A DNA stretch of 64,000 bases from an uncultured bacterium (GTDB lineage Bacteria > Verrucomicrobiota > Kiritimatiellia > RFP12 > UBA1067): NCBI GenBank assembly GCA_902799385.1, contig CADCAK010000010.1, positions 1 through 64,000 on the forward strand. The letters are read 5' to 3'. The notes beneath the pieces were generated by a model. The model saw only the letters and a list, made by a program, of their open reading frames with translations, was not told where the DNA came from and ran no database searches. Of the stretch, positions 1-64,000 are shown one piece after another. The translations under genes and the position numbers were made by a program. Numbering within the stretch: position 1 is the first letter of the stretch; every line of letters starts with the position of its first letter.

Positions 1-1773
1 GCCGCCGACCGTCGCATCCGCGCCGAACGTCACGCTCGCCGCCGTGACTGCGGCATCGACCGTCGCCGCGTCGCCGGCGTTCCTGAAGAACGCGGCGGTA
101 GAGTCGTACCAGTCGCCCGCAATGCCGTTCTTGGACCACTTGCCGCTCGTGTGCCAGCCAGCGCCGGACGAGCCATCATTCCACACATATTCGCCAGCGA
201 GAGTGTCGGAGATTACGACCTTCGTGCCTCCGGGGGCAAGAACGAGCGCGTAACGGCTCGCGTCGGGGCCCGTGACCGCGATCGCATCCACCTCGGACTG
301 TATGAACGTGCCGTTGCCTTCGTTGATCTCTAACACCGTCGTACCGTCTGCGACGCCAGCAGGAGGTATCTCGACGGCAACGAGCGCGGCCTTTGCCTCT
401 GTCGTGAGCGACAGGACTGTTCCCGCGACATTCGTTGTCCCGCCAGTATAGGACGGAGTGCCTGAAAGCGTAATGGTGCCGCCGCCGGTGAATGTCACCG
501 CGCCGACCTCCTCGGGCTTGTTTTGAAGAGCGGCACTAATGGTTATGCCATGACCATTTGAATCGAACGTCGCACCGTTCGCGCCTACATAGACGTTCAA
601 CCCGTTCTGGGCCTTGATAAGTTCTGTGGAATTGCCAATTGTGCCTAGATGACGAATCGTGCCGTTGTCGATTGTCAACTCTCCAACACCATTCGCAACG
701 TTCTTGTATATTGTATCAGTCTCAATAACACCGCCGTTCGTGACATAAACGGATGCCTTTGTAGGGGAGTCTCCATAGCAAAGATAAATATTCCCTTTGA
801 CCACAACGCTACCACCATTTACATTGAGCGTGCCAGTGGCACTGTTTCCGTGCGCAATAGTCATATTGCCGTTGGAACCGGTATTTTCATACCGCCCGCC
901 AGCATTGACCGTCAGGGTGCCGGTGGAAGTCTCGCCAAGACGCATATAGGATCCTGTGTTGACTATAGCGCCGCCGTTGTTTATCACGACACTACCCGTT
1001 CCGCCATTACCTACGCGAATCAAGTTTGCCACCGACATCGTACTACCGTTGACCACGAACTCTCCCGTGCCTCCGCTTCCAACTGTGATCCATCTTGTAA
1101 CAGACAGCGTACCATCATTGACTTCAACTTTGCCCGTTGATCCTGATTTCAAGCCCACAAGAAGATCCTGTCTGCAACTAACCGTGGCATTGGGGTTGTC
1201 AAGCTTCAGAAGACCCTTGTATATGTTGAAATTACCTGTTGATGTAAGACTGACCTTGCTGTTGCCGTCTATCGTAACATATCCGCCGATATCGTAGCTC
1301 CGATCGGACGTACCTAGATTGAATGCCGCCCCACTGTACGTACCGCGCTTTATCGTCAGCCAACCATCGGTTCTCCTATTGTCTTGAGTACCATTGGTGC
1401 TGCCGATGTAAAAAATGCCGGTGGTAGACATGCCATGCGCATCGTTGCCTGTAGTGAAAACAAAGGGATTGCTTTCTGTCGAGGCGTTGTCAATTGCAAT
1501 TTTTGACCCCGTAAAAGAAACCGCAGAATCAAAGTTGACGGTGTAGTTTACAATATTGTAAGAAGTGCACCTGAAAAGCACTATTGCATCTTTTGTCCCC
1601 GGTTTCGTACCATCCCACCAATTCGCTGCAGTGGAATAATTCCTGTTACCGCCATTGCCATACCAATACGCATATCCGTATGCCGTCTGCAACGCGCCAA
1701 ATGCAAAGACAGCGGCGAGGAGATAACTTACAACTTTACCCCCCCCCCCATGGTTTTTATCAATTATGTTCAT
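1..1773 (-). CDS. Giant secreted repeat adhesin / autotransporter-like protein (N-terminal part)
   Basis: The frame is open from the ATG at 1773 to the window edge, 591 codons, so the C-terminus lies outside. An AAGGAG Shine-Dalgarno precedes the ATG. The N-terminus is MNIIDKNHGGGG, then a lysine and a hydrophobic stretch (VVSYLLAAVFAFGALQTAYG) that looks like a signal peptide. The rest is many imperfect strands of the type GTLTVNGG / GTGEFVVNGS / GTGSVVINNGG, about 20-25 residues each, as in beta-helical passenger domains of autotransporters and PEP-CTERM-like adhesins. A second unit begins near position 190 with an EYVWNDGSSG-like WxG motif that echoes residues AYWYGNGG near the start. Glycine is dense and cysteine rare. 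I infer a surface or extracellular role; the anchoring domain is not visible. The four glycines are encoded by a G11 tract (see the separate entry). Confidence 0.8.
   Translation of the reverse strand, partial: MNIIDKNHGGGGKVVSYLLAAVFAFGALQTAYGYAYWYGNGGNRNYSTAANWWDGTKPGTKDAIVLFRCTSYNIVNYTVNFDSAVSFTGSKIAIDNASTESNPFVFTTGNDAHGMSTTGIFYIGSTNGTQDNRRTDGWLTIKRGTYSGAAFNLGTSDRSYDIGGYVTIDGNSKVSLTSTGNFNIYKGLLKLDNPNATVSCRQDLLVGLKSGSTGKVEVNDGTLSVTRWITVGSGGTGEFVVNGSTMSVANLIRVGNGGTGSVVINNGGAIVNTGSYMRLGETSTGTLTVNAGGRYENTGSNGNMTIAHGNSATGTLNVNGGSVVVKGNIYLCYGDSPTKASVYVTNGGVIETDTIYKNVANGVGELTIDNGTIRHLGTIGNSTELIKAQNGLNVYVGANGATFDSNGHGITISAALQNKPEEVGAVTFTGGGTITLSGTPSYTGGTTNVAGTVLSLTTEAKAALVAVEIPPAGVADGTTVLEINEGNGTFIQSEVDAIAVTGPDASRYALVLAPGGTKVVISDTLAGEYVWNDGSSGAGWHTSGKWSKNGIAGDWYDSTAAFFRNAGDAATVDAAVTAASVTFGADATVGG
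1739..1749 (-). repeat. G11 homopolymer inside the adhesin reading frame
   Basis: Eleven consecutive C on the plus strand, read as G11 on the coding strand, cover codons 9-12 of the adhesin, immediately upstream of its signal peptide. With 11 G the frame continues through the whole passenger. With 10 G the next codons would be GTA AAG TTG TAA, stopping at once. This is the classic layout of a slipped-strand phase-variation tract. Confidence 0.85.
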
Positions 1774-1823
1774 TTTAGTTCTCCTTGTTTGTTTTGTGTT
1801 ATTTGTGAACATGAAATTTGCGG

Positions 1824-2282
1824 TCATGCCATCGACGCCTGAAGCTTCTTTACCTGTGCAAGCGAAAGGCCGGAGTATCTTGCAATGTCCTTCAATGCAA
1901 GAATGCCGTCCTTCAGCATGCGCTTCGCCGTCGCGAGCATGGTCTCGCGCTTACCTTCGGCCTTGATTTTTTCCATTGCCTTGCACATGACGTGCCTCCC
2001 TTCGTCTGAATTCTTAAACTTGTTGACTTGCCTCTTTAGAATGTCGAAATACATCTCCGCCGCGTCGCGGCACAACAGATCGTGTACGAGCCGACCAATC
2101 TCTGTTGCGCTTTTCGTCGCGCCGTTCACGTAGATGATATGCGTTCCGTCGCCCAGAATCTTACTCGACTTCTTTTCGACTCTCTCATAGGCATAAACAT
2201 TCTGACTATTGCGCCTCACGCGCGTCCTACGCGCGTTAACGGCGACGCCTCTCCCGTCGCAATTCTGGAGGCTAGTGGTCAT
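1824..2282 (-). pseudogene. Truncated Rpn-family (PD-(D/E)XK) nuclease/transposase-like remnant
   Basis: A 152-residue frame starts at the ATG at 2282. From residue 40 on it matches the second Rpn copy at 49352-50154 almost residue for residue: GDGTHIIYVNGATKSATEIG, then LVHDLLCRDAAEMYFDILKRQ, and the C-terminal LALKDIARYSGLSLAQVKKL tail typical of Rpn proteins. The catalytic N-terminal nuclease domain, which in the other copy carries the D and ExQ residues, is missing. In its place is a short scrambled stretch that still keeps LQ and GRGV. This is best explained by an internal deletion of about 85 codons, so nuclease activity is not expected. The ATG follows a consensus extended -10 box by 7 nt, so the remnant may still be transcribed. 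Rpn proteins promote RecA-independent recombination in E. coli (family knowledge). Confidence 0.7.
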
Positions 2283-2289
2283 GGCATGT

Positions 2290-2298
2290 ATTATATCA
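2290..2298 (-). promoter_or_regulatory. Extended -10 promoter, leaderless geometry
   Basis: TGATATAAT reads on the minus strand. The last T of TATAAT lies 7 nt before the ATG at 2282, so normal start-site selection would put the 5' end at or next to the start codon. No convincing -35 box at 16-18 nt was seen. Confidence 0.6.
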
Positions 2299-2536
2299 TA
2301 TCTTCGCGGACAATGCCGCATCAAAATGAATTTTACGGTCCCCGGACCTTTCGCCAACGGTAGCGCTACCCCTGACAGCACGGCACTCATTGGGCAGCCA
2401 GGACGAACAGGACGGACTGGACTCGGCGGAGCAGCCCCGCGAGCCATCGGTCTGCACGGCGAGCAAGTCGGGCGCAGGCCCCGCCGCTTACGCGCGACTT
2501 TCAGCCCTGAGCCGAAACGCGCGTAAACGCCGCCTT

Positions 2537-3568
2537 CTACCTCTCGAACGAGGACTTCTCGGGGAGTATCCTTTCGAAGGCGGCGGCAATGCGCCTGAAA
2601 CATCCTTCCGGGTCGGAAATGCGCTCGGAGTCGTTGATGCAGACCTGCGGATGCGCCTGCGACGCGACGAGCTTGCAGACACGCTCAAGGTTAGAGTCGT
2701 CGAGCAGGACCGTCTCGCCCCTGCGCTTTTCGTTTAGCGGCACGAAGTCACCCTTCACCATATTCCAGGCCGCCGCAAGCCAATGGCTTACGCCGTCGTT
2801 TATGCGGAAGCGACTTCGAGACGTCTTGTCCATTATGTCCGGCTGCGCGCGCCAGATCTCGTCAAACGTCGACTTGAGATGCGGGAGCGGAAGATGGCCG
2901 AATGTCCCGGGGATGAACATGCGGTTCACGGCGAATGAGGCGAGGTTCTTGGCGGCGCGAGCAAGGCCAAGCTTGCGGATGTCCGCAAACTTCAGGATGT
3001 TGCGCCGTATGAGGCCGACGACGTCCATGCTCCTGGCGAGGACGCCGCCGTTGTTGACGACGATGCGGCTTGCCGTGGAGCAGCCGAGCCACCTCGGAAT
3101 GCCGAGGTCGCACGCGAGGACGGGAAGTCCGCCACGGAAGAACTGCTCAGGCGTGGACGGCCTCAGCAGGAACATGTCGTCGTTGAACAGGACGAAGCGC
3201 TCCGAAAGGCCTGGAATGCGGTGGAGGTTCAGCTCGATAGTGTCGGAATGGAACGTCGGGAGATATTCTTGCGGAATGTAGTCCGCGTGGTTTACGAGGC
3301 GCAGCTTGGAGTTCGTCTCGTCGAGCCAGTCCGGCTTCTGGCCGCACGTCACGAAGAACACGCGGTCGGCCCACGGGGCGAACTTCTCGACGGAGCGGAA
3401 CCAGTACCTCAGAAGCCCGCAGTCGCGGTAGCGGCAGTCGGCGTTTGCCTCGCCGCCGGCGAGCGACGAGGAGGCGGACGACTCGACGCCGAGGTACTTC
3501 CTCTTCTGCGCGAGCCATTCGCGGTCGCCGCCGTCCACCCACGTCACTACAAAGTCGATCTTTTCCAT
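2537..3568 (-). CDS. Stealth-family polysaccharide phosphotransferase
   Basis: 343 residues. The start is the ATG at 3568, with MEKIDFVVTWVDGGD at the N-terminus. That FVVTWVDG-D motif is the Stealth conserved region 1 signature. The middle shows YWFRSVEKFAPWADRVFFVT, then RFVLFNDDMFLLRP, the Stealth CR2 core, with FNDDMF carrying the conserved acidic pair. Further on, NDGVSHWL fits the later conserved region. Family members transfer sugar-1-phosphate from nucleotide sugars onto capsular polysaccharides (GlcNAc-1-phosphotransferase type). It is the last gene of the exopolysaccharide run. An AGGGGAAAG Shine-Dalgarno lies inside the end of the flippase gene, whose stop is 1 nt upstream, so translation is probably coupled. 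Confidence 0.88.
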   Translation of the reverse strand: MEKIDFVVTWVDGGDREWLAQKRKYLGVESSASSSLAGGEANADCRYRDCGLLRYWFRSVEKFAPWADRVFFVTCGQKPDWLDETNSKLRLVNHADYIPQEYLPTFHSDTIELNLHRIPGLSERFVLFNDDMFLLRPSTPEQFFRGGLPVLACDLGIPRWLGCSTASRIVVNNGGVLARSMDVVGLIRRNILKFADIRKLGLARAAKNLASFAVNRMFIPGTFGHLPLPHLKSTFDEIWRAQPDIMDKTSRSRFRINDGVSHWLAAAWNMVKGDFVPLNEKRRGETVLLDDSNLERVCKLVASQAHPQVCINDSERISDPEGCFRRIAAAFERILPEKSSFER

Positions 3569-3569
3569 C

Positions 3570-5123
3570 TCACTTTCCCCTTCTCGACTTGACGATAGCC
3601 ACCAGGTCACTGCGGAAGAACGCAAAAACCGCACCTACGGACACAGCGGACGCCACGACGCCCTTGGCGGCAAGCCCGGCGATTCCGGCGAGCGGAACCA
3701 GGTGCGCCGCCCCCCACGCCGCCGCGCTCAGCGCGACCGCCAGCAAGGCGAAGCGAAGTTGCGAACGCCACCAGAGGCGCGACTCGGCGCCAGAGAAGAA
3801 CGCGGTGAACATGACGTGCGACTCCCACGGAATCTGGATGAAAGCGAAGCCAAGTATCGTCGAGAATATGACGCCGTCAAGCTTGTAGGCGTCGGGCAGG
3901 AAAATGACGAAGAGGATGTTCGTGCCGAGGTTTACGGCGCCGGCGACAATCGGCTTCCAGCGGTCCTGCGACCATAGCGATGCGGCGGCCTTGAACGACA
4001 TGAGCACCTGGCGCGACTGCATCACGTAGAAGTAGACGACCATCAAGACCGGCGTCAGGGCGTGGCGCACGAGGTCGGGATCGTCCTTTACCCACACGGA
4101 GATGAACGGCTGGTACAGCGCGGTCATCATCGCCGAGCAGAAGATGACGACGGACATGCAGAGGCGGTTCATCCGCATCAGGAGCTTGAAGTTCTCCGCC
4201 TTCGACTCGGTGTATATCTTGTTGCCGAAGCCGCCCATCATCGACGCATAGACGATTGCGACGAGGCTGCCGACCGACGTTACGACGTAGTAGTAGTTCC
4301 CGTATGCGGCGACCGCGACGAGGCCGAGGAACGCCGATATCACGAGGTTGTCAGTCGAATGAGTGACCACCCCGCCCACCTTGTGCATGAAAATTGACTT
4401 GACGTCGGAGAGGACGTGGCGGCGCAGGTCGGCCGGCAGCGTGCCGCGCGGCTCGATGTCGGGGAAGAGCCTGCGCGACGCCGTGACGAGCAGGACGTTC
4501 TGCACGACGGTAAAGACGACGGTCGCGAGGACGTAGCAGTAGTAGACCGTCGCCGGAGGCTGGCTGAGGAAGTGGCGCATCACCAGGAGAATGAGGAACA
4601 CTACGACATACTGCGCCACGGAGACTGCGGTGCGGATGTTCGTTATGACGTCGTTGCGGTGGTGCGCGCCCAGCACCACGCCTCGGTACGCGAAGAGGAA
4701 GTAGCTCGCCGCAGTGTTCACGAGGTGGATGACGTACAGGACGTGCAAGTCGATGCCTGGGGGCACGGCCCCGTGCACGAGCCGGTCGAGGAACGGCAGG
4801 AGCGCGAGCCCGAGGGCGAAGATGACGACGCCCACGCAGCGGTACACGGTGCGGTAGAACCTGAGGTACGCGCGGAGAAGGTCCCTGTCGTCGTCCGCCA
4901 CGGGCTTGTACATCGAGCACACGACGGCGGTGCCGAAGCCGAGCTCGGCGAGGGCGAGGACGCCGAGCACCGAGCTGAATAGCCCGTTGAGGCCGAGGAA
5001 CGCCGGGCTGAGCAGCCAGAGGAAGAGCGTGCGGTTCAGGAACGGGAAGACCAGCCGGATGCCGCTGCTGGCCGCGTTGGCCAGCATGTTGCGCCTGACG
5101 TTTTTCCTGAAGTCGAGTTTCAT
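3570..5123 (-). CDS. Wzx-type polysaccharide flippase (MATE/MOP superfamily)
   Basis: 517 residues starting MKLDFRKNVRRNML, overlapping the preceding gene by 4 nt (ATGA). About 12-14 hydrophobic segments run the full length. The N-terminal region, with RLVFPFLNRTLFLWLL followed by FLGLNGLFSSVLGVLAL and ELGFGTAVVCSMYKP, is typical of polysaccharide-biosynthesis (PF01943/PF13440-type) flippases. Expected role: moving lipid-linked repeat units across the inner membrane. It sits between a glycosyltransferase-like gene and the Stealth gene in a capsule-type locus together with Wza- and Wzc-like genes, which supports a Wzx/Wzy-dependent route. Substrate cannot be predicted from sequence. Confidence 0.88.
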   Translation of the reverse strand: MKLDFRKNVRRNMLANAASSGIRLVFPFLNRTLFLWLLSPAFLGLNGLFSSVLGVLALAELGFGTAVVCSMYKPVADDDRDLLRAYLRFYRTVYRCVGVVIFALGLALLPFLDRLVHGAVPPGIDLHVLYVIHLVNTAASYFLFAYRGVVLGAHHRNDVITNIRTAVSVAQYVVVFLILLVMRHFLSQPPATVYYCYVLATVVFTVVQNVLLVTASRRLFPDIEPRGTLPADLRRHVLSDVKSIFMHKVGGVVTHSTDNLVISAFLGLVAVAAYGNYYYVVTSVGSLVAIVYASMMGGFGNKIYTESKAENFKLLMRMNRLCMSVVIFCSAMMTALYQPFISVWVKDDPDLVRHALTPVLMVVYFYVMQSRQVLMSFKAAASLWSQDRWKPIVAGAVNLGTNILFVIFLPDAYKLDGVIFSTILGFAFIQIPWESHVMFTAFFSGAESRLWWRSQLRFALLAVALSAAAWGAAHLVPLAGIAGLAAKGVVASAVSVGAVFAFFRSDLVAIVKSRRGK

Positions 5124-6049
5124 GCCTTGAAGACCTTCCTCTTGAGCTTGATGCCGCGCCAGACCCACGGCGCGAGGGGCGCCGCCGCACGGCAGAGCGG
5201 CCACCAGCCCTTCTTAAGGGGCAGCGGCAGGTCGCAGGGCTTCACGACGCCCTTCTCGACGAGCCAGTCCACGACTGGGGCGACGACGCCGTGCCACTTC
5301 AGGGAATAGGAGTTCCACATCTGCCACGGCTTCGGGTTGTAGGCGAAATGCGCAAAGTAGCGGCTCCTGTCCACGCTGCCGTTGGCCTTGTAGACATCGA
5401 CCACCTTCGGCGCCGCCGGGTCGAAGCACAGGAGACTGCCGAGGACGCTTTCGTCAGTCTGGAAATACGGCGAGCCGTGCTTCATTATTATCGCGACGTC
5501 CGACGGCAGCACGTTCCCGATCTGCCTCTGCCAGCGTTCGAGGAACGTACGCCACTTGCGGTGGACGACTATGAACGGGGCGTTCATGCGCGTCGGATAG
5601 CGGCTCTCGGGAAGCGCCGCGCCGCAGAACCTCTCGACGTCGCGCCGCCATGTATCGAGCGTTGCGGGCTTGAAGTCGTCCGGCGGCGGGCTATACTTGC
5701 GTATGATGATCTCGTCAGGGTCGTCACCGACGAGCCACTCCGAGCAGTCACCGACGAACGCGCCGTCGGAGTCGGCCCAGCAGACCCAGTCGGTCCCGAT
5801 TTCGTCGAGGTTCATCAGCATGGGCTTCTGACATGTCACGCACTGGCGAGACGGCGGAAGCTCCTTCAGCGTCACGCCGCCGAGTGACAGGACCTTTGCC
5901 TTCATGTCGTCCGTCCAGCCAGTCGTCCCCACTACCACGGGATGCGGCATCCCATTCCTGCGCATACTGGCGACCAGGAGCAGCGCCCCCCAGGCAAACG
6001 CCCTGTCGCCCGCCGTCACCACTGTCGTGGAAATCTTTCTTTCATCCAT
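5120..6049 (-). CDS. Glycosyltransferase-like protein of the exopolysaccharide locus
   Basis: 309 residues. The start is the ATG at 6049, behind a strong GGAGGAG site. The N-terminus has a beta-alpha pattern (TTVVTAGDRAFAWGALLLVAS, then PHPVVVGT) with SLGGVTLKELPP. WVCWADSDGAFVGD contains an acidic D-S-D motif resembling the DxD of GT-A nucleotide-sugar transferases. RMNAPFIVVHRKWRTFLERW and GSPYFQTDESVLGSLL are also typical of GT-A folds such as GT8/GT77-like enzymes. It overlaps the flippase gene by 4 nt and follows the GH9 gene. I am fairly confident of a GT-A-like fold and not confident of any donor or acceptor. Confidence 0.65.
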   Translation of the reverse strand: MDERKISTTVVTAGDRAFAWGALLLVASMRRNGMPHPVVVGTTGWTDDMKAKVLSLGGVTLKELPPSRQCVTCQKPMLMNLDEIGTDWVCWADSDGAFVGDCSEWLVGDDPDEIIIRKYSPPPDDFKPATLDTWRRDVERFCGAALPESRYPTRMNAPFIVVHRKWRTFLERWQRQIGNVLPSDVAIIMKHGSPYFQTDESVLGSLLCFDPAAPKVVDVYKANGSVDRSRYFAHFAYNPKPWQMWNSYSLKWHGVVAPVVDWLVEKGVVKPCDLPLPLKKGWWPLCRAAAPLAPWVWRGIKLKRKVFKA

Positions 6050-6074
6050 ATCGTCTTCTCCTCCCGGCCCTTCT

Positions 6075-8228
6075 TCAGGGCATCGTCCAATATCCTGGCA
6101 ATTTCCTAACGTCGTCCGCCGGCTTCGGGCGCACGGGCGGCGGCGTCCCCGTCGGCGAAAGCAGGTAGCCGCAGACACTTGCGGCCGGCGCAATCGTCTC
6201 CCATACCGTATACTCGCTCGCGGCGACGGTCTGGTTCTCGACGTTCCCCCACCTGCGCCAAATCGGACACTTTGTCGCAAACGCCTTGTCGCCGCCGTAG
6301 ACAAGCTCAACCGCCTTCGCCGGCATTCCGTAGTTCCAGCGGTACGGCGTTATCCCTGGCACGTACTCGGCGATGCCGTCGACGTACGACGGCAGGTCGA
6401 GGAACGCGACCGGATAAACCGTACCAAGCCCGCTCGTCAGCGTCGTCCCCTGCGGATTGCATCCGTTATGGAAGTCCAACGCAGCGTAGGCGGCGGCGAG
6501 GTATTTCTCCTTGCCGGTCGCCGCATGCGCGGCAATCAGGGTCTGCGCACGGCGCAGCGGATGGCACTGCCCCCAGCCCATCGCATGGCACCAGCCCTTG
6601 CCGGGGAACCACCACGGGCAACGGTAGGCGTACGCCCCGTCCACCTGCTTGACCATGTCATCCGCCCGATGGAGGATCTTGCGATTCCATTCCTTCGCAA
6701 GCCACGAGACATCCGGCGGCAGCCCCAGCGCGCGCTCGCCGGCGAGCGAAAGCGCGCCCCATTTCCATTCGTTTTTCCTGAAGTCTGCGAGGGCCTCGCC
6801 CTTTCGTTTCTCCAATTCGTCGAGATACGACCTTTCGCCCGTCAGCGCGGCGAGGTTGACGGCAGCCTTGACGAGCGCAAGCGCGGGGAGAGTCGTCGAT
6901 TCGTTCCATTCGATGGCCCGGCGTTCGCGGAACACCATCGCCTTTTCCTTCGTCACAAAGAACGTCTCGTGCGCCGGCGGAGACTTCACCGCAAATTCCC
7001 AGGCTCGTTTCGCGGAATCAAGGTACTTCCTGCGGAACGCCGGGTGGCACCGCGCAAGAAGCGCGGCGTGGGCGGCGTAGGCGAGGGAGCTCGCGCGCGT
7101 CGCCCGCGACACGGCGTAGCGCATAGTGTCGCGCTCCGCGACGTTCCCGGGGACTGGATGGCCCGTCGACTCGATCCACGTGCCGACGCCGCCGTCCTTC
7201 TGCTGGACGGCGAGAAGATGCCGCAACCCCCACTCGGCCTCGTCGAGGATGTCGGGCAGTCCGTTTGCGTTCTCCGGAATCGCAAGTTGCCCGTCACCGA
7301 AATTGTCCGGCTTCACCAGATAGACGGCGCAGAGGTCGTTGACGATGTTGAGGTGAGTCGGTCGGCGGTCGTAGTCCGCCGCATCGTGCCAGCCGCCCGA
7401 AACCGCGATCTTCTCGCCGCCGTCCCAGTCTGTGTTCTGGCGAATGACGTCAAACCACCTGCTATCCTTTGGCAGCTTGCCTTCTTCCGGCGCGAAAGTG
7501 CCGCGCACGACGTTCGTGTGGCATGCGCCTGCGGTCCAGCGGGTATAGGGCCCAGCCTTCGCGATGCCGCAGCGCTTCTGGTATAGTCCGCCCATGTGGA
7601 CCCTGAACGCGTCCTCCGCCGCGCCGCGCCAGATGCGGAAGTCCGCACTTCGACCAACGCCTTCGACGCGTACGAAGTAGGTCCCCTCATTTGTGACGGA
7701 CGAAAAGTCCATCTCGTATGTACACTCTCCGGTGAAAGGCGTTCCTTCCTTGGTCGTAGCGTCCGGGACGCGCAGGACGGGCGGGACAGGCGAGACGAAC
7801 GCGACATTCCCCGTCTTCGCATCGACGAGTTCCCAGCCCACGTCTGCGCCACTTTTCACTTTCCACTTTCCACTTTCCACTTCTCTTGGCTTCCACGCGC
7901 CGAGCTTCGGGCCGAGCCACGCGCCGATGTATGCGAACTTCGGCTGGTCGGGGGAGTAGCCGACCTGGTTGACCTTGAATAGAGGGCTAGGCCTTTCGGG
8001 GTCGTAGTCCGGGAACGCCTTGTCGCCAGTGCGAAAGACGCTGTAGAGGATTCGCGCTTCGGGATTCTTCGCAAGCGGGTCCTTCTGCCCGTTCGCGGAC
8101 GGCCACCAGCCGGGCTCCGACGACAGTGCACGCCCCTCGCGGTCGTCGTCGGTCTGGTACAGCGACGTGTACGGGTCGAGGAATCGCAGCATGGACGCGG
8201 CCAACAACGCCGCCGCAACGCTAGCCAT
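6075..8228 (-). CDS. Glycoside hydrolase family 9 (endoglucanase-type), secreted
   Basis: 717 residues. The N-terminus MASVAAALLAASML looks like a short signal peptide. Residues about 80-190 form an immunoglobulin-like domain (FKVNQVGYSPDQPKFAYIG, as in CelD_N). The GH9 (alpha/alpha)6 barrel follows, with GGWHDAADYDRRP carrying the catalytic-base aspartates (DAGDY in relatives), PDILDEAEWGLRHLL and YRWNYGMPAKAVELV. The start ATG overlaps the end of the upstream polymerase gene by 8 nt. Enzymes in polysaccharide export loci often trim or release polymer, so a beta-1,4-glucan-like product is possible but is inference. An in-frame heptamer array at 7851-7883 encodes VESGKWKVKSG within the Ig-like region. 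Confidence 0.85.
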   Translation of the reverse strand: MASVAAALLAASMLRFLDPYTSLYQTDDDREGRALSSEPGWWPSANGQKDPLAKNPEARILYSVFRTGDKAFPDYDPERPSPLFKVNQVGYSPDQPKFAYIGAWLGPKLGAWKPREVESGKWKVKSGADVGWELVDAKTGNVAFVSPVPPVLRVPDATTKEGTPFTGECTYEMDFSSVTNEGTYFVRVEGVGRSADFRIWRGAAEDAFRVHMGGLYQKRCGIAKAGPYTRWTAGACHTNVVRGTFAPEEGKLPKDSRWFDVIRQNTDWDGGEKIAVSGGWHDAADYDRRPTHLNIVNDLCAVYLVKPDNFGDGQLAIPENANGLPDILDEAEWGLRHLLAVQQKDGGVGTWIESTGHPVPGNVAERDTMRYAVSRATRASSLAYAAHAALLARCHPAFRRKYLDSAKRAWEFAVKSPPAHETFFVTKEKAMVFRERRAIEWNESTTLPALALVKAAVNLAALTGERSYLDELEKRKGEALADFRKNEWKWGALSLAGERALGLPPDVSWLAKEWNRKILHRADDMVKQVDGAYAYRCPWWFPGKGWCHAMGWGQCHPLRRAQTLIAAHAATGKEKYLAAAYAALDFHNGCNPQGTTLTSGLGTVYPVAFLDLPSYVDGIAEYVPGITPYRWNYGMPAKAVELVYGGDKAFATKCPIWRRWGNVENQTVAASEYTVWETIAPAASVCGYLLSPTGTPPPVRPKPADDVRKLPGYWTMP
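7851..7883 (-). repeat. Heptamer array (ACTTTCC type) in the GH9 gene
   Basis: Plus-strand units acttttc, then three actttcc, then acttctc. They are read in frame as lysine/valine/serine-rich residues between two strands of the Ig-like domain. The same heptamer family recurs at 15691, 19921, 20301, 46364 and 52888. Confidence 0.75.
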
Positions 8229-9564
8229 GGCGACCTCCCCTATCTGCGGGGCTCGCGGCGAGACGAGCGTGGTTTGCCGACAGGTAGTCGAGGACCCCGA
8301 AGAAGATCATGAGGAGTATGAGGTTCATCTGCTGGCGCAGGACCCATTCAAGGCAGCTCTGCAGGTAGCATGCCAATAGGCCCCCCGCAAGTCCTGCCGG
8401 TATCGCGGCGTAAGGCGTGCCCGCGAACCTCTTTGCGAGCACGAGGCAGAGGACGAGGTACGACAGGAACCAGAGCAGCATGGCCGCGAGGGCTGGGATT
8501 CCGCATTCCGCGCCGACGAGCAGATAGACCGTCTCGACGATGCCGTCCTTGAAGTCCTCGCCCCGGTTGGGGTTGCGGCCCGCGCGTTCGGCGTATTCGT
8601 AGGGCGGGTTGATCTTGATGCCCCAGTTGTTGATGCCAACGCCACGCCACGGCTCGTCGATCATCATCTCCCTGGCGCAGAGGGCAAGCTCCATGCGGGT
8701 GTTCTTCGACGCCTCCGGCGCGCTCTCGAAGCGCTCTATTATGCGCGGCAGCATTGCGGCTAGCCCGAGCATTCCGGCGACGGCAATCGGAACGACGCGG
8801 CCGACGACCCTGAGCCGCCTCCCGCGCGGGGCGGACGCGAACGACAGGACGAAGGTGACGAAGAACGACACGGGGACCATCGCGAGCGCGCCGCGGGAGT
8901 ACGTGCGCACGATGCAGGCGGTCGCGGCGACGAAGGCGGCGGCGTTGAGCAAAGAGCCGCGCCATCCGCCGGCCAGGAACATCGCGAAGAACATGTTCGC
9001 GAAGAGGTGCATCGCCATTGCGAGCCCGTTCTGGTGCGGAAACACGCCGTGCGGCTGGTACACGCCGGACAGGTGGTCCTTGACCAGCAACAGGAAGTTC
9101 AGCAAGACGAAGGCCGCGAGCCCCTTCACGACCGGCTTCACGTCGTCGGTCACATCGAGGTACGCGCGGACGGAGAGGTAGGTGAGGTAGAGCATGATCA
9201 TCTTCCACGTCTCCATCCACGAGAACAGAACGTTATCTGCGGCGCCCCAGGACGGCAGGCACAGGGCGAAATAGACGACGAACAGCGCCGCGCCGACAGA
9301 CGGCACGAGCTTGGGGAACTTGTGCTTGAGCATGGACGCGAGGAGGATCGCGGCGGCGAGCAGGTAGACGACGCTCACCTCCATGCCCCGCGAGGATCCC
9401 CGGTAGTGCTCATGCGAGAAGAAGTTTATCGCCGTGTTCTGGTATACGGCAAGCGCCCCTATCATCGCCCAGACCGCGTACTTCATCCATGTCCTGCCGA
9501 ATGACAGAAGCACCGCGAGAGGTGGCACGCCCAGCGCCGCGACCGTGAACACGACATACTTCAT
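8221..9564 (-). CDS. O-antigen ligase / Wzy-type polymerase
   Basis: 447 residues, with about 11-12 hydrophobic segments (for example KYAVWAMIGALAVYQNTAI, VSVVYLLAAAILLASML, GLAAFVLLNFLLLVKD). A large periplasmic loop in the second half contains CAREMMIDEPWRGVGINNWG. GVGxNN in that position is characteristic of the O-antigen ligase/Wzy_C family (PF04932). Expected function: polymerising or ligating lipid-linked repeat units on the periplasmic face. The stop of wza (TAG at 9568) lies 3 nt before the ATG. The gene sits directly after wza and before GH9 in the transcription order. Confidence 0.82.
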   Translation of the reverse strand: MKYVVFTVAALGVPPLAVLLSFGRTWMKYAVWAMIGALAVYQNTAINFFSHEHYRGSSRGMEVSVVYLLAAAILLASMLKHKFPKLVPSVGAALFVVYFALCLPSWGAADNVLFSWMETWKMIMLYLTYLSVRAYLDVTDDVKPVVKGLAAFVLLNFLLLVKDHLSGVYQPHGVFPHQNGLAMAMHLFANMFFAMFLAGGWRGSLLNAAAFVAATACIVRTYSRGALAMVPVSFFVTFVLSFASAPRGRRLRVVGRVVPIAVAGMLGLAAMLPRIIERFESAPEASKNTRMELALCAREMMIDEPWRGVGINNWGIKINPPYEYAERAGRNPNRGEDFKDGIVETVYLLVGAECGIPALAAMLLWFLSYLVLCLVLAKRFAGTPYAAIPAGLAGGLLACYLQSCLEWVLRQQMNLILLMIFFGVLDYLSANHARLAASPADRGGRHG

Positions 9565-9567
9565 CGC

Positions 9568-10623
9568 CTAGTTGGACGTGAACGCAGAGGCGCGCGAGGT
9601 GAGGAGGTTTACGATCTGCGCCGTCGGAAGGAGCTTCCTGACGAACACGTTGTACTCGGAGAGGTTGTCCTTGGGGACGTAGATGATGTCGCCCGACTTG
9701 AGCGGGATGTTCCTGCACTTCCCAGCGAGGATGCCGTCCACGTCAACTTTGTAGAGCTTCGGATTGGCGAGGCCGTCGCGTATTATTATCACGTGCTTCC
9801 AGTGAGTCTCAAGCATCCACCCTGCGGCAGTCAGCGTCTCTATCAGCCCCATGCCCGGCTCGAAGAGGCGCTTGTGGGGATGCTTCACCTCGCCGCAGAT
9901 CGTGACGGCGGCCTCCATGCGCTGCGCGATGAACACATAGTCGCCCTTGCGTATGCGGACATTGTTGAGCACGTCGCCCTTGTCTATCGCCAGCCGGAAG
10001 TCCACCGGCAGCACCTCGCCCTTGCGGACGAGCACCGAATGGTCCAGATCGGCGACGTCCACGTCCACGCCGTTGAAGAGCCGCTCAGCGCTGGAGCCCG
10101 CCATCGCGTAGAGGTCGGCGAGGCGGGTCGAGTTGGACACGCCGTACACGCCAGGCCTTGCGCACGACCCGGCTATCGTCGCCGTCTCGCTCTGCACATC
10201 GATTATCGTGATGCTGACGACGGGGTTCTTCACGTACGGCGCGAGGCCCTCGCGTATGCTCTCGGCACCCTGCGCGATCGTCTGGCCACTGAGCTTGACC
10301 TGGCCCATGAAGGCGAAGCCGACCATGCCGTCGGGGCCTATGCGCGTCTTCATGCCGAGGTCGGGATGGTCGTACACCCTTATCTCCACCTGGTCGCCGG
10401 CGTTCATGTGGTAGGCGGGCTCCTCCTCCATCTCAAGCTCCATAAGCCGCTTCCTGTTGCGCGCAAGGGTCTCCTCGTCGCGCCCTGTCTCGTCGATGAC
10501 GGCGCTGTCGTCGTCGTTGTTCGTGACCTCGAACACGGAATCGTAGTTCCCGGTCAGCCTGTCTGCGTAGCAACCGGCGAAAAGCGCAAGCGCGGCAAGG
10601 ATCGAACGGCAGCGGACCTTCAC
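9568..10623 (-). CDS. Wza-like polysaccharide export outer-membrane lipoprotein
   Basis: 351 residues. I chose the GTG at 10623 because it overlaps the Wzc stop (GTGA) and places the signal peptide at the N-terminus: MKVRCRSILAALALFAGC, with lipobox LFAGC giving Cys18. The Poly_export (PES) domain begins around YHMNAGDQVEIRVYDHPDLG. Two SLBB-like segments follow (TIAGSCARPGVYGV and VTICGEVKHPHKRLF), ending in PLKSGDIIYVPKD. Function: outer-membrane secretin-like export channel working with the co-polymerase encoded just upstream. The C-terminus lacks an obvious long amphipathic helix, so pore details are uncertain. Confidence 0.9.
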   Translation of the reverse strand: MKVRCRSILAALALFAGCYADRLTGNYDSVFEVTNNDDDSAVIDETGRDEETLARNRKRLMELEMEEEPAYHMNAGDQVEIRVYDHPDLGMKTRIGPDGMVGFAFMGQVKLSGQTIAQGAESIREGLAPYVKNPVVSITIIDVQSETATIAGSCARPGVYGVSNSTRLADLYAMAGSSAERLFNGVDVDVADLDHSVLVRKGEVLPVDFRLAIDKGDVLNNVRIRKGDYVFIAQRMEAAVTICGEVKHPHKRLFEPGMGLIETLTAAGWMLETHWKHVIIIRDGLANPKLYKVDVDGILAGKCRNIPLKSGDIIYVPKDNLSEYNVFVRKLLPTAQIVNLLTSRASAFTSN

Positions 10624-12590
10624 GACAGCACCTCCATGTCTGAGCGCACGGTTTTCGACCTGGCGCCGGTTGCGACGGCCATGACTGGCTTCCCGCTTGC
10701 CTCTAAGTGGCGGCGCGCGAACGCAAACGCGCTGCGCGGCGTGGTGCCCACGCCCACTAGGAGCAGCACCGCCCCGCAAAGCTCCAGAAGCTGGTCAAAG
10801 AACGTGCCCCCGACGCGGACTCCGCCCTCGATGCGCAGGAATACGTTGTCGAAAGATTCGCTGAGCGTTGCGATGTCGGCCCTCAGCATCTCAAGCTCGG
10901 TCGGCGCGAGCGCAAAGCGGTTCGTGGCGGGGAACCATCCGCGCTGTCCACTCCTCACGATGCCGACCATCTCCTCCGCGCCTTCCGGCGGCGTAAAGCC
11001 CTCTTGCGTGACGATGTCGAGAAGGAACGAACTCGCGCCGGACATCGTCGCCGTGAAGTCCACCGCACCGGCAAACGCGTTGTTGGGCTCGGCCCCCGGC
11101 AGCCTCAGCGCGAAAATCGTCTTGGCGTCCTTGCCCGCGAGAAGCGTCTTGAGGGCGACGACGCCAAGGGCCTCGCGCTCCTCGTCGGGGCTCATGGCAC
11201 CCTCCTTCGGTATCGACCCGAGGAACTCGATCCCGCCGTAGACGGCGATCTCGCGCCCCCCGCTGACCTTGCCGAAGAGCAGTTCAAGCACAATCACCAC
11301 AAAAAGCAGCGCGGATGCGACGGCAAAGGCGCCGCCGAAGGCGATGATCGCCTTCTTGACGCCGAACGGGCCATTGTCGCTTGCGCCACCCGTGCGCTCT
11401 ATCTGCCTGAGGTCGTTCACGAGCGACCCTATGGCGTACGATATGCCGCCAAGCTGCTCGTCCAGCTCGCGCACCGAGGCCAATATGTCCTCACGCCGCG
11501 TCACAATGCGCTCGTAGTCGGTGGCGACGGAGGCAAGGGACGCCGCGCGCCTCTCGTTGTCCGCTATCTCGCGCCTCAGAGCGGCGCGCTTCTCGCCGAT
11601 GGCCTCCAGCCGGGTGGTGCACTCGGCAAGCTCGACGGCGGCCTTCTCGACCTTGTCGACCTGAGACGGGTCGATGCCGTCCGCGCCGTTGGCCTTAAGG
11701 AACTCGTTCAGCTCCTGAATGCGCTCGGCGCGCTCCTGCATCTTGCCGGCGACCCTGGGGTTCAGGTCGGTGTATTTCTCGCGGAGCGAAAGGAGATCCT
11801 CATCTATGGCCGTTATTATCGCCAGCCTGCGGCGAATCGCCTGGGCGTTCGCCATGACCGCCATGCCCGTCTTCCCGATGCCAGACTCGAGCTTGCGCTT
11901 CTTTATCTCCTCGTTCGCGGCCTCCACGCCAAGGACGGAGTCGTTGCGCCTCTGGTCCGAGATGAGCGCATTAAGGGCGACCAGCGCCTCGCGCGGGGTG
12001 AGGGCGCCCGTGCGGGCCTTGAACGCAGACTCCTCGGCCTCCACGTCGGAGAGCTTGTCCACAAGCCCCTTGCGGCGATCCTCCAGGGACTGGCGCCATG
12101 CCTCAAGGTCCTTGGAGCGGTATGCGACGTATTCCTCTATGAGGATATCGGCGTATGCGTTGACTTTCGCAAACGCGCCCTTCCTCGTCTTCGACGCCGC
12201 GGTCAGGGTGAAGAGGTTCCCCTGGCGCTTGCCCTGCGCTATCTTCATCTCGACAGAGAGGCACATGCGCTCCATGTCGTCCATTTCCACCCGATCGCCC
12301 ACACGGCGCTTAAGCGAAGGCCGTTCGAGAATCGTCATCAGCTGCTTGTCGCCCAGCGGGTCAATCTTGGCAATCTTCTTCGGCGAGAACATGAGCCGCG
12401 TTGTCGCCTCGTACCGCTTTACGCTCTCGGAGCCGCGCATCCAGAAAAAGAGCGACAGCACCGAGGCAATCGTGAAGAACGTGGCAAGAAACAGCGGCCA
12501 CCACCGCAAGGCGATGCCAAGCGCCACCTTCTCGAAGGCAACGAAGCTGCGCAACCGCGCCTGCTCTTCTTCTGTCAATTCTTCTGCCAT
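10620..12590 (-). CDS. Wzc/GumC-like chain-length determinant with a degenerate kinase domain
   Basis: 656 residues. The first TM is about 30-52 (LRWWPLFLATFFTIASVLSL). Residues 60-415 are long charged coiled coils typical of the Wzz periplasmic domain. The second TM is about 418-442 (IIAFGGAFAVASALLFVVIV). A cytoplasmic C-terminal region of about 200 residues aligns by position with BY-kinases and keeps late elements such as LCGAVLLLVGVGTTPRSAFAF, but no Walker A GxxGxGK[ST] is present and there is no tyrosine-rich tail. I infer a co-polymerase whose ATPase has decayed to a pseudokinase. It has its own promoter (12600-12608) and starts the wzc-wza-wzy-GH9-GT-wzx-stealth block. Confidence 0.82.
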   Translation of the reverse strand: MAEELTEEEQARLRSFVAFEKVALGIALRWWPLFLATFFTIASVLSLFFWMRGSESVKRYEATTRLMFSPKKIAKIDPLGDKQLMTILERPSLKRRVGDRVEMDDMERMCLSVEMKIAQGKRQGNLFTLTAASKTRKGAFAKVNAYADILIEEYVAYRSKDLEAWRQSLEDRRKGLVDKLSDVEAEESAFKARTGALTPREALVALNALISDQRRNDSVLGVEAANEEIKKRKLESGIGKTGMAVMANAQAIRRRLAIITAIDEDLLSLREKYTDLNPRVAGKMQERAERIQELNEFLKANGADGIDPSQVDKVEKAAVELAECTTRLEAIGEKRAALRREIADNERRAASLASVATDYERIVTRREDILASVRELDEQLGGISYAIGSLVNDLRQIERTGGASDNGPFGVKKAIIAFGGAFAVASALLFVVIVLELLFGKVSGGREIAVYGGIEFLGSIPKEGAMSPDEEREALGVVALKTLLAGKDAKTIFALRLPGAEPNNAFAGAVDFTATMSGASSFLLDIVTQEGFTPPEGAEEMVGIVRSGQRGWFPATNRFALAPTELEMLRADIATLSESFDNVFLRIEGGVRVGGTFFDQLLELCGAVLLLVGVGTTPRSAFAFARRHLEASGKPVMAVATGARSKTVRSDMEVLS

Positions 12591-12599
12591 CTTCGGTAG

Positions 12600-12608
12600 A
12601 TTATATCA
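12600..12608 (-). promoter_or_regulatory. Extended -10 overlapping the upstream stop codon
   Basis: TGATATAAT on the minus strand. The TGA is itself the stop codon of the upstream GT4 gene (12606-12608). TATAAT ends 9 nt before the Wzc-like ATG at 12590, predicting a 5' leader of only about 0-3 nt. Confidence 0.55.
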
Positions 12609-13913
12609 TAATTCGCCGTAGAAACCAACAAGACGGGCGGCGAGATTGCCCCAGTCGTACTGCAGCGCCGCCTTTTGCCCCTCGACCGACATCTTCTTCG
12701 CCTCGCCAGACGCGACTCGGCGCGACATCTCGTCGAGGGCGCGGCCAAGGCTTGCGGCGTCGCCGGCCTTGAAGGCGAGCGCCGCGCCCGGGTGGGCCGC
12801 GCAAAGCCTGCCGAGCCCTCCAACATCGCTCGCGACGACCGGAAGCCCCGCCGCCCACGCCTCGAGAACGGCGATTCCGAAGGGCTCGTGGCGACTCGGC
12901 AGCACGAAGACGTCGGCCTTGGCGTACTCCTCGGCAAGCTCCCTGCTCCCCGGCTTCAGCGCGCCGACGAAGGCGACGCGGCCTGCAACGCCAAGTTCGA
13001 CGGCGCGGCGCTCAAGCTCGTCGCGGTAGTCCTGCTGAGTGACGGGGCCGACGAGCCGCGCCGTCATCTCTGGATGCTTCGCCAGCGCCTCGACTACCAT
13101 CATCTGGTTCTTCTGCCTGTCGATCCGCGCGACGCAAAGGATGGTTAGGTGGTTTGGCAGTTTGGCAGTTGGGTGGTTGGGTGATTGGGTGGTTGCGAAC
13201 AGCGCGCAATCGACTCCGTTCGGGAGGAACATCACATGGGGATGCCCATCCCTGTACTTCATGTACTCGTCCTCACCCACGCAGACGATGCCGTCGAAGT
13301 CTTCTGGGACGCGGTGCGTCCAGCGCATCGCGATGTCAATCATCTTGCCCCATGGAAGCCGCCCGCGCGTCGGCGCCTTCAGGCTCTTCGCCTCTTCTCC
13401 CGGAACATTGGCCCCGCCGCCGTGAAGCGAGACAACGCATTTGGATCTGGTAGTTGTGTGGTTAGGTAGTGCGGTAGTTTGATGGGCTACACGTATGCAA
13501 AGCTCCGCTATGCGGGCCATCGCGTGGCAGTGGATGACATCCGGCTTCCACTCGCGAAGCGCCTTGCCAAGCCCCGGAACAAACGGGTTGCCGCCCTTCC
13601 TGTCGAGTTCGTCGATGAGACCCCTCGGCATCGGCCACCATGGGTATATCGGCTTGAAGCGAAGGATTTCAATACCTTCGACGGTTTCCTCGTACGGTTT
13701 GTTATTTTGCCACAAAGAACACATAGAACACAAAGCTTTCTTTGTGCCCTTTGTGTTCTCTGTGACTACCAATCCCTTCCACAAGGCAGTAGTCGCGAAT
13801 ATCCTGACTTCGTGCCCTGCGGACTTCTGCGCCTTCGCAATGTTCCATACGACCTGCTCCGTCCCGCCCCAGTCGTCGAACGAAAGCCGCCTCAATACAT
13901 GTGCTATTCTCAT
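12606..13913 (-). CDS. GT4-family glycosyltransferase
   Basis: 435 residues from the ATG at 13913, which overlaps the previous stop by 4 nt (ATGA). It has the GT-B layout. The N-terminal domain carries WGGTEQVVWNIAKAQKSAGH (glycine-rich acceptor/donor loop). The C-terminal domain carries ILCVARIDRQKNQ, then VFVLPSRHEPFGIAVLEAWA (the EPFGIAxLEA donor-sugar motif of GT4) and PVVASDVGGL. Three stretches do not belong to the family fold: around residues 54-75 (ENTKGTKKALCSM), about 165-178 (HQTTALPNHTTTRS) and about 260-275 (TTQSPNHPTAKLPNHLT). They are direct translations of the inverted repeat at 13711 and the octamer arrays at 13450 and 13142. The insertions lie in loops, so activity could persist. 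Confidence 0.88.
   Translation of the reverse strand: MRIAHVLRRLSFDDWGGTEQVVWNIAKAQKSAGHEVRIFATTALWKGLVVTENTKGTKKALCSMCSLWQNNKPYEETVEGIEILRFKPIYPWWPMPRGLIDELDRKGGNPFVPGLGKALREWKPDVIHCHAMARIAELCIRVAHQTTALPNHTTTRSKCVVSLHGGGANVPGEEAKSLKAPTRGRLPWGKMIDIAMRWTHRVPEDFDGIVCVGEDEYMKYRDGHPHVMFLPNGVDCALFATTQSPNHPTAKLPNHLTILCVARIDRQKNQMMVVEALAKHPEMTARLVGPVTQQDYRDELERRAVELGVAGRVAFVGALKPGSRELAEEYAKADVFVLPSRHEPFGIAVLEAWAAGLPVVASDVGGLGRLCAAHPGAALAFKAGDAASLGRALDEMSRRVASGEAKKMSVEGQKAALQYDWGNLAARLVGFYGEL
13142..13195 (-). repeat. Octamer array (NAACCACC type), in frame in GT4
   Basis: Minus-strand units CAACCACC, CAATCACC, CAACCACC, CAACTGCC, AAACTGCC, AAACCACC. They are translated as a proline/asparagine/threonine-rich loop insertion in the GT4 protein. 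Confidence 0.7.
13450..13481 (-). repeat. Second octamer array in the GT4 gene
   Basis: Minus-strand AAACTACC, GCACTACC, TAACCACA, CAACTACC. Same 8-nt family as 13142-13195, again in frame. Confidence 0.65.
13711..13774. repeat. Imperfect inverted repeat inside the GT4 gene
   Basis: One arm reads acaaagaacacatagaacac and the other, about 10 nt later, reads its near-complement (ctttgtgttctctgtg). It could fold into a long hairpin. It is in frame and encodes the family-foreign ENTKGTKKALCSMCSLW insertion. Confidence 0.65.
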
Positions 13914-15913
13914 CTGCGATAGCCCCCAAGGACGTGCAGGAGCGAGAGCCACGAGAACTTGACGAGCCCGTAGGCATAGCGGCGCCAGAGTCGTCCCGGC
14001 TCCTGGATGATACGGTAGATCCACTCAAGGCCGCTCTTCTGAACCCACTTCGGCGCCCGCTTGACCTTGCCGGCGATGAAGTTGAACGTCCCGCCGATGC
14101 CGATCACCGCGCCGACGTCCAGCTTGGACAGGTTGCGCCCCATCCAGAGCTCCTGCTTTGGGTTGCCGAGGGCGACGAAGAGGATGTCCGGCTTCGCTGC
14201 ATTGATGCGCTCGACGATCTCGGGCTGGTCCTCGTCGAGTTTCACAAAGGCATCGTCATGGCCTGTGAGTATGGTAGTTAAGTGGTTAGGTGGTTCTGTG
14301 GTTAGGTGGAGCTTCTTAAACGCCTCGGATACGGCGTCCCTGTCGCCGCCAAGCACGTAGACCTTGAGCCCCTCCTCGGCGCAGCGGCGGCAGATCGCAG
14401 GCACCATGTCGGCACCAGTGACGCGCTCGGGAAGTCCGCGCCGCAAGAGCCGAGACAGAAGGACGATCGGCATTCCGTCCGCCGTCACGAAATCGGCGTT
14501 CCTGAGATATCCCCAAAGCTCGTCGTTCCCGCCAAAAGGCCAGCCACTGACGGCATTGGCCACGAAATCGACGTTGAGCGTAGCCACAAACGCGGGGCGC
14601 GAACGTTTCTTCGCAAGCCCGATTATGCGCTCGACCGCCTCGGATTGCGTGACGCGCGCAATGGGTATGCCGAAAAGCCGCGAGACGCCTGACGCGCGGC
14701 GCATGTCGTCTACCAACTTGGCTATCCCCTTCGCATGGTCGGCCCACGAGAACTTCTTGACGTGTTCAAGCCCTCTTGCGACTCGCGCCGCGCGCTCCTC
14801 GGGCGACTCACCGAGCAACCGCCTTAGCGCGTCCGCCATGTCATCGACGCTCTCCGGGTCGAACGCAATCGCGACATCGCCCGCTATCTCGCCCAAGGAA
14901 CCGTTGTTGGAGCAAGCGCACGGAATCCCCTTCGCCATCGCCTCGACAAGAGAAAGACCGAAGCCCTCAAAGAGACTTGGGAACACGTAAAATCCGGCTT
15001 CTTCCCAAAGACGCGGCATGTCCTCGTTGGCGACAAAACCAGTGAAGCGGATAAGGTCAGCGTGCGGAGACTTCGCGGCGGCGGCATGCACGACCTCTGC
15101 GTCCTTCCAGTCCGCTCCCGCGATGACGAGCGGATGCGCTTCAGCGAGACTACGCGGCAGACGCGAATACGCCTCGATAAGCCGGACGTGGTTCTTGCCG
15201 GGATGCTCGATGCGGGAGATGTAGAGGAGAGTTTGGTGGTTAGGTGGTTGGGTGGTTAGGTGGTTGAGTGGTGTTTTATCAACTACCTCACTACCTAACT
15301 GCCTAACTACTTCACCATCTAACTTCTTAACTACTTCACTACCAAATTTCTTAACTACCAAACCATTATAAAGCACCGTCACGTCCTCTTTGCGGCAGTG
15401 CCAGAACTTAACCATGTCGGTCTTGGTCGCCTCGCTTACCGCGACAAGGCGCTGCGCCTTCTTCGCATAGTGCGGGAGTACGTGCGCAAGGTAGAACATC
15501 CTGAGACGAGAATACTTGCCGGGAATGTGGAAGTTCGCGAGATCGTGTACCGTCGCAGTCGTCGGCAGCGGATACCATGCGCACACGCGCCTGTTCGCCG
15601 CGCAAATGACGAAGCCGTCGAATTCGCGCCTGTGCCGGCGAATCCAGAAAGGCAACACGAACAAGTGCCATAACATCGAAAGCATCGGAGAATGTAAAGT
15701 GTAAAGTGGAGAGTGTAAAATTGTGGTAGTGACACCTTCCAACTTTACACTTTCAACTTTACACTTTACACTCTCTTCTTCGCGAGCCTCTGGCTCGCAC
15801 AGAAGAGTCAGTTCATGCCCCTGCGCGGCAAGTTCCCGCACGACCTCGCGGACGTATACAGATATGCCGCTTTTACCCTTATCGTATGGTATGCAGGAAA
15901 CAAGAAGCCGCAT
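13910..15913 (-). CDS. GT4 glycosyltransferase fused to WecG/TagA/CpsF (GT26)
   Basis: 667 residues, two enzymes in one chain. Residues 1 to about 400 are a GT4 enzyme: GKSGISVYVREVVRELAAQGH, TLLYISRIEHPGKNH, then FYVFPSLFEGFGLSLVEAMA with the EGFGLxLxEA donor motif, and CACSNNGSLGEIAGD. From about residue 410 (VSRLFGIPIARVTQSEAVER) to the end it is a WecG/TagA/CpsF domain: TLNVDFV, NADFVTADGMPIV, KVYVLGGD, DILFVALGNPKQELWM and IGIGGTFNFIAGKVKRAP are textbook motifs. WecG-type enzymes add ManNAcA or a related sugar to a lipid-linked GlcNAc; one chain could perform two successive steps. A GAGAAAGG site precedes the ATG. Repeat-encoded insertions occur at about residues 45-75, 215-245 and 525-540. 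Confidence 0.88.
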   Translation of the reverse strand: MRLLVSCIPYDKGKSGISVYVREVVRELAAQGHELTLLCEPEAREEESVKCKVESVKLEGVTTTILHSPLYTLHSPMLSMLWHLFVLPFWIRRHRREFDGFVICAANRRVCAWYPLPTTATVHDLANFHIPGKYSRLRMFYLAHVLPHYAKKAQRLVAVSEATKTDMVKFWHCRKEDVTVLYNGLVVKKFGSEVVKKLDGEVVRQLGSEVVDKTPLNHLTTQPPNHQTLLYISRIEHPGKNHVRLIEAYSRLPRSLAEAHPLVIAGADWKDAEVVHAAAAKSPHADLIRFTGFVANEDMPRLWEEAGFYVFPSLFEGFGLSLVEAMAKGIPCACSNNGSLGEIAGDVAIAFDPESVDDMADALRRLLGESPEERAARVARGLEHVKKFSWADHAKGIAKLVDDMRRASGVSRLFGIPIARVTQSEAVERIIGLAKKRSRPAFVATLNVDFVANAVSGWPFGGNDELWGYLRNADFVTADGMPIVLLSRLLRRGLPERVTGADMVPAICRRCAEEGLKVYVLGGDRDAVSEAFKKLHLTTEPPNHLTTILTGHDDAFVKLDEDQPEIVERINAAKPDILFVALGNPKQELWMGRNLSKLDVGAVIGIGGTFNFIAGKVKRAPKWVQKSGLEWIYRIIQEPGRLWRRYAYGLVKFSWLSLLHVLGGYRR
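14273..14311 (-). repeat. Octamer array in the WecG half of the fusion gene
   Basis: Minus-strand TAACCACA, GAACCACC, TAACCACT, TAACTACC. In frame, encoding LTTEPPNHLTT between two conserved strands of the WecG domain. Confidence 0.7.
15231..15364. repeat. Long bipartite octamer array in the GT4 half of the fusion gene
   Basis: A G/T-rich run of units such as taggtggt (15231-15273) is followed by an A/C-rich run of units such as taactacc (15280-15364). The second is the near inverse complement of the first, so the element is an inverted pair. It is translated as the GSEVVKKLDGEVVRQLGSE-like and NHLTTQPPNHQT insertion. Confidence 0.75.
15691..15777. repeat. Inverted heptamer pair near the 5' end of the fusion gene
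   Basis: The first arm has gtaaagt / gtaaagtggagagt units. After about 15 nt the opposite orientation follows: aacttta, cactttc, aacttta, cacttta, cactctc. In frame, encoding VKCKVESVKLEG and HSPLYTLHSP. Confidence 0.75.
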
Positions 15914-15925
15914 TCAAGACCTTTC

Positions 15926-18900
15926 TCAAACGACAGAGCCGAAGAGAGCCCTCAGCTTGTCTGTCGTAACGGGTTTCGCGATGACCTTCGCAAAGAGACT
16001 CATGTCGTAGGTGGAGCCCACGTCGACGTCTGCCGTAACTGCGACGACGGGGATTTCAGCAAGCCGCCTGTCGCGGCGCATCGCCTCGGCGAGCTGCGTG
16101 CCATCCATCTTCGGCATCCACATGTCGGTGAGGACGAGATCGGGGATCCAGTCTTTCATCACCTCAATCGCCTTCTCCCCGTCCTCTGCATAGCGAACCT
16201 CCTTGATCTTCAGGTTCCCGAGGTGAATCCCGAGGATCTTGCGGTTCATCGTCATGTCGTCCACGACGAGGACGCGTTCGGGGAGCACCTCGCGGATCAC
16301 CTGTTCTGCGGCGCGGGGAATCATGGAGATGTTCTGCACGACGACAAGGTTCGGGATGTCGATCTTGAACGTCGTTCCCTTGCCGAGCTCACTCGTCACG
16401 CTGACAGTGCCTCCCGCGTTGTCCACCATGCGTTTCACGATCGGGAGGCCGAGACCCGTACCTGTGATCTCTCCGGAGCTCGACTGCATGCGGCTGCGTA
16501 TGTCCTGGATGAACGGGTCAAAGAGATGATTCATCTTTTCCTGGGAGATTCCGCATCCAGTGTCGCTGACCTCGAGATGAAGGTTGCAGATCGCCGCATC
16601 CCACCTCGCCCTGATGATAATCTCGCCCTGCTCGGTGAACTTCGCCGCGTTCCCCACAAGGTTGATGAGTATCTGCCGCACACCCTGCTGCGCGAGCTCG
16701 ACGATTGGCAGTTGCTCCGGCGGCGGCGCTTCTATCCTGAGCTTGACACCATGCCTACGCACCCGGTAGCCGAAGATGGCGGGCAGTTCCTTGAGAAGCG
16801 ACGCGACATCGCACACACCCGTTCGCATGCTCATCGCGCCCGCCTCGAGCTTCGAGAGGTCGAGGATGTCGTTGATCAGGTCAAGGAGCGCGCTTGAGCT
16901 GACGAGGATGCCTTCGATGTACTCCCTGCGGTGCTGCTCGTCCGTATCCTCGCGCGCAAGGAACTCCCCAAAACCAATGACAGCGTTGAGCGGCGTCCGC
17001 AGCTCGTGCGACATCATCGCGAGGAAGCGCGTCTTCGCCTGGGCGTGGTCCTCGGCCGCCGCCGCCGCCCTGTTGGCCTTCTTCGTCTGCCTGACGAGCA
17101 ACGCGATCATGACCGAGCCGAACAGAATAACGCCAAGCAGCACGCACGAAACGACAACGGCAATCGCGTGCGTCAGTTCGGTCTTCGTCATGCCGAAGAT
17201 CTTGTGGGTTACCTGGCGCTCTGCGACAGCCTTCATGAAGAGCTCCTGCATGTAGCTCGCGTCGATGCTCATGGCGGTCTTGTAGAGGATCGAGATGAGT
17301 TCCTGCGGCACATACTTGTTGGCAAACATCTCAAAGTCCAGGTAGTCGCCCTCCGCCTGATAGAAGTCGGCTACGGTCTGCGGCACAGGTATGGCGAACA
17401 CGGACTTCGCGCCGTACGTCGCCTTCTCGGCGGCAGCAGGGAACGGCACCCACAACTCTGTCTCGCCGCGCAGGAACTTCGCCTCCGCCGTCTCGATGCC
17501 GGTCTGCTCCTGCGGCTCGATCTTGAGCCCCGTCCTCCGGGCAAGCTCGGACACGAACGCACCCACCAGCCCCATCGGATGGCCGTGTCCGTCGAAGAGC
17601 TGGACTGGCCACGGGGAGAAGTCTATGACGACCGGCTTGCCGGACTTCACTCGGTCGGCAAGCCACTGGGCTTCCTTGAGCGTCAGGGCGGCCATCTCGC
17701 GGTGAGCGCCGTAGTGGTGCTCGCTTATCATCCTCATGTACTTCGGCAGGTCGTCGCACACCGCGTCGAGCGCATGCTCCAGATCATCGAAGATGTCGTT
17801 GCGCTTCAGCGATGCGCATATGTACATTGGATGCGATGCGTAGAGGTGCAGAGGGGTCTCATTCGCCAGTTCCGGCATCTCGACGTCAACGCAGGCGTCG
17901 ACCTCGCCCTTGAAGTACGCGGAAATCATCGCACGGTCGGTATGGTACTCCTTCCATGTGATATCCAACTCTCCCTGCTGAATTTGCCTCTTGACCCGCT
18001 CCGCACTGACCGAGTTGGCAAGCATTCCGACCCTCATTCCAGCCCAGGTCGAGGGCTCTCCCGGCTTGTACTTGCTTCCTGGATGCGCCCAGAGGTAGAC
18101 CCGGAGGATTCCCACTGGCGTATGCGGATAGTGGAACATTTCGCGGCGCGACGCTGCAAAGCCGATGCCGCCTATAAGGTCAAGCCTTCCTGTGCGCACA
18201 TCCTCCAGGCTTTCGTCGTAGCCGCCATAGACGTAGTCTGGCGTCCAACGCGTAATTCCGCATATCGTCTTCATCCACTGCGCGAGAGCACCGGACTTCT
18301 CGCCGTCCGGCGTTACCTCGAAGAGGTCGCCTCGGCTGTACGCGGCGACGCGTACGCGGTTCTGCGGCTTAGGGATGCCAAGAAGCTCCTCGCGCCAGGC
18401 GTCGATATGGTCGATGTGGTCGATGTAGCAGTCGCGCCATTTGCTGTTCAGTCGCTCGAACAGCTCCGGCTTGTCCTTGCGCACCGCGAAATACACGTTG
18501 CGCGCCCCGATCGGAACAATCTCGACAAGTCCCTCCGGACGCTTGCTGAACGGGGTGTAGAGGAATAGGACTTCTATGTCTCCCTCGCGCAAGGCATTGA
18601 CCGCGCCCTCGCTTGTCGGGTACTCCACATACTCCGGCGAGAGCTTCGCGTGCTCAAAGTAGTCGACCCTGTCACTGTTCTGTCCCTGCGAGACGGGGGA
18701 ATAGCCGACGCGAAGACTCGGCCATTCCGTGATCTTCGTCGACATCAACTCGATGGCACGGGAAGGCATCGCGTAAAGCGCGAAGTGCATGCGTCCCATC
18801 GGCTGAAGCGGAAAGTCGTAGTCCTTCAGCAGTTCCGGCGTCCGAAACGCCGAGCAAATGACGTCGGCATCCTCCGGCGATATGACGTTGTCGCCGCTGT

Positions 18901-19093
18901 TCTTTACGTGCTCGACCTCCAAGCCGGAAGTCTTAAGCACGCAGTCCATTATCCTACAGCAGAACGTGACGTCGGACGCCGCCCAGTGGTCCAGCTCTGC
19001 GCTTCTCACGCAGTCCGCGACCTTGACGGTCTCGGCAAAAAGCGGCTGCATGGCAAGAGCCGCGAAGGAAAAGGATAGAAACAGTTTTTTCAT
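15926..19093 (-). CDS. Hybrid sensor histidine kinase with periplasmic solute-binding domains
   Basis: 1055 residues. Signal peptide 1-20 (cut after MQPLFA). Three substrate-binding-protein-like segments follow: about 22-240, about 245-470 (NRVRVAAYSRGDLFEV, then GRLDLIGGIGFAASRREMF, SBP_bac_3 type) and a shorter one about 485-585 (GKPVVIDFSPWPVQLFD). One TM is at about 643-667. HisKA has His696 in MMSHELRTPLNAV. HATPase_c shows NLVGNAAKF, DTGCGI and GTGLGLPIV. A receiver domain occupies 940-1055, with acidic pocket VVDD, acceptor Asp990 (VLTDMWMPKMDG) and the conserved lysine in AKPVTT. It starts on the last base of the STAS stop (TAATG) and heads the glycosyltransferase genes, so it probably senses a periplasmic ligand to control polysaccharide output; the link is inference. 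Confidence 0.9.
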   Translation of the reverse strand: MKKLFLSFSFAALAMQPLFAETVKVADCVRSAELDHWAASDVTFCCRIMDCVLKTSGLEVEHVKNSGDNVISPEDADVICSAFRTPELLKDYDFPLQPMGRMHFALYAMPSRAIELMSTKITEWPSLRVGYSPVSQGQNSDRVDYFEHAKLSPEYVEYPTSEGAVNALREGDIEVLFLYTPFSKRPEGLVEIVPIGARNVYFAVRKDKPELFERLNSKWRDCYIDHIDHIDAWREELLGIPKPQNRVRVAAYSRGDLFEVTPDGEKSGALAQWMKTICGITRWTPDYVYGGYDESLEDVRTGRLDLIGGIGFAASRREMFHYPHTPVGILRVYLWAHPGSKYKPGEPSTWAGMRVGMLANSVSAERVKRQIQQGELDITWKEYHTDRAMISAYFKGEVDACVDVEMPELANETPLHLYASHPMYICASLKRNDIFDDLEHALDAVCDDLPKYMRMISEHHYGAHREMAALTLKEAQWLADRVKSGKPVVIDFSPWPVQLFDGHGHPMGLVGAFVSELARRTGLKIEPQEQTGIETAEAKFLRGETELWVPFPAAAEKATYGAKSVFAIPVPQTVADFYQAEGDYLDFEMFANKYVPQELISILYKTAMSIDASYMQELFMKAVAERQVTHKIFGMTKTELTHAIAVVVSCVLLGVILFGSVMIALLVRQTKKANRAAAAAEDHAQAKTRFLAMMSHELRTPLNAVIGFGEFLAREDTDEQHRREYIEGILVSSSALLDLINDILDLSKLEAGAMSMRTGVCDVASLLKELPAIFGYRVRRHGVKLRIEAPPPEQLPIVELAQQGVRQILINLVGNAAKFTEQGEIIIRARWDAAICNLHLEVSDTGCGISQEKMNHLFDPFIQDIRSRMQSSSGEITGTGLGLPIVKRMVDNAGGTVSVTSELGKGTTFKIDIPNLVVVQNISMIPRAAEQVIREVLPERVLVVDDMTMNRKILGIHLGNLKIKEVRYAEDGEKAIEVMKDWIPDLVLTDMWMPKMDGTQLAEAMRRDRRLAEIPVVAVTADVDVGSTYDMSLFAKVIAKPVTTDKLRALFGSVV

Positions 19094-19416
19094 TAGAATT
19101 TTGCGTCTTCCACCGTCGGGACGATCTCAAAAACGCGGCTCACCTTGGTTATGTCGAACACGATCTTGGGGCCCGACTGGAGCGCGGCAAGAACGACCTT
19201 TCCGCCGCCGGCCTTCGCCTTCTGGAGAATCTGCACGAGAACGCCGAGCCCGCTTGAGTCGATGTGAACCATGCCGCTCAGGTCGAAAAGCACGCTCGAC
19301 CCCTCTTCCATCTGCGAAAGGATTTCCTCGCGAAGCTCCGGCGCAACGGCCGCGACAAGCCTCCCGTCTACATCCACTTTCAGCAACTTGTCCTGCTTTG
19401 TGATATTCCAGCCCAT
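19093..19416 (-). CDS. STAS-domain anti-sigma-factor antagonist
   Basis: 107 residues. I chose the second ATG (19416) because the AAAGGA site is 10 nt away; the first ATG (19425) is only 1 nt from it. The fold pattern is that of SpoIIAA: KLLKVDVDGRLVAAVAPELREEIL, SSVLFDLSGM, then the phosphorylation-loop motif HIDSSGLGVLVQILQKAK and VVLAALQSGPKIVFDIT. In SpoIIAA/RsbV proteins the serine in DSSG is phosphorylated by an anti-sigma kinase. No partner anti-sigma kinase or PP2C phosphatase is seen nearby. Coupling to the hybrid kinase gene (1-nt overlap) suggests the two belong to one regulatory module in front of the polysaccharide genes. Confidence 0.85.
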   Translation of the reverse strand: MGWNITKQDKLLKVDVDGRLVAAVAPELREEILSQMEEGSSVLFDLSGMVHIDSSGLGVLVQILQKAKAGGGKVVLAALQSGPKIVFDITKVSRVFEIVPTVEDAKF

Positions 19417-19443
19417 TTTACACATGTCCTTTCTATTTTTGAT

Positions 19444-20493
19444 TTAGTTAAATACCTCCCAGTCGCGCATCAGCGAGTCGTCTGGCGCCGCCCAATCGCT
19501 GACATGCCGCTTGATGGACTCAAGGATCCTGACGACGGGATTCAGCGCGAAAGTGCTAATATCGCCAATGGAACGTCGCCTCACTACCCACCGCGCGGCG
19601 TTGCGGAGCGTACGCCTGTAGTCGTCGTCGCCAACGGCGGCAATCACCTCCGCATGCCCGTTCAGCCACGTTTCGCGCGCCGTCTCCAAGTCGCACACGG
19701 GCTCTTCGGTCGGACGGAACTTCCACTCGACCGCGCGGTCATAAAGCCCGCCGTCGCCCTGCGCCTTGAGCTCCGCCGCCCGCTCCTCGGCGCACCAGCG
19801 GTAGAGGCCGCGCGAAACAAGGAAGGCGTCTCCCGCGCCGAGAATGCACTTGTTGATGTTGCGATTGACAAAAGCGCGATCTGCGCCGGACATTTGACTT
19901 TCGACAGTCGACGCGCAATCAACTTTACACTTTGCACTTTCAACTTTACACTTTGCCAAAAGGAGCCCCATCCCTCGGTTCATCATCAGCCGCGCGGCCT
20001 CCATCCACGGCAGCTTCGCCGCGTCGATCTTCGCAATGCCGGCGAAAAGCTCCTCGCCCTTCTTCCCTGCGACGTCGAAATAGCCGCGCACGAGCTCCTG
20101 TACCATGATCCGCTCTTCGTCGTGCTTTAGCCGCCACGGGATCTTCACGGCAAAATCCACGTCAACGCCGAGCTTCTTCGACCACTTCCCAGAAACAGGC
20201 TTCAACGCCTCGCCAATCGCCCCCAGCGTCTCCGCCTCAGGCACACCATCCTCGGTAATCGCAAAGAAATCCAAATCGTTCGAGAGAGCATTCCTCCGCT
20301 CTTCACTTTCAACTTTCAACTTTCCACTTTTAACTTCCCTAACCCCACCCTCGCCACGGCCATAGCCGCCGCCAAGGACGACGCCGGCGAGGCGGGGAAT
20401 GCAAAGCGAGTCTATCTCGCGCCCCATTTCGGCGCAAGCGTCATCGACGAGCCGGTCCAGTTCCGGACAATTGCCTGAAACATGCCGTCCCAT
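19444..20493 (-). CDS. Nucleotidyltransferase-like protein heading the exopolysaccharide run
   Basis: 349 residues. GVVLGGGYGRGEGG followed about 25 residues later by NDLDFFAI resembles the GG/GS and DxD motifs of pol-beta-type nucleotidyltransferases. A third acidic site may be VDVDFAVKI. The substrate is unknown; the DNA polymerase beta superfamily includes antitoxin MNT and lincosamide/kanamycin transferases. Two foreign low-complexity insertions interrupt it: EVKSGKLKVESEERR between the GG and DxD motifs, and AKCKVESAKCKVDCAS near the middle. Both come from heptamer arrays. The promoter at 20532-20540 gives a leader of about 30 nt with a GAAGGAAAG Shine-Dalgarno. The STAS gene follows after 27 nt. 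Confidence 0.6.
   Translation of the reverse strand: MGRHVSGNCPELDRLVDDACAEMGREIDSLCIPRLAGVVLGGGYGRGEGGVREVKSGKLKVESEERRNALSNDLDFFAITEDGVPEAETLGAIGEALKPVSGKWSKKLGVDVDFAVKIPWRLKHDEERIMVQELVRGYFDVAGKKGEELFAGIAKIDAAKLPWMEAARLMMNRGMGLLLAKCKVESAKCKVDCASTVESQMSGADRAFVNRNINKCILGAGDAFLVSRGLYRWCAEERAAELKAQGDGGLYDRAVEWKFRPTEEPVCDLETARETWLNGHAEVIAAVGDDDYRRTLRNAARWVVRRRSIGDISTFALNPVVRILESIKRHVSDWAAPDDSLMRDWEVFN
19891..19957 (-). repeat. Heptamer array in the nucleotidyltransferase gene (3' copy)
   Basis: Units aacttta, cactttg, cactttc, aacttta, cactttg lie at 19920-19957. They are preceded by opposite-looking remnants (tttgactttcgacagtcgac). Read in frame as KCKVESAKCKVD. Confidence 0.7.
20301..20340 (-). 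repeat. Heptamer array in the nucleotidyltransferase gene (5' copy)
   Basis: Units cactttc, aactttc, aactttc, cactttt, aacttcc. In frame as EVKSGKLKVESE, placed between the two catalytic motifs. Confidence 0.7.
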
Positions 20494-20531
20494 CAGGTAT
20501 TCTTTCCTTCTTCACCCTTCATTAGTGTGGT

Positions 20532-20540
20532 ATTATACCA
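20532..20540 (-). promoter_or_regulatory. Extended -10 promoter (TGGTATAAT)
   Basis: Preceded by AATTT, as in other members of the set. It would start the nucleotidyltransferase-STAS-kinase-glycosyltransferase run about 30 nt upstream of the ATG at 20493. Confidence 0.55.
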
Positions 20541-20563
20541 AAATTTCGCGCATACAGACAAAC

Positions 20564-20806
20564 TCAATCGGCCCATGCCGAGTAATCCGGGTTGCCTGCA
20601 GGACTCGACCAGTGAACCATGTTGTAGATTGTCGCGGAGTCTATTCCAAGCGTCTTGACCATCTCACGAGTAAGCTTGTAGTCGCAAGCCATGACATGTA
20701 CGCCGCCGAGACCCGCTTTCTCGCACCTGGCGCGGAACTCCGCAAGTGCGCCAAAGCACCAGGCCGACATTGCTGCCGCAAGAATTGTTCGGCATAGCGT
20801 TCTCAT
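20564..20806 (-). pseudogene. Short secreted fragment, probably a truncated gene
   Basis: 80 residues with an AAAGGAAC site before the ATG at 20806 and a clear signal peptide (MRTLCRTILAAAMSAWCFG, cut near ALA). The mature part, EFRARCEKAGLGGVHVMACDY to NPDYSAWAD, has the look of the opening strand and helix of a larger secreted enzyme, and the frame ends abruptly at TGA. I do not recognise the family. It could be a genuine small secreted protein, but the sudden end after a typical enzyme-like start makes truncation more likely. It follows the DUF3857 gene by about 95 nt. Confidence 0.4.
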
Positions 20807-20901
20807 CTTGCTTCAGTTCCTTTGTTCACTTCACCATTCGTGTCTCACTCCTAAGAATGTGCAAAAGGTGATCATCCTCACGAGCTACGGCGACAACACG
20901 C

Positions 20902-23900
20902 CTATTTCGCCGGCCTGCGGACGACAATCGTCGAGTTCGCCTTGGAGCCGGAGAGACGGTTCCACTCCTTGAGTAGGACGAGGTATTCCGCAGGCAGCAT
21001 GGTAGCGCGGCGGACGTTGTTCCTGAACACGATGTCCACCGAAAGCACGCCGTCCCTAACCTCCGAGCCGACCGTTGTGCCGAACCAGAGCTCTTCGGGA
21101 TTCGCCGGGTTGCGTATCTCAAGCGGCGCAGGCAGGCATTCTACCTCCGTATATCCCTTCGGGAACACGATCCTGTGACGGGTCGTCTCGGGCGTCTCCA
21201 CGCCGCCTATCCCGATGGGCAGTTCGCGCGTCGTCCCGACGATCCCGAAGGGGTGCGAGGCGAGCTGCGGGACATCAAACGATATCGCGTCGCCGGAGAC
21301 GACGGCCATGTCGGGAATGAACGCCGAGAACAAAAGCACAAACGGATATCCCTCGACGTCGGTCACGAGCTCGCGCGTCGCGCTCGCAGACTGGGCAATC
21401 TTGCCAAGCATCTGCTGGAAGTGGCGCGAACGTATCTCGGGCAGCATCTCCGCATAAAGCTTCCGCGACGACCCCACCGCCGCGCCGCGCAGCTCAAGCG
21501 AGTAGTCGAGATCGACCGCGCCGTTCTCGCGGACCGAGAACCCAAGCGTCTCGTTCTCTGCCCCTGCGAGATCGACGCAGGTGGCGGCAATGGTGCCGAA
21601 GCCGCCCGTCTGCGGGTCGAGGAACTCCGAGCCGTCGAAGGCCGTCGCGCCGAGCGGGGTGTATTCATTCTCGGTTCCGAGGTAGTATGTCGTTGTCTCG
21701 CCGCCCCACCAGAGGAAGCCGCCCTTCCGCTCCCTGACGCGGCATAGCGCGGTCGAAAAGCGCGCGACGTTCGGGAACTCGAACTTGTCGCGGGCGAGGA
21801 CGGCGCATGACGACGCAGCGGTGTCGCCTGCGAACACGATGTCGGCGTCGTAGCCTGCGCCCTTCAAAAGCGCGCATAGCGTGCGGATGTAGCCGATGCG
21901 CGTCGCGTACCGTTCCTTGAGGACGGTCTCCGGCGCGACGACGTGGTCTTCAAGGCGTATCTCCCCGAAACCCGGCCCCGCGCAACGGACATGCCGCGTC
22001 ATCCAGTTGCGGATATCGACGATGCCGGACGGTATGCCGTATTCGGCGGGATCGACGGGATCGGGATCTAGCGCGCGGTACTTCGCTGCGGCGGATGCGA
22101 ACGAGTTGGACGAAATCGTGGCCGAATCGCGCCAGAGGACGCCGGACGGCAGCATCTTCTCGTCGGGGAGAAGACGCGGGTTCTTCACTTCGCGCTTCCA
22201 GTCCCCGACGCGCACCGAGAGGAAGTCAGTCGGCTTGAACGTGTCGAAGAAGAAGTTCGCATAGAACGGAAGAGGCGCGTCCTTTACGGTCGTGACTACC
22301 GTGTAGGAAATGACGCTGCCAATCTCGACGGACGGAAGGTTGACGACGAGCTGCTTCGACGCGGGGTAGCGCGGCGCAGAGGCGACCCAGTCGGCGTCGA
22401 GAACGCTTGTCTCCTTGGGCCCCGCGAACACGACCTGCCCGTTCCTGTTCGAGACGCTCGCAGAGACGAGCTCGACGGTCTTCCACGTCGGGTTGTACGT
22501 GAACTTGAGCTCGGCCGCGTTCTTCTTGCCCTTGTAGGTAAGTATCTCCTTCACGACGGTGTTAGTGGAAACCCACGTTGAATCGTCCGAGAGGTCGTAT
22601 GTCTTGACACTGGAGACTATGCGCTCGTTGGCGTTGGCGAGGCGGTCTTTCGCAAACGCGGGCTTCGCGCGCTCGGACGCCTCGACACGCTTGATGTTTT
22701 CGCGCAAGTCCTGGTACTCGTCAGGCGAGAACTCGACAGTGTCGACGGAAAGGCGCCTCACGAACACAAGCGTGTCGCCGTCGCGCCTGAACGTGCGGGT
22801 GAACGCATATCCGCCCTTGGTCACCTCGTCGGCCGGCATCGACGCCGTCGCGCCGACGGCGCCTGCGAGGTCGATCTCCATGCTCTCGTCGGCAAGGGCG
22901 GTAGAGGAGACCTTCAGTGGATACCTGCGGCGTTCGAGCGCGGTGCGCCCAGAAAGAAGCCAGTTCGCCGCGCCGAGCGCGGTGGAGAGCGAGGGTATGG
23001 AAAGCTCGTCGCGCGTCTCGCCGCGAAGCAGGACTTCGGGATACTTGACGAGGAGCTTCACGGCGAGCTCCTTCGTCGTGTCCTGCAGGTCCCTTGGCTC
23101 GATCTCGCACCGCATTAGCTCGGCGCCTGCCGAAACCGCCTGGACCGTCCTCTCGAACAGCTCACGGCGCTGCTCGGGCTTGAGCGACAGGAGATGGCGG
23201 CGATAGGCGTTGTCGTTGATGCCGCGAAGGGCGATCGCGTAGTCGGCGAGGAGGGAGCCGTCCTTGCCGAGACGCCCCTTCCCGACGACTGCGACCGCGT
23301 TGTTCGCCGGCGGCACGACGGGAGCGGTGCGAAGACCCTCGCCCTCCGGGTGCGCGACGAGATACGAGCAGTCGCCCAAGTACGCAGGGCAGAGGTCGCG
23401 GCTCGACTCGTCGGTTGGGTCCATGAGGATGTAGTCGCCGTCCATCTTCACCGCGACAATCGCGTGGTTGAAGAACGGCGTCGGCACCTCGGCGTCCATC
23501 TTGGCCGCGCTGACGCTGATAAGGACGGGATACGACTCGAAGCCCGCGATCCTGAACATGGCGACGAGCAGCGCCGCCTTGTCGCGGCACACGCCGTAGC
23601 GATTGTCAAAGGTGAGGTCAACGTCGTGCGGCGCGTAGCCGGGGGAGGTATCTTCCATCGTGAGACCCATGTAGCGAATCTCCTGCGAGACGAACTTGTA
23701 CATCGCGCGAACCTTGTCGATGGCCGTTGCATTTGCACCGGCGCTCGCCATTATCTCCTCGACCTTGTTCGTCATCGCGGCGTTCGTCTTTTCGAGGTGG
23801 GGGACCGAGACGTCCCAATACCACTTCGAGAGCTCCTGCCAGTTCGCAGTCGTCGAGACGCGTAGGTTCTGGCCCTGCGTCCAGTATGGGGGCATCGACG

Positions 23901-24567
23901 GCTCGGGGAACATCTGCGGCGAGTTCTCGGCCGTCCATCGGTAGACGATGCGCTCGCCGTTCGTGACGACGGACGAAACGACGTTGCCGAGCGGATTGCG
24001 CACCGCGATGCTCTTGAGCGGACGGGAGACGGGGCCGTCGATCATGACGGACGTGCGGACTATCGGCATCGTCGCCTCGAAAATCTCCATGTCGGCCCAC
24101 TGGTCCTTGACGCGGCTTTTCGTCACGGTGCGGCGCGTCTTGACGTGGAGCGTCTCGCCGACGTTGATGCCGGGGACGGAGCACGAAAGGACCTTGTCGA
24201 GGGGGTCGTAGATGTTGGCGGAGGTCGAAGAGTTGTCCGTCGCCTCCTTCATCGTCTCGGCGAAGTCCACGGTGCGGACGCTGCCATTGGCGTCGATGAT
24301 CTCGACGAGAAGTATCTCGCCCTTCCCATAGCGCAGGGAGTAGTCAATCGACAGAGTGGAGAGCGAGCGGCGGCCGCGCTCGGTAAGCACTTTCTTCCAG
24401 GTCTCCTCCGTCGCGACGTAGGTTCCGTCGGCCTGGTATACGGTTTCAACGTGCTCGTCTACAAGCACCACGTCGGCATCGGGGTACTTTTCCTTCGTGA
24501 TGTCGTCCGCAAGCGCCGAAAGCGCGCATAGCGCCAGGACGAGGACTGCAACCTTTGTTTCTTTCAT
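20902..24567 (-). CDS. Secreted double DUF3857/transglutaminase-like protein
   Basis: 1221 residues. Signal peptide about 1-20 (cut after ALA), with AAAGGAG before the ATG. The first half has a DUF3857 beta domain (about 25-235), then a transglutaminase core with Cys327 in RYGVCRDKAAL, His368 in FFNHAIVAV and Asp383 in ILMDPTDES, a complete Cys-His-Asp triad. The second half repeats the architecture: a DUF3857-like region (about 640-830), then a transglutaminase-like region about 870-960. There the expected GDCxDKA is replaced by ATRIGYIRTLCALLKGAGY, so it is probably inactive. The function of this family is unsettled; a periplasmic protein-processing or cross-linking role is plausible. It lies downstream of ktrB. 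Confidence 0.85.
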   Translation of the reverse strand: MKETKVAVLVLALCALSALADDITKEKYPDADVVLVDEHVETVYQADGTYVATEETWKKVLTERGRRSLSTLSIDYSLRYGKGEILLVEIIDANGSVRTVDFAETMKEATDNSSTSANIYDPLDKVLSCSVPGINVGETLHVKTRRTVTKSRVKDQWADMEIFEATMPIVRTSVMIDGPVSRPLKSIAVRNPLGNVVSSVVTNGERIVYRWTAENSPQMFPEPSMPPYWTQGQNLRVSTTANWQELSKWYWDVSVPHLEKTNAAMTNKVEEIMASAGANATAIDKVRAMYKFVSQEIRYMGLTMEDTSPGYAPHDVDLTFDNRYGVCRDKAALLVAMFRIAGFESYPVLISVSAAKMDAEVPTPFFNHAIVAVKMDGDYILMDPTDESSRDLCPAYLGDCSYLVAHPEGEGLRTAPVVPPANNAVAVVGKGRLGKDGSLLADYAIALRGINDNAYRRHLLSLKPEQRRELFERTVQAVSAGAELMRCEIEPRDLQDTTKELAVKLLVKYPEVLLRGETRDELSIPSLSTALGAANWLLSGRTALERRRYPLKVSSTALADESMEIDLAGAVGATASMPADEVTKGGYAFTRTFRRDGDTLVFVRRLSVDTVEFSPDEYQDLRENIKRVEASERAKPAFAKDRLANANERIVSSVKTYDLSDDSTWVSTNTVVKEILTYKGKKNAAELKFTYNPTWKTVELVSASVSNRNGQVVFAGPKETSVLDADWVASAPRYPASKQLVVNLPSVEIGSVISYTVVTTVKDAPLPFYANFFFDTFKPTDFLSVRVGDWKREVKNPRLLPDEKMLPSGVLWRDSATISSNSFASAAAKYRALDPDPVDPAEYGIPSGIVDIRNWMTRHVRCAGPGFGEIRLEDHVVAPETVLKERYATRIGYIRTLCALLKGAGYDADIVFAGDTAASSCAVLARDKFEFPNVARFSTALCRVRERKGGFLWWGGETTTYYLGTENEYTPLGATAFDGSEFLDPQTGGFGTIAATCVDLAGAENETLGFSVRENGAVDLDYSLELRGAAVGSSRKLYAEMLPEIRSRHFQQMLGKIAQSASATRELVTDVEGYPFVLLFSAFIPDMAVVSGDAISFDVPQLASHPFGIVGTTRELPIGIGGVETPETTRHRIVFPKGYTEVECLPAPLEIRNPANPEELWFGTTVGSEVRDGVLSVDIVFRNNVRRATMLPAEYLVLLKEWNRLSGSKANSTIVVRRPAK

Positions 24568-24630
24568 TTCGTATTCTCCTTTCGTTGCGTGAAGGTGGAT
24601 GACATTACGGCACTCCGGCCTTTGCCCGCT

Positions 24631-25941
24631 CTACCCGACCACGATTTCCTCCGACGGGAAGCGCACGTGCCTCTTCGACTCGCGGTCGCCTATCATCAGA
24701 ACCACGGTAAGCGCGCCGAGGCGCCCTATGAACATCGCGACCATTATCACGACGCGCCCCGCCGACGACAACGACGCCGTAGTGTCGCCAACCGAGAGTC
24801 CGGTCGTGGTGACGGCCGAGACCGCCTCGAAGAAAAGCGCGTCGGAGGAAATGCCGCGTCCCGCCTCGGAGACGAAAAGCGCACCCGTCACGACTACGGC
24901 GAACATCACTATCGCCATAAGGATCACGAGCGCCTCGCGCACGATCTCGGTCGGGATCGTCCTGCCGTCCATCACGGTCTCGGTCTCGCCCCGGCACATC
25001 GCCGTCGCCGTGTATATTATGACCGCGAGCGTCGTGACCTTCATGCCGGCGGCGGCGGAACCCGGGGCGCCGCCGATGAACATGAGGCACTCGTAGACAA
25101 GGCGCGTCAGCGGATGGAGCGTCTCGGTCGGAATCATGCAGAAGCCGCACGTCCGGGGCGTCACGGCCTGGTAGAAGCCGACGACCGCCTTGTCGGAGAG
25201 GCTCATGCCCTTGAGCGAGAGGTTCCACTCGACGGCGAGGAACGCGACGAAGGCGAGGACGAGAAGGCAGAGCGTGAACCGCAAGACGACGCGCGTGTGC
25301 AGGGAGAGGCGCCCTCTCGCGCCGGAGATGCGGTGCAGGAACTTGAACGTGCAGAGGTTGTAGATGACGAGGAAGCCGATGCCGCCGAGGATCGTCTCGA
25401 CGCCCATGACGACGACCGGCCAGCTGCGCGGGAACTTCGCAAGCGAGTCCGACTCAAGGCCGAAGCCGGCGTTGCAGAAGCTCATTATCGAGTAGAACAC
25501 CGCCTCGTACCAGCTGCCGAAGTGCGGGTAGAGCGCCACGGCAAAGACGCCCTCTATGACGAGCATCGAGCCGACGACCCAGCAAATTAGCCCCCTGAGG
25601 CCCTGTATCTGCTCGACGCCGTAGGCGTTCATGAGCGAAAACTCCCTCGCGAGCGAGAGCCGACGGCCTATCGCGATGAGGAAGAACGTGCCGCACGTCA
25701 TGAGCCCGAGGCACCCGAGCTCCACGAGCGCCATGAGGACGACCTGTCCCGCCGTGGAAAACTCTCGCCCGACGTCCACGACGGTAAGCCCCGTCACGCA
25801 GACGGCCGAACACGCCGTGAAAAGCGACGACAGGACGTCGCCGCGCATGTTGTCGGCGCGGCAGAACGGCAGCGCGAGGACGACTGCGCCGACCGCTATC
25901 AGCGCGAGGAAGCCGAGCGCGAACGAAGTGCGGCTTTTCAT
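24631..25941 (-). CDS. TrkH/KtrB-type potassium channel subunit
   Basis: 436 residues, eight-plus TM segments with four selectivity-filter P-loops: SAVCVTGLTVVD, SFCNAGF, GAPGSAAAGMKVTT and FEAVSAVTTTGLSVG. The first glycine-containing filter (VCVTGLT) is canonical for TrkH/KtrB. No RCK/KtrA gene is adjacent, so the gating partner must be elsewhere. It overlaps the tatC stop by 4 nt (ATGA), so it is translationally coupled to the Tat genes. No regulatory RNA was seen in the short leader. Confidence 0.9.
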   Translation of the reverse strand: MKSRTSFALGFLALIAVGAVVLALPFCRADNMRGDVLSSLFTACSAVCVTGLTVVDVGREFSTAGQVVLMALVELGCLGLMTCGTFFLIAIGRRLSLAREFSLMNAYGVEQIQGLRGLICWVVGSMLVIEGVFAVALYPHFGSWYEAVFYSIMSFCNAGFGLESDSLAKFPRSWPVVVMGVETILGGIGFLVIYNLCTFKFLHRISGARGRLSLHTRVVLRFTLCLLVLAFVAFLAVEWNLSLKGMSLSDKAVVGFYQAVTPRTCGFCMIPTETLHPLTRLVYECLMFIGGAPGSAAAGMKVTTLAVIIYTATAMCRGETETVMDGRTIPTEIVREALVILMAIVMFAVVVTGALFVSEAGRGISSDALFFEAVSAVTTTGLSVGDTTASLSSAGRVVIMVAMFIGRLGALTVVLMIGDRESKRHVRFPSEEIVVG

Positions 25942-26696
25942 TTTCCGAAAGTACCCTTCTCCTTAAGCCACACCATCCATACGGACAGTTCGTAGAGGAG
26001 GCAGAGCGGGACGGCCATGAATATCTGGCTCATCGGGTCGGGCGGCGTGAGGAACATCGAGAGGACGAACGACATAACTATCGCGATGCGCCGCTTTTCC
26101 CTTAGCCCCTTCGAGGTGACGACACCGAACCAACCGAGGACGAAGATTATGAGCGGTAGCTGAAAGACGAGGCCGAAGGCGATGATCGTCTTGAGGACGA
26201 TGGAGATGTAACCTTCGAGCCGGATGATCGTCGACGGGATCCCGCACCATTCGTTGATCGCCCTGAACGCCCTGACGACCATCGGCAGCGTCTTCGCGTA
26301 CGCGACGCCGAGGCCGATGAGGAAGAAGCCGCTTCCCGCAACGAGTATCGACATCAGGACGACCTTCTCGCGGTTCGTGAGGGCCGGAAAGACGAAGCGG
26401 AGGATTGCGTACATGATGAACGGGAACGCGAGCGCCGTGCCGCCCCAGCCTGCAATCGATATTATCGTCGACACGCCTGTCGTGAGGTCGAGCCCCTGCA
26501 GAAGCTCCTCGCTCTCGCCGGCGGGGCTCTTGAGCCATTCGAGTATCCACGGCGTGCAGCACCCCGCGACGACGGCGCAGACCGCCCAGGCGACCGCGCC
26601 GAAGACGAGCATGTCGCGCAGGGCGAGCAGGTGCTCGAGGAGCGGGCGCGGCGGGTCGTTCCTCGCGTCGGGGTCGTTGAGCAGCGAAATCGCCAT
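25938..26696 (-). CDS. tatC: TatC, twin-arginine translocase core subunit
   Basis: 252 residues. The start at 26696 overlaps the tatA/B stop (TAATG). Six TM segments are visible. The N-terminal LLEHLLALRDMLVFGAVAW corresponds to the conserved HLxELRxR region. FPALTNREKVVL and the late SMFLTPPDPMSQIFMAVPLCLLYELSVW match the TatC consensus (LTPPDxxSQ...P...LYE). The protein is slightly shifted from the canonical HLEELR (HLLALRD). It recognises folded Tat substrates with the TatA/B protein encoded immediately upstream. Confidence 0.95.
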   Translation of the reverse strand: MAISLLNDPDARNDPPRPLLEHLLALRDMLVFGAVAWAVCAVVAGCCTPWILEWLKSPAGESEELLQGLDLTTGVSTIISIAGWGGTALAFPFIMYAILRFVFPALTNREKVVLMSILVAGSGFFLIGLGVAYAKTLPMVVRAFRAINEWCGIPSTIIRLEGYISIVLKTIIAFGLVFQLPLIIFVLGWFGVVTSKGLREKRRIAIVMSFVLSMFLTPPDPMSQIFMAVPLCLLYELSVWMVWLKEKGTFGK

Positions 26697-27037
26697 TACG
26701 CGCCCTCCACCGGCGGCATGCCCGTAGCAGGGGGATCGGCCGGAACCGGGGCGTCGCCCCCGTCCTCCGCTTGCGCCGGCTCCGCAACGCCGGAACTTCC
26801 GGTGAATGCATCGTCGGGAAGACCGCCTTCCTCCTGCACGGCCCTTGTGAACTCGGTGTCCATGTCGAGGAGCTGGCGCTTGAAGTTGTCGGCGGCGCGG
26901 CGGAACTTCGAATAGTACTGCCCGAACGTCCGTGCCGCCGACGGCAGCCTCTTGGGGCCGACGACAACAAGAACGACGGCGAGCAGCACAAACCACTCGC
27001 CGAAGCCGATGCTGTCGAATACGACCGCCAGCGTCAT
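26696..27037 (-). CDS. TatA/TatB-type translocase subunit
   Basis: 113 residues. A single N-terminal TM (FGEWFVLLAVVLVVVGPKRLP) carries the GPKRLP hinge, followed by an amphipathic helix (SAARTFGQYYSKFRRAADNFKRQL) and an acidic, proline-rich tail (EDGGDAPVPADPPATGMPPVEGA). The hinge GPKxLP and long tail fit TatB as well as TatA; only one such gene is present, so it may serve both roles as in minimal Tat systems. It follows pal by 10 nt and has only a weak Shine-Dalgarno, so coupling is likely. Confidence 0.88.
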   Translation of the reverse strand: MTLAVVFDSIGFGEWFVLLAVVLVVVGPKRLPSAARTFGQYYSKFRRAADNFKRQLLDMDTEFTRAVQEEGGLPDDAFTGSSGVAEPAQAEDGGDAPVPADPPATGMPPVEGA

Positions 27038-27047
27038 CTGACAAACG

Positions 27048-27620
27048 TCACTTCTGGTAGATCACGAACTCGCCGCGGCGGTTCCTCGACCACGCGGACT
27101 CGTCGTTGCCGACGATCGCAGGCTTCTCCTCGCCGAAGCTGCGCGTCTGGATGCGCGAGGCGTCGATGCCGCTCTGGACGAGGTAGTTGCGGATGGTGCC
27201 CGCGCGGTTCTCACCGAGCGACATGTTGTACTCATTCGAGCCGCGCTCGTCGCAGTTGCCCTCGATGACAACCACGCGGTCGGCATGCGAACCGAGGTGC
27301 TGGGCGACCTCGTCGATCTTGCCGACCTCGCCCTGGGGAAGGACGGTCGAATCGAAGCCGAAGTAGATCGGCGCGAAGTCCACATCGGTGCAGCGCGTGC
27401 AGTACTCCTCGAACGGACGCACGCCGACGCCGGCGTCGCTAAGCAGGCCTTCCTGGTTGTCCTCGATGCTCGTCGATATCTCGGTGCCGTCCGCATTGCC
27501 GAGACCGGAACCGTCCGACGCGCCGCCGCCGGCGCCCGTGTTAGCCTTGCCATATTTGCAGCCCGAGACCGCGAAGGAAAGGGCTACTGCGACGACTACC
27601 ATCAAAGTTGAAATCTTCAT
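27048..27620 (-). CDS. pal: Pal, peptidoglycan-associated OmpA-like lipoprotein
   Basis: 190 residues. Lipoprotein signal MKISTLMVVVAVALSFAVSGC, with lipobox AVSGC (Cys21). An unstructured glycine/serine-rich linker (about 22-70) leads to the OmpA-C domain: APIYFGFDSTVLP, VVIEGNCDERGSNEYNMSLG and ENRAGTIRNYLVQSGI, the standard Pal peptidoglycan-binding motifs with Asp and Arg ligands. It ties the outer membrane to peptidoglycan. An AGGAG site precedes the ATG, and a weaker -10 (GGTATCAT) lies about 30 nt upstream. No tol genes are adjacent. Confidence 0.93.
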   Translation of the reverse strand: MKISTLMVVVAVALSFAVSGCKYGKANTGAGGGASDGSGLGNADGTEISTSIEDNQEGLLSDAGVGVRPFEEYCTRCTDVDFAPIYFGFDSTVLPQGEVGKIDEVAQHLGSHADRVVVIEGNCDERGSNEYNMSLGENRAGTIRNYLVQSGIDASRIQTRSFGEEKPAIVGNDESAWSRNRRGEFVIYQK

Positions 27621-27676
27621 CTTTTTCTCCTATTGTGTGAAAGTGACGAATATGATACCGAATTCTTCTGCGAAAA

Positions 27677-28366
27677 TCAAGTGGGAAACGATACTTTCCA
27701 CGGGCCGCGTGTGCGCCAGCACTCCCTGACGGCCTCGACCGACGGAGCAACGTAGATGGGTGTCGCCTGGTGGCGGAACCACGTGTCCTGGCGCTTCGCG
27801 AGCTGGCAGGTGCGCGTCAGTATCTTCGCGCGGTCGTCGCCCTCGCGGTAGCCGATTGCGAGGGAGGCCGTGCACGACCAGACCGGATACATCTCCTTGA
27901 GCCGCCGCTTCTCCGCGTCGAGCCCCGCCATGAACATCGCGTCTAAGCGGGCCGCGATGCGCGCGCGCACGACCGCGCGATCGATGCGTATCACTGGGTA
28001 TTCCGGAGGCGGGCTCTCCCAGCGACGGTCGAGCCCGCGAAGAAGCGCAGAGAAATAGAGCCCGGTGCCGCCGACTATCACCATCGGCACGTCCCCTGGA
28101 ACGGACGCCGCCCATGCCGACGCAGATCTCAGCCACGCGCCGGACGAGAACTCTTCGGCGGGCGTCACGACGTCTACGCCGCCCATGTGGAACTCCTCGC
28201 GCTCGGCGGCCGACGGCTTTGCGGTCCCGATGTCCATGCCCCGATACACGAGCATCGAGTCGGCGCTAAGTATCCACGCGCCCATCTCGCGCGCAAGCGC
28301 TGCCGCTATGTCGCTCTTGCCGCTCGCGGTCGGCCCCGCTAGGATGTACGCTTCCCGAACGAGCAT
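27677..28366 (-). CDS. miaA: MiaA-like tRNA dimethylallyltransferase, shortened
   Basis: 229 residues against the usual 300-320. The P-loop is intact (ILAGPTASGKSDIA). SADSMLVYRGMDIGTAKP matches the substrate-binding SADSxxVYRGxDIGTAK. IVGGTGLYFSALLRGL, ASLAIGYRE and RTCQLAKRQDTWFRH are also family hallmarks. The missing part, about 60 residues after the GGTGLYF helix, normally contains the NDxxRxxRALE segment, so the insertion domain that closes over the anticodon stem is reduced. The enzyme should prenylate A37 of UNN-reading tRNAs; activity with this deletion is uncertain. The ATG at 28366 lies 28 nt inside the lspA 3' end. Confidence 0.85.
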   Translation of the reverse strand: MLVREAYILAGPTASGKSDIAAALAREMGAWILSADSMLVYRGMDIGTAKPSAAEREEFHMGGVDVVTPAEEFSSGAWLRSASAWAASVPGDVPMVIVGGTGLYFSALLRGLDRRWESPPPEYPVIRIDRAVVRARIAARLDAMFMAGLDAEKRRLKEMYPVWSCTASLAIGYREGDDRAKILTRTCQLAKRQDTWFRHQATPIYVAPSVEAVRECWRTRGPWKVSFPT

Positions 28367-28803
28367 AGGATCAATAGTCCCGCCGCGACGGTGATGAAAG
28401 TGTCGGCGAGGTTGAAGCAGGGGAAGTGGTACGCGGCCCGCCAGTGGAAGTCGAGGAAGTCGATGACAAAGCCGCGAAAGACGCGGTCCACGAGATTGCC
28501 GACGATGCCTGCGTAGAGGAGGACCTCGGCGGCTGCGGCCGCGCGCCCGTCGCCGAAGACGGACTTGCGCTTCCAGACGAGGAACGCGAGCGCGAGGGCG
28601 GCAAACGCGGCGAGCGGCCAGACCTGCCCCTGGAACATGCCCCACGCGCAACCCCTGTTCTCTACGTACGCAAGGTCGAAGAACCCGGGGACGACGGGAA
28701 GCGGAGAAGCCCCCTTGAGATAGCCCGCCGCGAGCTCCTTCGCCACAGCGTCCGCAAGGACGAGGTGCACGACGGCTGCAAAGACGACGAGGTAGCGCCT
28801 CAT
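28339..28803 (-). CDS. lspA: LspA, lipoprotein signal peptidase
   Basis: 154 residues with four TM segments. The catalytic aspartates are in GIVGNLVDRVF (NxxDR) and FNLADTFI (FNxAD). AYVENRGCAWGMFQ corresponds to the ENxGAxFG region, with Cys in place of Ala. The start overlaps the stop of the zinc-finger gene (TGATG at 28803). LspA removes signal peptides from diacylated prolipoproteins such as the Pal and Wza proteins encoded in this window. Confidence 0.94.
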   Translation of the reverse strand: MRRYLVVFAAVVHLVLADAVAKELAAGYLKGASPLPVVPGFFDLAYVENRGCAWGMFQGQVWPLAAFAALALAFLVWKRKSVFGDGRAAAAAEVLLYAGIVGNLVDRVFRGFVIDFLDFHWRAAYHFPCFNLADTFITVAAGLLILCSFGKRTS

Positions 28804-29627
28804 CAGTTGCGGCTGCGCTCCATCTCGCTCTGGCACTCCATGCACGTCAGGACGAACGGCTGGTTGAGGAGGCGGGGCTTGCGTATAAGCTGGCCGCAGA
28901 CGGTGCAGACGCCGTACGACCCGTCGTCGATGCGGTGAAGCGCCTCTTCGATCTGCTGAATCGTGCGGTTGATGTTGCCCATCTGGCCGAGCGCCTGGAG
29001 TCGCAGCGTCTGGTTCGTGCCGTCGCCGCCGTCGGACTCGTGGTCCTCGGATTCGTTGAAGCCGGTGGCCTTCATAGCGTTGACGCCCGAGAGCGCTGCG
29101 GCGCGGGCCTCGATGAGGCGCTTGCGGAAGTCCTTGAGGTCAGCCACGGGGAACTTCGCGGTGGATTTTCCCTGCGTCCGCGTCGTAGGACGGCGCGAAA
29201 GCTTAATCTCGCCGCTAGTCATGACCTTGTCGGCCTTCGCAGCCGAGCGCTTCATCTCCTCGGCGATCGACATGGCGAACTCGATGGCCTTGGCGGTGTC
29301 CATGGCCTCAACCTCTGGCACGACCGGCTTCGCCACGACGACCGGACGGCGCGTAATGCGCGGGGGCACGCGCTTTATCTCGGCCTTCGGCTTCTTCGCG
29401 GAGATTGGCTTCTTTACGACGACGGCCTTCTTCGGCTTCGCGGTAGCCTTCTTCGCCACGGGCTTCTTCGCCGCAGGCTTCTTTGCCGCGACCTTCTTGA
29501 CCACGGCCTTCTTGACCACAGGCTTCTTTGCGGCCGGCTTCTTTGCGGCAGCCTTCTTCGGCTTCGCCACAGCCTTCTTCGCTACGGGCTTCTTGGCCTT
29601 CGAGGATTTCTTGACGCTGGTTCCCAT
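28803..29627 (-). CDS. Histone-H1-like repeats fused to a DksA/TraR zinc finger
   Basis: 274 residues. Residues 1 to about 95 are lysine/alanine/proline repeats of the type KKPVAKKA, like eukaryotic H1 tails and chlamydial Hc proteins. The C-terminal part is a TraR/DksA protein: a helical hairpin (DLKDFRKRLIEARAAALSG) and a four-cysteine zinc finger with Cys241, Cys244, Cys262 and Cys265 (CTVC...CMEC). DksA-type proteins enter the RNA polymerase secondary channel; here the acidic tip is not the canonical DxxDxA. The basic tail suggests DNA or RNA binding. AACAGGAGG precedes the ATG, and it is coupled to lspA downstream. Confidence 0.88.
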   Translation of the reverse strand: MGTSVKKSSKAKKPVAKKAVAKPKKAAAKKPAAKKPVVKKAVVKKVAAKKPAAKKPVAKKATAKPKKAVVVKKPISAKKPKAEIKRVPPRITRRPVVVAKPVVPEVEAMDTAKAIEFAMSIAEEMKRSAAKADKVMTSGEIKLSRRPTTRTQGKSTAKFPVADLKDFRKRLIEARAAALSGVNAMKATGFNESEDHESDGGDGTNQTLRLQALGQMGNINRTIQQIEEALHRIDDGSYGVCTVCGQLIRKPRLLNQPFVLTCMECQSEMERSRN

Positions 29628-29661
29628 GACTTGCCTCCTGTTTGGTGCTTCCGCCGTTATG

Positions 29662-31740
29662 TCAGATCTGTACGCCGGGCGGCAGTTTCATCCACTCGCG
29701 AATTTCGTCCGACAGCGGCAGTATCTCGACGATCGTCGCGAACTTGACTTCGCCTTCCGCGCCCGGAAGCTCGAACTGATCGCCGACCTTCTTGCCGAGC
29801 ATGTTCTGCGCAAGACGAGTCTTCGACGCGAGTATGCACTTGTCGACGTCGTTGTCCCATTCGCCGAGGACCGTGTAGGCCTTGCGCCCTTCCGCGCCCT
29901 CTATCACGACCGTGACGCCTGGCATCACCTCGTCGGTAGTGGCGTCGGCGAAGTCGCCGGGCTTGACGGCCTCCAGCTCGGCCTGCATGACGGTCTGCTT
30001 CTGCATCAGCACGCGCTGCTCGTCCTTGGCGTACTGGTACTCCGCGTTCTCCGACAGGTCGCCGTAACTCTTCGCGAACTCAATGCGCTTGACGTTCGCG
30101 GGCATGTCCTCGTTGATGAGCTTCAGGTACTCCTGCTTCTTGAGGCCGTAGCTCCTGAGCGAAGTGACGCGAGCATACTCCCTCTTCTTCTCGGTCTTGA
30201 CGAGGTGGCTCTCAAGCGCAGGGACGATGTGCGCCATCCTCATGACGATCGCGTGGTGCGTCGACGGATCCCACGCGATGGACGCCTGGAAGCGCTCGAA
30301 GAACAACACCTGGTCGGCGGGCTTCAGCAGCTTGAACATCTTCTCGAGCCACGCCCTGTCGCCGAAGAGACGGCGGACGGCGTTCTGCATCCTCAGCGTC
30401 TCGCCGCCGCGCCTGCCCTCGCCAAGCGCGATAGCGTGGGTGAGGATGGTCGCGACTGGCGGAAGCTCGGGCCACAGCTCGTAGGACTTGAGCACCCTGA
30501 TCTTCTTGCCGTCCACGGGGACGTCGGCGTATTCGAACTTGCCGAACTGCTCGATCTTGCCGACGACAAGCGTGACGAGCGTGGCGGGCGCCTGCGTGTC
30601 CTTGAGGAAGCCCCCGAGCGCGGCGCGGCAGGCGCCCTCCGAGCCGAAGCGCGACACTATCTCGGCGACCGCCGTGAAGCAGAGCTCGGGGATGGCGGCG
30701 TAGAGCTTCGCCTTGGCCTCGTCGGAATCCGCGAGGAACGAGATCATCGCGCCAACCTCGCGAGCCGGCAGGGACGACGCGGCGGAGATGTAGCGCCTGC
30801 GCTCCCAGAGGTACGCGCGCATGTCGGCGGCGGCTGGGCGCGTGAAGCCAAGGTCCAGGACGAGCGACGCGAGACGGGCGTAGAGCGCGTCGTCCACGTT
30901 GCGCGCCGCAGTCACCGCGAACTCGAGCCTGTCGGCAATCTTGGACTTCGCGTCGTCGGTGGCGGCCTTGAAGCGGCCCTGCGCGACGTATTCGCGGACC
31001 GCAGCCAAGATGAGCTTCGGGTCAGTCTCGTGGGAGAACGCGGTGAACCAGCCATCGCCGTAGTCCTCCACGGATGCCTTGAGGCGGATCGGGTCGGCGC
31101 GCTTCGCCGGGATCTCGACGAACTTGTCCTGGTGAAGCGACTTCCTCGCGTCCTCCCAGAACTTCTTCCAGTTGACGGCCTTCACGAATCCGTTCTGCAC
31201 GCAAATGTCCTCCAGGCGGACTATCGTCATGTCGCCATAGCTCTTGAGGACCTCCTTCACGAAGTCTCCAGGACGCTCCTTGAGCAGCGTCTCGAACGCC
31301 GCCGGATCGGCCTCGCGCAGTACGAGGATGTGGCCCTCGGGCGCGCACTCGAGCATGTCGCACGCCGCCGCGTAGGTGAACTGGTGGCCCTTCTTGGCCT
31401 TGAAGTCCACCGTGATGCGCCTATAGAAGTAGTCGAGGCGCTTCACCTTGCCGATGCCCCACGCCTTGCTGAGGACGAGCGCGCCCGGCTGGAAGCCGAC
31501 AAGCTTCTCGAGCTTCACGAGCGACTCGTCAAGCGGGCCCTCGCCGAAGCCGACGCCGTCCAGGAAAGAAAGAAGAAGACGATCCCCCGTCGTCTTCTTC
31601 AATGCGTCCCTGATGCCCGTCGCGCGGATCTTCTTGTCGAATTCTGCCCTGTTTTCGCGCACAAGCCGAAAAGCCCCTTCGAAGTCCCGCTTTTCCGCGC
31701 ACTCGTTCAACTGGTTAACCAACGCTTCCGTATCGGCCAT
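29662..31740 (-). CDS. Long GreA/GreB-family transcription elongation factor
   Basis: 692 residues, over four times normal GreA length. Only the last about 156 residues (537-692) are GreA. The coiled-coil N-domain carries AKSYGDLSENAEYQYAKDEQ with the acidic tip DLSENAE, and the FKBP-like C-domain contains VVIEGAEGRKAYTVLG, VDKCILASKTRLAQNMLGKK and FATIVEIL. Residues 1-530 are helical (VNQLNECAEKRDFEGAFRLV) with a small beta region (GFQPGALVLSKAWGIGKVKR) of unknown function. Such extended GreA proteins are known in PVC bacteria. The acidic tip is kept, so transcript-cleavage stimulation is plausible. Promoter at 31769-31777; GGAGAGG before the ATG. Confidence 0.88.
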   Translation of the reverse strand: MADTEALVNQLNECAEKRDFEGAFRLVRENRAEFDKKIRATGIRDALKKTTGDRLLLSFLDGVGFGEGPLDESLVKLEKLVGFQPGALVLSKAWGIGKVKRLDYFYRRITVDFKAKKGHQFTYAAACDMLECAPEGHILVLREADPAAFETLLKERPGDFVKEVLKSYGDMTIVRLEDICVQNGFVKAVNWKKFWEDARKSLHQDKFVEIPAKRADPIRLKASVEDYGDGWFTAFSHETDPKLILAAVREYVAQGRFKAATDDAKSKIADRLEFAVTAARNVDDALYARLASLVLDLGFTRPAAADMRAYLWERRRYISAASSLPAREVGAMISFLADSDEAKAKLYAAIPELCFTAVAEIVSRFGSEGACRAALGGFLKDTQAPATLVTLVVGKIEQFGKFEYADVPVDGKKIRVLKSYELWPELPPVATILTHAIALGEGRRGGETLRMQNAVRRLFGDRAWLEKMFKLLKPADQVLFFERFQASIAWDPSTHHAIVMRMAHIVPALESHLVKTEKKREYARVTSLRSYGLKKQEYLKLINEDMPANVKRIEFAKSYGDLSENAEYQYAKDEQRVLMQKQTVMQAELEAVKPGDFADATTDEVMPGVTVVIEGAEGRKAYTVLGEWDNDVDKCILASKTRLAQNMLGKKVGDQFELPGAEGEVKFATIVEILPLSDEIREWMKLPPGVQI

Positions 31741-31768
31741 TTGCCTCTCCTTTCGAAAATAGGCGCAT

Positions 31769-31777
31769 ATTATATCA
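31769..31777 (-). promoter_or_regulatory. Extended -10 overlapping a stop codon
   Basis: TGATATAAT on the minus strand; its TGA is the stop of the GNAT gene (31775-31777). It drives greA with a leader of about 20-25 nt holding GGAGAGG. Confidence 0.6.
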
Positions 31778-32272
31778 TAAATTCCGCTCGCGCACGTGGC
31801 GAATCATCGCAATCTCCGGACACGTGAACGGATCGGCGTGCTTGGTGCAGTTTATGCAACCGGTGTAGAGCTTGTGCATTATCTTCGTCTTCGGCACCTC
31901 TGCGAAGCCGAGCGAAGAGAAGAACTCTGGCGAGAAAGTGAGCGTTACGAGCTCGCGCGGCGAAAACGCTCTGGCGCGGTCGGCGATCGCCTCAACGAGC
32001 GCGCGCCCCATTCCGCGCCGCCGCATGTCCTGCCTCACCGCAACAGAGACTATCTCGACCGTCGCCGCCTCGGGGGCGCCTATCTCGGGATGGATCTGGT
32101 ACGCCGCGCACCCCGCAATCCCGCCGCCCGCCTCGGCGACGACGAACCTGTCTATCGACTCGACGATATTCGCGAGCGACCTCGGCACGAGGCGGTCTGC
32201 GTTCGCGCCTATGAGGGCGTAGATGCCCTCGGCGTCGCCGAGCCTCGCCTGCCTTATCGAAAATTCTCCCAT
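31775..32272 (-). CDS. GNAT acetyltransferase, short N-acetylglutamate-synthase type
   Basis: 165 residues. The GNAT fold shows IRQARLGDAEGIYALI at the start, then VEIVSVAVRQDMRRRGMGRALVEAI, where RRxGxGxxL is the acetyl-CoA loop. The end, PKTKIMHKLYTGCINCTKHA followed by FTCPEIAM, parallels the C-terminal KxWxDCxxCPKFxxCDE motif of short ArgA/NAGS-type acetyltransferases. This makes N-acetylglutamate synthase the best guess; other GNAT substrates remain possible. It has its own promoter (32306-32314) and a GGGAGAAGGG site. Confidence 0.72.
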   Translation of the reverse strand: MGEFSIRQARLGDAEGIYALIGANADRLVPRSLANIVESIDRFVVAEAGGGIAGCAAYQIHPEIGAPEAATVEIVSVAVRQDMRRRGMGRALVEAIADRARAFSPRELVTLTFSPEFFSSLGFAEVPKTKIMHKLYTGCINCTKHADPFTCPEIAMIRHVRERNL

Positions 32273-32305
32273 GACTGCCCTTCTCCCCGGTGCGGGGTTT
32301 GGAAG

Positions 32306-32314
32306 ATTATACCA
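32306..32314 (-). promoter_or_regulatory. Extended -10 promoter (TGGTATAAT)
   Basis: Preceded by GATT. Drives the GNAT gene with a leader of about 25 nt. The gap to the BioH stop (32332) is only 17 nt. Confidence 0.55.
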
Positions 32315-32331
32315 AATCGGAATACGGCTTG

Positions 32332-32967
32332 TTAAGACGGGACTGCGGCGTCTATCATTTCCGGGATGGCTATCGGCAAGGCGTGTTCCGAGCCAGGGAC
32401 CATCGTCACCGACGCCTGCGGGAATATCGACTTGAGGTACGCTGCGTTTTCGGCGCGCACGATCCCGTCGCGCTCGCTCTGGAAGATCGCGACCGGGCAC
32501 TTGAGCCGCCCCGACGCCTTCAGTTCCCCAAGCGCGTCGCGGAGATCGGTCTCACGCAAGTAATCGAGCCCCCGGGCGAGATTCCTCTCCTCGTCGAGCA
32601 TATATGGATTCGGCTTGCCCTCGGGAATTCCAAAGAACCCCTCGCCGCGCGTCATCTTGAGCCCCATCTCAAGCGCGGCAAGTCGCCTCTCCGACATTCC
32701 CGCCCAGCCGTCGTCCTTCATCATCCTCGCCGTCGCCGCGACAAGCACGAGCCCTTTTATCTTCTCGGGGAACGAAACAGCGAGGCGAAGTGCGGAGCTA
32801 CCGCCCATCGACCACCCAACGAGAACGACGCCGTCCTCGGCCTCGACCGCCTTTTCGGGAAGCCCTTCCAGCTGCTCGACGTACGAGAACACGCGGTCGC
32901 GCGGAAACGCGCAAAGGTCCCATGCCCGCTCGCTCGCAGACCACCCGTTAAGGACAAAGGTCTTCAC
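32332..32967 (-). CDS. Alpha/beta hydrolase, BioH-like
   Basis: 211 residues. It opens with FVLNGWSASERAWD (oxyanion region). The nucleophile elbow is VLVGWSMGGSSALRLA (Ser in GWSMGG, as in BioH GWSLGG). The acid is probably in FQSERDGIV and the histidine in VPGSEHALP. BioH-type esterases release pimeloyl-ACP for biotin synthesis. No other biotin gene is nearby, so a general esterase is an alternative. The 5' end overlaps the coaB 3' end by 20 nt, so the two are probably coupled. Confidence 0.7.
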   Translation of the reverse strand: MKTFVLNGWSASERAWDLCAFPRDRVFSYVEQLEGLPEKAVEAEDGVVLVGWSMGGSSALRLAVSFPEKIKGLVLVAATARMMKDDGWAGMSERRLAALEMGLKMTRGEGFFGIPEGKPNPYMLDEERNLARGLDYLRETDLRDALGELKASGRLKCPVAIFQSERDGIVRAENAAYLKSIFPQASVTMVPGSEHALPIAIPEMIDAAVPS

Positions 32968-33691
32968 ATACCCTCACAATCCGCCGAGCGACGGCGAGCT
33001 TGGTCATAAGCGGAAGGCGCTCGACGGAGCCGTCTTTTCCAACAAGAGTCACGCGATTGGTGTCGACGCCGAAACCGGAGCCCTTCTCCGTGACGTCGTT
33101 CGCGACGATCATGTCGAGATTCTTCTCGCGGCACTTGCGCCGAGCCTCGGCGAGGACGTCGTTCGTCTCGGCGGCGAAGCCCACGAAGATGGTGCTTGCG
33201 TGCGCTATGCGCGCTGGTGCCTGGTGCTTGGTGCGGCGAGCGACGGTCTTCAAAATATCGGGGTTGCGGACGAGCCTGAGCGTGTTCGACATCTGCCCCT
33301 TCTTGAGCTTTTTCGCCGCGCACTTTGCGGGCCGCCAGTCCGCGACCGCAGCCGTCGCGATGAAGACAGTGCCTGGTGCCTGCGCGGCTTCGCACCCCTC
33401 TATCGACCGCTGGCGCGGCTCGCTTCGCTCGGGGGATATGCTGGGGCCTGCCTGCTGCGACAATTCGCGCTCGACGGCGGCAAGCATCTCGCGCGCACTC
33501 GTCACGTCGATGCGCCTGACGCCTCTGGGCGTCCTGAGCGAGACGGGGCCTGTGACGAGGGCGACTTCGTGGCCGCGCGTCGCCGCAGCGCGCGCGACTG
33601 CAAAGCCCATCTTGCCAGTAGACGGGTTCGAGAGGAACCTCACCGGATCGAGATGTTCCCGCGTCGGGCCGGCTGTCACCACAAACTTCAT
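32948..33691 (-). CDS. coaB: CoaB, phosphopantothenate-cysteine ligase (stand-alone)
   Basis: 247 residues, the C-terminal half of the usual CoaBC fusion. VTAGPTREHLDPVRFLSNPSTG is the nucleotide-binding opening. ATAAVADWRP followed by KLKKG matches the CoaB AAVADWRP...KIKK motif. FVGFAAETND, then IVANDV and FGVDTNRVTLV complete it. No CoaC decarboxylase gene is adjacent. Two insertions foreign to the family occur: about residues 79-108 (QQAGPSISPERSEPRQRS) and about 158-168 (KHQAPARIAHA), the second from a heptamer array at 33214. GGGAG precedes the ATG, 3 nt after the previous stop. Confidence 0.88.
   Translation of the reverse strand: MKFVVTAGPTREHLDPVRFLSNPSTGKMGFAVARAAATRGHEVALVTGPVSLRTPRGVRRIDVTSAREMLAAVERELSQQAGPSISPERSEPRQRSIEGCEAAQAPGTVFIATAAVADWRPAKCAAKKLKKGQMSNTLRLVRNPDILKTVARRTKHQAPARIAHASTIFVGFAAETNDVLAEARRKCREKNLDMIVANDVTEKGSGFGVDTNRVTLVGKDGSVERLPLMTKLAVARRIVRVCEDLCP
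33214..33234 (-). repeat. Heptamer triplet (CTGGTGC) in coaB
   Basis: Three 7-nt units (ctggtgc, ctggtgc, ttggtgc) read in frame. A shorter relative (gtgcctggtgcctgc) occurs at 33368-33383 in the other insertion of the same gene. Confidence 0.6.
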
Positions 33692-33694
33692 CGT

Positions 33695-34144
33695 TCACTC
33701 CCTGTTGAAGGGCTGCGACCCGCCCTGCACGAAGAAGCCGAGCTTCTCCGCCTTGAGCGCCGCCTCCATGAATGAAAGCCGCTCCCTCTCCGCGAGTCGC
33801 CACACCTCGGCGGCGGTCAGCGACGGCTTCGGCCCGGCCAGGGGACATCCCGATGCGGCACCGAGAAGGCGGACGGCGACAGGCGTCACGTCCGCCCCGT
33901 CGTGAAACCACCTGCCGCCCCTCTGGGCCGACACGAGCGACACGGCGCGGCTCGTCGTGCTCATACCGTTCGTCGCATAAAGCTCGGCAAACGCGACCGC
34001 CGCGCATGTAAGCGCCACCGCGTTCGTGGACGCGACGGCGATCGCGTGGTCCACTTCATTCCGCACGCTCGGCTCGAGGACGTCTTCGTCCACGAGCGGC
34101 TGCGCCGTTATGACTGCGGCGGCGAATGTCAGAGCGCAGAGCAT
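33695..34144 (-). CDS. Small secreted protein of unknown function
   Basis: 149 residues from the ATG at 34144, which lies inside the 3' end of the HD gene. Signal peptide MLCALTFAAAVITA. The mature part is helical, with ALTCAAVAFAELYATNGMST and an end SFMEAALKAEKLGFFVQGG. I do not recognise the family. An alternative TTG start 12 nt upstream is possible. The gene precedes coaB by 3 nt and belongs to the HD-coaB-bioH run. Confidence 0.6.
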   Translation of the reverse strand: MLCALTFAAAVITAQPLVDEDVLEPSVRNEVDHAIAVASTNAVALTCAAVAFAELYATNGMSTTSRAVSLVSAQRGGRWFHDGADVTPVAVRLLGAASGCPLAGPKPSLTAAEVWRLAERERLSFMEAALKAEKLGFFVQGGSQPFNRE

Positions 34145-34902
34145 ACGAGGTCGCAAAGCCTGTCTATTGCCGGGTCGTCCGTCAGCTGGTGCAGGAAGCC
34201 CCGGCGAAACTCAAGGTGCCCGCGCTCTCGGCAGAGACGGCGGGAAGTCCGGTAGCGAAGCCCGGAATACATCCATCCGACCTGTATGAGCACGAAATCC
34301 GAGAGGGACTTGATGCTCTGGTAGTCGACGGGAAGCCCCTTCTCTATGCATTCGACGACGACCGGGTTCGGCGGGGCGCCGACCGCGAGATTCCAGAAGG
34401 CGCGGGTGTCGCTCTTCCAGTCGGTGTGCTCCACCTGGTCCTCGAGGACGCGGAATATGTCGAGCTTGTCGGCGTCGCGCACCGTGTGCGAACAGGTCTC
34501 GGTGAGCTCGCCGAGCCCTTCGGGGACGTCACGCCTGTTGTGGTATAGGACGGCGTTGAGAATCGCGTCGCGCCTACGCACGTCGGGGACAAGCGCATCG
34601 AGCCAGCCCTTCTCCTTCACGATGCCGTGCGAGAAGACGGCATGGTCCACGGAATCCGAGTCGCGGAATGTGTTGTAAAGCCTGAGCTGCTCGTAGCGGC
34701 CCGTGTCGTGGAGAAGCGCGGCGGCGAGGGCGGCCTCGCGCGTCTCGGCGTCGAACCTCTCACCGTCGGCGATGAGCTCCGCGTTCCTGACGACAAAGCC
34801 GGTGTGCACGCGCTTCAGCCGCATCAGCTTCGGCAGGGTCCCGTCCGGGTCCCTGTAGCCGTCGACATATCCGTCGTAGAGCCTGGTGAGTTCGTCTATC
34901 AT
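34129..34902 (-). CDS. HD-domain phosphohydrolase
   Basis: 257 residues. HD motif residues: RVHTGFVVRNAELI (first His), AALLHDTGRYEQ (HD), AVFSHGIVKEKGW (second His), AVLYHNRRDVP (third His) and VRDADKLDIFRVLED (final Asp), the layout of a single HD hydrolase with a five-ligand metal site. The substrate is unknown; nucleotide or dNTP hydrolysis is typical for the family. Its start overlaps the MATE stop by 4 nt, and a promoter lies inside the MATE 3' end (34929-34937). Confidence 0.85.
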   Translation of the reverse strand: MIDELTRLYDGYVDGYRDPDGTLPKLMRLKRVHTGFVVRNAELIADGERFDAETREAALAAALLHDTGRYEQLRLYNTFRDSDSVDHAVFSHGIVKEKGWLDALVPDVRRRDAILNAVLYHNRRDVPEGLGELTETCSHTVRDADKLDIFRVLEDQVEHTDWKSDTRAFWNLAVGAPPNPVVVECIEKGLPVDYQSIKSLSDFVLIQVGWMYSGLRYRTSRRLCRERGHLEFRRGFLHQLTDDPAIDRLCDLVCSAL

Positions 34903-36233
34903 ACGAGCCTTATCCTCTTCCAGCGACCATTATACCATCTTGCGAGCGTCCCTGCACAGATTAGCACGACGTAGACGACCATCGTCGCCCATAGCGCCGT
35001 CATCGTGTTGTGCAGCTTCGCAACCGCCCAGACGAGCGGCAGCCACAGCCCGAATGCGCAGAAAGTCATCCACCACATGACGAAATGCGTGTCGCCCGCG
35101 CCCTTCAGCGCGCCCGAGACGACGACGTCCGTCGCGTCGAAGACCTGCCACGCGGCCATCAGCAAGAAAAGCCTGAAGCCAAGGGCGTAGAACGTCGAAA
35201 GCCGCACGCCGGGCGACGCGAAAAGCGAGAGGATCGGCTGGTAGAAGACGACCGCGAGGGCCGACAGGACGGCGACAAGCGAAAGCCCGAGGACGAGCGT
35301 GCGCATCGCATCGCGGTGCGCCGCAGCGGAATCGCCGCGCCCCTGGGCCTGCCCTACGAGAGTGGCGGCGCATATCGCAAACCCCTCCATCGGGGCGAAC
35401 AGGAAGTAGTTCACCTTGAAGCAGGCGTTCGAGACCGCGAACTCCTGGTCGCCGATGCGACCGGTGACGAAGACGAAGACCGTGAAGGAGAGGATGTTGA
35501 GGGCCGAATACGCGCCGCTGGGAACGCCGTAGCGGAGGACCTTCCCGACGAGCGGCCACAGGCGCGGCACATCCGCAGCTCCGCCGCCGCGAAGGCCCCG
35601 CAGGTCGCGCTCGGCGCACCACGCGAGCACGCCCCACTGCACGAACATCGAGGCGACCGTCGCGTATGCGGCGCCGGCCATACCGAGACGCGGGCAGCCG
35701 CAAAGCCCGAAGATGAGGATCGGGTCGAGCGCGATGTTCACGGCGTTGCCGAGGACGTTTACCCAGAAGACAAGGCGCGTCTTCCCCCGTCCGGTGAAGT
35801 ACGACGACGCCGCCATCTGGCCGCAAAGCGCAATCGCCCCGAACGAGACGATGGCGTAGTACGAGGAAGCGCGCGCAACGACGGACGGATTCCCAGACAT
35901 GAACGGGGCGGCCCAAAGCCCGAGCGGAACTATCGCAATCGCGAGGATGCCGGCGGCGAGCGTTATGACAAGCCCTGCGCGGTAGCTCATCCCGATGCCA
36001 CGCGAATCGCCTGCGCCGTGGTACTGCGCAACGAACGTCCCGGAATACGCGACGACCGACTGGAAGAACCCCATAACGAGCACGGCGAGCATTGACGCGG
36101 GAAGCGACGCCTCTAGACTCTCCATCGACTCGTGCGCAAGGAATACGCCGTCGACAAACTGCATAATCGCGTTGTTGACCATGCCAAGCGCAAGCGGCCA
36201 GACGAGCCGCAGTATCTCAAGATACCGCTTCAT
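34899..36233 (-). CDS. MATE-family multidrug/Na+ efflux protein
   Basis: 444 residues, 12 TM segments. Family motifs: GMVNNAIMQFVDGVFLAH near the N-terminus, FVAQYHGAGDSRGIGMSYRAG after TM3 and NPSVVARASSYYAI. The duplicated half begins near VGKVLRYGVPSGAYSALNI, with TLVGQAQGRGDSAAAHRDA. This is the NorM/DinF-like organisation. Substrates are not predictable. It overlaps the upstream kinase gene by 17 nt and carries a promoter for the HD gene in its last codons (WYN = TGGTATAAT). Confidence 0.9.
   Translation of the reverse strand: MKRYLEILRLVWPLALGMVNNAIMQFVDGVFLAHESMESLEASLPASMLAVLVMGFFQSVVAYSGTFVAQYHGAGDSRGIGMSYRAGLVITLAAGILAIAIVPLGLWAAPFMSGNPSVVARASSYYAIVSFGAIALCGQMAASSYFTGRGKTRLVFWVNVLGNAVNIALDPILIFGLCGCPRLGMAGAAYATVASMFVQWGVLAWCAERDLRGLRGGGAADVPRLWPLVGKVLRYGVPSGAYSALNILSFTVFVFVTGRIGDQEFAVSNACFKVNYFLFAPMEGFAICAATLVGQAQGRGDSAAAHRDAMRTLVLGLSLVAVLSALAVVFYQPILSLFASPGVRLSTFYALGFRLFLLMAAWQVFDATDVVVSGALKGAGDTHFVMWWMTFCAFGLWLPLVWAVAKLHNTMTALWATMVVYVVLICAGTLARWYNGRWKRIRLV
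34929..34937 (-). promoter_or_regulatory. Extended -10 inside the MATE coding end
   Basis: TGGTATAAT is in frame and encodes Trp-Tyr-Asn of the MATE protein. A start about 7 nt later gives a leader of about 20 nt before the HD ATG. Confidence 0.5.
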
Positions 36234-37410
36234 CGCCCCCCTTCGCCACCGGAAGCGACAGCGTGAAAACGCATCCGCGCGGACTGTTCGCCCTTACGAC
36301 CAGATCCCCGCCCATCGAACGCGCAAATTCGCGGGCGGTGCAAAGCCCGATGCCGAAGCCGCCCTTTCCAGACTCGAGCACGGTCTTGGCGCGATAGTAG
36401 CGGTCAAACGCCCGCGCCATCTCGCGCTTCGACATCCCCTTCCCCCCGTCCGCGAACTCGACGCATGCAAAACCGCCATCGCGGAAGAACCTTACGCGCA
36501 CCGGGCCGAACGGAAGCGCGTACTTGAGGTCGTTGCCAATCAGGTTCCACAGTATCTGCACGACGAGCGTTTCGTCCCCAACGGCCGCGTTTTCCAATGG
36601 TTCCGCGGGGTCTGTCCCCATCTCGACGGGGAGGTCCGAGCCGTCCGTGGCGTCGCGGACATCGTCGCGGAAGAGCGCATACGCCTCTTCGTAGCACTTG
36701 ACGAGGTCTATTTCGTCCCGCCGGGGCTCGGGGCGCTTCCCGCCGAGGCGAAGGAAGTCCTTTATGTTGGCGACGAGGCGGATCATCCGCTCGTTGAGGA
36801 CTTTGGCCTCTTCGTCGTTGCGCCCGATGGAGTAGCGCATGCCGACGAGCGGCGTCGTGAGGTCATGGGCAGTCGCCGCAAGAAAGTCGTCGCGGGCGCG
36901 CACATAGTCGACAAAGAACCTCGCGCCGAGGAAGGTGATGCCAACAAGGACAAGCAGGAAGATAGGGCCGAAAAGATAGAACATGAACGCGTAGTCGCGC
37001 TCCTCGATATCGGTCCATCGCGCGTAGACCGTCTCGCCGTCCTTCGCACCAACGCCGCGAGCCCAGACAAGGCGCCCGCCGTCAAACTCCCGCAACCCCC
37101 ACATGTCGCGGCTCCGCTTGCCGCCGTTCGGATTCCATTCCTTCCACGACATATCGGCCGGATAATCGCCGAACTCCGCCACGCCGCGCACGATGCCGCG
37201 CCCGCGCTCCCAGACAAAGTCTGCCAAAAGCGGATCCTCGCGCATTGCCTTAGCCGCATGTTCCGACGCCGCGCGGACGCGCACCTTTTCGTCGCGCACG
37301 ATGACCGGAACGTCATTGAGGAGGAACCTGACGCCAAGCGCCACCACCACGACAGTCGGCAGGCTTAGGGCGACGACGTTCCGCAGCAGTCTCAAGTTCC
37401 AGCCCTGCAT
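36217..37410 (-). CDS. Membrane sensor histidine kinase
   Basis: 397 residues from the ATG at 37410. TM1 about 12-31, periplasmic sensor about 32-140, TM2 about 141-162. HisKA has His182 in FLAATAHDLTTPLVGM (HDLTTP variant of HELRTP). HATPase_c shows the N box NLIGNDLKYA, then FADGGKGM and the glycine-rich GKGGFGIGLCTAREFARSMGG. No response regulator gene is within reach, so it is an orphan kinase. It starts inside a truncated mutarotase-like gene, so translation from an earlier start codon cannot be excluded. Confidence 0.85.
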   Translation of the reverse strand: MQGWNLRLLRNVVALSLPTVVVVALGVRFLLNDVPVIVRDEKVRVRAASEHAAKAMREDPLLADFVWERGRGIVRGVAEFGDYPADMSWKEWNPNGGKRSRDMWGLREFDGGRLVWARGVGAKDGETVYARWTDIEERDYAFMFYLFGPIFLLVLVGITFLGARFFVDYVRARDDFLAATAHDLTTPLVGMRYSIGRNDEEAKVLNERMIRLVANIKDFLRLGGKRPEPRRDEIDLVKCYEEAYALFRDDVRDATDGSDLPVEMGTDPAEPLENAAVGDETLVVQILWNLIGNDLKYALPFGPVRVRFFRDGGFACVEFADGGKGMSKREMARAFDRYYRAKTVLESGKGGFGIGLCTAREFARSMGGDLVVRANSPRGCVFTLSLPVAKGGDEAVS

Positions 37411-37706
37411 GCCAAACCCCCATCTGCCCCCTTGCACGGGCCACCGGACTCCCCCGCAGGGGACTTGCGAGTCCCGACCCACGGCGTCTTCGCAGGCATG
37501 AAGAACACGTCCCCGTCGAAGCCAGGCGACGCCGACTTCCAACTCGTCAATGTCGCCCCGTCGCAGCGCACCGACAGCCTGCCCCGCTCGCTTTCGCAGA
37601 CGATTTCGCCGTCGCAGTCCCTATCTTCTTCCGCCAAAAGGGCCGACGCGCCCGCCAGAACGACGGCGATTGTTATGCCTTTTACACTATGCTTCAAGTC
37701 TTTCAT
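37392..37706 (-). pseudogene. Truncated aldose-1-epimerase/mutarotase-like fragment, secreted
   Basis: 104 residues. Signal peptide MKDLKHSVKGITIAVVLAGASALLA. The mature part contains RGRLSVRCDGATLTSWKSAS and GDVFFMPAKTPW, which resembles the first strands of D-hexose-6-phosphate mutarotases (GATLTSW, then evLFxS). It ends about 170 residues early. The last residues (GGPCKGADGGLACRAGT) have no family likeness, which suggests a frameshift or deletion. It could instead be a real small protein. The promoter at 37769-37777 gives a leader of about 55 nt; the kinase begins inside it. Confidence 0.5.
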
Positions 37707-37768
37707 GGCGAGTGGATTGCCGATATGTCAACAGGCGTGGTTAACGTATTGAAATCTCGGATACCCGT

Positions 37769-37777
37769 ATTATACCA
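37769..37777 (-). promoter_or_regulatory. Extended -10 promoter (TGGTATAAT)
   Basis: Follows the inverted repeat at 37778-37803 directly. Drives the mutarotase fragment and histidine kinase run. Confidence 0.55.
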
Positions 37778-37803
37778 CAATCCGACGTATCGTTGGCGGA
37801 TTG
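37778..37803. repeat. Perfect 7-bp inverted repeat abutting a promoter
   Basis: Arms caatccg and cggattg with a 12-nt loop, between the M48 stop (37814) and the -10 box. It is not followed by a T-run, so an operator or a weak terminator is possible. Confidence 0.5.
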
Positions 37804-37813
37804 AATGCGCAGT

Positions 37814-39642
<1,829 letters not shown>

Positions 39643-39643
<1 letters not shown>

Positions 39644-40245
39644 CAGAACGAGACTTTCGGGGCCTCGCGCTGGACGTCAGTGCTTGTCGACTCGAGAAGC
39701 GACGCTGGCGCAAAGTTGAAGAGGCCTGCGATGACAGACGTCGGAAACGTCTCGCGCTTCGTGTTGTACTCCGTCACGGCGTCGTTGTAGGCCTGGCGCG
39801 CGAAGGAGATGCGGTTCTCGGTGGACGAGAGCTCCTCCATCACGCGCGCCATCTGCCCGTCGGCCTTGAGCTCGGGATAGCGCTCGACGACGGCCATCAG
39901 CCGCGAAAGTACGCCGGCAAGGCCGGTCTCCGCCTTCGCGAACGCGGCGCTCGCCACGGCGTCGCCGGGGGCGAGCGCGAGGGCCTTCGCGGCGGACGCC
40001 GCGATGTTGCGCGCCTCGGTGACAGCAGTCAGCGTCTCGCGCTCGTGCGCCATGTACCCCTTCGCCGTCTCGACAAGATTGGGTATCAGGTCGTAGCGGC
40101 GGCGGAGCTGCACGTCGATCTGCGCGAACGCGTTCTTGAAGCGGTTGCGGAGTACGACGAGCCCGTTGTAGAGCCCAACGCCACACGCAACCACAACAAC
40201 GGCGGCGAATACAACCGCGCCGAGCGCTATGGCGAGTGCGGCCAT
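39643..40245 (-). CDS. LemA-family protein
   Basis: 200 residues. N-terminal TM (LAIALGAVVFAAVVVVACGVGLYN), then the hallmark LRNRFKNAFAQIDVQLRRRYDLIPNLVE split over two helices, ETLTAVTEARN, and FPTSVIAGLFNFAP at the end. LemA proteins often pair with M48 proteases, as here (1-nt overlap). Function is unknown. It starts 2 nt after the GGGtGRT stop and its Shine-Dalgarno lies inside that gene, so it belongs to a four-gene run of unusual composition. Confidence 0.9.
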
Positions 40246-40247
40246 CT

Positions 40248-41285
40248 CTACCTCCTGAAGCTCTCCTCAACGGCGACTGCGACGGCAACCGTCGCGCCGA
40301 CCATCGGGTTGTTGCCCATGCCGATGAGACCCATCATCTCGACGTGCGCAGGGACGGACGAGCTGCCCGCGAACTGTGCGTCGGAGTGCATGCGGCCCAT
40401 GGTGTCGGTCATGCCGTAGCTGGAGGGCCCCGCCGCCATGTTGTCGGGGTGGAGGGTGCGGCCGGTGCCGCCGCCCGAGGCGACGGAGAAGTACTTCTTG
40501 CCGTTCTCGATGCACCACTTCTTGTAGGTGCCGGCGACAGGATGCTGGAAGCGTGTCGGGTTCGTGGAGTTGCCCGTGATCGAGACGCCCACGTTCTCGA
40601 GCTTCATGATCGCGACGCCTTCGGGGACGTTGTCCGCGCCGTAGCAGTTGACCGCAGCGCGCGGGCCCTTTGAGAACGCCTTCTTCGAAACGACCTTGAC
40701 CTTCTCGGTCTTGTTGTTGAACGCCGTCTTGACGTACGTGAAGCCGTTGATGCGGCTGATGATGTACGCGGCGTCCTTGCCGAGGCCGTTCAGGATGACG
40801 CGGAGGTTCGTCTTGCGGACCTTGTTCGCGTTGAGGGCGATCTTGATCGCGCCCTCGGCGGCGGCGAACGACTCGTGGCCCGCGAGGAACGCGAAGCACT
40901 CGGTCGCGTCGTCAAGGAGCATCGCGCCCAGGTTGCCGTGTCCGCGACCGACCTGGCGGTTCTCCGCGACGGAGCCGGGGATGCAGAACGCCTGGAGACC
41001 GACGCCGATCTCGGCGGCGGCGTCCTTGGCCTTAACGCAGCCCTTCTTAATTGCCATCGCGGCGCCGACGGTGTAGGCCCACTTGGCGTTCTCGAAGCAG
41101 ATCGGCTGGGTTTCCTCGACGATCTTGTAGGGGTCGATGCCGGCCTTCTTGCAGATGTCGCGGCACTCGAGTATCGACTTGATGCCGTAGGGCTTCAGCG
41201 CGGCGAGGATCTTCGCCTCGCGACGCTCGTATCCCTCGAAAAGCTTCTCGGCGGAGGCCTTCTTTGCAGTCTTCTTGGTAGCCAT
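40248..41285 (-). CDS. GGGtGRT-family protein
   Basis: 345 residues. The family-defining motif is FSVASGGGTGRTLHPDNMAA. Other conserved parts are SILECRDICKKAGIDPYKIV, AIKKGCVKAKDAAAEIGVGL, ENRQVGRGHGNLGAML and ESFAAAEGAIKIALNANKVR. The N-terminus has a short basic tail (ATKKTAKKA). No catalytic residues are known for the family; conserved cysteines (ECRDICKK, GCV, QAFCIPG) could bind iron-sulphur. It is widespread in anaerobes next to a NifU-like scaffold, exactly as here (19-nt gap, AAAGGAG site). Confidence 0.9.
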   Translation of the reverse strand: MATKKTAKKASAEKLFEGYERREAKILAALKPYGIKSILECRDICKKAGIDPYKIVEETQPICFENAKWAYTVGAAMAIKKGCVKAKDAAAEIGVGLQAFCIPGSVAENRQVGRGHGNLGAMLLDDATECFAFLAGHESFAAAEGAIKIALNANKVRKTNLRVILNGLGKDAAYIISRINGFTYVKTAFNNKTEKVKVVSKKAFSKGPRAAVNCYGADNVPEGVAIMKLENVGVSITGNSTNPTRFQHPVAGTYKKWCIENGKKYFSVASGGGTGRTLHPDNMAAGPSSYGMTDTMGRMHSDAQFAGSSSVPAHVEMMGLIGMGNNPMVGATVAVAVAVEESFRR

Positions 41286-41303
41286 TTCGGAATCTCCTTT
41301 CGC

Positions 41304-41996
41304 TTATTCCTTGCGGGGGTCGATGTACTTGGCAGCGCCCTCGAACTGGCCGTAGTGGCCCTTCGCCTTCTCCCACGCCTCGTTCGGCGTGAGGCCCTTC
41401 TTGATGAAGTCGGTCATCTTGCCGAGCGAGACGAACTCGTAGCCGATCACCTCGCCGTCCTTGTTGAGCGCCATGCGCGTGCAGTAGCCCTCGGTCATCT
41501 CGAGGTAGCGGGGGCCCTTTGCCTTAGTCGCATACATCGTGCCGACCATCGAGCGAAGACCCTTGCCGAGGTCCTCAAGACCGGCGCCGATCACGAGACC
41601 GCCCTCGGAGAACGCGCTCTGCGTGCGGCCGTAGACAATCTGGAGGAAGAGCTCGCGCATAGCAGTGTTGATCGCGTCGCAGACGAGATCGGTGTTAAGC
41701 GCCTCGAGAATCGTCTTGCCGACGAGGATCTCCGAGGCCATCGCGGCGGAGTGGGTCATGCCCGAGCAGCCGATCGTCTCGACGAGGGCTTCCTCGATCA
41801 CGCCGTTCTTGACGTTCAGCGAGAGCTTGCACGCTCCCTGCTGCGGGGCGCACCAGCCCACGCCGTGCGTGTAGCCGCTGATGTCCTTTATCTGCTTTGC
41901 CTGCACCCACTTCCCCTCTTCGGGAATAGGAGCGGGACCGTGGTTGCACCCCTTCATGAGCGGGCACTGATGCTCAACTTCAGTCGAGTATACCAT
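41304..41996 (-). CDS. NifU-like iron-sulphur scaffold-type protein
   Basis: 230 residues. The N-terminal part has CPLMKGCNHGP, then THGVGWCAPQQGACKLSLNV, ETIGCSGMTHSAAMASEILVG and NTDLVCDAINTAM, which follow the NifU/IscU N-terminal scaffold pattern with cysteines spaced in three clusters. The C-terminal part (KGPRYLEMTEGYCTRMALNK, then FVSLGKMTDFIKKGLTPNEAWEKAK) is specific to the GGGtGRT partner subfamily. Proposed role: building or delivering a cluster for the neighbouring GGGtGRT protein; this is inference. The promoter at 42084-42092 gives a leader of about 80 nt. Confidence 0.82.
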   Translation of the reverse strand: MVYSTEVEHQCPLMKGCNHGPAPIPEEGKWVQAKQIKDISGYTHGVGWCAPQQGACKLSLNVKNGVIEEALVETIGCSGMTHSAAMASEILVGKTILEALNTDLVCDAINTAMRELFLQIVYGRTQSAFSEGGLVIGAGLEDLGKGLRSMVGTMYATKAKGPRYLEMTEGYCTRMALNKDGEVIGYEFVSLGKMTDFIKKGLTPNEAWEKAKGHYGQFEGAAKYIDPRKE

Positions 41997-42083
41997 TTTT
42001 GTCTCCTTGTGTTGTGAAATTCCGTTGACCGGAAATCATGACGTTGCCGCCATCGAAAGCGTCCTTTCGTTGTCGCTTGCGAT

Positions 42084-42092
42084 ATTATACCA
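42084..42092 (-). promoter_or_regulatory. Extended -10 promoter (TTTTGGTATAAT)
   Basis: Starts the NifU-like/GGGtGRT/LemA/M48 run. Upstream lies a 5-bp stem (cgccg/cggcg on the minus strand) ending in ATTTT, which may terminate the thioesterase transcript. Confidence 0.6.
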
Positions 42093-42129
42093 AAATCCGC
42101 GCCGATGGGCAAAGCGGCGTCAAACGCCC

Positions 42130-42540
42130 TCAGCGCGGCGCGCCAAGCTTGAACCCCGTGCCGACGAACTGGGCGACTTCGCGCCCCGTATCGTCCACGA
42201 CGTCAACGTTCACGACGCACGAATTGCGCCCGTCCTTCTTGTAGCGCGCCGTAGCGACTAACCGCCCGCCCCTCGGAGGCGAGAGGTAGCTTATGCTCAC
42301 CTGCTGCGCGACTGTCAAACTCCCGCGGTCGTTGGTCAGCGCGGCGAACGCGAAGTCGGCGAGCGTGAAGATCGCGCCCCCCATCACGCCGCCAAAGGCG
42401 TTCCTGTGCCGCTCATCGAGCGTCATCCCCGTCACGGCATGCGACTCGTCGAGCTCGTCGATCGTCATGCCGTTGCAGGTGGCGAACCTGTCGCCCGAGA
42501 AGTACTCCCTCGCCTCTTCAACCGTATTGAACTTTCCCAT
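42130..42540 (-). CDS. PaaI-type hotdog thioesterase
   Basis: 136 residues. Hotdog-fold motifs: RNAFGGVMGGAIFTLADFAFAAL (NxxGxxHGGxxxxLxD, with Met-Gly replacing His-Gly), VAQQVSISYLSPPRGG and GTGFKLG. The catalytic Asp/Glu is likely in LADF. Family members hydrolyse aryl- or acyl-CoA. It is co-transcribed with the beta-CASP gene after a 34-nt gap with an AAAGGAG site. Confidence 0.85.
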   Translation of the reverse strand: MGKFNTVEEAREYFSGDRFATCNGMTIDELDESHAVTGMTLDERHRNAFGGVMGGAIFTLADFAFAALTNDRGSLTVAQQVSISYLSPPRGGRLVATARYKKDGRNSCVVNVDVVDDTGREVAQFVGTGFKLGAPR

Positions 42541-42574
42541 GCTCTCCTTTCCCGCCTGTCGCGGCCGGCTTAAA

Positions 42575-43975
42575 TTACTCGAACTGGTAGGTCTGCCCCG
42601 GCATCGGCGCGACGACGTTGCGCACGCCCTGCTCCTTCAGGATCTCGGCCATCGCTGCCACCTTCTCGGGCTCGCCGTGCACCGCGAACGCGCTGCGCAC
42701 GTTGTCCTTGACTTCGCCAATCCAGTCGACGAGTCCCGCGCGGTCGGCGTGCGCGGAGAGCGCGTTGATTATCTCGACGCGCGCGCGAAGCGGGACTTCC
42801 TCGCCGAAGACCCTAATCGTCTCGCGCCTCTCGACGATGCGGCGGCCGAGCGTGTTCTCCGCCTGAAAGCCGCAGATGAGGATGATGTTGTCCTCATCCT
42901 GCACGCAGTGCTTAAGGTGGTGGAGAACCCGCCCGCCTTCGCACATGCCGGACGCGGCAATTATGATCATGGGGCCAGGGGTGTCGTTCAGCGCCATCGA
43001 CTCCTCGGGCGTGCCGACGAACACCATGCCCGGGAACTCGAGCGGGTCCTTGCCCTCGGCAAGCATCCTCTTCGCCTCGTCGTTGTACACTTCACGGTGC
43101 TTCGCGTAGATGCGCGTCGCCTTCTGCGAGAGCGGCGAGTCTACGTACACCTTGACCTCGCGCGGCACCTTGCCCTTCTCGCGGAGCCTGTTCAGGTAGT
43201 AGACGATCTGCTGCGTGCGCCCGACGGAGAACGCCGGGACGAGCAGCTTCGAGTTGTGGCGGTCGATGTACTTGAGGTACTTCTCGAGGCGCAGCTCCAC
43301 ATCGTCCGCCGACGGATGGAACTTGTCCGCGTACGTGGACTCGACGATCAGGATGTCCGCGCCCGCCGGGTACTCGTAGTGCCTTAGTATCGGCTGGTTC
43401 GGCTGGCCGAGGTCGCCCGAGAAGAGCAGCCGGTGGTTGTGGCCGTGGTCGGAGCGTATGTCGAGCTGGACGAGCGCGGAGCCGAGGATGTGCCCCGCGT
43501 TGAAGAACTCGAGCGTCACGCCCCGGCATATCTCGCGCGGCTCGTGCATGTGCGTCGGCACGAAGAGCTGCATGAGGGCGTCGACGTCGCTCTCCTCGTA
43601 GAGCGGCTCAAAGGGCTTCTTGCCTTCCTTGCGGCGCTTCTTGTTGACGTACTCGAGGTCGCGCTTCTGGAGGAAGCACGAGTCGCGTAGCATCACGTCG
43701 CACAGGTCGGTCGTTGACTGCCTTGCGAACACGCGCCCGCGAAAGCCCTGCCTTACGAGCTGCGGGAGGTTGCCGCTGTGGTCGATGTGCGCGTGCGACA
43801 GAATCACGTAGTCGATCTTGGCCGGGTCCACCGGAAGGTTCCGGTTCTTCTCGAACGCCTCCTTGCGGTGGCCCTGGTAGAGCCCGCAGTCGAGGAGAAT
43901 CCGCTTGCCGTTCGCCTCTACAAGATGCATCGAGCCGGTCGTCGTCTGCGCCGCCCCGTAGAAAGTTATTCTCAT
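42575..43975 (-). CDS. Beta-CASP metallo-beta-lactamase hydrolase (RNase/CPSF-like)
   Basis: 466 residues. The MBL domain has LLDCGLYQG, then VILSHAHIDHSGNLPQL (HxHxDH), NAGHILGSALVQL (GHxxGSA) and LLFSGDLGQPN. The beta-CASP domain includes VPAFSVGRTQQIVYYL (motif A region), MIIIAASGMCEGGRVLHHL and a C-terminal INALSAHADRAGLVDWI (motif C, with SAHAD). This is the RNA-processing exonuclease/YsxB-type branch rather than RNase J, given the length and lack of a long C-tail. The ATG is 6 nt after TATAAT (see 43982). Confidence 0.9.
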   Translation of the reverse strand: MRITFYGAAQTTTGSMHLVEANGKRILLDCGLYQGHRKEAFEKNRNLPVDPAKIDYVILSHAHIDHSGNLPQLVRQGFRGRVFARQSTTDLCDVMLRDSCFLQKRDLEYVNKKRRKEGKKPFEPLYEESDVDALMQLFVPTHMHEPREICRGVTLEFFNAGHILGSALVQLDIRSDHGHNHRLLFSGDLGQPNQPILRHYEYPAGADILIVESTYADKFHPSADDVELRLEKYLKYIDRHNSKLLVPAFSVGRTQQIVYYLNRLREKGKVPREVKVYVDSPLSQKATRIYAKHREVYNDEAKRMLAEGKDPLEFPGMVFVGTPEESMALNDTPGPMIIIAASGMCEGGRVLHHLKHCVQDEDNIILICGFQAENTLGRRIVERRETIRVFGEEVPLRARVEIINALSAHADRAGLVDWIGEVKDNVRSAFAVHGEPEKVAAMAEILKEQGVRNVVAPMPGQTYQFE

Positions 43976-43981
43976 GGCGTG

Positions 43982-43990
43982 ATTATACCA
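43982..43990 (-). promoter_or_regulatory. Extended -10, leaderless geometry, fused to a terminator T-run
   Basis: TTTTTTGGTATAAT on the minus strand; TATAAT ends 6 nt before the ATG at 43975. The T-run belongs to the terminator at 43990-44027, and its last T is the first T of the -10. Confidence 0.65.
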
Positions 43991-44027
43991 AAAAACGGCC
44001 GAACCTTCCACAGCGGGGGATCGGCCG
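43990..44027 (-). terminator. Rho-independent terminator
   Basis: Minus strand: CGGCCGA, an 18-nt loop, TCGGCCG, then six T. It lies about 20 nt after the stop of the histidine-rich secreted gene and directly adjoins the next promoter. Confidence 0.7.
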
Positions 44028-44049
44028 CGATTCGTCCGGTGACTTACGC

Positions 44050-44511
44050 CTACTGGACGAGGACTTGGCGCGTTTCGTAGTGCCCCGGTTGCCAGATGCG
44101 GATGACGGCACCATTGGGCTGGACCTGGTCGACATACGCGCCCGGCACCCAGACCTGCTGGGTCGTATACACCGGAGTCGCCACGACAGGCGCAGTGACG
44201 ACGGGAGTAGTGACGACGGGAGTGGTGACGACGGGAGCAGTGATCACGCGCGGGCCGACGATTGCGTCGGTCAAGACGCCGCCAACCACTCCGCCGACGA
44301 ACCCGGGCCAGAAATTACGTCCGCCGTGTCCCCACCCGCCATGGTGGTGGTGCACCACTGGCGCGGGACGGTGATGCATCATGGGCGCGGGGCGATGGTG
44401 AGAGACTCTGCCGGGGCCGCCGTGATGGCCGCCGAAGCCGCCTCGGGGACCAGCGAGCAGCGTTCCCGCCGCAACAATCGCGCCAAATGCCATTACGAGT
44501 TTCCTGTTCAT
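44050..44511 (-). CDS. Secreted histidine/glycine/valine-rich repeat protein
   Basis: 153 residues. Signal peptide MNRKLVMAFGAIVAAGTLLA. Next comes a His/Gly-rich stretch (GGFGGHHGGPGR, then MHHRPAPVVHHHHGG), then a glycine-rich WPGFVGGVVGG segment resembling 17-kDa surface-antigen glycine-zipper motifs. A tandem VVTTPVV repeat is encoded by direct repeats near 44192-44246. The C-terminal VWVPGAYVDQVQPNGAVIRI and WQPGHYE resemble YXWxxGHW repeats of envelope stress proteins (BBGW type). His clusters suggest metal binding. A GGAGAAAGG-like site precedes the ATG. Confidence 0.72.
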   Translation of the reverse strand: MNRKLVMAFGAIVAAGTLLAGPRGGFGGHHGGPGRVSHHRPAPMMHHRPAPVVHHHHGGWGHGGRNFWPGFVGGVVGGVLTDAIVGPRVITAPVVTTPVVTTPVVTAPVVATPVYTTQQVWVPGAYVDQVQPNGAVIRIWQPGHYETRQVLVQ

Positions 44512-44588
44512 GTTTACCTTGCCTTTCTCCGCTTTTGCGGTTACGTGTAGGTAGGATGGCGTCTCGGCAAAAACTGACAGAAAAATTT

Positions 44589-45176
44589 TTATTTTTTGAC
44601 GCGGTCCCATTTCTTCCAGCTTTCGCGCATGAACTTGACGGAACGCGAAAATATCTGATCGACATTCGCCACCGACGAGACATCGAGAAAGTCCCTTATC
44701 TCCTCGCTCGACAGGAAATACCGCGTCTTTAGAAGGTGGATGTAGCACCGCTCGGGGTCTTCGTTCCAAAGCAGCCGGAAGAAGTACAGCGTCATTCGCC
44801 ACACTTCGATGCGGATCGTCTCCTTGTCCTGGATTGGAATCGCCATCGCCTCGCTTTCGCCCTCCGCGTCGGGATGTGCGCCCTCGATCGATATCTCGCC
44901 GTGCTTGTTGGGGTCGGCGTTGAGGACATAACCGCGCACATAGCGCTTGAGCCATCCCTCGAAGCTGCCCTCGCCGCGGTAGAGGTCTATCTTGCCCTTG
45001 CCGATCATCTCGTCGAAGAGCATTCCCATCAGGTCTCCGGCAGTCAGAGAGAAGCGATTCATCATCTCCGCCGAGCGCATCGACCTGGACTCGGGCTCAA
45101 CCACCCTTTCCCAGACAAGCTTCCAGCCCGCGTCCTCCCCGGCCTTTACAAGCGCATGCCATTCCATGTCGTCCAT
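44589..45176 (-). CDS. ECF-type sigma-factor-like protein
   Basis: 195 residues. Region-2-like LMGMLFDEMIGKGKIDLYRG followed by GSFEGWLKRYVRGYVLN has the aromatic and basic helix pattern of sigma region 2.3-2.4. Region-4-like LKTRYFLSSEEIRDFLDVSSVANVDQIFSR resembles the helix-turn-helix. Similarity is partial: the acidic region 2.1 and a typical linker are weak, so it could be a divergent sigma or another HTH regulator. GAGGAGGGG precedes the ATG. Gene order is transthyretin-like protein, sigma, then the His-rich secreted protein, which would fit an extracytoplasmic-stress module. Confidence 0.62.
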   Translation of the reverse strand: MDDMEWHALVKAGEDAGWKLVWERVVEPESRSMRSAEMMNRFSLTAGDLMGMLFDEMIGKGKIDLYRGEGSFEGWLKRYVRGYVLNADPNKHGEISIEGAHPDAEGESEAMAIPIQDKETIRIEVWRMTLYFFRLLWNEDPERCYIHLLKTRYFLSSEEIRDFLDVSSVANVDQIFSRSVKFMRESWKKWDRVKK

Positions 45177-45186
45177 GTACCCCTCC

Positions 45187-45504
45187 TCAGCCGAAAGTCG
45201 GCACTCCCGGCACGGGCTTCATGCCCTTGCGGTGAAGCCATATCGGGACGGAATGCTTGCCGGCTATGAACTCTGCGAACGTCATGGACGACTCGCCGTC
45301 TTTCACCGGAAGCTCCTGCCCGGCGAACTCGAACACCGCGTCGTTGACCGGCTCGCCCTCGCCATCGACGACGGATATGCCGAGCGTCGTATTCGCCGTC
45401 GCGCCAGGGGGGAACGTCACCTCGGCGCGCCACCGCATCTTGATGTCCTTCGTCGGATGAGAATGGAAGAAGAACACTATCTTCTTGTCTGCCGGACTCT
45501 TCAT
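45187..45504 (-). CDS. Small transthyretin-like/Ig-fold conserved protein
   Basis: 105 residues, MKSPADKKIVFFFHSHPTKD at the start and no signal peptide. The middle, TLGISVVDGEGEPVNDAVFE, has the pattern of carboxypeptidase-regulatory/transthyretin-like beta sandwiches. I cannot assign a function. The ATG stands 7 nt after an extended -10 (45512), so the mRNA should be leaderless. It is followed 10 nt later by the sigma-like gene. Confidence 0.6.
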   Translation of the reverse strand: MKSPADKKIVFFFHSHPTKDIKMRWRAEVTFPPGATANTTLGISVVDGEGEPVNDAVFEFAGQELPVKDGESSMTFAEFIAGKHSVPIWLHRKGMKPVPGVPTFG

Positions 45505-45511
45505 GACGCAG

Positions 45512-45520
45512 ATTATACCA
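45512..45520 (-). promoter_or_regulatory. Extended -10, leaderless geometry
   Basis: CTTTTGGTATAAT on the minus strand; TATAAT ends 7 nt before the ATG at 45504. Only about 22 nt separate the CE15-GH16 stop from this box. Confidence 0.65.
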
Positions 45521-45542
45521 AAAGCCGGGGCGTTCTGCACCG

Positions 45543-47489
45543 TCAAGGCGCGCGCCAATGCCGGAAGTACCGCACCGAAAATGTCTGCGGGAGATCGGCC
45601 TTCCTGGGCTCGCCGACCCAGTCGTACATTATCTCGCAGTCGAACGTGACGTGCATCGGGCGGTGGAAATGGTCGTTGGGGCGCGAGAACGTCTCCTTGC
45701 CGTCGGCGAACCACTTGAGCTCCTTGTCCGTCCAAAGGAACCCGTATACGTGGTAGCCGTCGGCGAAGTCGAAGTCCGCCTTGTTGCGGCTAGACTTCTG
45801 CGGCAGCTCCTCGACGCCGCCGAAGACGCGCCCTTCGAGATAGGGCGTGCCGAGCCGGTGAACCGTGTTGTATACCGTGCGGCGGCAGTCGGACCGCTTC
45901 GACCCTTCCTTGCCGAAGAGTTCGAAGATGTCGATCTCCTCGGAGAAGTCGCCGGGGCGATACTTCCTTTTCGGCTCGTCCGAAAGCGGATCGTACAGCC
46001 AAAACGCGTTGCACACGGCGGCGTTCATCGCCTTGGCGCAGCACTCGTAGTAGCCGTAGAAGGTCTTCTCCTTCGCCTTGACGATCGCCGTCGCATATGT
46101 GTCGAAGCCGCGCGCGAGGTTGTCCAGGGTCTTCTCGTCCCCCCTGAGAAGCCGAGCCTTGAGCCGCAGTTCGCCGCGCGCAACATCGACATTGTCGCGC
46201 GAAAAGAGGAATCCCCTGCGCCTGCCTTGGAAGGACTCCACCCAATCGTCCCATTTCGCACGGTCGAGCGTCTCGCCTTCGAATTCGTCGCTCACCTTCT
46301 CGTCGAAGACGAGAGTTGAAAGGTCAAAGTCCGAAGTTGAAAGCTGAGGAACTGGCCTCTCCCCACCTTCAACTTTTCCCTCTTCCCTCTTCCCTTTTCC
46401 CTCTTCCCTATCAACTCCTTTCCAATGCCGCTCCGCATGGGCGAGATAAGCGTTCCAGTCAAAAAGCCCGAGGTTGTGCTTTCCGTCGTGGCAGTGGTAC
46501 GAGACGCGCGACTTGTCCTCCCACGCGGCGCGCGCGAGTTCCGTCGCCTTGCGCTCGCCCTCCGGCCCGGCCCAGGAGTCCATGCTGCCAGAACCGACGG
46601 CCAGGAGGCGGGGCGCGACGCAGGAGAGGAGTTCGTGCTGATCGAACGGCATCTCGCGCTCGCGGTTGGCCCACATGGTGTAGTCGAGGCAGAACCAGTA
46701 CTGGAACGTGCGGACGATCTCCGATATGTGCTCAGATTTCGGCAGGTCGAGGTGGTTGAGCTTCGCGCCCGCGCAGCCGGAGCCGTTGACGCAGACGCCG
46801 GCGAAGCGCGTGTCGGTGACGGCGGCCCAGAGGGCGGTCTTCCCGCCGCGCGAATGGCCTATCACAACGACCTTGGACGCATCGACCTCAGGCACCGTCT
46901 CAAGCCAGTCAAGTGCGCGGCTCGCGCCCCACGCCCACGCCGACAGCGTTCCCCACAGTTTTCGGTTTCGGTAGGGCCCCGGCTTCTCGAACGCCTCGAA
47001 CACACCCTTCGTGTTGCCGGTATTGTAGTCGGGCGCTACGTCCCAAGTGTGGAACGAGACGGCCGCGAAGCCGCGCCTGACGATTTCCTCGACGGGGAAA
47101 AAGTCGCTCTTCTCCTCGCGCTCCGGGTCGCAGTTCTCGCCGTACGGCCTGTTGCAGATGAGGAGAAACGCGGGGACGGGCCCCTTCGCGCCCGCAGGGA
47201 CGAACGCCGTCACCGGGAACGAATTTGTCCCGAACGAACCGCCGTAGACGATGCGCACCTGCTTGCGCACCATCTTGCCGTCGGGCATCAACCTATCGTC
47301 CGAGAGCTTCTCGAACTTGAGAAGCGGCGGCTTATTCGCCTCGGCCGGACGCCGTCCGAACTCGTTGTCGGTGAAGAACGCGACGATCTCCCCGCGCGAC
47401 TTCTCCCCGATTGCGTTGATCCTCGTCTCGGCCGCGCCAAGCGAAAGCGCAGCGCACGACATGGCCAGCAGCATCGTCTTCGACATCAT
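45543..47489 (-). CDS. CE15-like esterase fused to GH16 glycosidase, secreted
   Basis: 648 residues from the ATG-ATG at 47489 (AAAGGAGG site; the earlier upstream ATG lacks one). Signal peptide about 1-20. The N-terminal domain is alpha/beta hydrolase CE15-like: ICNRPYGENCDPEREEKSDF, VVVIGHSRGGKTALW (Ser213 nucleophile) and GSGSMDSWAGPEGE. The linker at residues about 375-395 (DREEGKGKREEGKVEGGE) is repeat-encoded. The C-terminal domain (about 405-648) is GH16 with EEIDIFE at 517-523 (ExDxxE catalytic motif) and YHVYGFLWTDKELKWFADG. CE15 cleaves glucuronoyl esters and GH16 cleaves beta-1,3/1,4 glucans or galactans, so the pair would attack an esterified algal or plant polymer. Confidence 0.87.
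   Translation of the reverse strand: MMSKTMLLAMSCAALSLGAAETRINAIGEKSRGEIVAFFTDNEFGRRPAEANKPPLLKFEKLSDDRLMPDGKMVRKQVRIVYGGSFGTNSFPVTAFVPAGAKGPVPAFLLICNRPYGENCDPEREEKSDFFPVEEIVRRGFAAVSFHTWDVAPDYNTGNTKGVFEAFEKPGPYRNRKLWGTLSAWAWGASRALDWLETVPEVDASKVVVIGHSRGGKTALWAAVTDTRFAGVCVNGSGCAGAKLNHLDLPKSEHISEIVRTFQYWFCLDYTMWANREREMPFDQHELLSCVAPRLLAVGSGSMDSWAGPEGERKATELARAAWEDKSRVSYHCHDGKHNLGLFDWNAYLAHAERHWKGVDREEGKGKREEGKVEGGERPVPQLSTSDFDLSTLVFDEKVSDEFEGETLDRAKWDDWVESFQGRRRGFLFSRDNVDVARGELRLKARLLRGDEKTLDNLARGFDTYATAIVKAKEKTFYGYYECCAKAMNAAVCNAFWLYDPLSDEPKRKYRPGDFSEEIDIFELFGKEGSKRSDCRRTVYNTVHRLGTPYLEGRVFGGVEELPQKSSRNKADFDFADGYHVYGFLWTDKELKWFADGKETFSRPNDHFHRPMHVTFDCEIMYDWVGEPRKADLPQTFSVRYFRHWRAP
46315..46415. 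repeat. Inverted heptamer pair in the CE15-GH16 linker
   Basis: The first arm contains gttgaaa units (46315-46344). The second has units cttttcc, ctcttcc, ctcttcc, cttttcc, ctcttcc (46372-46409). Read in frame as the acidic-basic linker between the two enzymes. Confidence 0.7.
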
Positions 47490-47528
47490 GCAAACCTCCT
47501 TTGACTTCGTTCCGTTCTTCATCGGCGG

Positions 47529-48731
47529 CTACCTCCTCACAAAGCGCGAAAGCCCGCCGACGGACGTCTCGCGGTAGAGACGCGGCAGGTCGTGGCCCGT
47601 CTCAAGCATCGTCTTCACCACCGTGTCGAACGACACGACGTGGGCGCCGTCGGAAAGGACGCTCATCTCGCCCGCAACCACCGCGCGAGTCGCGGCAAGC
47701 GCGTTGCGCTCGATGCAGGGTATCTGCACGAGTCCCTTCACGGGATCGCAAGTGAGGCCGAGGAAGTGCTCAAGCCCTATCTCCGCCGCGCACTCGCACT
47801 GGCGGGGGCTACCGCCCATGAGATACGACGCGGCGGCGCTCGCCATCGCGCACGCGACGCCGACCTCCCCCTGGCAGCCGACCTCCGCGCCCGATATGGA
47901 GCCATTGCGCTTGACGACGTTCCCGACGAGGCCCGCAACGGCAAGCGCGCGGAGAAGCTCGATCTCCGACGAGCCGAGCGACTCGCGCAGATACCTGACG
48001 ACCGCCGGAAGAACGCCGCATGACCCGCACGTCGGGGCCGTCACGATTTCGCCAAGCGACGCATTCTCCTCGCTCGCGGCGTGCGCGTATGCGACGAGAA
48101 GCCCCGTGCGGCGCATGCTTTCGGACTGCATCTTCGCCTTGATGTATATCGCCCGCGCCTTTCGCGGCAGGCGCAGCCCGCCGGGGAGCACGCCGTCCGC
48201 CGCGAGCCCGCGATCGACGGCGGCCATCATCGTGGAATAGACGCTTTTGAGAAAGCCCCATATCCCGGGCCCTTCGGCGTCTTCGACCACCTGCCAAAGC
48301 GGAACCCCAGTCCGCGTCGCCGCATTTACGATCTCCGTCATGCTCCTGTGCCTGTAAATCGACTTCTGCCGCGCCTCGTGCCCCTTCTCGGCAATCGCAC
48401 CGCCGCCAACGGAATATGCCACACGCTCCGCAAGCTTCGCTCCATCGCCGCCAAAGGCCGTTATCCGCATTCCGTTCGGATGGAACTTGTCGCCGAAATC
48501 GGGCTTCCAGACGATTTTCGTCCGCTTCGCGCCGAGGACGTCCTTGACGGCGCGGTCGGTGAAGTGCCCTCTGCCGGTCGCGGCGAGCGAGTCCCTCAGC
48601 TCGACTTCGTACCTGACGGCGCCAAGGCCCTTCGTGGCGGCAAGGAACTCCGCAGCCACGAACGACGGCCCCATCGTGTGGCTGGAACTCGGACCGCGCC
48701 CCATGCGGTACAGCTCTTTAAGCGATTTCAT
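47529..48731 (-). CDS. sdaA: L-serine ammonia-lyase (single-chain, iron-sulphur)
   Basis: 400 residues. The N-terminal beta domain has GRGPSSSHTMGPSFVAAEFL (substrate loop SSSHTMGP). The alpha domain carries the 4Fe-4S cysteines in TAPTCGSCGVLPAVV, VGCQGEVGVACAM and GLTCDPVKGLVQIPCIERN. The reaction converts serine to pyruvate and ammonia. Promoter 48768-48776 gives a leader of about 29 nt; a further promoter and repeat-rich leader lie upstream (48794-49012). Confidence 0.95.
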   Translation of the reverse strand: MKSLKELYRMGRGPSSSHTMGPSFVAAEFLAATKGLGAVRYEVELRDSLAATGRGHFTDRAVKDVLGAKRTKIVWKPDFGDKFHPNGMRITAFGGDGAKLAERVAYSVGGGAIAEKGHEARQKSIYRHRSMTEIVNAATRTGVPLWQVVEDAEGPGIWGFLKSVYSTMMAAVDRGLAADGVLPGGLRLPRKARAIYIKAKMQSESMRRTGLLVAYAHAASEENASLGEIVTAPTCGSCGVLPAVVRYLRESLGSSEIELLRALAVAGLVGNVVKRNGSISGAEVGCQGEVGVACAMASAAASYLMGGSPRQCECAAEIGLEHFLGLTCDPVKGLVQIPCIERNALAATRAVVAGEMSVLSDGAHVVSFDTVVKTMLETGHDLPRLYRETSVGGLSRFVRR

Positions 48732-48767
48732 GATGTCTCTCCGTGACGGTTGAAGAAAGCCGTGGCT

Positions 48768-48776
48768 ATTATACCA
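48768..48776 (-). promoter_or_regulatory. Extended -10 promoter of sdaA
   Basis: ATATGGTATAAT on the minus strand, 36 nt before the ATG, with a GGAGAG Shine-Dalgarno in between. Confidence 0.6.
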
Positions 48777-48793
48777 TATTAACTCTCATTGCG

Positions 48794-48868
48794 TCAGTGG
48801 CCGCCCACGTAGAACGGTTCGGTGCCCAGACGCTCCGAGCCCTTTACCGTTATGAACTTTGCTTTCAT
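48794..48868 (-). CDS. 24-residue small ORF behind the repeat leader
   Basis: MKAKFITVKGSERLGTEPFY plus VGGH, ATG at 48868 and TGA ending at 48794, with AAAGGAAAAC just upstream. It is short and unrecognised. It has a clear ribosome site, a promoter about 135 nt upstream and no other gene to serve, which argues for a real leader peptide or microprotein; coincidence remains possible. Confidence 0.4.
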   Translation of the reverse strand: MKAKFITVKGSERLGTEPFYVGGH

Positions 48869-48893
48869 CTTGTTTTCCTTTCTTTGTATTTCT

Positions 48894-48913
48894 CCCTCCA
48901 CACCCGTGGAGGG
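48894..48913. promoter_or_regulatory. 8-bp leader hairpin
   Basis: ccctccac, loop accc, gtggaggg: a perfect 8-bp stem in the transcribed leader between the repeats and the small ORF. No T-run follows on the minus strand, so it is not an obvious terminator. Confidence 0.5.
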
Positions 48914-48926
48914 GAAGTCGTTTGTC

Positions 48927-48981
48927 CGTACTAGGGAAGTGAAACCCTCGTACTAGGGAGGCCGAACCCCCGTACTAGGGA
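48927..48981. repeat. Three cgtactaggga repeats with exact 22-nt spacing
   Basis: The 11-mer cgtactaggga occurs at 48927, 48949 and 48971. The interval sequences also resemble each other (agtgaaaccct, ggccgaacccc). They lie in the leader transcribed from 49004. Confidence 0.75.
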
Positions 48982-49003
48982 GATCGTCAAAAGGTTTGCC
49001 AAA

Positions 49004-49012
49004 ATTATACCA
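49004..49012 (-). promoter_or_regulatory. Extended -10 promoter upstream of the repeat leader
   Basis: GTGTGGTATAAT on the minus strand. Transcription would start about 48997 and run through the cgtactaggga repeats, hairpin and small ORF. Confidence 0.5.
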
Positions 49013-49351
49013 CACTCCCCATGTCATTTTCACGAAGCTTTTCTGTGTCATATCCAAGAAGGCTTCTGCCGCGCCCGCGCCACGGCGCGTCGCAAACGCG
49101 CACAGGCGCGTCACAGATGCGCATAGGCGCGTCCACAACGCGCCGTTGCACAGTCCCGACACACTCCTATAAGTATGAGAGCGCCATACCCCCAGGTCTA
49201 AGAGCCGCGCGCGCGAGGGCTGTTGATAACTCTTGCAAGATGCCCGCCTATAGGAGGATGCTCAAATACTCTGCAAGGCGCTGCCGCTCTCGTTCGGCGA
49301 AGATTTCAAGCATGGGCACAATGTCGCCCCTCGTCCTTAAACAAGTCCGAT
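49013..49351. other. Non-coding stretch with palindromic tandem repeats
   Basis: No convincing gene. 49084-49148 holds ggcgcgtc at 49084, 49105 and 49126 (21-nt period), with alternate units forming inverted pairs with gacgcgcc. A minus-strand frame that runs through it (49162 downward) has a repeat-derived composition and no ribosome site. The remainder (49150-49351) shows nothing I can identify. Confidence 0.6.
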
Positions 49352-50154
49352 TTATGCCATCGACGCCTGAAGCTTCTTGACCTGCGCAAGCGAAAGGCCG
49401 GAAAACTTCGCGATATCCTTCAGCGCAAGCATCCCACTCTCCAGCATCCGCTTCGCCGTCGCAAGCATGGTCTTGCGCTCGCCCTTGCGCTCGCCCTTGC
49501 GCTCGCCCTCAGCCTTGCCCTCGGCCTTGGCCTCGGCCGCACGGCGTTCCGCGAATTCTTCTACTGCTTTGCACATGGCGCGCCTCCCTTCTTCTGAATT
49601 CTTAAACTTGTTGACAACTTGTTGACTTGCCTCTTTAGAATGTCGAAATACATTTCGGACGCATCGCGGCACAACAGATCGTGTACGAGCCGACCAATCT
49701 CTGTTGCGCTTTTCGTCGCTCCGTTCACATAGATGATATGAGTTCCGTCACCAAGACATTCCCCCGTATCATCCTCCCGCCGCTGATATGAGTATGAGTC
49801 TTTTCCGCGTTTCATCACGTCGTTCTCTGTGATGAAGATGACGTATGTGTCGCGCAACTCTCCGAAGTCCTCGCCCGACTTCAGCGCGTTCGCGTCCATC
49901 AGCGCGGAATTGTACCTCGCGCGCTTCGGCTCCGCGCCCTTGTCGGCACGTTGTATCTCGATGTCGTATTCCCTGCCCTTGGAATCTCTCGCGAACACGT
50001 CGAACCTTACGCCGCGCCCCTGAAGGTTCTTGATCGGACACTCGGTCTGCGACTTGACCACCTTCAGATCCTTCTTGCCGAGGATGATCCGTAGCATCAG
50101 CTCGATGCACTCCGGCGCGTTTTCGAGGCACTTCGACATGAAGTTGTCGTCCAT
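49352..50154 (-). pseudogene. Frameshifted Rpn-family PD-(D/E)XK nuclease/transposase-like gene
   Basis: Two frames together make a complete Rpn protein of about 265 residues. Frame 1 (50154 to 49561) carries the nuclease domain: FMSKCLENAPECIELMLRI, then GRGVRFDVFARDS and YDIEIQRADKG, with the D and ExQ catalytic pattern of the PD-(D/E)XK fold, up to the helix FDILKRQVNK. Frame 2 (to 49352) resumes with NKFKNSEEGRRAMCKA and ends in LALKDIAKFSGLSLAQVKKL. The switch lies exactly at an 11-bp tandem duplication (49605-49626). The truncated copy at 1824 has a single unit there and reads through. Acidic-basic repeats (GERKGERKGERK) sit before the C-terminal tail. DNA identity to the 1824 copy is high, so the two are recent relatives. 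Confidence 0.8.
49605..49626 (-). repeat. 11-bp perfect tandem duplication causing the frameshift
   Basis: aacttgttgac is present twice in a row. Loss of one unit would restore the Rpn reading frame. Confidence 0.9.
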
Positions 50155-50183
50155 GAGTCGAAAGTTCTCGATCAGCGCAAGAA

Positions 50184-50189
50184 ATTATA
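50184..50189 (-). promoter_or_regulatory. -10 box (TATAAT) of the Rpn gene
   Basis: AGTGTATAAT on the minus strand, 29 nt before the ATG at 50154. It lacks the exact TGn extension seen elsewhere. Confidence 0.4.
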
Positions 50190-50252
50190 CACTATCTTCC
50201 CGCTGCTTTCAACCCCCTGCCCGAAAGGTGCTCTGCCAGAGTGAACGCAATT

Positions 50253-51710
50253 TTAGACAGGGAGTGTCTTGCGTTTTTCACTCGGCAATTTCGGCGAACG
50301 CACCAATATCTTCATGCAGACCCACGCAAGCAGATACGCCACCGCGCACCAGCAGAACACAACCATGTAGCCCGCCGGCTTGCCGTCGAACCCGCAGAAC
50401 GAGAACGATGCCCCCCTGTTTGCCGCAACGGCGAACATCATCCCGGACGCCTTGTTGACGGCGAAGCTGCCAATGCCGCCCGCGAACTGCGCAATGCCAG
50501 TGACCGTGGCCACGGCGGTTTTCGGGAAAAGGTCGCCGACAACCGAATAGACGTTCGCGCTCCACGCCTGATGACCCGCGCACGCAACGCCAATCAATAC
50601 CGCAGGAAACCACGCGGATGCAGACCCAAGCGGCTGCGCGAAAAGAACGACAAGCGGAAGGCACGCGAACGCAAACATGGCCAGCATGCGGCTTCCGCAG
50701 GGATTGTCGCCGTTCCGGGCGATGAGCTTCGTCGGAATCCGGCAGAGCCACACCGAAAGGACAGTCACGATCGCATAGAGCGCCATCACAAGCATCATCC
50801 CCGTTCCAGACGCGCTTGAATAGCCGAACTGGTCGGAAAGGTACCCCGGCGTCCAGAAGAGGAAGAACCACCAGCAGCCGTTCGTCAGGAAGAGCGCGAG
50901 AACTACGGCCCACGTCTCGCGCATGCACAAAAGGCGGGAGAACGAGAGCCCAGCACCCGCCTCTGCGGTCTCGCTGGTGCGCACCCCGCCCTCGTCGCTG
51001 TTGATGTAGGCCAGTTCCTCGGCGTTGACATGCGCACTCTCGTTCGGACTCCTGTAGAGGAATTGCCATACGCCCATCCAGACGAACCCCAATGCGCCAA
51101 TGACGACAAATGCGGCCTCCCAACCCCACTTCTGCGCGATTGGCGGTATCGTCACGAGGGCAACGAGCGCACCGATTGACGAACCGGCATTGAACACGGA
51201 TGTCGCAAAGGCGCGGTCTTTCTTCGGGAAATATTCGGCCGTCACCTTGATCGCCGCCGGGAAGTTCCCCGCTTCGCCAAGCGCGAGAAAGCAACGGCAG
51301 CCGAGGAAAAGCCACACCGAAACCGACGCGACCGAAAGCGCTATGGCGCTGCCGCTTTCCAATGTGCGCAGGGCCTCCGCAGAGGCAACGCCATCGACGA
51401 GCAGAACCGTGCCGCGCCCGCAAAGTGCATGTAGGCACGCGGCCGCAGACCATATGAATATCGCCCAGAGGTAGCCGCGCCGCGTCCCCAGCCAGTCGAT
51501 GAAGCGTCCGGCAAAAAGGTTGCATACGGCATAGACAAGCGAGAAACATGCGGTAATCGTGCCGTAGTCGTTGTCCGTCCAATGGAATCCCGGCGCGATG
51601 AAGTCCTTCCACGTGAGCGAAAGAACCTGACGGTCGAGATAGTTCACCATCGTCGCGAAGAACAGGAGCGAACAGACCATCCAGCGGAAATTGGTGGCTT
51701 TGCGCATCAT
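50253..51710 (-). CDS. MFS hexuronate (ExuT-like) transporter
   Basis: 485 residues, 12 TM segments. ACS-family features: MVNYLDRQVLSLTWKDF in TM1 (D-R motif), GRFIDWLGTRRGY between TM2 and TM3, LALGEAGNFPAAIKVTAEYF and FPKKDRAFATSVFNAGSSIG. The relative ExuT imports glucuronate or galacturonate. It overlaps the uxaA-type stop (ATGA) at the end of the uronate operon. A proton-coupled hexuronate symport role is well supported by context. Confidence 0.88.
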   Translation of the reverse strand: MMRKATNFRWMVCSLLFFATMVNYLDRQVLSLTWKDFIAPGFHWTDNDYGTITACFSLVYAVCNLFAGRFIDWLGTRRGYLWAIFIWSAAACLHALCGRGTVLLVDGVASAEALRTLESGSAIALSVASVSVWLFLGCRCFLALGEAGNFPAAIKVTAEYFPKKDRAFATSVFNAGSSIGALVALVTIPPIAQKWGWEAAFVVIGALGFVWMGVWQFLYRSPNESAHVNAEELAYINSDEGGVRTSETAEAGAGLSFSRLLCMRETWAVVLALFLTNGCWWFFLFWTPGYLSDQFGYSSASGTGMMLVMALYAIVTVLSVWLCRIPTKLIARNGDNPCGSRMLAMFAFACLPLVVLFAQPLGSASAWFPAVLIGVACAGHQAWSANVYSVVGDLFPKTAVATVTGIAQFAGGIGSFAVNKASGMMFAVAANRGASFSFCGFDGKPAGYMVVFCWCAVAYLLAWVCMKILVRSPKLPSEKRKTLPV

Positions 51711-52891
51711 AGCGAGCAGCCTCCACTGCGGTCAAAATGCTTGTAGCCAAGAAAGAACTCGCGGTGCCCAAGCGCCTCCGGTCGGCTTTTCTCGCCCGAT
51801 GCGACCGACAGTACCTTGTCGTAGAGCTCTATCGCTACATCATCCAGCGACCGGCCTTCGGACTCTACCGCGCCGGCGTTTACGTCCATGTCATCCGACA
51901 TTCTTGCAAACGTATCGGGGTTGGCGCAGACCTTGACCACCGGCACCAGCGCACACCCGGCGACGCTCCCGCGCCCTGTCGTGTACAGGACGATCTGCGC
52001 ACCGCAAGAGGCGAGTTCGACGATCTCGGACGTGTCGCTCAGGTTGGGGAAGCCCCACTTGACCTCTCCATCCGGCACGACGTCCATGAACCAAAGGCCA
52101 CGGTCCCGCGGATGCTCCCCCGGCTTGACTATTCCGCGAATCGTCCGCGAACCGCTCTTCTTGTACGCGCCACGCGACTTCTCGACTATCGAGGCAAGGC
52201 CTCCCTCGAAATTGCCGAGCGAGATGGAGTCGTGCCCCATCTTCTTGTAGTAGGCGTCGGCCTTGGCGACGGTCGCAGCGAGAGAGTCGCCGATTTCCGG
52301 AGTCGCGCCGCGTTCCCGCAGCAGCTCTTCGCATCCAATAAGCTCGCCCGGCTCCTCGAAGATGCACGTCGCCCCCTCGTCCACGAGCCGGTCGAACACC
52401 TTGCCGACTGCGGGATTCGCAGTGCGTCCGCTGAACACGTCCGACCCGCCGCAGATCGTGCCTACGACAAGCTCGCCTACATCCATCGGGACGCGCCTTG
52501 CGGAATCGATCACCTTGGCGAACGCCGAAACATGCGCAAGACCCGACGCCACCGCCTTTTCAGTGCCGCCCTCCTTCTGGATGACGACGAGCGCGGCTTC
52601 GCGTCCGCTCTCGCGGGCTGCGGCGACAAGCGCGTCGCGAGAAAAGTTCTCGCAGCCGAGTGAGACGACGAGGACGGCGCCGACGTTCGGATGGGTGCAG
52701 AGACGCGCCATGACCTTCTCGGCGTATGCGCACGGCGCACAGCCCGAAAGCCCGATCACGTGGACGTCGTCGCGCCCGCACTTTGCGGCGATGCGCTCGG
52801 CCACGTGGCGCGCGCACTCGACGAGATACGTAACGACGATCAGGTTCCTGATCCCCTTTCGCCCGTCCCGTCTCTCATATCCAGTAAGCAT
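51707..52891 (-). CDS. UxaA-type altronate/sugar-acid dehydratase large domain
   Basis: 394 residues. Characteristic of the UxaA/GarD C-terminal region: YERRDGRKGIRNLIVV, HVIGLSGCAPC, VLVVSLGCENFS, VVGTICGGSDVFSGRTANPA, TCIFEEPGELIGCEELL and HDSISLGNFEGGLASIVEKS, with iron-binding cysteines and glutamates. The small N-terminal SAF domain of full-length UxaA is absent and no SAF gene is in the operon. It should dehydrate altronate (or a relative) to 2-keto-3-deoxygluconate. The start ATG lies in an inverted repeat (52888-52915). Confidence 0.85.
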   Translation of the reverse strand: MLTGYERRDGRKGIRNLIVVTYLVECARHVAERIAAKCGRDDVHVIGLSGCAPCAYAEKVMARLCTHPNVGAVLVVSLGCENFSRDALVAAARESGREAALVVIQKEGGTEKAVASGLAHVSAFAKVIDSARRVPMDVGELVVGTICGGSDVFSGRTANPAVGKVFDRLVDEGATCIFEEPGELIGCEELLRERGATPEIGDSLAATVAKADAYYKKMGHDSISLGNFEGGLASIVEKSRGAYKKSGSRTIRGIVKPGEHPRDRGLWFMDVVPDGEVKWGFPNLSDTSEIVELASCGAQIVLYTTGRGSVAGCALVPVVKVCANPDTFARMSDDMDVNAGAVESEGRSLDDVAIELYDKVLSVASGEKSRPEALGHREFFLGYKHFDRSGGCSL

Positions 52892-52915
52892 TTTACACTC
52901 TACACTCTAAAATGC
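52888..52915. repeat. Inverted repeat spanning an SDR stop and a dehydratase start
   Basis: Arms gcatttta and taaaatgc are perfect 8-bp inverses. The loop is two heptamer-like cactcta/cactc units. The SDR stop (TAG) lies in one arm and the dehydratase ATG in the other. Confidence 0.75.
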
Positions 52916-53665
52916 CCCCGCAGCGCCGGCATCGACGGGGAGGAACACGCCGTTCACGTATGCCCCGGCGTCCGACGCGAGATACTGCGCGGCATATCCG
53001 ATGTCTTCCACGCGCCCGAAGGTGTGCGTCGGGATTCGCGCGAGAATCTTGTTGCGGCGCGGCTCGTCGTTGTCCGTCGCCTTGTGGAGCATGGGCGTGT
53101 CTATCCAGCCCGGCGCGATGGCGTTTACCCGGATGCCGCTTGTCGAAGTGTCGGCGATGAGCGCGCGCATCATGCCGTTCACAGCCGCCTTTGCCGTCGA
53201 ATACGCGACGACCTTCTCCATGCCCATGATCGCCGTCATAGAGGAAATCATGATTATCGAGCCGCGCTTTCGCGGCAGCATCGCCTTCAGGACCTCGCGG
53301 CTCATGGCAAACGACGACAGGACGTGGACGTCAAGTATCTTCAGGAACTCTTCGTCCGTCACATCGGTCGCAATCTTCTTCAGGTGCGCGCCCGCGCAGT
53401 TGACAAGCGACGTGATCGGCCCGACGTTCGCCTCGATGTCCGCTACAAGCGCGCCGAGACGCGACTTTTCGGTAACGTCGAAAGGCCGCGCAATGCAATT
53501 GCCGCCCAACTGCCTTTTCGCCTCGTCAAGCAATTCGGCGCGACGGCCGACTATCACGACCTTCGCCCCCGCCTCGACAAAGCATTTCGCTATTCCGAAG
53601 CCGAGCCCCGAGCCGCCGCCCGTCACGAGCGCGACCTGACCTTCCATTGAAAACGGATTTTTCAT
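52907..53665 (-). CDS. SDR-family oxidoreductase of the uronate operon
   Basis: 252 residues from the ATG at 53665 with an AAGGAGG site. Motifs: cofactor TGGGSGLGFGIA, NCAGA, catalytic SSM plus YSTAK (Ser, Tyr, Lys), and VNAIAPGWIDTPM. The position between UxaC and the dehydratase suggests a fructuronate or tagaturonate reductase (UxuB/UxaB role by an SDR, or KduD-like). I infer this from context only. Confidence 0.82.
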   Translation of the reverse strand: MKNPFSMEGQVALVTGGGSGLGFGIAKCFVEAGAKVVIVGRRAELLDEAKRQLGGNCIARPFDVTEKSRLGALVADIEANVGPITSLVNCAGAHLKKIATDVTDEEFLKILDVHVLSSFAMSREVLKAMLPRKRGSIIMISSMTAIMGMEKVVAYSTAKAAVNGMMRALIADTSTSGIRVNAIAPGWIDTPMLHKATDNDEPRRNKILARIPTHTFGRVEDIGYAAQYLASDAGAYVNGVFLPVDAGAAGAF

Positions 53666-53685
53666 TTCTTGCAATGCCTCCTTGA

Positions 53686-54378
53686 TTACATTATTCCAAA
53701 CTTCGAAAAAGCCTCGACGGTCGTCATGCCGTCCTGCAATGCCTTGAGGACGCATTTCTCGCCTCGCGCCTTCTCGATGGCAAGCGAGAACGCCTCTTCC
53801 TCTGCGGCCTTGGGCACGACGAGCGTCCCGTCTATGTCGCCGTACACGATATCCCCCGGCTCAATGCGGATGCCGCCAAACTCGATGGGACAGCGGTAGT
53901 CGATCACCTTGCCGCGAGGCCCCTGGTCCTGCGCATACGTGCCGAGCGAGGACACAGGGAACCCAAGGCGCAGAATCTCCGGCGTGTCGCGGGAAAAACC
54001 ATCGACGACGGCGCCGGCCGCGCCGCACTTCATCGCCCTTGTGCTCATTAGCCCGCCCCAGAGCGCATAGCTCGGGGAGGCGCCGGAGCAGATGTAGACC
54101 TCGCCCGGCTTGAGCGAATCAAGCGCCTCGAACATGAGGCCGAACGGCTTTGCCATGAGCGCGTTCGAGGCGCCGTCGCCGCGCTCCGCAAACACGTCCG
54201 CCTCAAGTACGGGCATCGCCCGACCGATTACCGTCATGCCGGGGGCGAGCGGCTTCACGCCTTGCGGCAGAAACTGGTGCATCAGGCCCATCTTGTCAAG
54301 CGAATCCCCGACAAGGGCCGTAAACAACTCATGCTTTGCAATCGCAAATAGCTCGTCGTCGTTCTTCCAGAGTTTCAT
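53686..54378 (-). CDS. RraA-family protein (HMG/OMG aldolase-type)
   Basis: 230 residues. RraA-fold motifs: LVGDSLDKMGLMHQFLPQGV, GRAMPVLEAD, GLMSTRAMKCGAAGAVVDGFSRD (the GAxGxVxDGxxRD metal/substrate motif) and CPIEFGGIRIEPGDIVYGDIDG. Members act as 4-hydroxy-4-methyl-2-oxoglutarate aldolases or bind RNase E; in sugar-acid operons they are often annotated as demethylmenaquinone methyltransferase-like or aldolase-like. Here it could cleave a keto-deoxy acid. Overlaps uxaC by 4 nt. Confidence 0.8.
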   Translation of the reverse strand: MKLWKNDDELFAIAKHELFTALVGDSLDKMGLMHQFLPQGVKPLAPGMTVIGRAMPVLEADVFAERGDGASNALMAKPFGLMFEALDSLKPGEVYICSGASPSYALWGGLMSTRAMKCGAAGAVVDGFSRDTPEILRLGFPVSSLGTYAQDQGPRGKVIDYRCPIEFGGIRIEPGDIVYGDIDGTLVVPKAAEEEAFSLAIEKARGEKCVLKALQDGMTTVEAFSKFGIM

Positions 54379-55859
54379 GCCTTGAATCCAAAATAGCTGT
54401 TGGCGTTGTTGAACGAGATGTCGCTAACTATTCCGCCGAGCCACTTGATGTCGTTTGGCAGTTCGCCTCTTTCAATCTTCTCGCCCAGCATCCGGCAAAG
54501 CAGCCGCCGGAAGTATTCATGCCGGGTGTAGCTGAGGAACGAGCGCGAATCGGTCAGCATCCCGACGAAGTTCCCCAGCGAGCCAAGCGTGGCCAGCGCC
54601 TCCATCTGCCGCACCATCCCTTCCTTGTGGTCGAGGAACCACCATGCAGGGCCAAGCTGCATCTTGCCGCGCACGGGGCCTTTCTGGAACGCGCCCATGA
54701 CGGTCGCCAGCATTTCGTGGTCGTTGGGGCTGAGCGAATAGAGAATTGTGCGCGGAAGGGAATCTTCCCTCTCCAGCCGGTCGAAAAGCCTTGCCAGGTT
54801 CCACGACACGTTCAGGCTTGCAATGCCGTCAAAACCGGCCTCTATGCCAAGCTCGGAGCTCATCGTGCTGTTGATCTCCCGCATCGCGCCGTAGTGGAGC
54901 TGTGCGACCCATCCTGTCTTTGCGTCGGCCTTCAACCCTTCGTAAAGCCACGCGCTCTTGAACTTCAGCACCTCTTCCGGCGTCAGCGAGGTCCTGCCCG
55001 AACGGGCTTTCTTGAATATCCTCTTTATCTCCGACTCGGTATACGGAGCTGCGAATATCTCGTCTATTCCGTAGTCCGAGACGCGGCATCCCGCACTGAC
55101 GAAAGCCTCCCTTCGCCTCGACATCGCGGAAAGAAAATCATCCCACGTCCGAACAGGCATCCCGGCGGAGAACGCAAGAGCGTCCATCCAGTGGTTCCAA
55201 GCCATGGGATTTTCGATCTTTGACGCCTTGTCGCTGCGCCACGCGGGAAGGATCTTCGTATGGAACGGTTTCTTGGCAATGGCAAGATGGTGTTCCAGGC
55301 GGTCAACCGGGTCGTCCGTCGTGCAGACAACGACGACGTTGGACTTTTTCATCAGCCCCCTCGCCGAGAACCATTCTGCCTTGAGCCGCTTGTTGCACTT
55401 TTCGTATATGCGCCTTGCGCTTGCCCCGCACAGGCGCTCCGTCACGTCGAAATAGCGGGCAAGTTCAAGTTGCGACCAGTCGAAAAGAGGATTGCCCACC
55501 ATTCGCTCCATCGTCTTGGCGAACGCCTCGAACCGTTCCCAGCCGCTCGCGCAACCGTCGTCGCCACGCCCGGAGCAGAGCCGTTCGGCAAAGCCGTTGG
55601 ACCTCATCTGCCGCCATTTGTAGTGGTCGCCTCCAAGCCATACGTCGGAAATGTCGTTCCAGCGCCTGTCCTCTGCAATCTCCACGGGCGGAAGGTGGCA
55701 GTGATAGTCGATGATGGGCATTTTCTCGGCATAGCCGTGGTAGAGTTCCCGTGCCGGGCCCGTTGTCAGAAGAAAGTCGTCGTTTATGAGTGCGACGCCC
55801 CTGTCACACTTCCGTTTGCCTGCCTTTTTTGAAATTATTTTAGCCATTGTCATATCCAT
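54375..55859 (-). CDS. uxaC: UxaC, glucuronate/galacturonate isomerase
   Basis: 494 residues (ATG at 55859). The amidohydrolase-like metal motif is MPIIDYHCHLPP (HxH), then DRRWNDISDVWLGGDHYKWRQMRSNG, VVVCTTDDPVDRLEHHLA and RTILYSLSPNDHEMLATVMG. Length and motifs match uronate isomerase. It converts D-glucuronate to D-fructuronate (or galacturonate to tagaturonate). The first gene of the operon, driven by 55877-55885, with a leader of about 10 nt. Confidence 0.93.
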   Translation of the reverse strand: MDMTMAKIISKKAGKRKCDRGVALINDDFLLTTGPARELYHGYAEKMPIIDYHCHLPPVEIAEDRRWNDISDVWLGGDHYKWRQMRSNGFAERLCSGRGDDGCASGWERFEAFAKTMERMVGNPLFDWSQLELARYFDVTERLCGASARRIYEKCNKRLKAEWFSARGLMKKSNVVVVCTTDDPVDRLEHHLAIAKKPFHTKILPAWRSDKASKIENPMAWNHWMDALAFSAGMPVRTWDDFLSAMSRRREAFVSAGCRVSDYGIDEIFAAPYTESEIKRIFKKARSGRTSLTPEEVLKFKSAWLYEGLKADAKTGWVAQLHYGAMREINSTMSSELGIEAGFDGIASLNVSWNLARLFDRLEREDSLPRTILYSLSPNDHEMLATVMGAFQKGPVRGKMQLGPAWWFLDHKEGMVRQMEALATLGSLGNFVGMLTDSRSFLSYTRHEYFRRLLCRMLGEKIERGELPNDIKWLGGIVSDISFNNANSYFGFKA

Positions 55860-55876
55860 TTCAACTTGATGTATTG

Positions 55877-55885
55877 ATTATACCA
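55877..55885 (-). promoter_or_regulatory. uxaC operon promoter
   Basis: TGGTATAAT on the minus strand, 17 nt before the uxaC ATG. Confidence 0.6.
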
Positions 55886-55893
55886 TATATGCT

Positions 55894-55923
55894 ATGTCAT
55901 TTTGAACAACACATACCATGTCA
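55894..55923. promoter_or_regulatory. Possible direct-repeat operator between divergent promoters
   Basis: atgtca occurs at 55894 and 55918 in similar context (ctatgtcatttt and ccatgtcagatt), 24 bp apart. AraC-type domains bind direct repeats with about two turns of DNA between them. The location between the uxaC and regulator promoters fits autoregulation. Confidence 0.3.
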
Positions 55924-55929
55924 GATTTA

Positions 55930-55938
55930 TGATATAAT
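55930..55938 (+). promoter_or_regulatory. Extended -10 of the regulator, leaderless geometry
   Basis: TGATATAAT; TATAAT ends 7 nt before the ATG at 55946. This supports the ATG at 55946 as start rather than an upstream TTG in the same frame. Confidence 0.65.
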
Positions 55939-55945
55939 TATTGCA

Positions 55946-57151
55946 ATGAAACGCAAAGACAGCAAAAGAGTTTTCCGTGTGCTAGTGTCCGTGCACATTG
56001 CCCGTTCTGGCGGGCGCGATACGCTGACGGGGATTTTCCGCTTCTTGGCGTCAAACCCCAATTGGCAGCTCAGCATAGTGCAAAGCGACGAAGAGTTTAC
56101 GCCCGACATCGTACGGACGGCCAAGGACAAGGGCTTTGACGGCATCATAGCGACAATTCCCGGCTCGAAGGAGACACTTGGCGCATTGGCCAGCACGCCG
56201 CTACCACTCGTCATAAAGAACATCCGCAGTTCCGAGTTCAAAAAACGGAGAAGCCCGACGGCATTCATATTCAACGACAACACGGCCATCGGACGGCTCG
56301 CCGCGACTACGCTTCTCAACAACGGGCAGTATGCCTCTTATGCATACGTCCCCGAATTTGACGAAAACTGGTGCCGTGAACGCGGGAAAAGCTTTTGCGC
56401 CAAGATTGCCGAAAGCGGCAGGTATTGCGCCGTATTCCATTCGGAGACCTCCCCAACTAAACCCGTCAACGACCACGAAGGGCTGAAGGCGTTTATCGCG
56501 TCACTCCCCAAGCCCGTTGCCGTGTACGCCGCCACCGACCTATGCGCGGTCAAGGTTCTTGCAGCGGCAAACGAGGCGAAGGTGTCCGTTCCCAGCCAGA
56601 TGGCACTTCTCGGCACGGACAACGACGAGTTCCTTACGCAGTACACTTCGCCGCCGATCTCGAGCATCCTTCCTGGACATGTCGCAATGGGCTTCAGGGC
56701 GGCAAGCGAACTTGCGCGATTCATGCGCGGCACCAAGGACAGGACACGGCATCAGACGATATACATACCGCCGGTATCGGTCATCGAAAGAGCCTCCACC
56801 AAGCCTTCACTGCCGGCCACCACGCTTGTAGCACGCATCAAGACGTACATCGCCGAACATGGATGCCAAGGCATAAACGTGATGGATGTCGTTGGGCACC
56901 TTGGCGTTTCGCGCAGCCTTGCAGAGATTCGCTTTCGGCAAATCGAGGGCAAGTCAATTAGGCAGGCCATAGAGGAACGGCGTCTGTCGGAGGCTACACG
57001 GCTGCTGAGGCAAACTGCTTTGACGGTTCAGGAAATCGCACGGCGATGCGGCTTTTCGGGACAGAATCGCCTTTCACACGTCTTCAAGGACCGCTTCGGC
57101 CTCGCCCCGGAACATTGGAGGAAAAACAAGGCCAACAACGGTCACGCATGA
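55946..57151 (+). CDS. XylR-type regulator (LacI-like sensor plus AraC DNA-binding domain)
   Basis: 401 residues. Residues about 10-285 are a LacI/GalR periplasmic-binding-like sensor (VLVSVHIARSGGRDTLTGIF, GFDGIIATIPGSK, PVAVYAATDLCAVKVL, MALLGTDNDEFLTQYTSPP) without an N-terminal LacI helix-turn-helix. Residues about 300-401 are an AraC pair: INVMDVVGHLGVSRSLAEIR with EGKSIRQAIEERRLSEATRL, then TVQEIARRCGFSGQNRLSHV with FKDRFGLAPEHWR. The same architecture occurs in E. coli XylR and in PVC genomes. It is divergent from uxaC, so it probably senses a uronate. Confidence 0.93.
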   Translation: MKRKDSKRVFRVLVSVHIARSGGRDTLTGIFRFLASNPNWQLSIVQSDEEFTPDIVRTAKDKGFDGIIATIPGSKETLGALASTPLPLVIKNIRSSEFKKRRSPTAFIFNDNTAIGRLAATTLLNNGQYASYAYVPEFDENWCRERGKSFCAKIAESGRYCAVFHSETSPTKPVNDHEGLKAFIASLPKPVAVYAATDLCAVKVLAAANEAKVSVPSQMALLGTDNDEFLTQYTSPPISSILPGHVAMGFRAASELARFMRGTKDRTRHQTIYIPPVSVIERASTKPSLPATTLVARIKTYIAEHGCQGINVMDVVGHLGVSRSLAEIRFRQIEGKSIRQAIEERRLSEATRLLRQTALTVQEIARRCGFSGQNRLSHVFKDRFGLAPEHWRKNKANNGHA

Positions 57152-57174
57152 AACTCGATTAAGGGCATAAAAAA

Positions 57175-57210
57175 GCTGGCGACGTCCTACTCTCCCCGCT
57201 GCGCGGGGCC
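57175..57210 (-). rRNA. 3'-terminal fragment of a 5S rRNA gene
   Basis: On the minus strand: GCGGGGAGAGTAGGACGTCG then CCAGC and six T. GGGAGAGTAGGACGTCGCCAG is the standard bacterial 5S 3' end. The 5' two-thirds of a 5S gene (the GAACxCGGAAGTTAAGC loop region) is not found in the next 330 bp, so only the last 25-35 nt are present. It could be a truncation scar or a target-site copy left by an integration event. Confidence 0.6.
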
Positions 57211-57540
57211 TTTGCCGACCCCAATCGCCCCTGGTATTCTCTGCTCATCCCGAAACTCCAACTGCCGCTTCAACCATTTCCCAACCCCGATGCGGACACG
57301 ACCAACCGCCACGCAACCGCGAGCCAATCACAACCACGCCGCAATCGTTTCCCAATCACATTCCAGCCGCCCGAAGCCGACAAACGGACGATCCAGCGTT
57401 TGGCAAACACCCACGACTCAACCACCCTTCGTGTCGAATTCATAACCCACGAGATTCCGAATCACAAAGGTTAAACCGCCGCCAACTTTTTCACTGAAGG
57501 TTCAGTAGCCAAGCCCGGCCATCTCTCGTCCAACTATTTT
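57211..57540. other. Non-coding junction between the 5S fragment and the AT-rich cassette
   Basis: No gene with a credible start or ribosome site. Plus-strand frames here have odd composition (asparagine, proline, threonine-rich) and no family likeness. G/T-rich repeats such as gcggttg / gggattg appear on the minus strand. Confidence 0.55.
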
Positions 57541-59676
57541 TTACAAAAGCAAATCATTTACCTTCGCGTCAAAGAGCCTTATCTCCGAGTCAGAAATAGG
57601 ATCATACTTGTACGGATCCAATTGGTAAACATAATCATTCTCGATATGGAATGGCTCGTTCATATATTTCCTGACAATGCCATCCAAATCAGGGGCTGTG
57701 CCTTTTCGTTTCTTAAATGCCATGACCATGTACCGAAATATCAACACCTTTTCAAAATTGCATTGTGCTTTATCATACAAAGCCTTCAACACTTTTAGGT
57801 CAGAGGCCCTATTGACCGCCGCACCGTAGTCAAAATCTGCGATCCATTCCCTTATCGCGCCCAAACCTGCGTCAATTTCATCAGTCGGCATAGGTTCCCA
57901 TGTGCCAACATCATTTTGCCGTTCCGGGACAACACGTAAATGTTCTACATTCGATACCAGATTGTACGAGTGGCTCCGAACCTCACCTTTCAGCTCCAAC
58001 CACTTCCGGCAATGAACAAGCCGAATCAAAACATCTTTATCCTGCCTTTTCGCATTATGTCGATTGATGTCCATCGCACTCCGAACATTGTCTTTTTTAA
58101 TTTTCGCTTCCTTCATGCAACCATCCACACATTTCAAATACCATCCAACTGGCGAAGATGGGAAATCTTTCGAGAATGTCCGCATCACATCTATCACAGG
58201 ACAAAAGTCATGAGTCAGCATCAAGACTGTTTTTCCCGAAAGCGTCTTCCATTTCTCATCCCAGAACATCATCTTCAACAATGCAAATTTTTTATTGCCG
58301 TCAAACGACGAAATCGGGTCATCCAGAATAATAAGGTCCGGATTCGAGCTAATCGCATCGTAGACAAACAACGACAACGCGAATGCATTCTTTTCCCCAT
58401 AGCTCAGGTGATCTTTTGGCTGTTGAACCTCTACGTCCGGCAAGTCAACATGGCTTAAGAGCGTTTTATACTCCCCATTCCCTTGATCGACAATCGACAC
58501 ACGATATGGATACCCCGCGAGCTCCATAAACGCATTAATATGTTCATCGTATTCCCCTATCTCATCTGCGATCTGCTTCTGCTGCGCCGCAACCTCCTTC
58601 TGCAAGATGTCCACTGATGCCAGTGCAGAATCAATAGTTGAATTCACATCTGCAACAACTGAATCAAACTTATCCGATTTTAAGTCCACAAATTCCGAAG
58701 AATCCAGTCGCAACCCATTGAGCTTGTCCTTAATTCTTGCCGGATCGTCTTTTTCGGTATAAAAGTTTATAGACTGCAATGTCCGTAATTTCTGACTTAA
58801 CAAATCCACCTGGTGCTTTATTTTTAAAAGTCGCTTTGCGTCTTCCTCACTAAATCCATCTGCGCTTGCCGTCACATCGTTTACGAACTTCGACGATTCC
58901 GGGGACAATCCTTCTGCGGCCAAATCTTTAAACACGTTGACCATGCTGACAAGGTGCTTCACGGAATTGGCATCATACTTCTGCGCTACCAACTTTACCC
59001 TATTCAAAACTCCTTCTATCCCCTGCGCACAATATGGGCAACAATCTTGTTGTAGCGGCAAATATTCATCCCCCTCTGCATGCCATTTTATCCAATCATT
59101 TTGCAACTCACTGCGAATGTATGCCGCGAAACATTCCAGCCCTGCAGGAATGTTTGCAATCAGATTTCCTTTTGCAATGCCTTTCGCAATTGGGGCCGCC
59201 TTGGAAAAGCCCTTCGCCGACTTCCCAAAGCCGCTAACAAATCCATCAAAGCAACGAAGCAAGTCGTTTATTTTTTCATCAGATTTAAACAATGCATGAA
59301 TCTTCTGCAAATGCGAATTGATGCTTTCCATGCGTTTGTCATACTCTTCTGTCTTGACAAACACATTAAACGCATTTGGGAACAATCCTTCTGGTGTAAA
59401 CACAAGCCTTTCAAGGTAAGCCTCATTGAAAATCTTAATCGACTTGATATCGTCTATCCCCTGAATGGACGGCACATGACCTTCCGATGCGTTTGCATAT
59501 TTGAACGGCAATAACAATCTTTTCTCTTCTTCGTCATTATTTACAAACGCTGCAATCGCACGCGCGATCGTAGACTTGCCCGTCCCATTTAACGCATATT
59601 TAATGTTCAAGCGAGAAGGCGACAGTTCCACTTCGGCTGAATCAATGTTGTTGCAATTCTTAATATTAATTGTCAT
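57541..59676 (-). CDS. AAA_13-type ATPase with zinc-hook-like motif (PrrC/RloC-like architecture)
   Basis: 711 residues; ATG at 59676 with AAAGGAG 6 nt upstream. Walker A at 27-36 (YALNGTGKST), CPYC at 213-216, coiled-coil-like helices about 275-385, ABC signature 423-432 (HLSYGEKNAF), Walker B at 447-459 (LIILDDPISSFDG, where LDDPISSFD is an AAA_13 hallmark) and H-loop LTHD at 487-490. The rest (500-711) is helical (RKWLELKGEVRSHS, VLKALYDKAQ). The domain order resembles PrrC/RloC anticodon nucleases and Rad50-like sensors, but I cannot identify the ACNase Arg-Glu-His triad. GC is clearly lower than neighbours, and the protein is paired with a small P-loop protein. Confidence 0.8.
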   Translation of the reverse strand: MTINIKNCNNIDSAEVELSPSRLNIKYALNGTGKSTIARAIAAFVNNDEEEKRLLLPFKYANASEGHVPSIQGIDDIKSIKIFNEAYLERLVFTPEGLFPNAFNVFVKTEEYDKRMESINSHLQKIHALFKSDEKINDLLRCFDGFVSGFGKSAKGFSKAAPIAKGIAKGNLIANIPAGLECFAAYIRSELQNDWIKWHAEGDEYLPLQQDCCPYCAQGIEGVLNRVKLVAQKYDANSVKHLVSMVNVFKDLAAEGLSPESSKFVNDVTASADGFSEEDAKRLLKIKHQVDLLSQKLRTLQSINFYTEKDDPARIKDKLNGLRLDSSEFVDLKSDKFDSVVADVNSTIDSALASVDILQKEVAAQQKQIADEIGEYDEHINAFMELAGYPYRVSIVDQGNGEYKTLLSHVDLPDVEVQQPKDHLSYGEKNAFALSLFVYDAISSNPDLIILDDPISSFDGNKKFALLKMMFWDEKWKTLSGKTVLMLTHDFCPVIDVMRTFSKDFPSSPVGWYLKCVDGCMKEAKIKKDNVRSAMDINRHNAKRQDKDVLIRLVHCRKWLELKGEVRSHSYNLVSNVEHLRVVPERQNDVGTWEPMPTDEIDAGLGAIREWIADFDYGAAVNRASDLKVLKALYDKAQCNFEKVLIFRYMVMAFKKRKGTAPDLDGIVRKYMNEPFHIENDYVYQLDPYKYDPISDSEIRLFDAKVNDLLL

Positions 59677-59714
59677 ACAGCTTCTCCTTTCCAATTTGAT
59701 ATTAGATGACAGAA

Positions 59715-60158
59715 TTAGATGACAGCCTCAAGGATTTGCGCCGTGTCGACCTGGATCTGATTCCGGGAACGCTTTCCATTCACACTCCAAATGAACCAGA
59801 AATAGACTGGCGTCACATGAAGTGCGCGCGAGCGGCGCTCAATTTCATCTACTGAACAGCCATGCGACTTAGAGGCTACAAAGCCAACGTCGCAATTGTT
59901 CTTGGCAAAGAAATCAAATGCAGAATCAATGGCCTCTTGATTGTCGCCAGCCGTTGATATCCCGATTTTTCGACCTGTAGCCAATTCATCAAAGGCATAC
60001 TGCCGATCCCCGTAAAATGGTATCTTTGATGGAGGAACGGCACTGATTGCTGCGTCCAACTTGTACTTTTTCTGCATGCTGTTCATCAAAATTGCAAGGC
60101 GATGCAATGTGTTGGTCTTGCCGACATGCGACGAACCAGACAATACACATACTTTCAT
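59715..60158 (-). CDS. Small P-loop NTPase upstream of the AAA_13 gene
   Basis: 147 residues; ATG at 60158 with AAGGAAAC. A classical Walker A (VCVLSGSSHVGKTNTLHRLA) opens the chain. The body (GDRQYAFDELATGRKIGIST, then GDNQEAIDSAFDFFAKNNCD, GFVASKSHG) looks like a small kinase/GTPase fold; KSHGCSVDEIERR may hold a Switch-like or Lid segment. No second family motif is certain. The 38-nt gap to the ATPase and shared low GC point to one operon. It may act as an activator, an NTP sensor or a toxin-controlling partner. Confidence 0.75.
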   Translation of the reverse strand: MKVCVLSGSSHVGKTNTLHRLAILMNSMQKKYKLDAAISAVPPSKIPFYGDRQYAFDELATGRKIGISTAGDNQEAIDSAFDFFAKNNCDVGFVASKSHGCSVDEIERRSRALHVTPVYFWFIWSVNGKRSRNQIQVDTAQILEAVI

Positions 60159-60216
60159 ATTGAGTTTCCTTATTTGAGTTTTCCACATGTTTTTTGCACG
60201 CCCGCCCAGACTATCT

Positions 60217-60669
60217 CTACCACAACCCATTGTCCCAGATCTGCTTGAGGATGAAGTCGCAGTCGAGGGTCTTGTTGGTTATGGACGACTTTTCGTGCTG
60301 CGCCTGGACATCTGCTGCCGTCTGGCGCGGAAGGAACTCGTCGCGGAAATACACCCAGCCGGGCCTTAGCTGCGAGATGAGATTTGTCATTGCCGGTTCG
60401 CTTGACGCATCCATCGCGCCGATCAATCGCGTCACGGAGTTTGAAATGGCGGGAATGTCCGAGAACAACACGTCGTATGACACCACGAGATGTGCGCCGA
60501 CGAGGTCATTGGAATTCGCCGCAAGTCGCGCCTGCGCAAGCTCCAGGACATTCGTCCACCTGCCGACATACCAGTCGTTCGTTACCGCCGCAAAGGTATT
60601 CTCAGTGGGAACGGCCCGTGCCGAAAGCGCCGTGGCCAATGCCATTGCCGCTGCTGCCAATGTCTTCAT
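60217..60669 (-). CDS. Small secreted protein of the three-gene cassette
   Basis: 150 residues; signal peptide MKTLAAAAMALATALSARA. The mature part contains NTFAAVTNDWYVGRWTNVLE (helical) and ends CDFILKQIWDNGLW. Repeat-like helices of alanine/leucine with ARLAAN suggest TPR-like packing. I do not recognise the family. It follows the large secreted gene by 31 nt and precedes the AT-rich cassette. Confidence 0.6.
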   Translation of the reverse strand: MKTLAAAAMALATALSARAVPTENTFAAVTNDWYVGRWTNVLELAQARLAANSNDLVGAHLVVSYDVLFSDIPAISNSVTRLIGAMDASSEPAMTNLISQLRPGWVYFRDEFLPRQTAADVQAQHEKSSITNKTLDCDFILKQIWDNGLW

Positions 60670-60700
60670 GATTTTTCCTTTCTATTTGTGTTTTCCGTTG

Positions 60701-63439
60701 TCACCGTATTCTTCCCTCCGCCACACCCGGCGAACAGAAGTTGAGGTTGAAGTCAAAGCTTGATGAAAAGGCAGCGTGATTGTCGGTTGGAACGCGGTTC
60801 GGCCATAGCCGCTTGACCTTGACGTCCGCATAATCCCACATGTTGGTGGAAAGCGTGGATGCCGCCGTCACCACATCAGTACCGGACGCGACAAGAGTCC
60901 CCGCGTCCCAACTCATGGACGCAGTTTCGTCGTTGGAAGTGCCAATCCCCTGCGACAGCCACTGCGACACACCCCAAACGCCAAGGAACTCCGTTCCGTA
61001 TCCAGCGAGAAAGTTGCCAAGCTTCGCCATCCGCATGGGCACACCGTAGAAAGACGCAACAGCCCCCATCCCGCTGATGTCATTGACCTGATTGTAGAAC
61101 CACACGGTCTGATGCGAGGCGTTGTCGACGCGTCCAAGATAGTCAGCAGCGCCACCGTTGTAAAACCATTTCTTCCCGAAACTCGGAGTCTGCCTTTCAA
61201 ATCTGCCCGTTCGTGCGTTTAGATTAGACATAGCGGCGGCGTAAAGGGTGAAATCGGACTCAAACACCCCGCTGACCTCTGCGCCCGAGAGTGGCAGCAC
61301 GACGGTCGCGTAGGTGTTTGACGAACCGACGACCTCTGCCTTAAAGCGGTAAATGCCACCCATCTTCGGGTTTACGAACCGCGCCGACAGACCACCCGAG
61401 CCCACGAGCGCACCGCTCATCTGCGGCGTTGCCTCCACTATGCTCCACGACGCAGACATGCCACTCGTTGAGACACCCGCCGGCTCAAGCTCAAGAGCCA
61501 TGTCGACATGGAAGTCCGCGACGCTGAATCCGTTTGTGTCAAGCGTCGCCACATTCTCAAACGGAACCACAAGATGCTTGTCAGGCGACAGACTGTTCGT
61601 CACTGAGAAGGTATAGTCCACCCCCGACAGGAACGGCGGAGGATTCGTGCTCACGTCGGCGACAGCCGAGCTGACGTTCATCTGCTTGACACGCGCAACC
61701 GTCATGGATCGCGTAACGGCACGTGCATCATCGCCCTGCAATGCAAGCTCACATTCAAACACCACGTCGCCGACGTTCTCGCTCACCTCCTCGCCCTCGA
61801 CAAATATCGTCACGCCGCTCTGAATCGCCGCGCTCCATGCCATCGGCAGCGCCACTGAATGCGTTTTGTTGGTGTCCGCCCAAAGCGCGACCTTCCCAGA
61901 TCCTGCCGTGCAACGCAGCGTCACGGTGCCGGACGGCTCTCCGCAGGGGCTATAGCCAACCGACAGGACGCCCATGTCGCCGTGAAGCATAACCACTGGC
62001 GAAACAGACATCCCAAGCCACGTCTCGGGATGCTCCTTGTTGTACTCCTGGCATTCACAGCCCTGCTCCCAAAGAAACCTCTGCGTGTAACCCTCCCATG
62101 TCGCCGCCGCGTCAAGACCGACATGCGAGAACCCGCCACACGAGCAATTCGGGGCGCACGTCCAGGTCAGCGACACGCCGTTAAACACCGCCTGGCAGCA
62201 TCCGCCAGTGAAGCACGAAATTGACGCGCCTACGTATGGCAAAGCGCAAAGGACAAGATTTGGTGCCGTTCCCGTAAAACCAAGCTCAACCTGCCTCTGC
62301 ACGTAGAAATCTGAGCCCTGCTCGGCACCGCCCCTCCTAATAGGCACCGATGTCGTTATCTCCGCTGCTGCGTCGCTCGCAACCACGTCAGACAGCGGAC
62401 CATTTGCCGCCACGTGGTAGCGTGGCCCCATCAGAAGCGGGACCCGACATACCTGATTTGAGTTCGCGATCACCACCATGTCCCCGAGATTGCTCTCCCC
62501 CTCGCAGTCTATCGTGATGCGCGTGGCGTCGGATAGCGTCGAAAACTCAAGCCAATAGTACGCGGCCGCGCACACATTTGTGTGCCATGCCACGACGGGC
62601 TCGCCGTTGATGCCGGCACTTGCCGACAGCACCGCGCCGCAGTTTGCGTTCAGCCAATCAATCCCAGTCCCGAAACAGTCGCCGCCATATACGGTCGGCT
62701 CAGGGTCTATGGTGTTGTCAAGACCGTCGCCATCCCAGTCATTAGGGTCGATCCTTTTGTAGACATTCGCGGCATCGTTCAACCACGTCTCGAAGTCGCC
62801 GCCACGACGAAGCACAATCTGCAGGTTCACGCTGTCATTGGTGTCGGCATTTGGAAAGACGTTCTCCCATCCGACAATCCGCTCGTCGCCATCTCCTGGA
62901 GCCCACCAGATGCGGCTCTCCCCCTGTACTGCGACGACGTTGCTCGCACCAGACGATATCTCGCCCGAAGGGTCGCGCGGACTCATCCTGATCCGTCCAT
63001 CGTGGAACCACCAGATCGACGAATACGAAGTGTCGTTCGAACCGAACGGAAACGACCATTCCCCGAAGTCGAGCCGATTGCGGCCAAAGCCCGACGCCGC
63101 TCCGCGCATATGCGCGTTGCCGAGATAGACGGCATTGGTCGGCATAGCGAAGGAATGCCCCGCGTCATTGGTCACGTACCCAAGCCGGTAGCCACGCGCG
63201 ATCTCCTCCTGCGTCACTGTCGCGGTAAGCCCCACAAGCTGGCGCATCAGCGCCCTCGGCGTAGAGTTCGTCTTGTCCGCCTCGACCGCCGCGATGATGG
63301 CAAACGACAAGAAAAGGACCAGCAATTCCCTCGGCAGACTCTTTAGCCGTTCAAATCCACAGCCCAGTGGCTTCAGCAAAAGCATGCCGCAGAAAACCAC
63401 TGCGGCGCATATCCCGACAACATTCCAGTCGATGCGCAT
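60701..63439 (-). CDS. Large secreted, cysteine-containing surface protein
   Basis: 912 residues. N-terminal membrane segments (VGICAAVVFCGMLLLKPLG and LPRELLVLFLSFAIIAA). GWENVFPNADTNDSVNLQ and a calcium-binding thrombospondin-3-like DPNDWDGDGLDNTIDPEP lie near 235-255. A cysteine-rich block (SCFTGGCCQAVFNG, then TWTCAPNCSCGGF) is at about 405-445, followed by Ig-like strands. No enzyme motif is visible. It starts 13 nt after the preceding gene with a GGAGGG site. I infer a surface-anchored structural or adhesion role. Confidence 0.62.
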   Translation of the reverse strand: MRIDWNVVGICAAVVFCGMLLLKPLGCGFERLKSLPRELLVLFLSFAIIAAVEADKTNSTPRALMRQLVGLTATVTQEEIARGYRLGYVTNDAGHSFAMPTNAVYLGNAHMRGAASGFGRNRLDFGEWSFPFGSNDTSYSSIWWFHDGRIRMSPRDPSGEISSGASNVVAVQGESRIWWAPGDGDERIVGWENVFPNADTNDSVNLQIVLRRGGDFETWLNDAANVYKRIDPNDWDGDGLDNTIDPEPTVYGGDCFGTGIDWLNANCGAVLSASAGINGEPVVAWHTNVCAAAYYWLEFSTLSDATRITIDCEGESNLGDMVVIANSNQVCRVPLLMGPRYHVAANGPLSDVVASDAAAEITTSVPIRRGGAEQGSDFYVQRQVELGFTGTAPNLVLCALPYVGASISCFTGGCCQAVFNGVSLTWTCAPNCSCGGFSHVGLDAAATWEGYTQRFLWEQGCECQEYNKEHPETWLGMSVSPVVMLHGDMGVLSVGYSPCGEPSGTVTLRCTAGSGKVALWADTNKTHSVALPMAWSAAIQSGVTIFVEGEEVSENVGDVVFECELALQGDDARAVTRSMTVARVKQMNVSSAVADVSTNPPPFLSGVDYTFSVTNSLSPDKHLVVPFENVATLDTNGFSVADFHVDMALELEPAGVSTSGMSASWSIVEATPQMSGALVGSGGLSARFVNPKMGGIYRFKAEVVGSSNTYATVVLPLSGAEVSGVFESDFTLYAAAMSNLNARTGRFERQTPSFGKKWFYNGGAADYLGRVDNASHQTVWFYNQVNDISGMGAVASFYGVPMRMAKLGNFLAGYGTEFLGVWGVSQWLSQGIGTSNDETASMSWDAGTLVASGTDVVTAASTLSTNMWDYADVKVKRLWPNRVPTDNHAAFSSSFDFNLNFCSPGVAEGRIR

Positions 63440-63452
63440 GTTGCCCTCCGCA

Positions 63453-63938
63453 CTATCTGATGGTTATGTCAAACCGCTTGTTTAGAACTGTCTCTACAAT
63501 CGTCTCTCCGACTGTCCCCGCGCCACGCTTCACGACCTTCGCCATGTTCCATGCCGGATCGAAACTTCGCCAACCGACGACAACCGTTTCTCCGACAGTG
63601 TCGTCCACTGTGCCGGAAACGTAGTCCACAAGATACCGCTCCCCGCAGTCGCAGCCGAAAACGAATGCCGTCTCTTCAAACGAAAGATCGCCGTTCCCGT
63701 CGGCATCGCAGCCAATTGCGACAAGCACCTCGTTTGAGATACAGTTCCCCGCGTCCAGAGTCAGACCGAATTCCCGCACTCTCTCGGCCTTGACGTGGAG
63801 CAGGAGATTCGTCGTCACCTCCGTATTCGGCATAACGCCGTCAGGAAGCTGCGGCAGCATGTATTCCGTAGCCGCGCAAGCCACCGGCGCGAGGTGCGCG
63901 GCGGCGGCAAAAAGCGTCGTCAAAAGCATCTTATTCAT
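63453..63938 (-). CDS. Secreted protein with an EF-hand-like segment
   Basis: 161 residues; I chose the ATG at 63938 (AAAGGAG site). Signal peptide MNKMLLTTLFAAAAHLAPVACA. IGCDADGNGDLSFEETAFVF matches a dockerin/EF-hand-like calcium loop (DxDxNGxxxxxE). VFGCDCGERYLVDYVSG and a C-terminal VGETIVETVLNKRFDITIR follow. It leads the three-gene cassette. Confidence 0.62.
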   Translation of the reverse strand: MNKMLLTTLFAAAAHLAPVACAATEYMLPQLPDGVMPNTEVTTNLLLHVKAERVREFGLTLDAGNCISNEVLVAIGCDADGNGDLSFEETAFVFGCDCGERYLVDYVSGTVDDTVGETVVVGWRSFDPAWNMAKVVKRGAGTVGETIVETVLNKRFDITIR

Positions 63939-63972
63939 CCCCTGCACACTCCTTTCCTGAGAAGTCGCTGAC

Positions 63973-63981
63973 AGTATACCA
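63973..63981 (-). promoter_or_regulatory. -10 box (TGGTATACT) of the secreted-protein cassette
   Basis: Same extended context as the other promoters with one mismatch. The leader to the ATG at 63938 is about 28 nt. Confidence 0.45.
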
Positions 63982-64000
63982 TCAACGAGGGGATTTCAAC

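Follow-up and report, generated by a model that had tools for sequence, protein, structure and literature searches.

A run of eleven G residues close to the start codon of an exported-protein gene is, we hold with high confidence, a translational contingency locus at which slippage toggles a beta-helix surface protein. The gene lies at the beginning of the window, by which is meant the whole 64-kb stretch of DNA analyzed, and comparable leader tracts are found elsewhere in its own genome and in related genomes; judged from these sequences, random slippage very probably switches surface proteins of the clade between ON and OFF states. The organism belongs to the Kiritimatiellae, a rumen and gut lineage that is largely uncultured. 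Slipped-strand mispairing on poly-G tracts during replication is an established process, and most of the known poly-G contingency loci come from pathogens and commensals, among them Campylobacter, Helicobacter, and Neisseria.

The window gene occupies positions 1–1773 of the minus strand. Its ATG start codon (1771–1773, −), recognized in the sequence and by pattern search, stands seven bases downstream of a Shine-Dalgarno sequence, AAGGAG (1781–1786, −), and opens a frame of 591 codons that reaches window position 1. The minus strand reads AAGGAG-AACTAAA-ATG AAC ATA ATT GAT AAA AAC CAT GGG GGG GGG GGT AAA GTT. Leader codons 1–8 (MNIIDKNH; 1750–1773, −) align with a conserved type, MK.I..N.H(R), common to the paralogues, and codons 9–12 hold the G11 tract (1739–1749, −), the putative slippage switch. 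Directly after the tract comes the hydrophobic core of a signal peptide, residues 14–28 (1690–1734, −), which is indicated by hydropathy and by an AlphaFold helix over the same residues in a low-confidence N-terminus. The initial annotation of this DNA had placed eleven G near the 5′ end of a 591-codon frame and had held that ten G would close it, and both statements are exact: the G10 version continues GTA AAG TTG TAA after the tract, ending four codons on and 14 codons in total, while the G12 version meets a stop right behind the tract, after 12 codons. A genuine start codon downstream of the tract, which that annotation had named as the finding that would speak against a switch, was sought and rejected. 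The later in-frame starts (TTG at codon 28, GTG at codon 65, and ATG at codon 115) fall at or past the point where the signal core ends. Initiation there would cost the protein its signal peptide, and none of these starts has a Shine-Dalgarno sequence. The same lack of a Shine-Dalgarno sequence applies to an ATG within CCATGG at the tract edge (1749–1751, −), which needs 12 G (or 9 or 15) to be in frame.

Nowhere else in the window does a G run reach 8. Markov models of order 1 to order 5 fitted to the window predict 0.0006–0.016 tracts of 11 or more G in 64 kb, and the window gene thus carries a homopolymer of 8 or more G in its 5′ coding region above chance expectation. The 2.7-Mb metagenome-assembled genome (MAG) contains about 15 tracts that are at least 10 G long vs. 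0.2–2.9 expected under such models. Tracts in this genome were located by pattern search and then retrieved as sequence stretches. Four paralogues have a tract at the same position as the window gene: C64:2447 (G10, MKAITDNIHRGGGKVLNYLLAASF) is ON over at least 828 codons, C91:240 (G10) is ON with a 61-aa ORF, C20:1534 (G12) is OFF with its +1 frame open for at least 524 codons, and C24:10274 (G13) is OFF with a −1 frame of 830 codons. Together with the window gene these give five same-position tracts of 10, 10, 11, 12, and 13 G, three in frame and two out. Common to the paralogues is a 5′ module composed of a ribosome-binding site (RBS), an ATG, a leader of 8–9 codons, the G tract, and a signal peptide, and the leaders of C20 and C64 are about 91% identical as DNA. 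At a further locus, on C74 (L044), a leader of this type with G13 is followed by an intergenic repeat in place of a signal peptide. Two more paralogues encode HRGVGK or HRGIGK at the tract position without a G run, and in C13a an HRGVGK leader precedes a body almost the same as the one in C91a. Such near-identical bodies behind different leaders suggest recombination between leaders and bodies, with slippery versions of the leader existing alongside fixed ones.

Leader tracts are also found among relatives. Genomes were searched for a Shine-Dalgarno sequence, an ATG, 9 to 39 nt, and G10 in succession, with the backward pattern as control. The pattern occurs in 14 of 61 genomes of the genus vs. 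4 of 61 for the control. At the level of the order, 42 of 162 genomes contain it, mostly members of the window's own family (f1). Phylum-wide, matches outside the family are mostly isolated and single and lack a consistent leader; several occur together in G224, a genome of the class. A strand-control sample comprised stretches fetched solely for carrying a tract (75 G-tracts and 75 C-tracts), and in it the leader arrangement was present at 8/75 G-tracts vs. 0/75 C-tracts (Fisher p 0.006). Since just 8 of the 75 G-tracts have this arrangement, most poly-G tracts of the clade (67/75) are located elsewhere. Among 51 leader tracts that were fetched, 39 are spanned in one frame by an ORF at least 250 codons long. 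The alternative frames of these 39 genes stop within 12–46 codons in 77 of 78 cases; gain or loss of a single unit closes the frame early, and only one frame is long. As assembled, 16 of the genes are ON and 23 OFF (p 0.31 vs. 1/3), and the ON share is compatible with the 1/3 expected under neutral drift. The share is higher (15/28, nominal p 0.03) for genes with no Met between the tract and the signal core.

Slipped-strand mispairing in replication is the simplest cause of this pattern. Polymerase would slip on the G run during replication, the tract would lose or gain a G, and the frame from start codon to signal peptide would open or close with tract length. At 11 G, and in principle also at 8 or 14, leader and signal peptide would be fused in frame and the beta-helix protein made and exported; at 10 or 12 G translation would end within 14 codons, leaving the cell without the protein. 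Because several loci of the genome have the same 5′ module, each cell may carry a random subset of the proteins. We infer slippage within one population, a surface location, an adhesive function, and a selective advantage. Loss of mismatch repair was considered as a cause and rejected, as MutS and MutL are both found in the genome and mismatch repair does not look lost; their presence does not exclude slippage.

Tract length varies among closely similar genes. Tract pairs with similar flanks are unequal in length in 9 of 15 cases, a count in which the pairs are not all independent and the lengths are read from assemblies, where short-read data may lead to miscounted homopolymers. In the clearest pair, near-identical genes from two species, L124 has G13 and is OFF and the G058:C52 gene (L200/L182) has G11 and is ON, with 30-nt flanks identical on both sides. 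Length differences among near-identical copies are thus found in paralogues and cross-species pairs, not within one strain, and a search for same-species or viral copies in which to compare lengths found none among viral contigs and, among genome contigs, only relatives at 31–32% identity. These differences bear on the least improbable of the alternatives, itself very unlikely, namely programmed slippage of RNA polymerase or the ribosome, in which a fixed fraction of products would shift frame from a single DNA length and the gene would be dosed, not switched. Long G runs can promote transcriptional slippage, and the OFF genes do retain undecayed ORFs of 279–1,652 codons downstream. A dosing device, however, would be expected to keep a fixed length and frame relation, whereas near-identical genes differ in tract length and all three frame classes are occupied roughly as under drift.

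Intact ORFs behind out-of-frame tracts also count against a static tract. In that reading, which is less probable again, the GGG codons serve to supply a glycine-rich segment ahead of the signal peptide, and the genes found out of frame are either pseudogenes or carry tract lengths wrongly assembled. The paralogues with non-slippery codons retain a similar peptide (HRGVGK, HRGIGK) without a G run, so that the peptide itself may matter. Homopolymers can moreover be misestimated in MAG assemblies: a 25-G run at a contig end (C67:5323–5347, L042) looks artefactual and is probably a product of sequencing or assembly. Yet of the 39 genes, the 23 with an out-of-frame tract retain intact downstream ORFs of hundreds of codons, the tracts are in excess over chance, and similarly placed tracts occur in independently assembled genomes. 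A two-color poly-G sequencing artefact was rejected for the internal tracts, whose context is conserved, and kept for the C67 run. It is scarcely credible that 5′ poly-G modulates initiation at a downstream start, by shaping the mRNA or by mimicking a Shine-Dalgarno sequence, and does not work via the reading frame, for although an in-frame ATG stands closely behind the tract in L203, L206–L208, L213, L214, L218–L220, L229, and C1:134321, the window gene and 27 others have no Met between tract and signal core, and the later starts of the window gene would forfeit the signal peptide.

The protein that the replicative switch would control is predicted, from its modeled structure and structural matches, to contain a right-handed parallel beta-helix passenger over residues 41–464 (382–1653, −). 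AlphaFold2, given a seven-sequence alignment, returns a beta-helix with a mean pLDDT of 73; residues 180–430 are mostly above 80, and the greater part of them exceeds 85. VIA-align matches the predicted fold to pertactin (Z 21.8), TibA (20.5), UpaB (20.1), and Ag43 (18.4), and also to tailspikes and polysaccharide lyases, so the beta-helix fold does not prove adhesion; Foldseek matches are weak (best E 0.04). A sequence search of the PDB with the window protein gave no meaningful match, and Pfam and NCBIfam gave no confident domain, TIGR04393 (E 0.0064) being under the cut-off. Some relatives have PATR/autotransporter repeats or lectin-like domains. A signal peptide followed by a beta-helical passenger, as in type V autotransporters, is thus predicted for the window gene; a C-terminal membrane beta-barrel (Pfam Autotransporter) was not found in the complete relatives scanned, the window gene being truncated. 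The initial annotation had called the gene a phase-variable giant adhesin. Phase variation gains strong support from the paralogue tract lengths, the 39 genes, the near-identical pairs, and the strand control. The word giant is not supported, since contig C10 ends at window position 1 and cuts the gene short, and relatives measure about 280 to 1,840 residues; adhesin goes further than the features predicted, which are a beta-helix fold and an export signal.

A search of genome contigs with the window protein identified six loci (L235–L240), relatives at 31–32% identity. The named sources are a yak-rumen Kiritimatiellae MAG, RUG assemblies, which we take to be from rumen, and one assembly labelled Lentisphaerae. 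Five of the six leaders are tract-free, and L239 has G11, out of frame. With five homologous passengers behind tract-free leaders, the putative poly-G switch is, on this comparison, a separable 5′ module. At their other end, exported proteins of the clade have a short C-terminal tail of the form G-[FMLT]-x-[IV]-[IV]-[VIF]-[RKN], present in 22 of 30 closed leader-tract ORFs and, among the 753 ORFs that are at least 200 aa long, in 41 vs. about 1 expected (bearers include L150, L196, L198, L200–L202, L206–L210, L223, L229, L235–L238, L240, and others). No sorting model of Pfam or NCBIfam matched the tail, which is possibly a new C-terminal sorting signal. The proteins here are like the autotransporters pertactin, TibA, UpaB, and Ag43 in the predicted right-handed beta-helix (Z 18–22), in the signal peptide, and in the PATR/autotransporter-type repeats of the window protein's relatives. 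They are unlike them in that no C-terminal beta-barrel family was found in complete relatives, which end in the G-x-x-[IV]-[IV]-[VIF]-[RKN] tail. More tentatively, and as a proposal that we would not yet favor, a transferable cassette of RBS, leader, poly-G, and signal peptide may recombine onto unrelated exported proteins with the new C-terminal tail in one Kiritimatiellae family, giving these uncultured gut symbionts a stochastic surface repertoire, while promoters would hold poly-G tracts of a second set.

The closest known systems are those of Campylobacter, where poly-G tracts of 8 or more mediate gene switching (PhasomeIt, PMC6321876), and Neisseria. The poly-G genes of both (PMC6321876, PMC5953494) are like those described here in having at least 8 consecutive G on the coding strand within a CDS, frame-dependent ON and OFF states, many loci per genome, and an ON share near the neutral expectation. 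The present genes differ in that they belong to a different phylum, the tract is in a shared leader just before the signal peptide, the same module type precedes dissimilar exported proteins, and MutS and MutL are present. Akkermansia muciniphila, a member of the same wider group (PVC), also has homopolymer-containing genes: the accessible portion of its report lists long tracts in 17 genes, including G8 in a capsule gene, and proposes phase variation (PMC3048395). That portion highlights mainly capsule genes and describes no leader/signal-peptide family (PMC3048395). A literature search found no report linking the Kiritimatiellae with phase variation. The mechanism is of the classical poly-G contingency type, unusual in its leader arrangement, common to many exported proteins, and apparently unreported in the Kiritimatiellae. 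If this is true, the large beta-helix proteins on any one cell would be a random set, which would point to diversifying selection in the gut driven by phage, immunity, or substrate, and MAG annotations that name OFF alleles as pseudogenes would be wrong.

Poly-G tracts also occur outside leaders. In relatives some lie within the promoter-like sequences of exported-protein genes or directly ahead of them (L103, L139, L141, L142, L143, L144, L145, and L153). One example reads AAAAAGTTA-G10-TAATTTATTGCAAAT followed by TTGAC-N17-ATATC, another TTGACA-G12-TAATTGA-TACAAT, and L103 combines a tract in the promoter with one in the leader. In the window's own genome, G10 at C1:134321 (L032:6322–6331) immediately precedes the ATG of an exported-protein gene whose product, by our assumption, resembles a C10-type peptidase. 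An intergenic repeat with a G12–G14 run is found at C6:34965, C64:7999, C68:3075, and C77:2938 (L033, L041, L043, and L045). The 3′ half of this repeat follows the adhesin-type leader in C74 (L044), and its 5′ half resembles the start of the window's Rpn-like gene (MTT..N.DGRGVAVNARRTRV). That gene, an Rpn-family nuclease/transposase-like ORF at 1824–2282 (−) with a likely start, MTTSLQN, at 2282, is the upstream neighbor of the window gene, about 50 nt away on the same strand; its TIGR01784 match (E 2.5e-4) is under the curated cut-off. A second such ORF is at window positions 49355–49818, and the genome has several copies, some of them near poly-G tracts.
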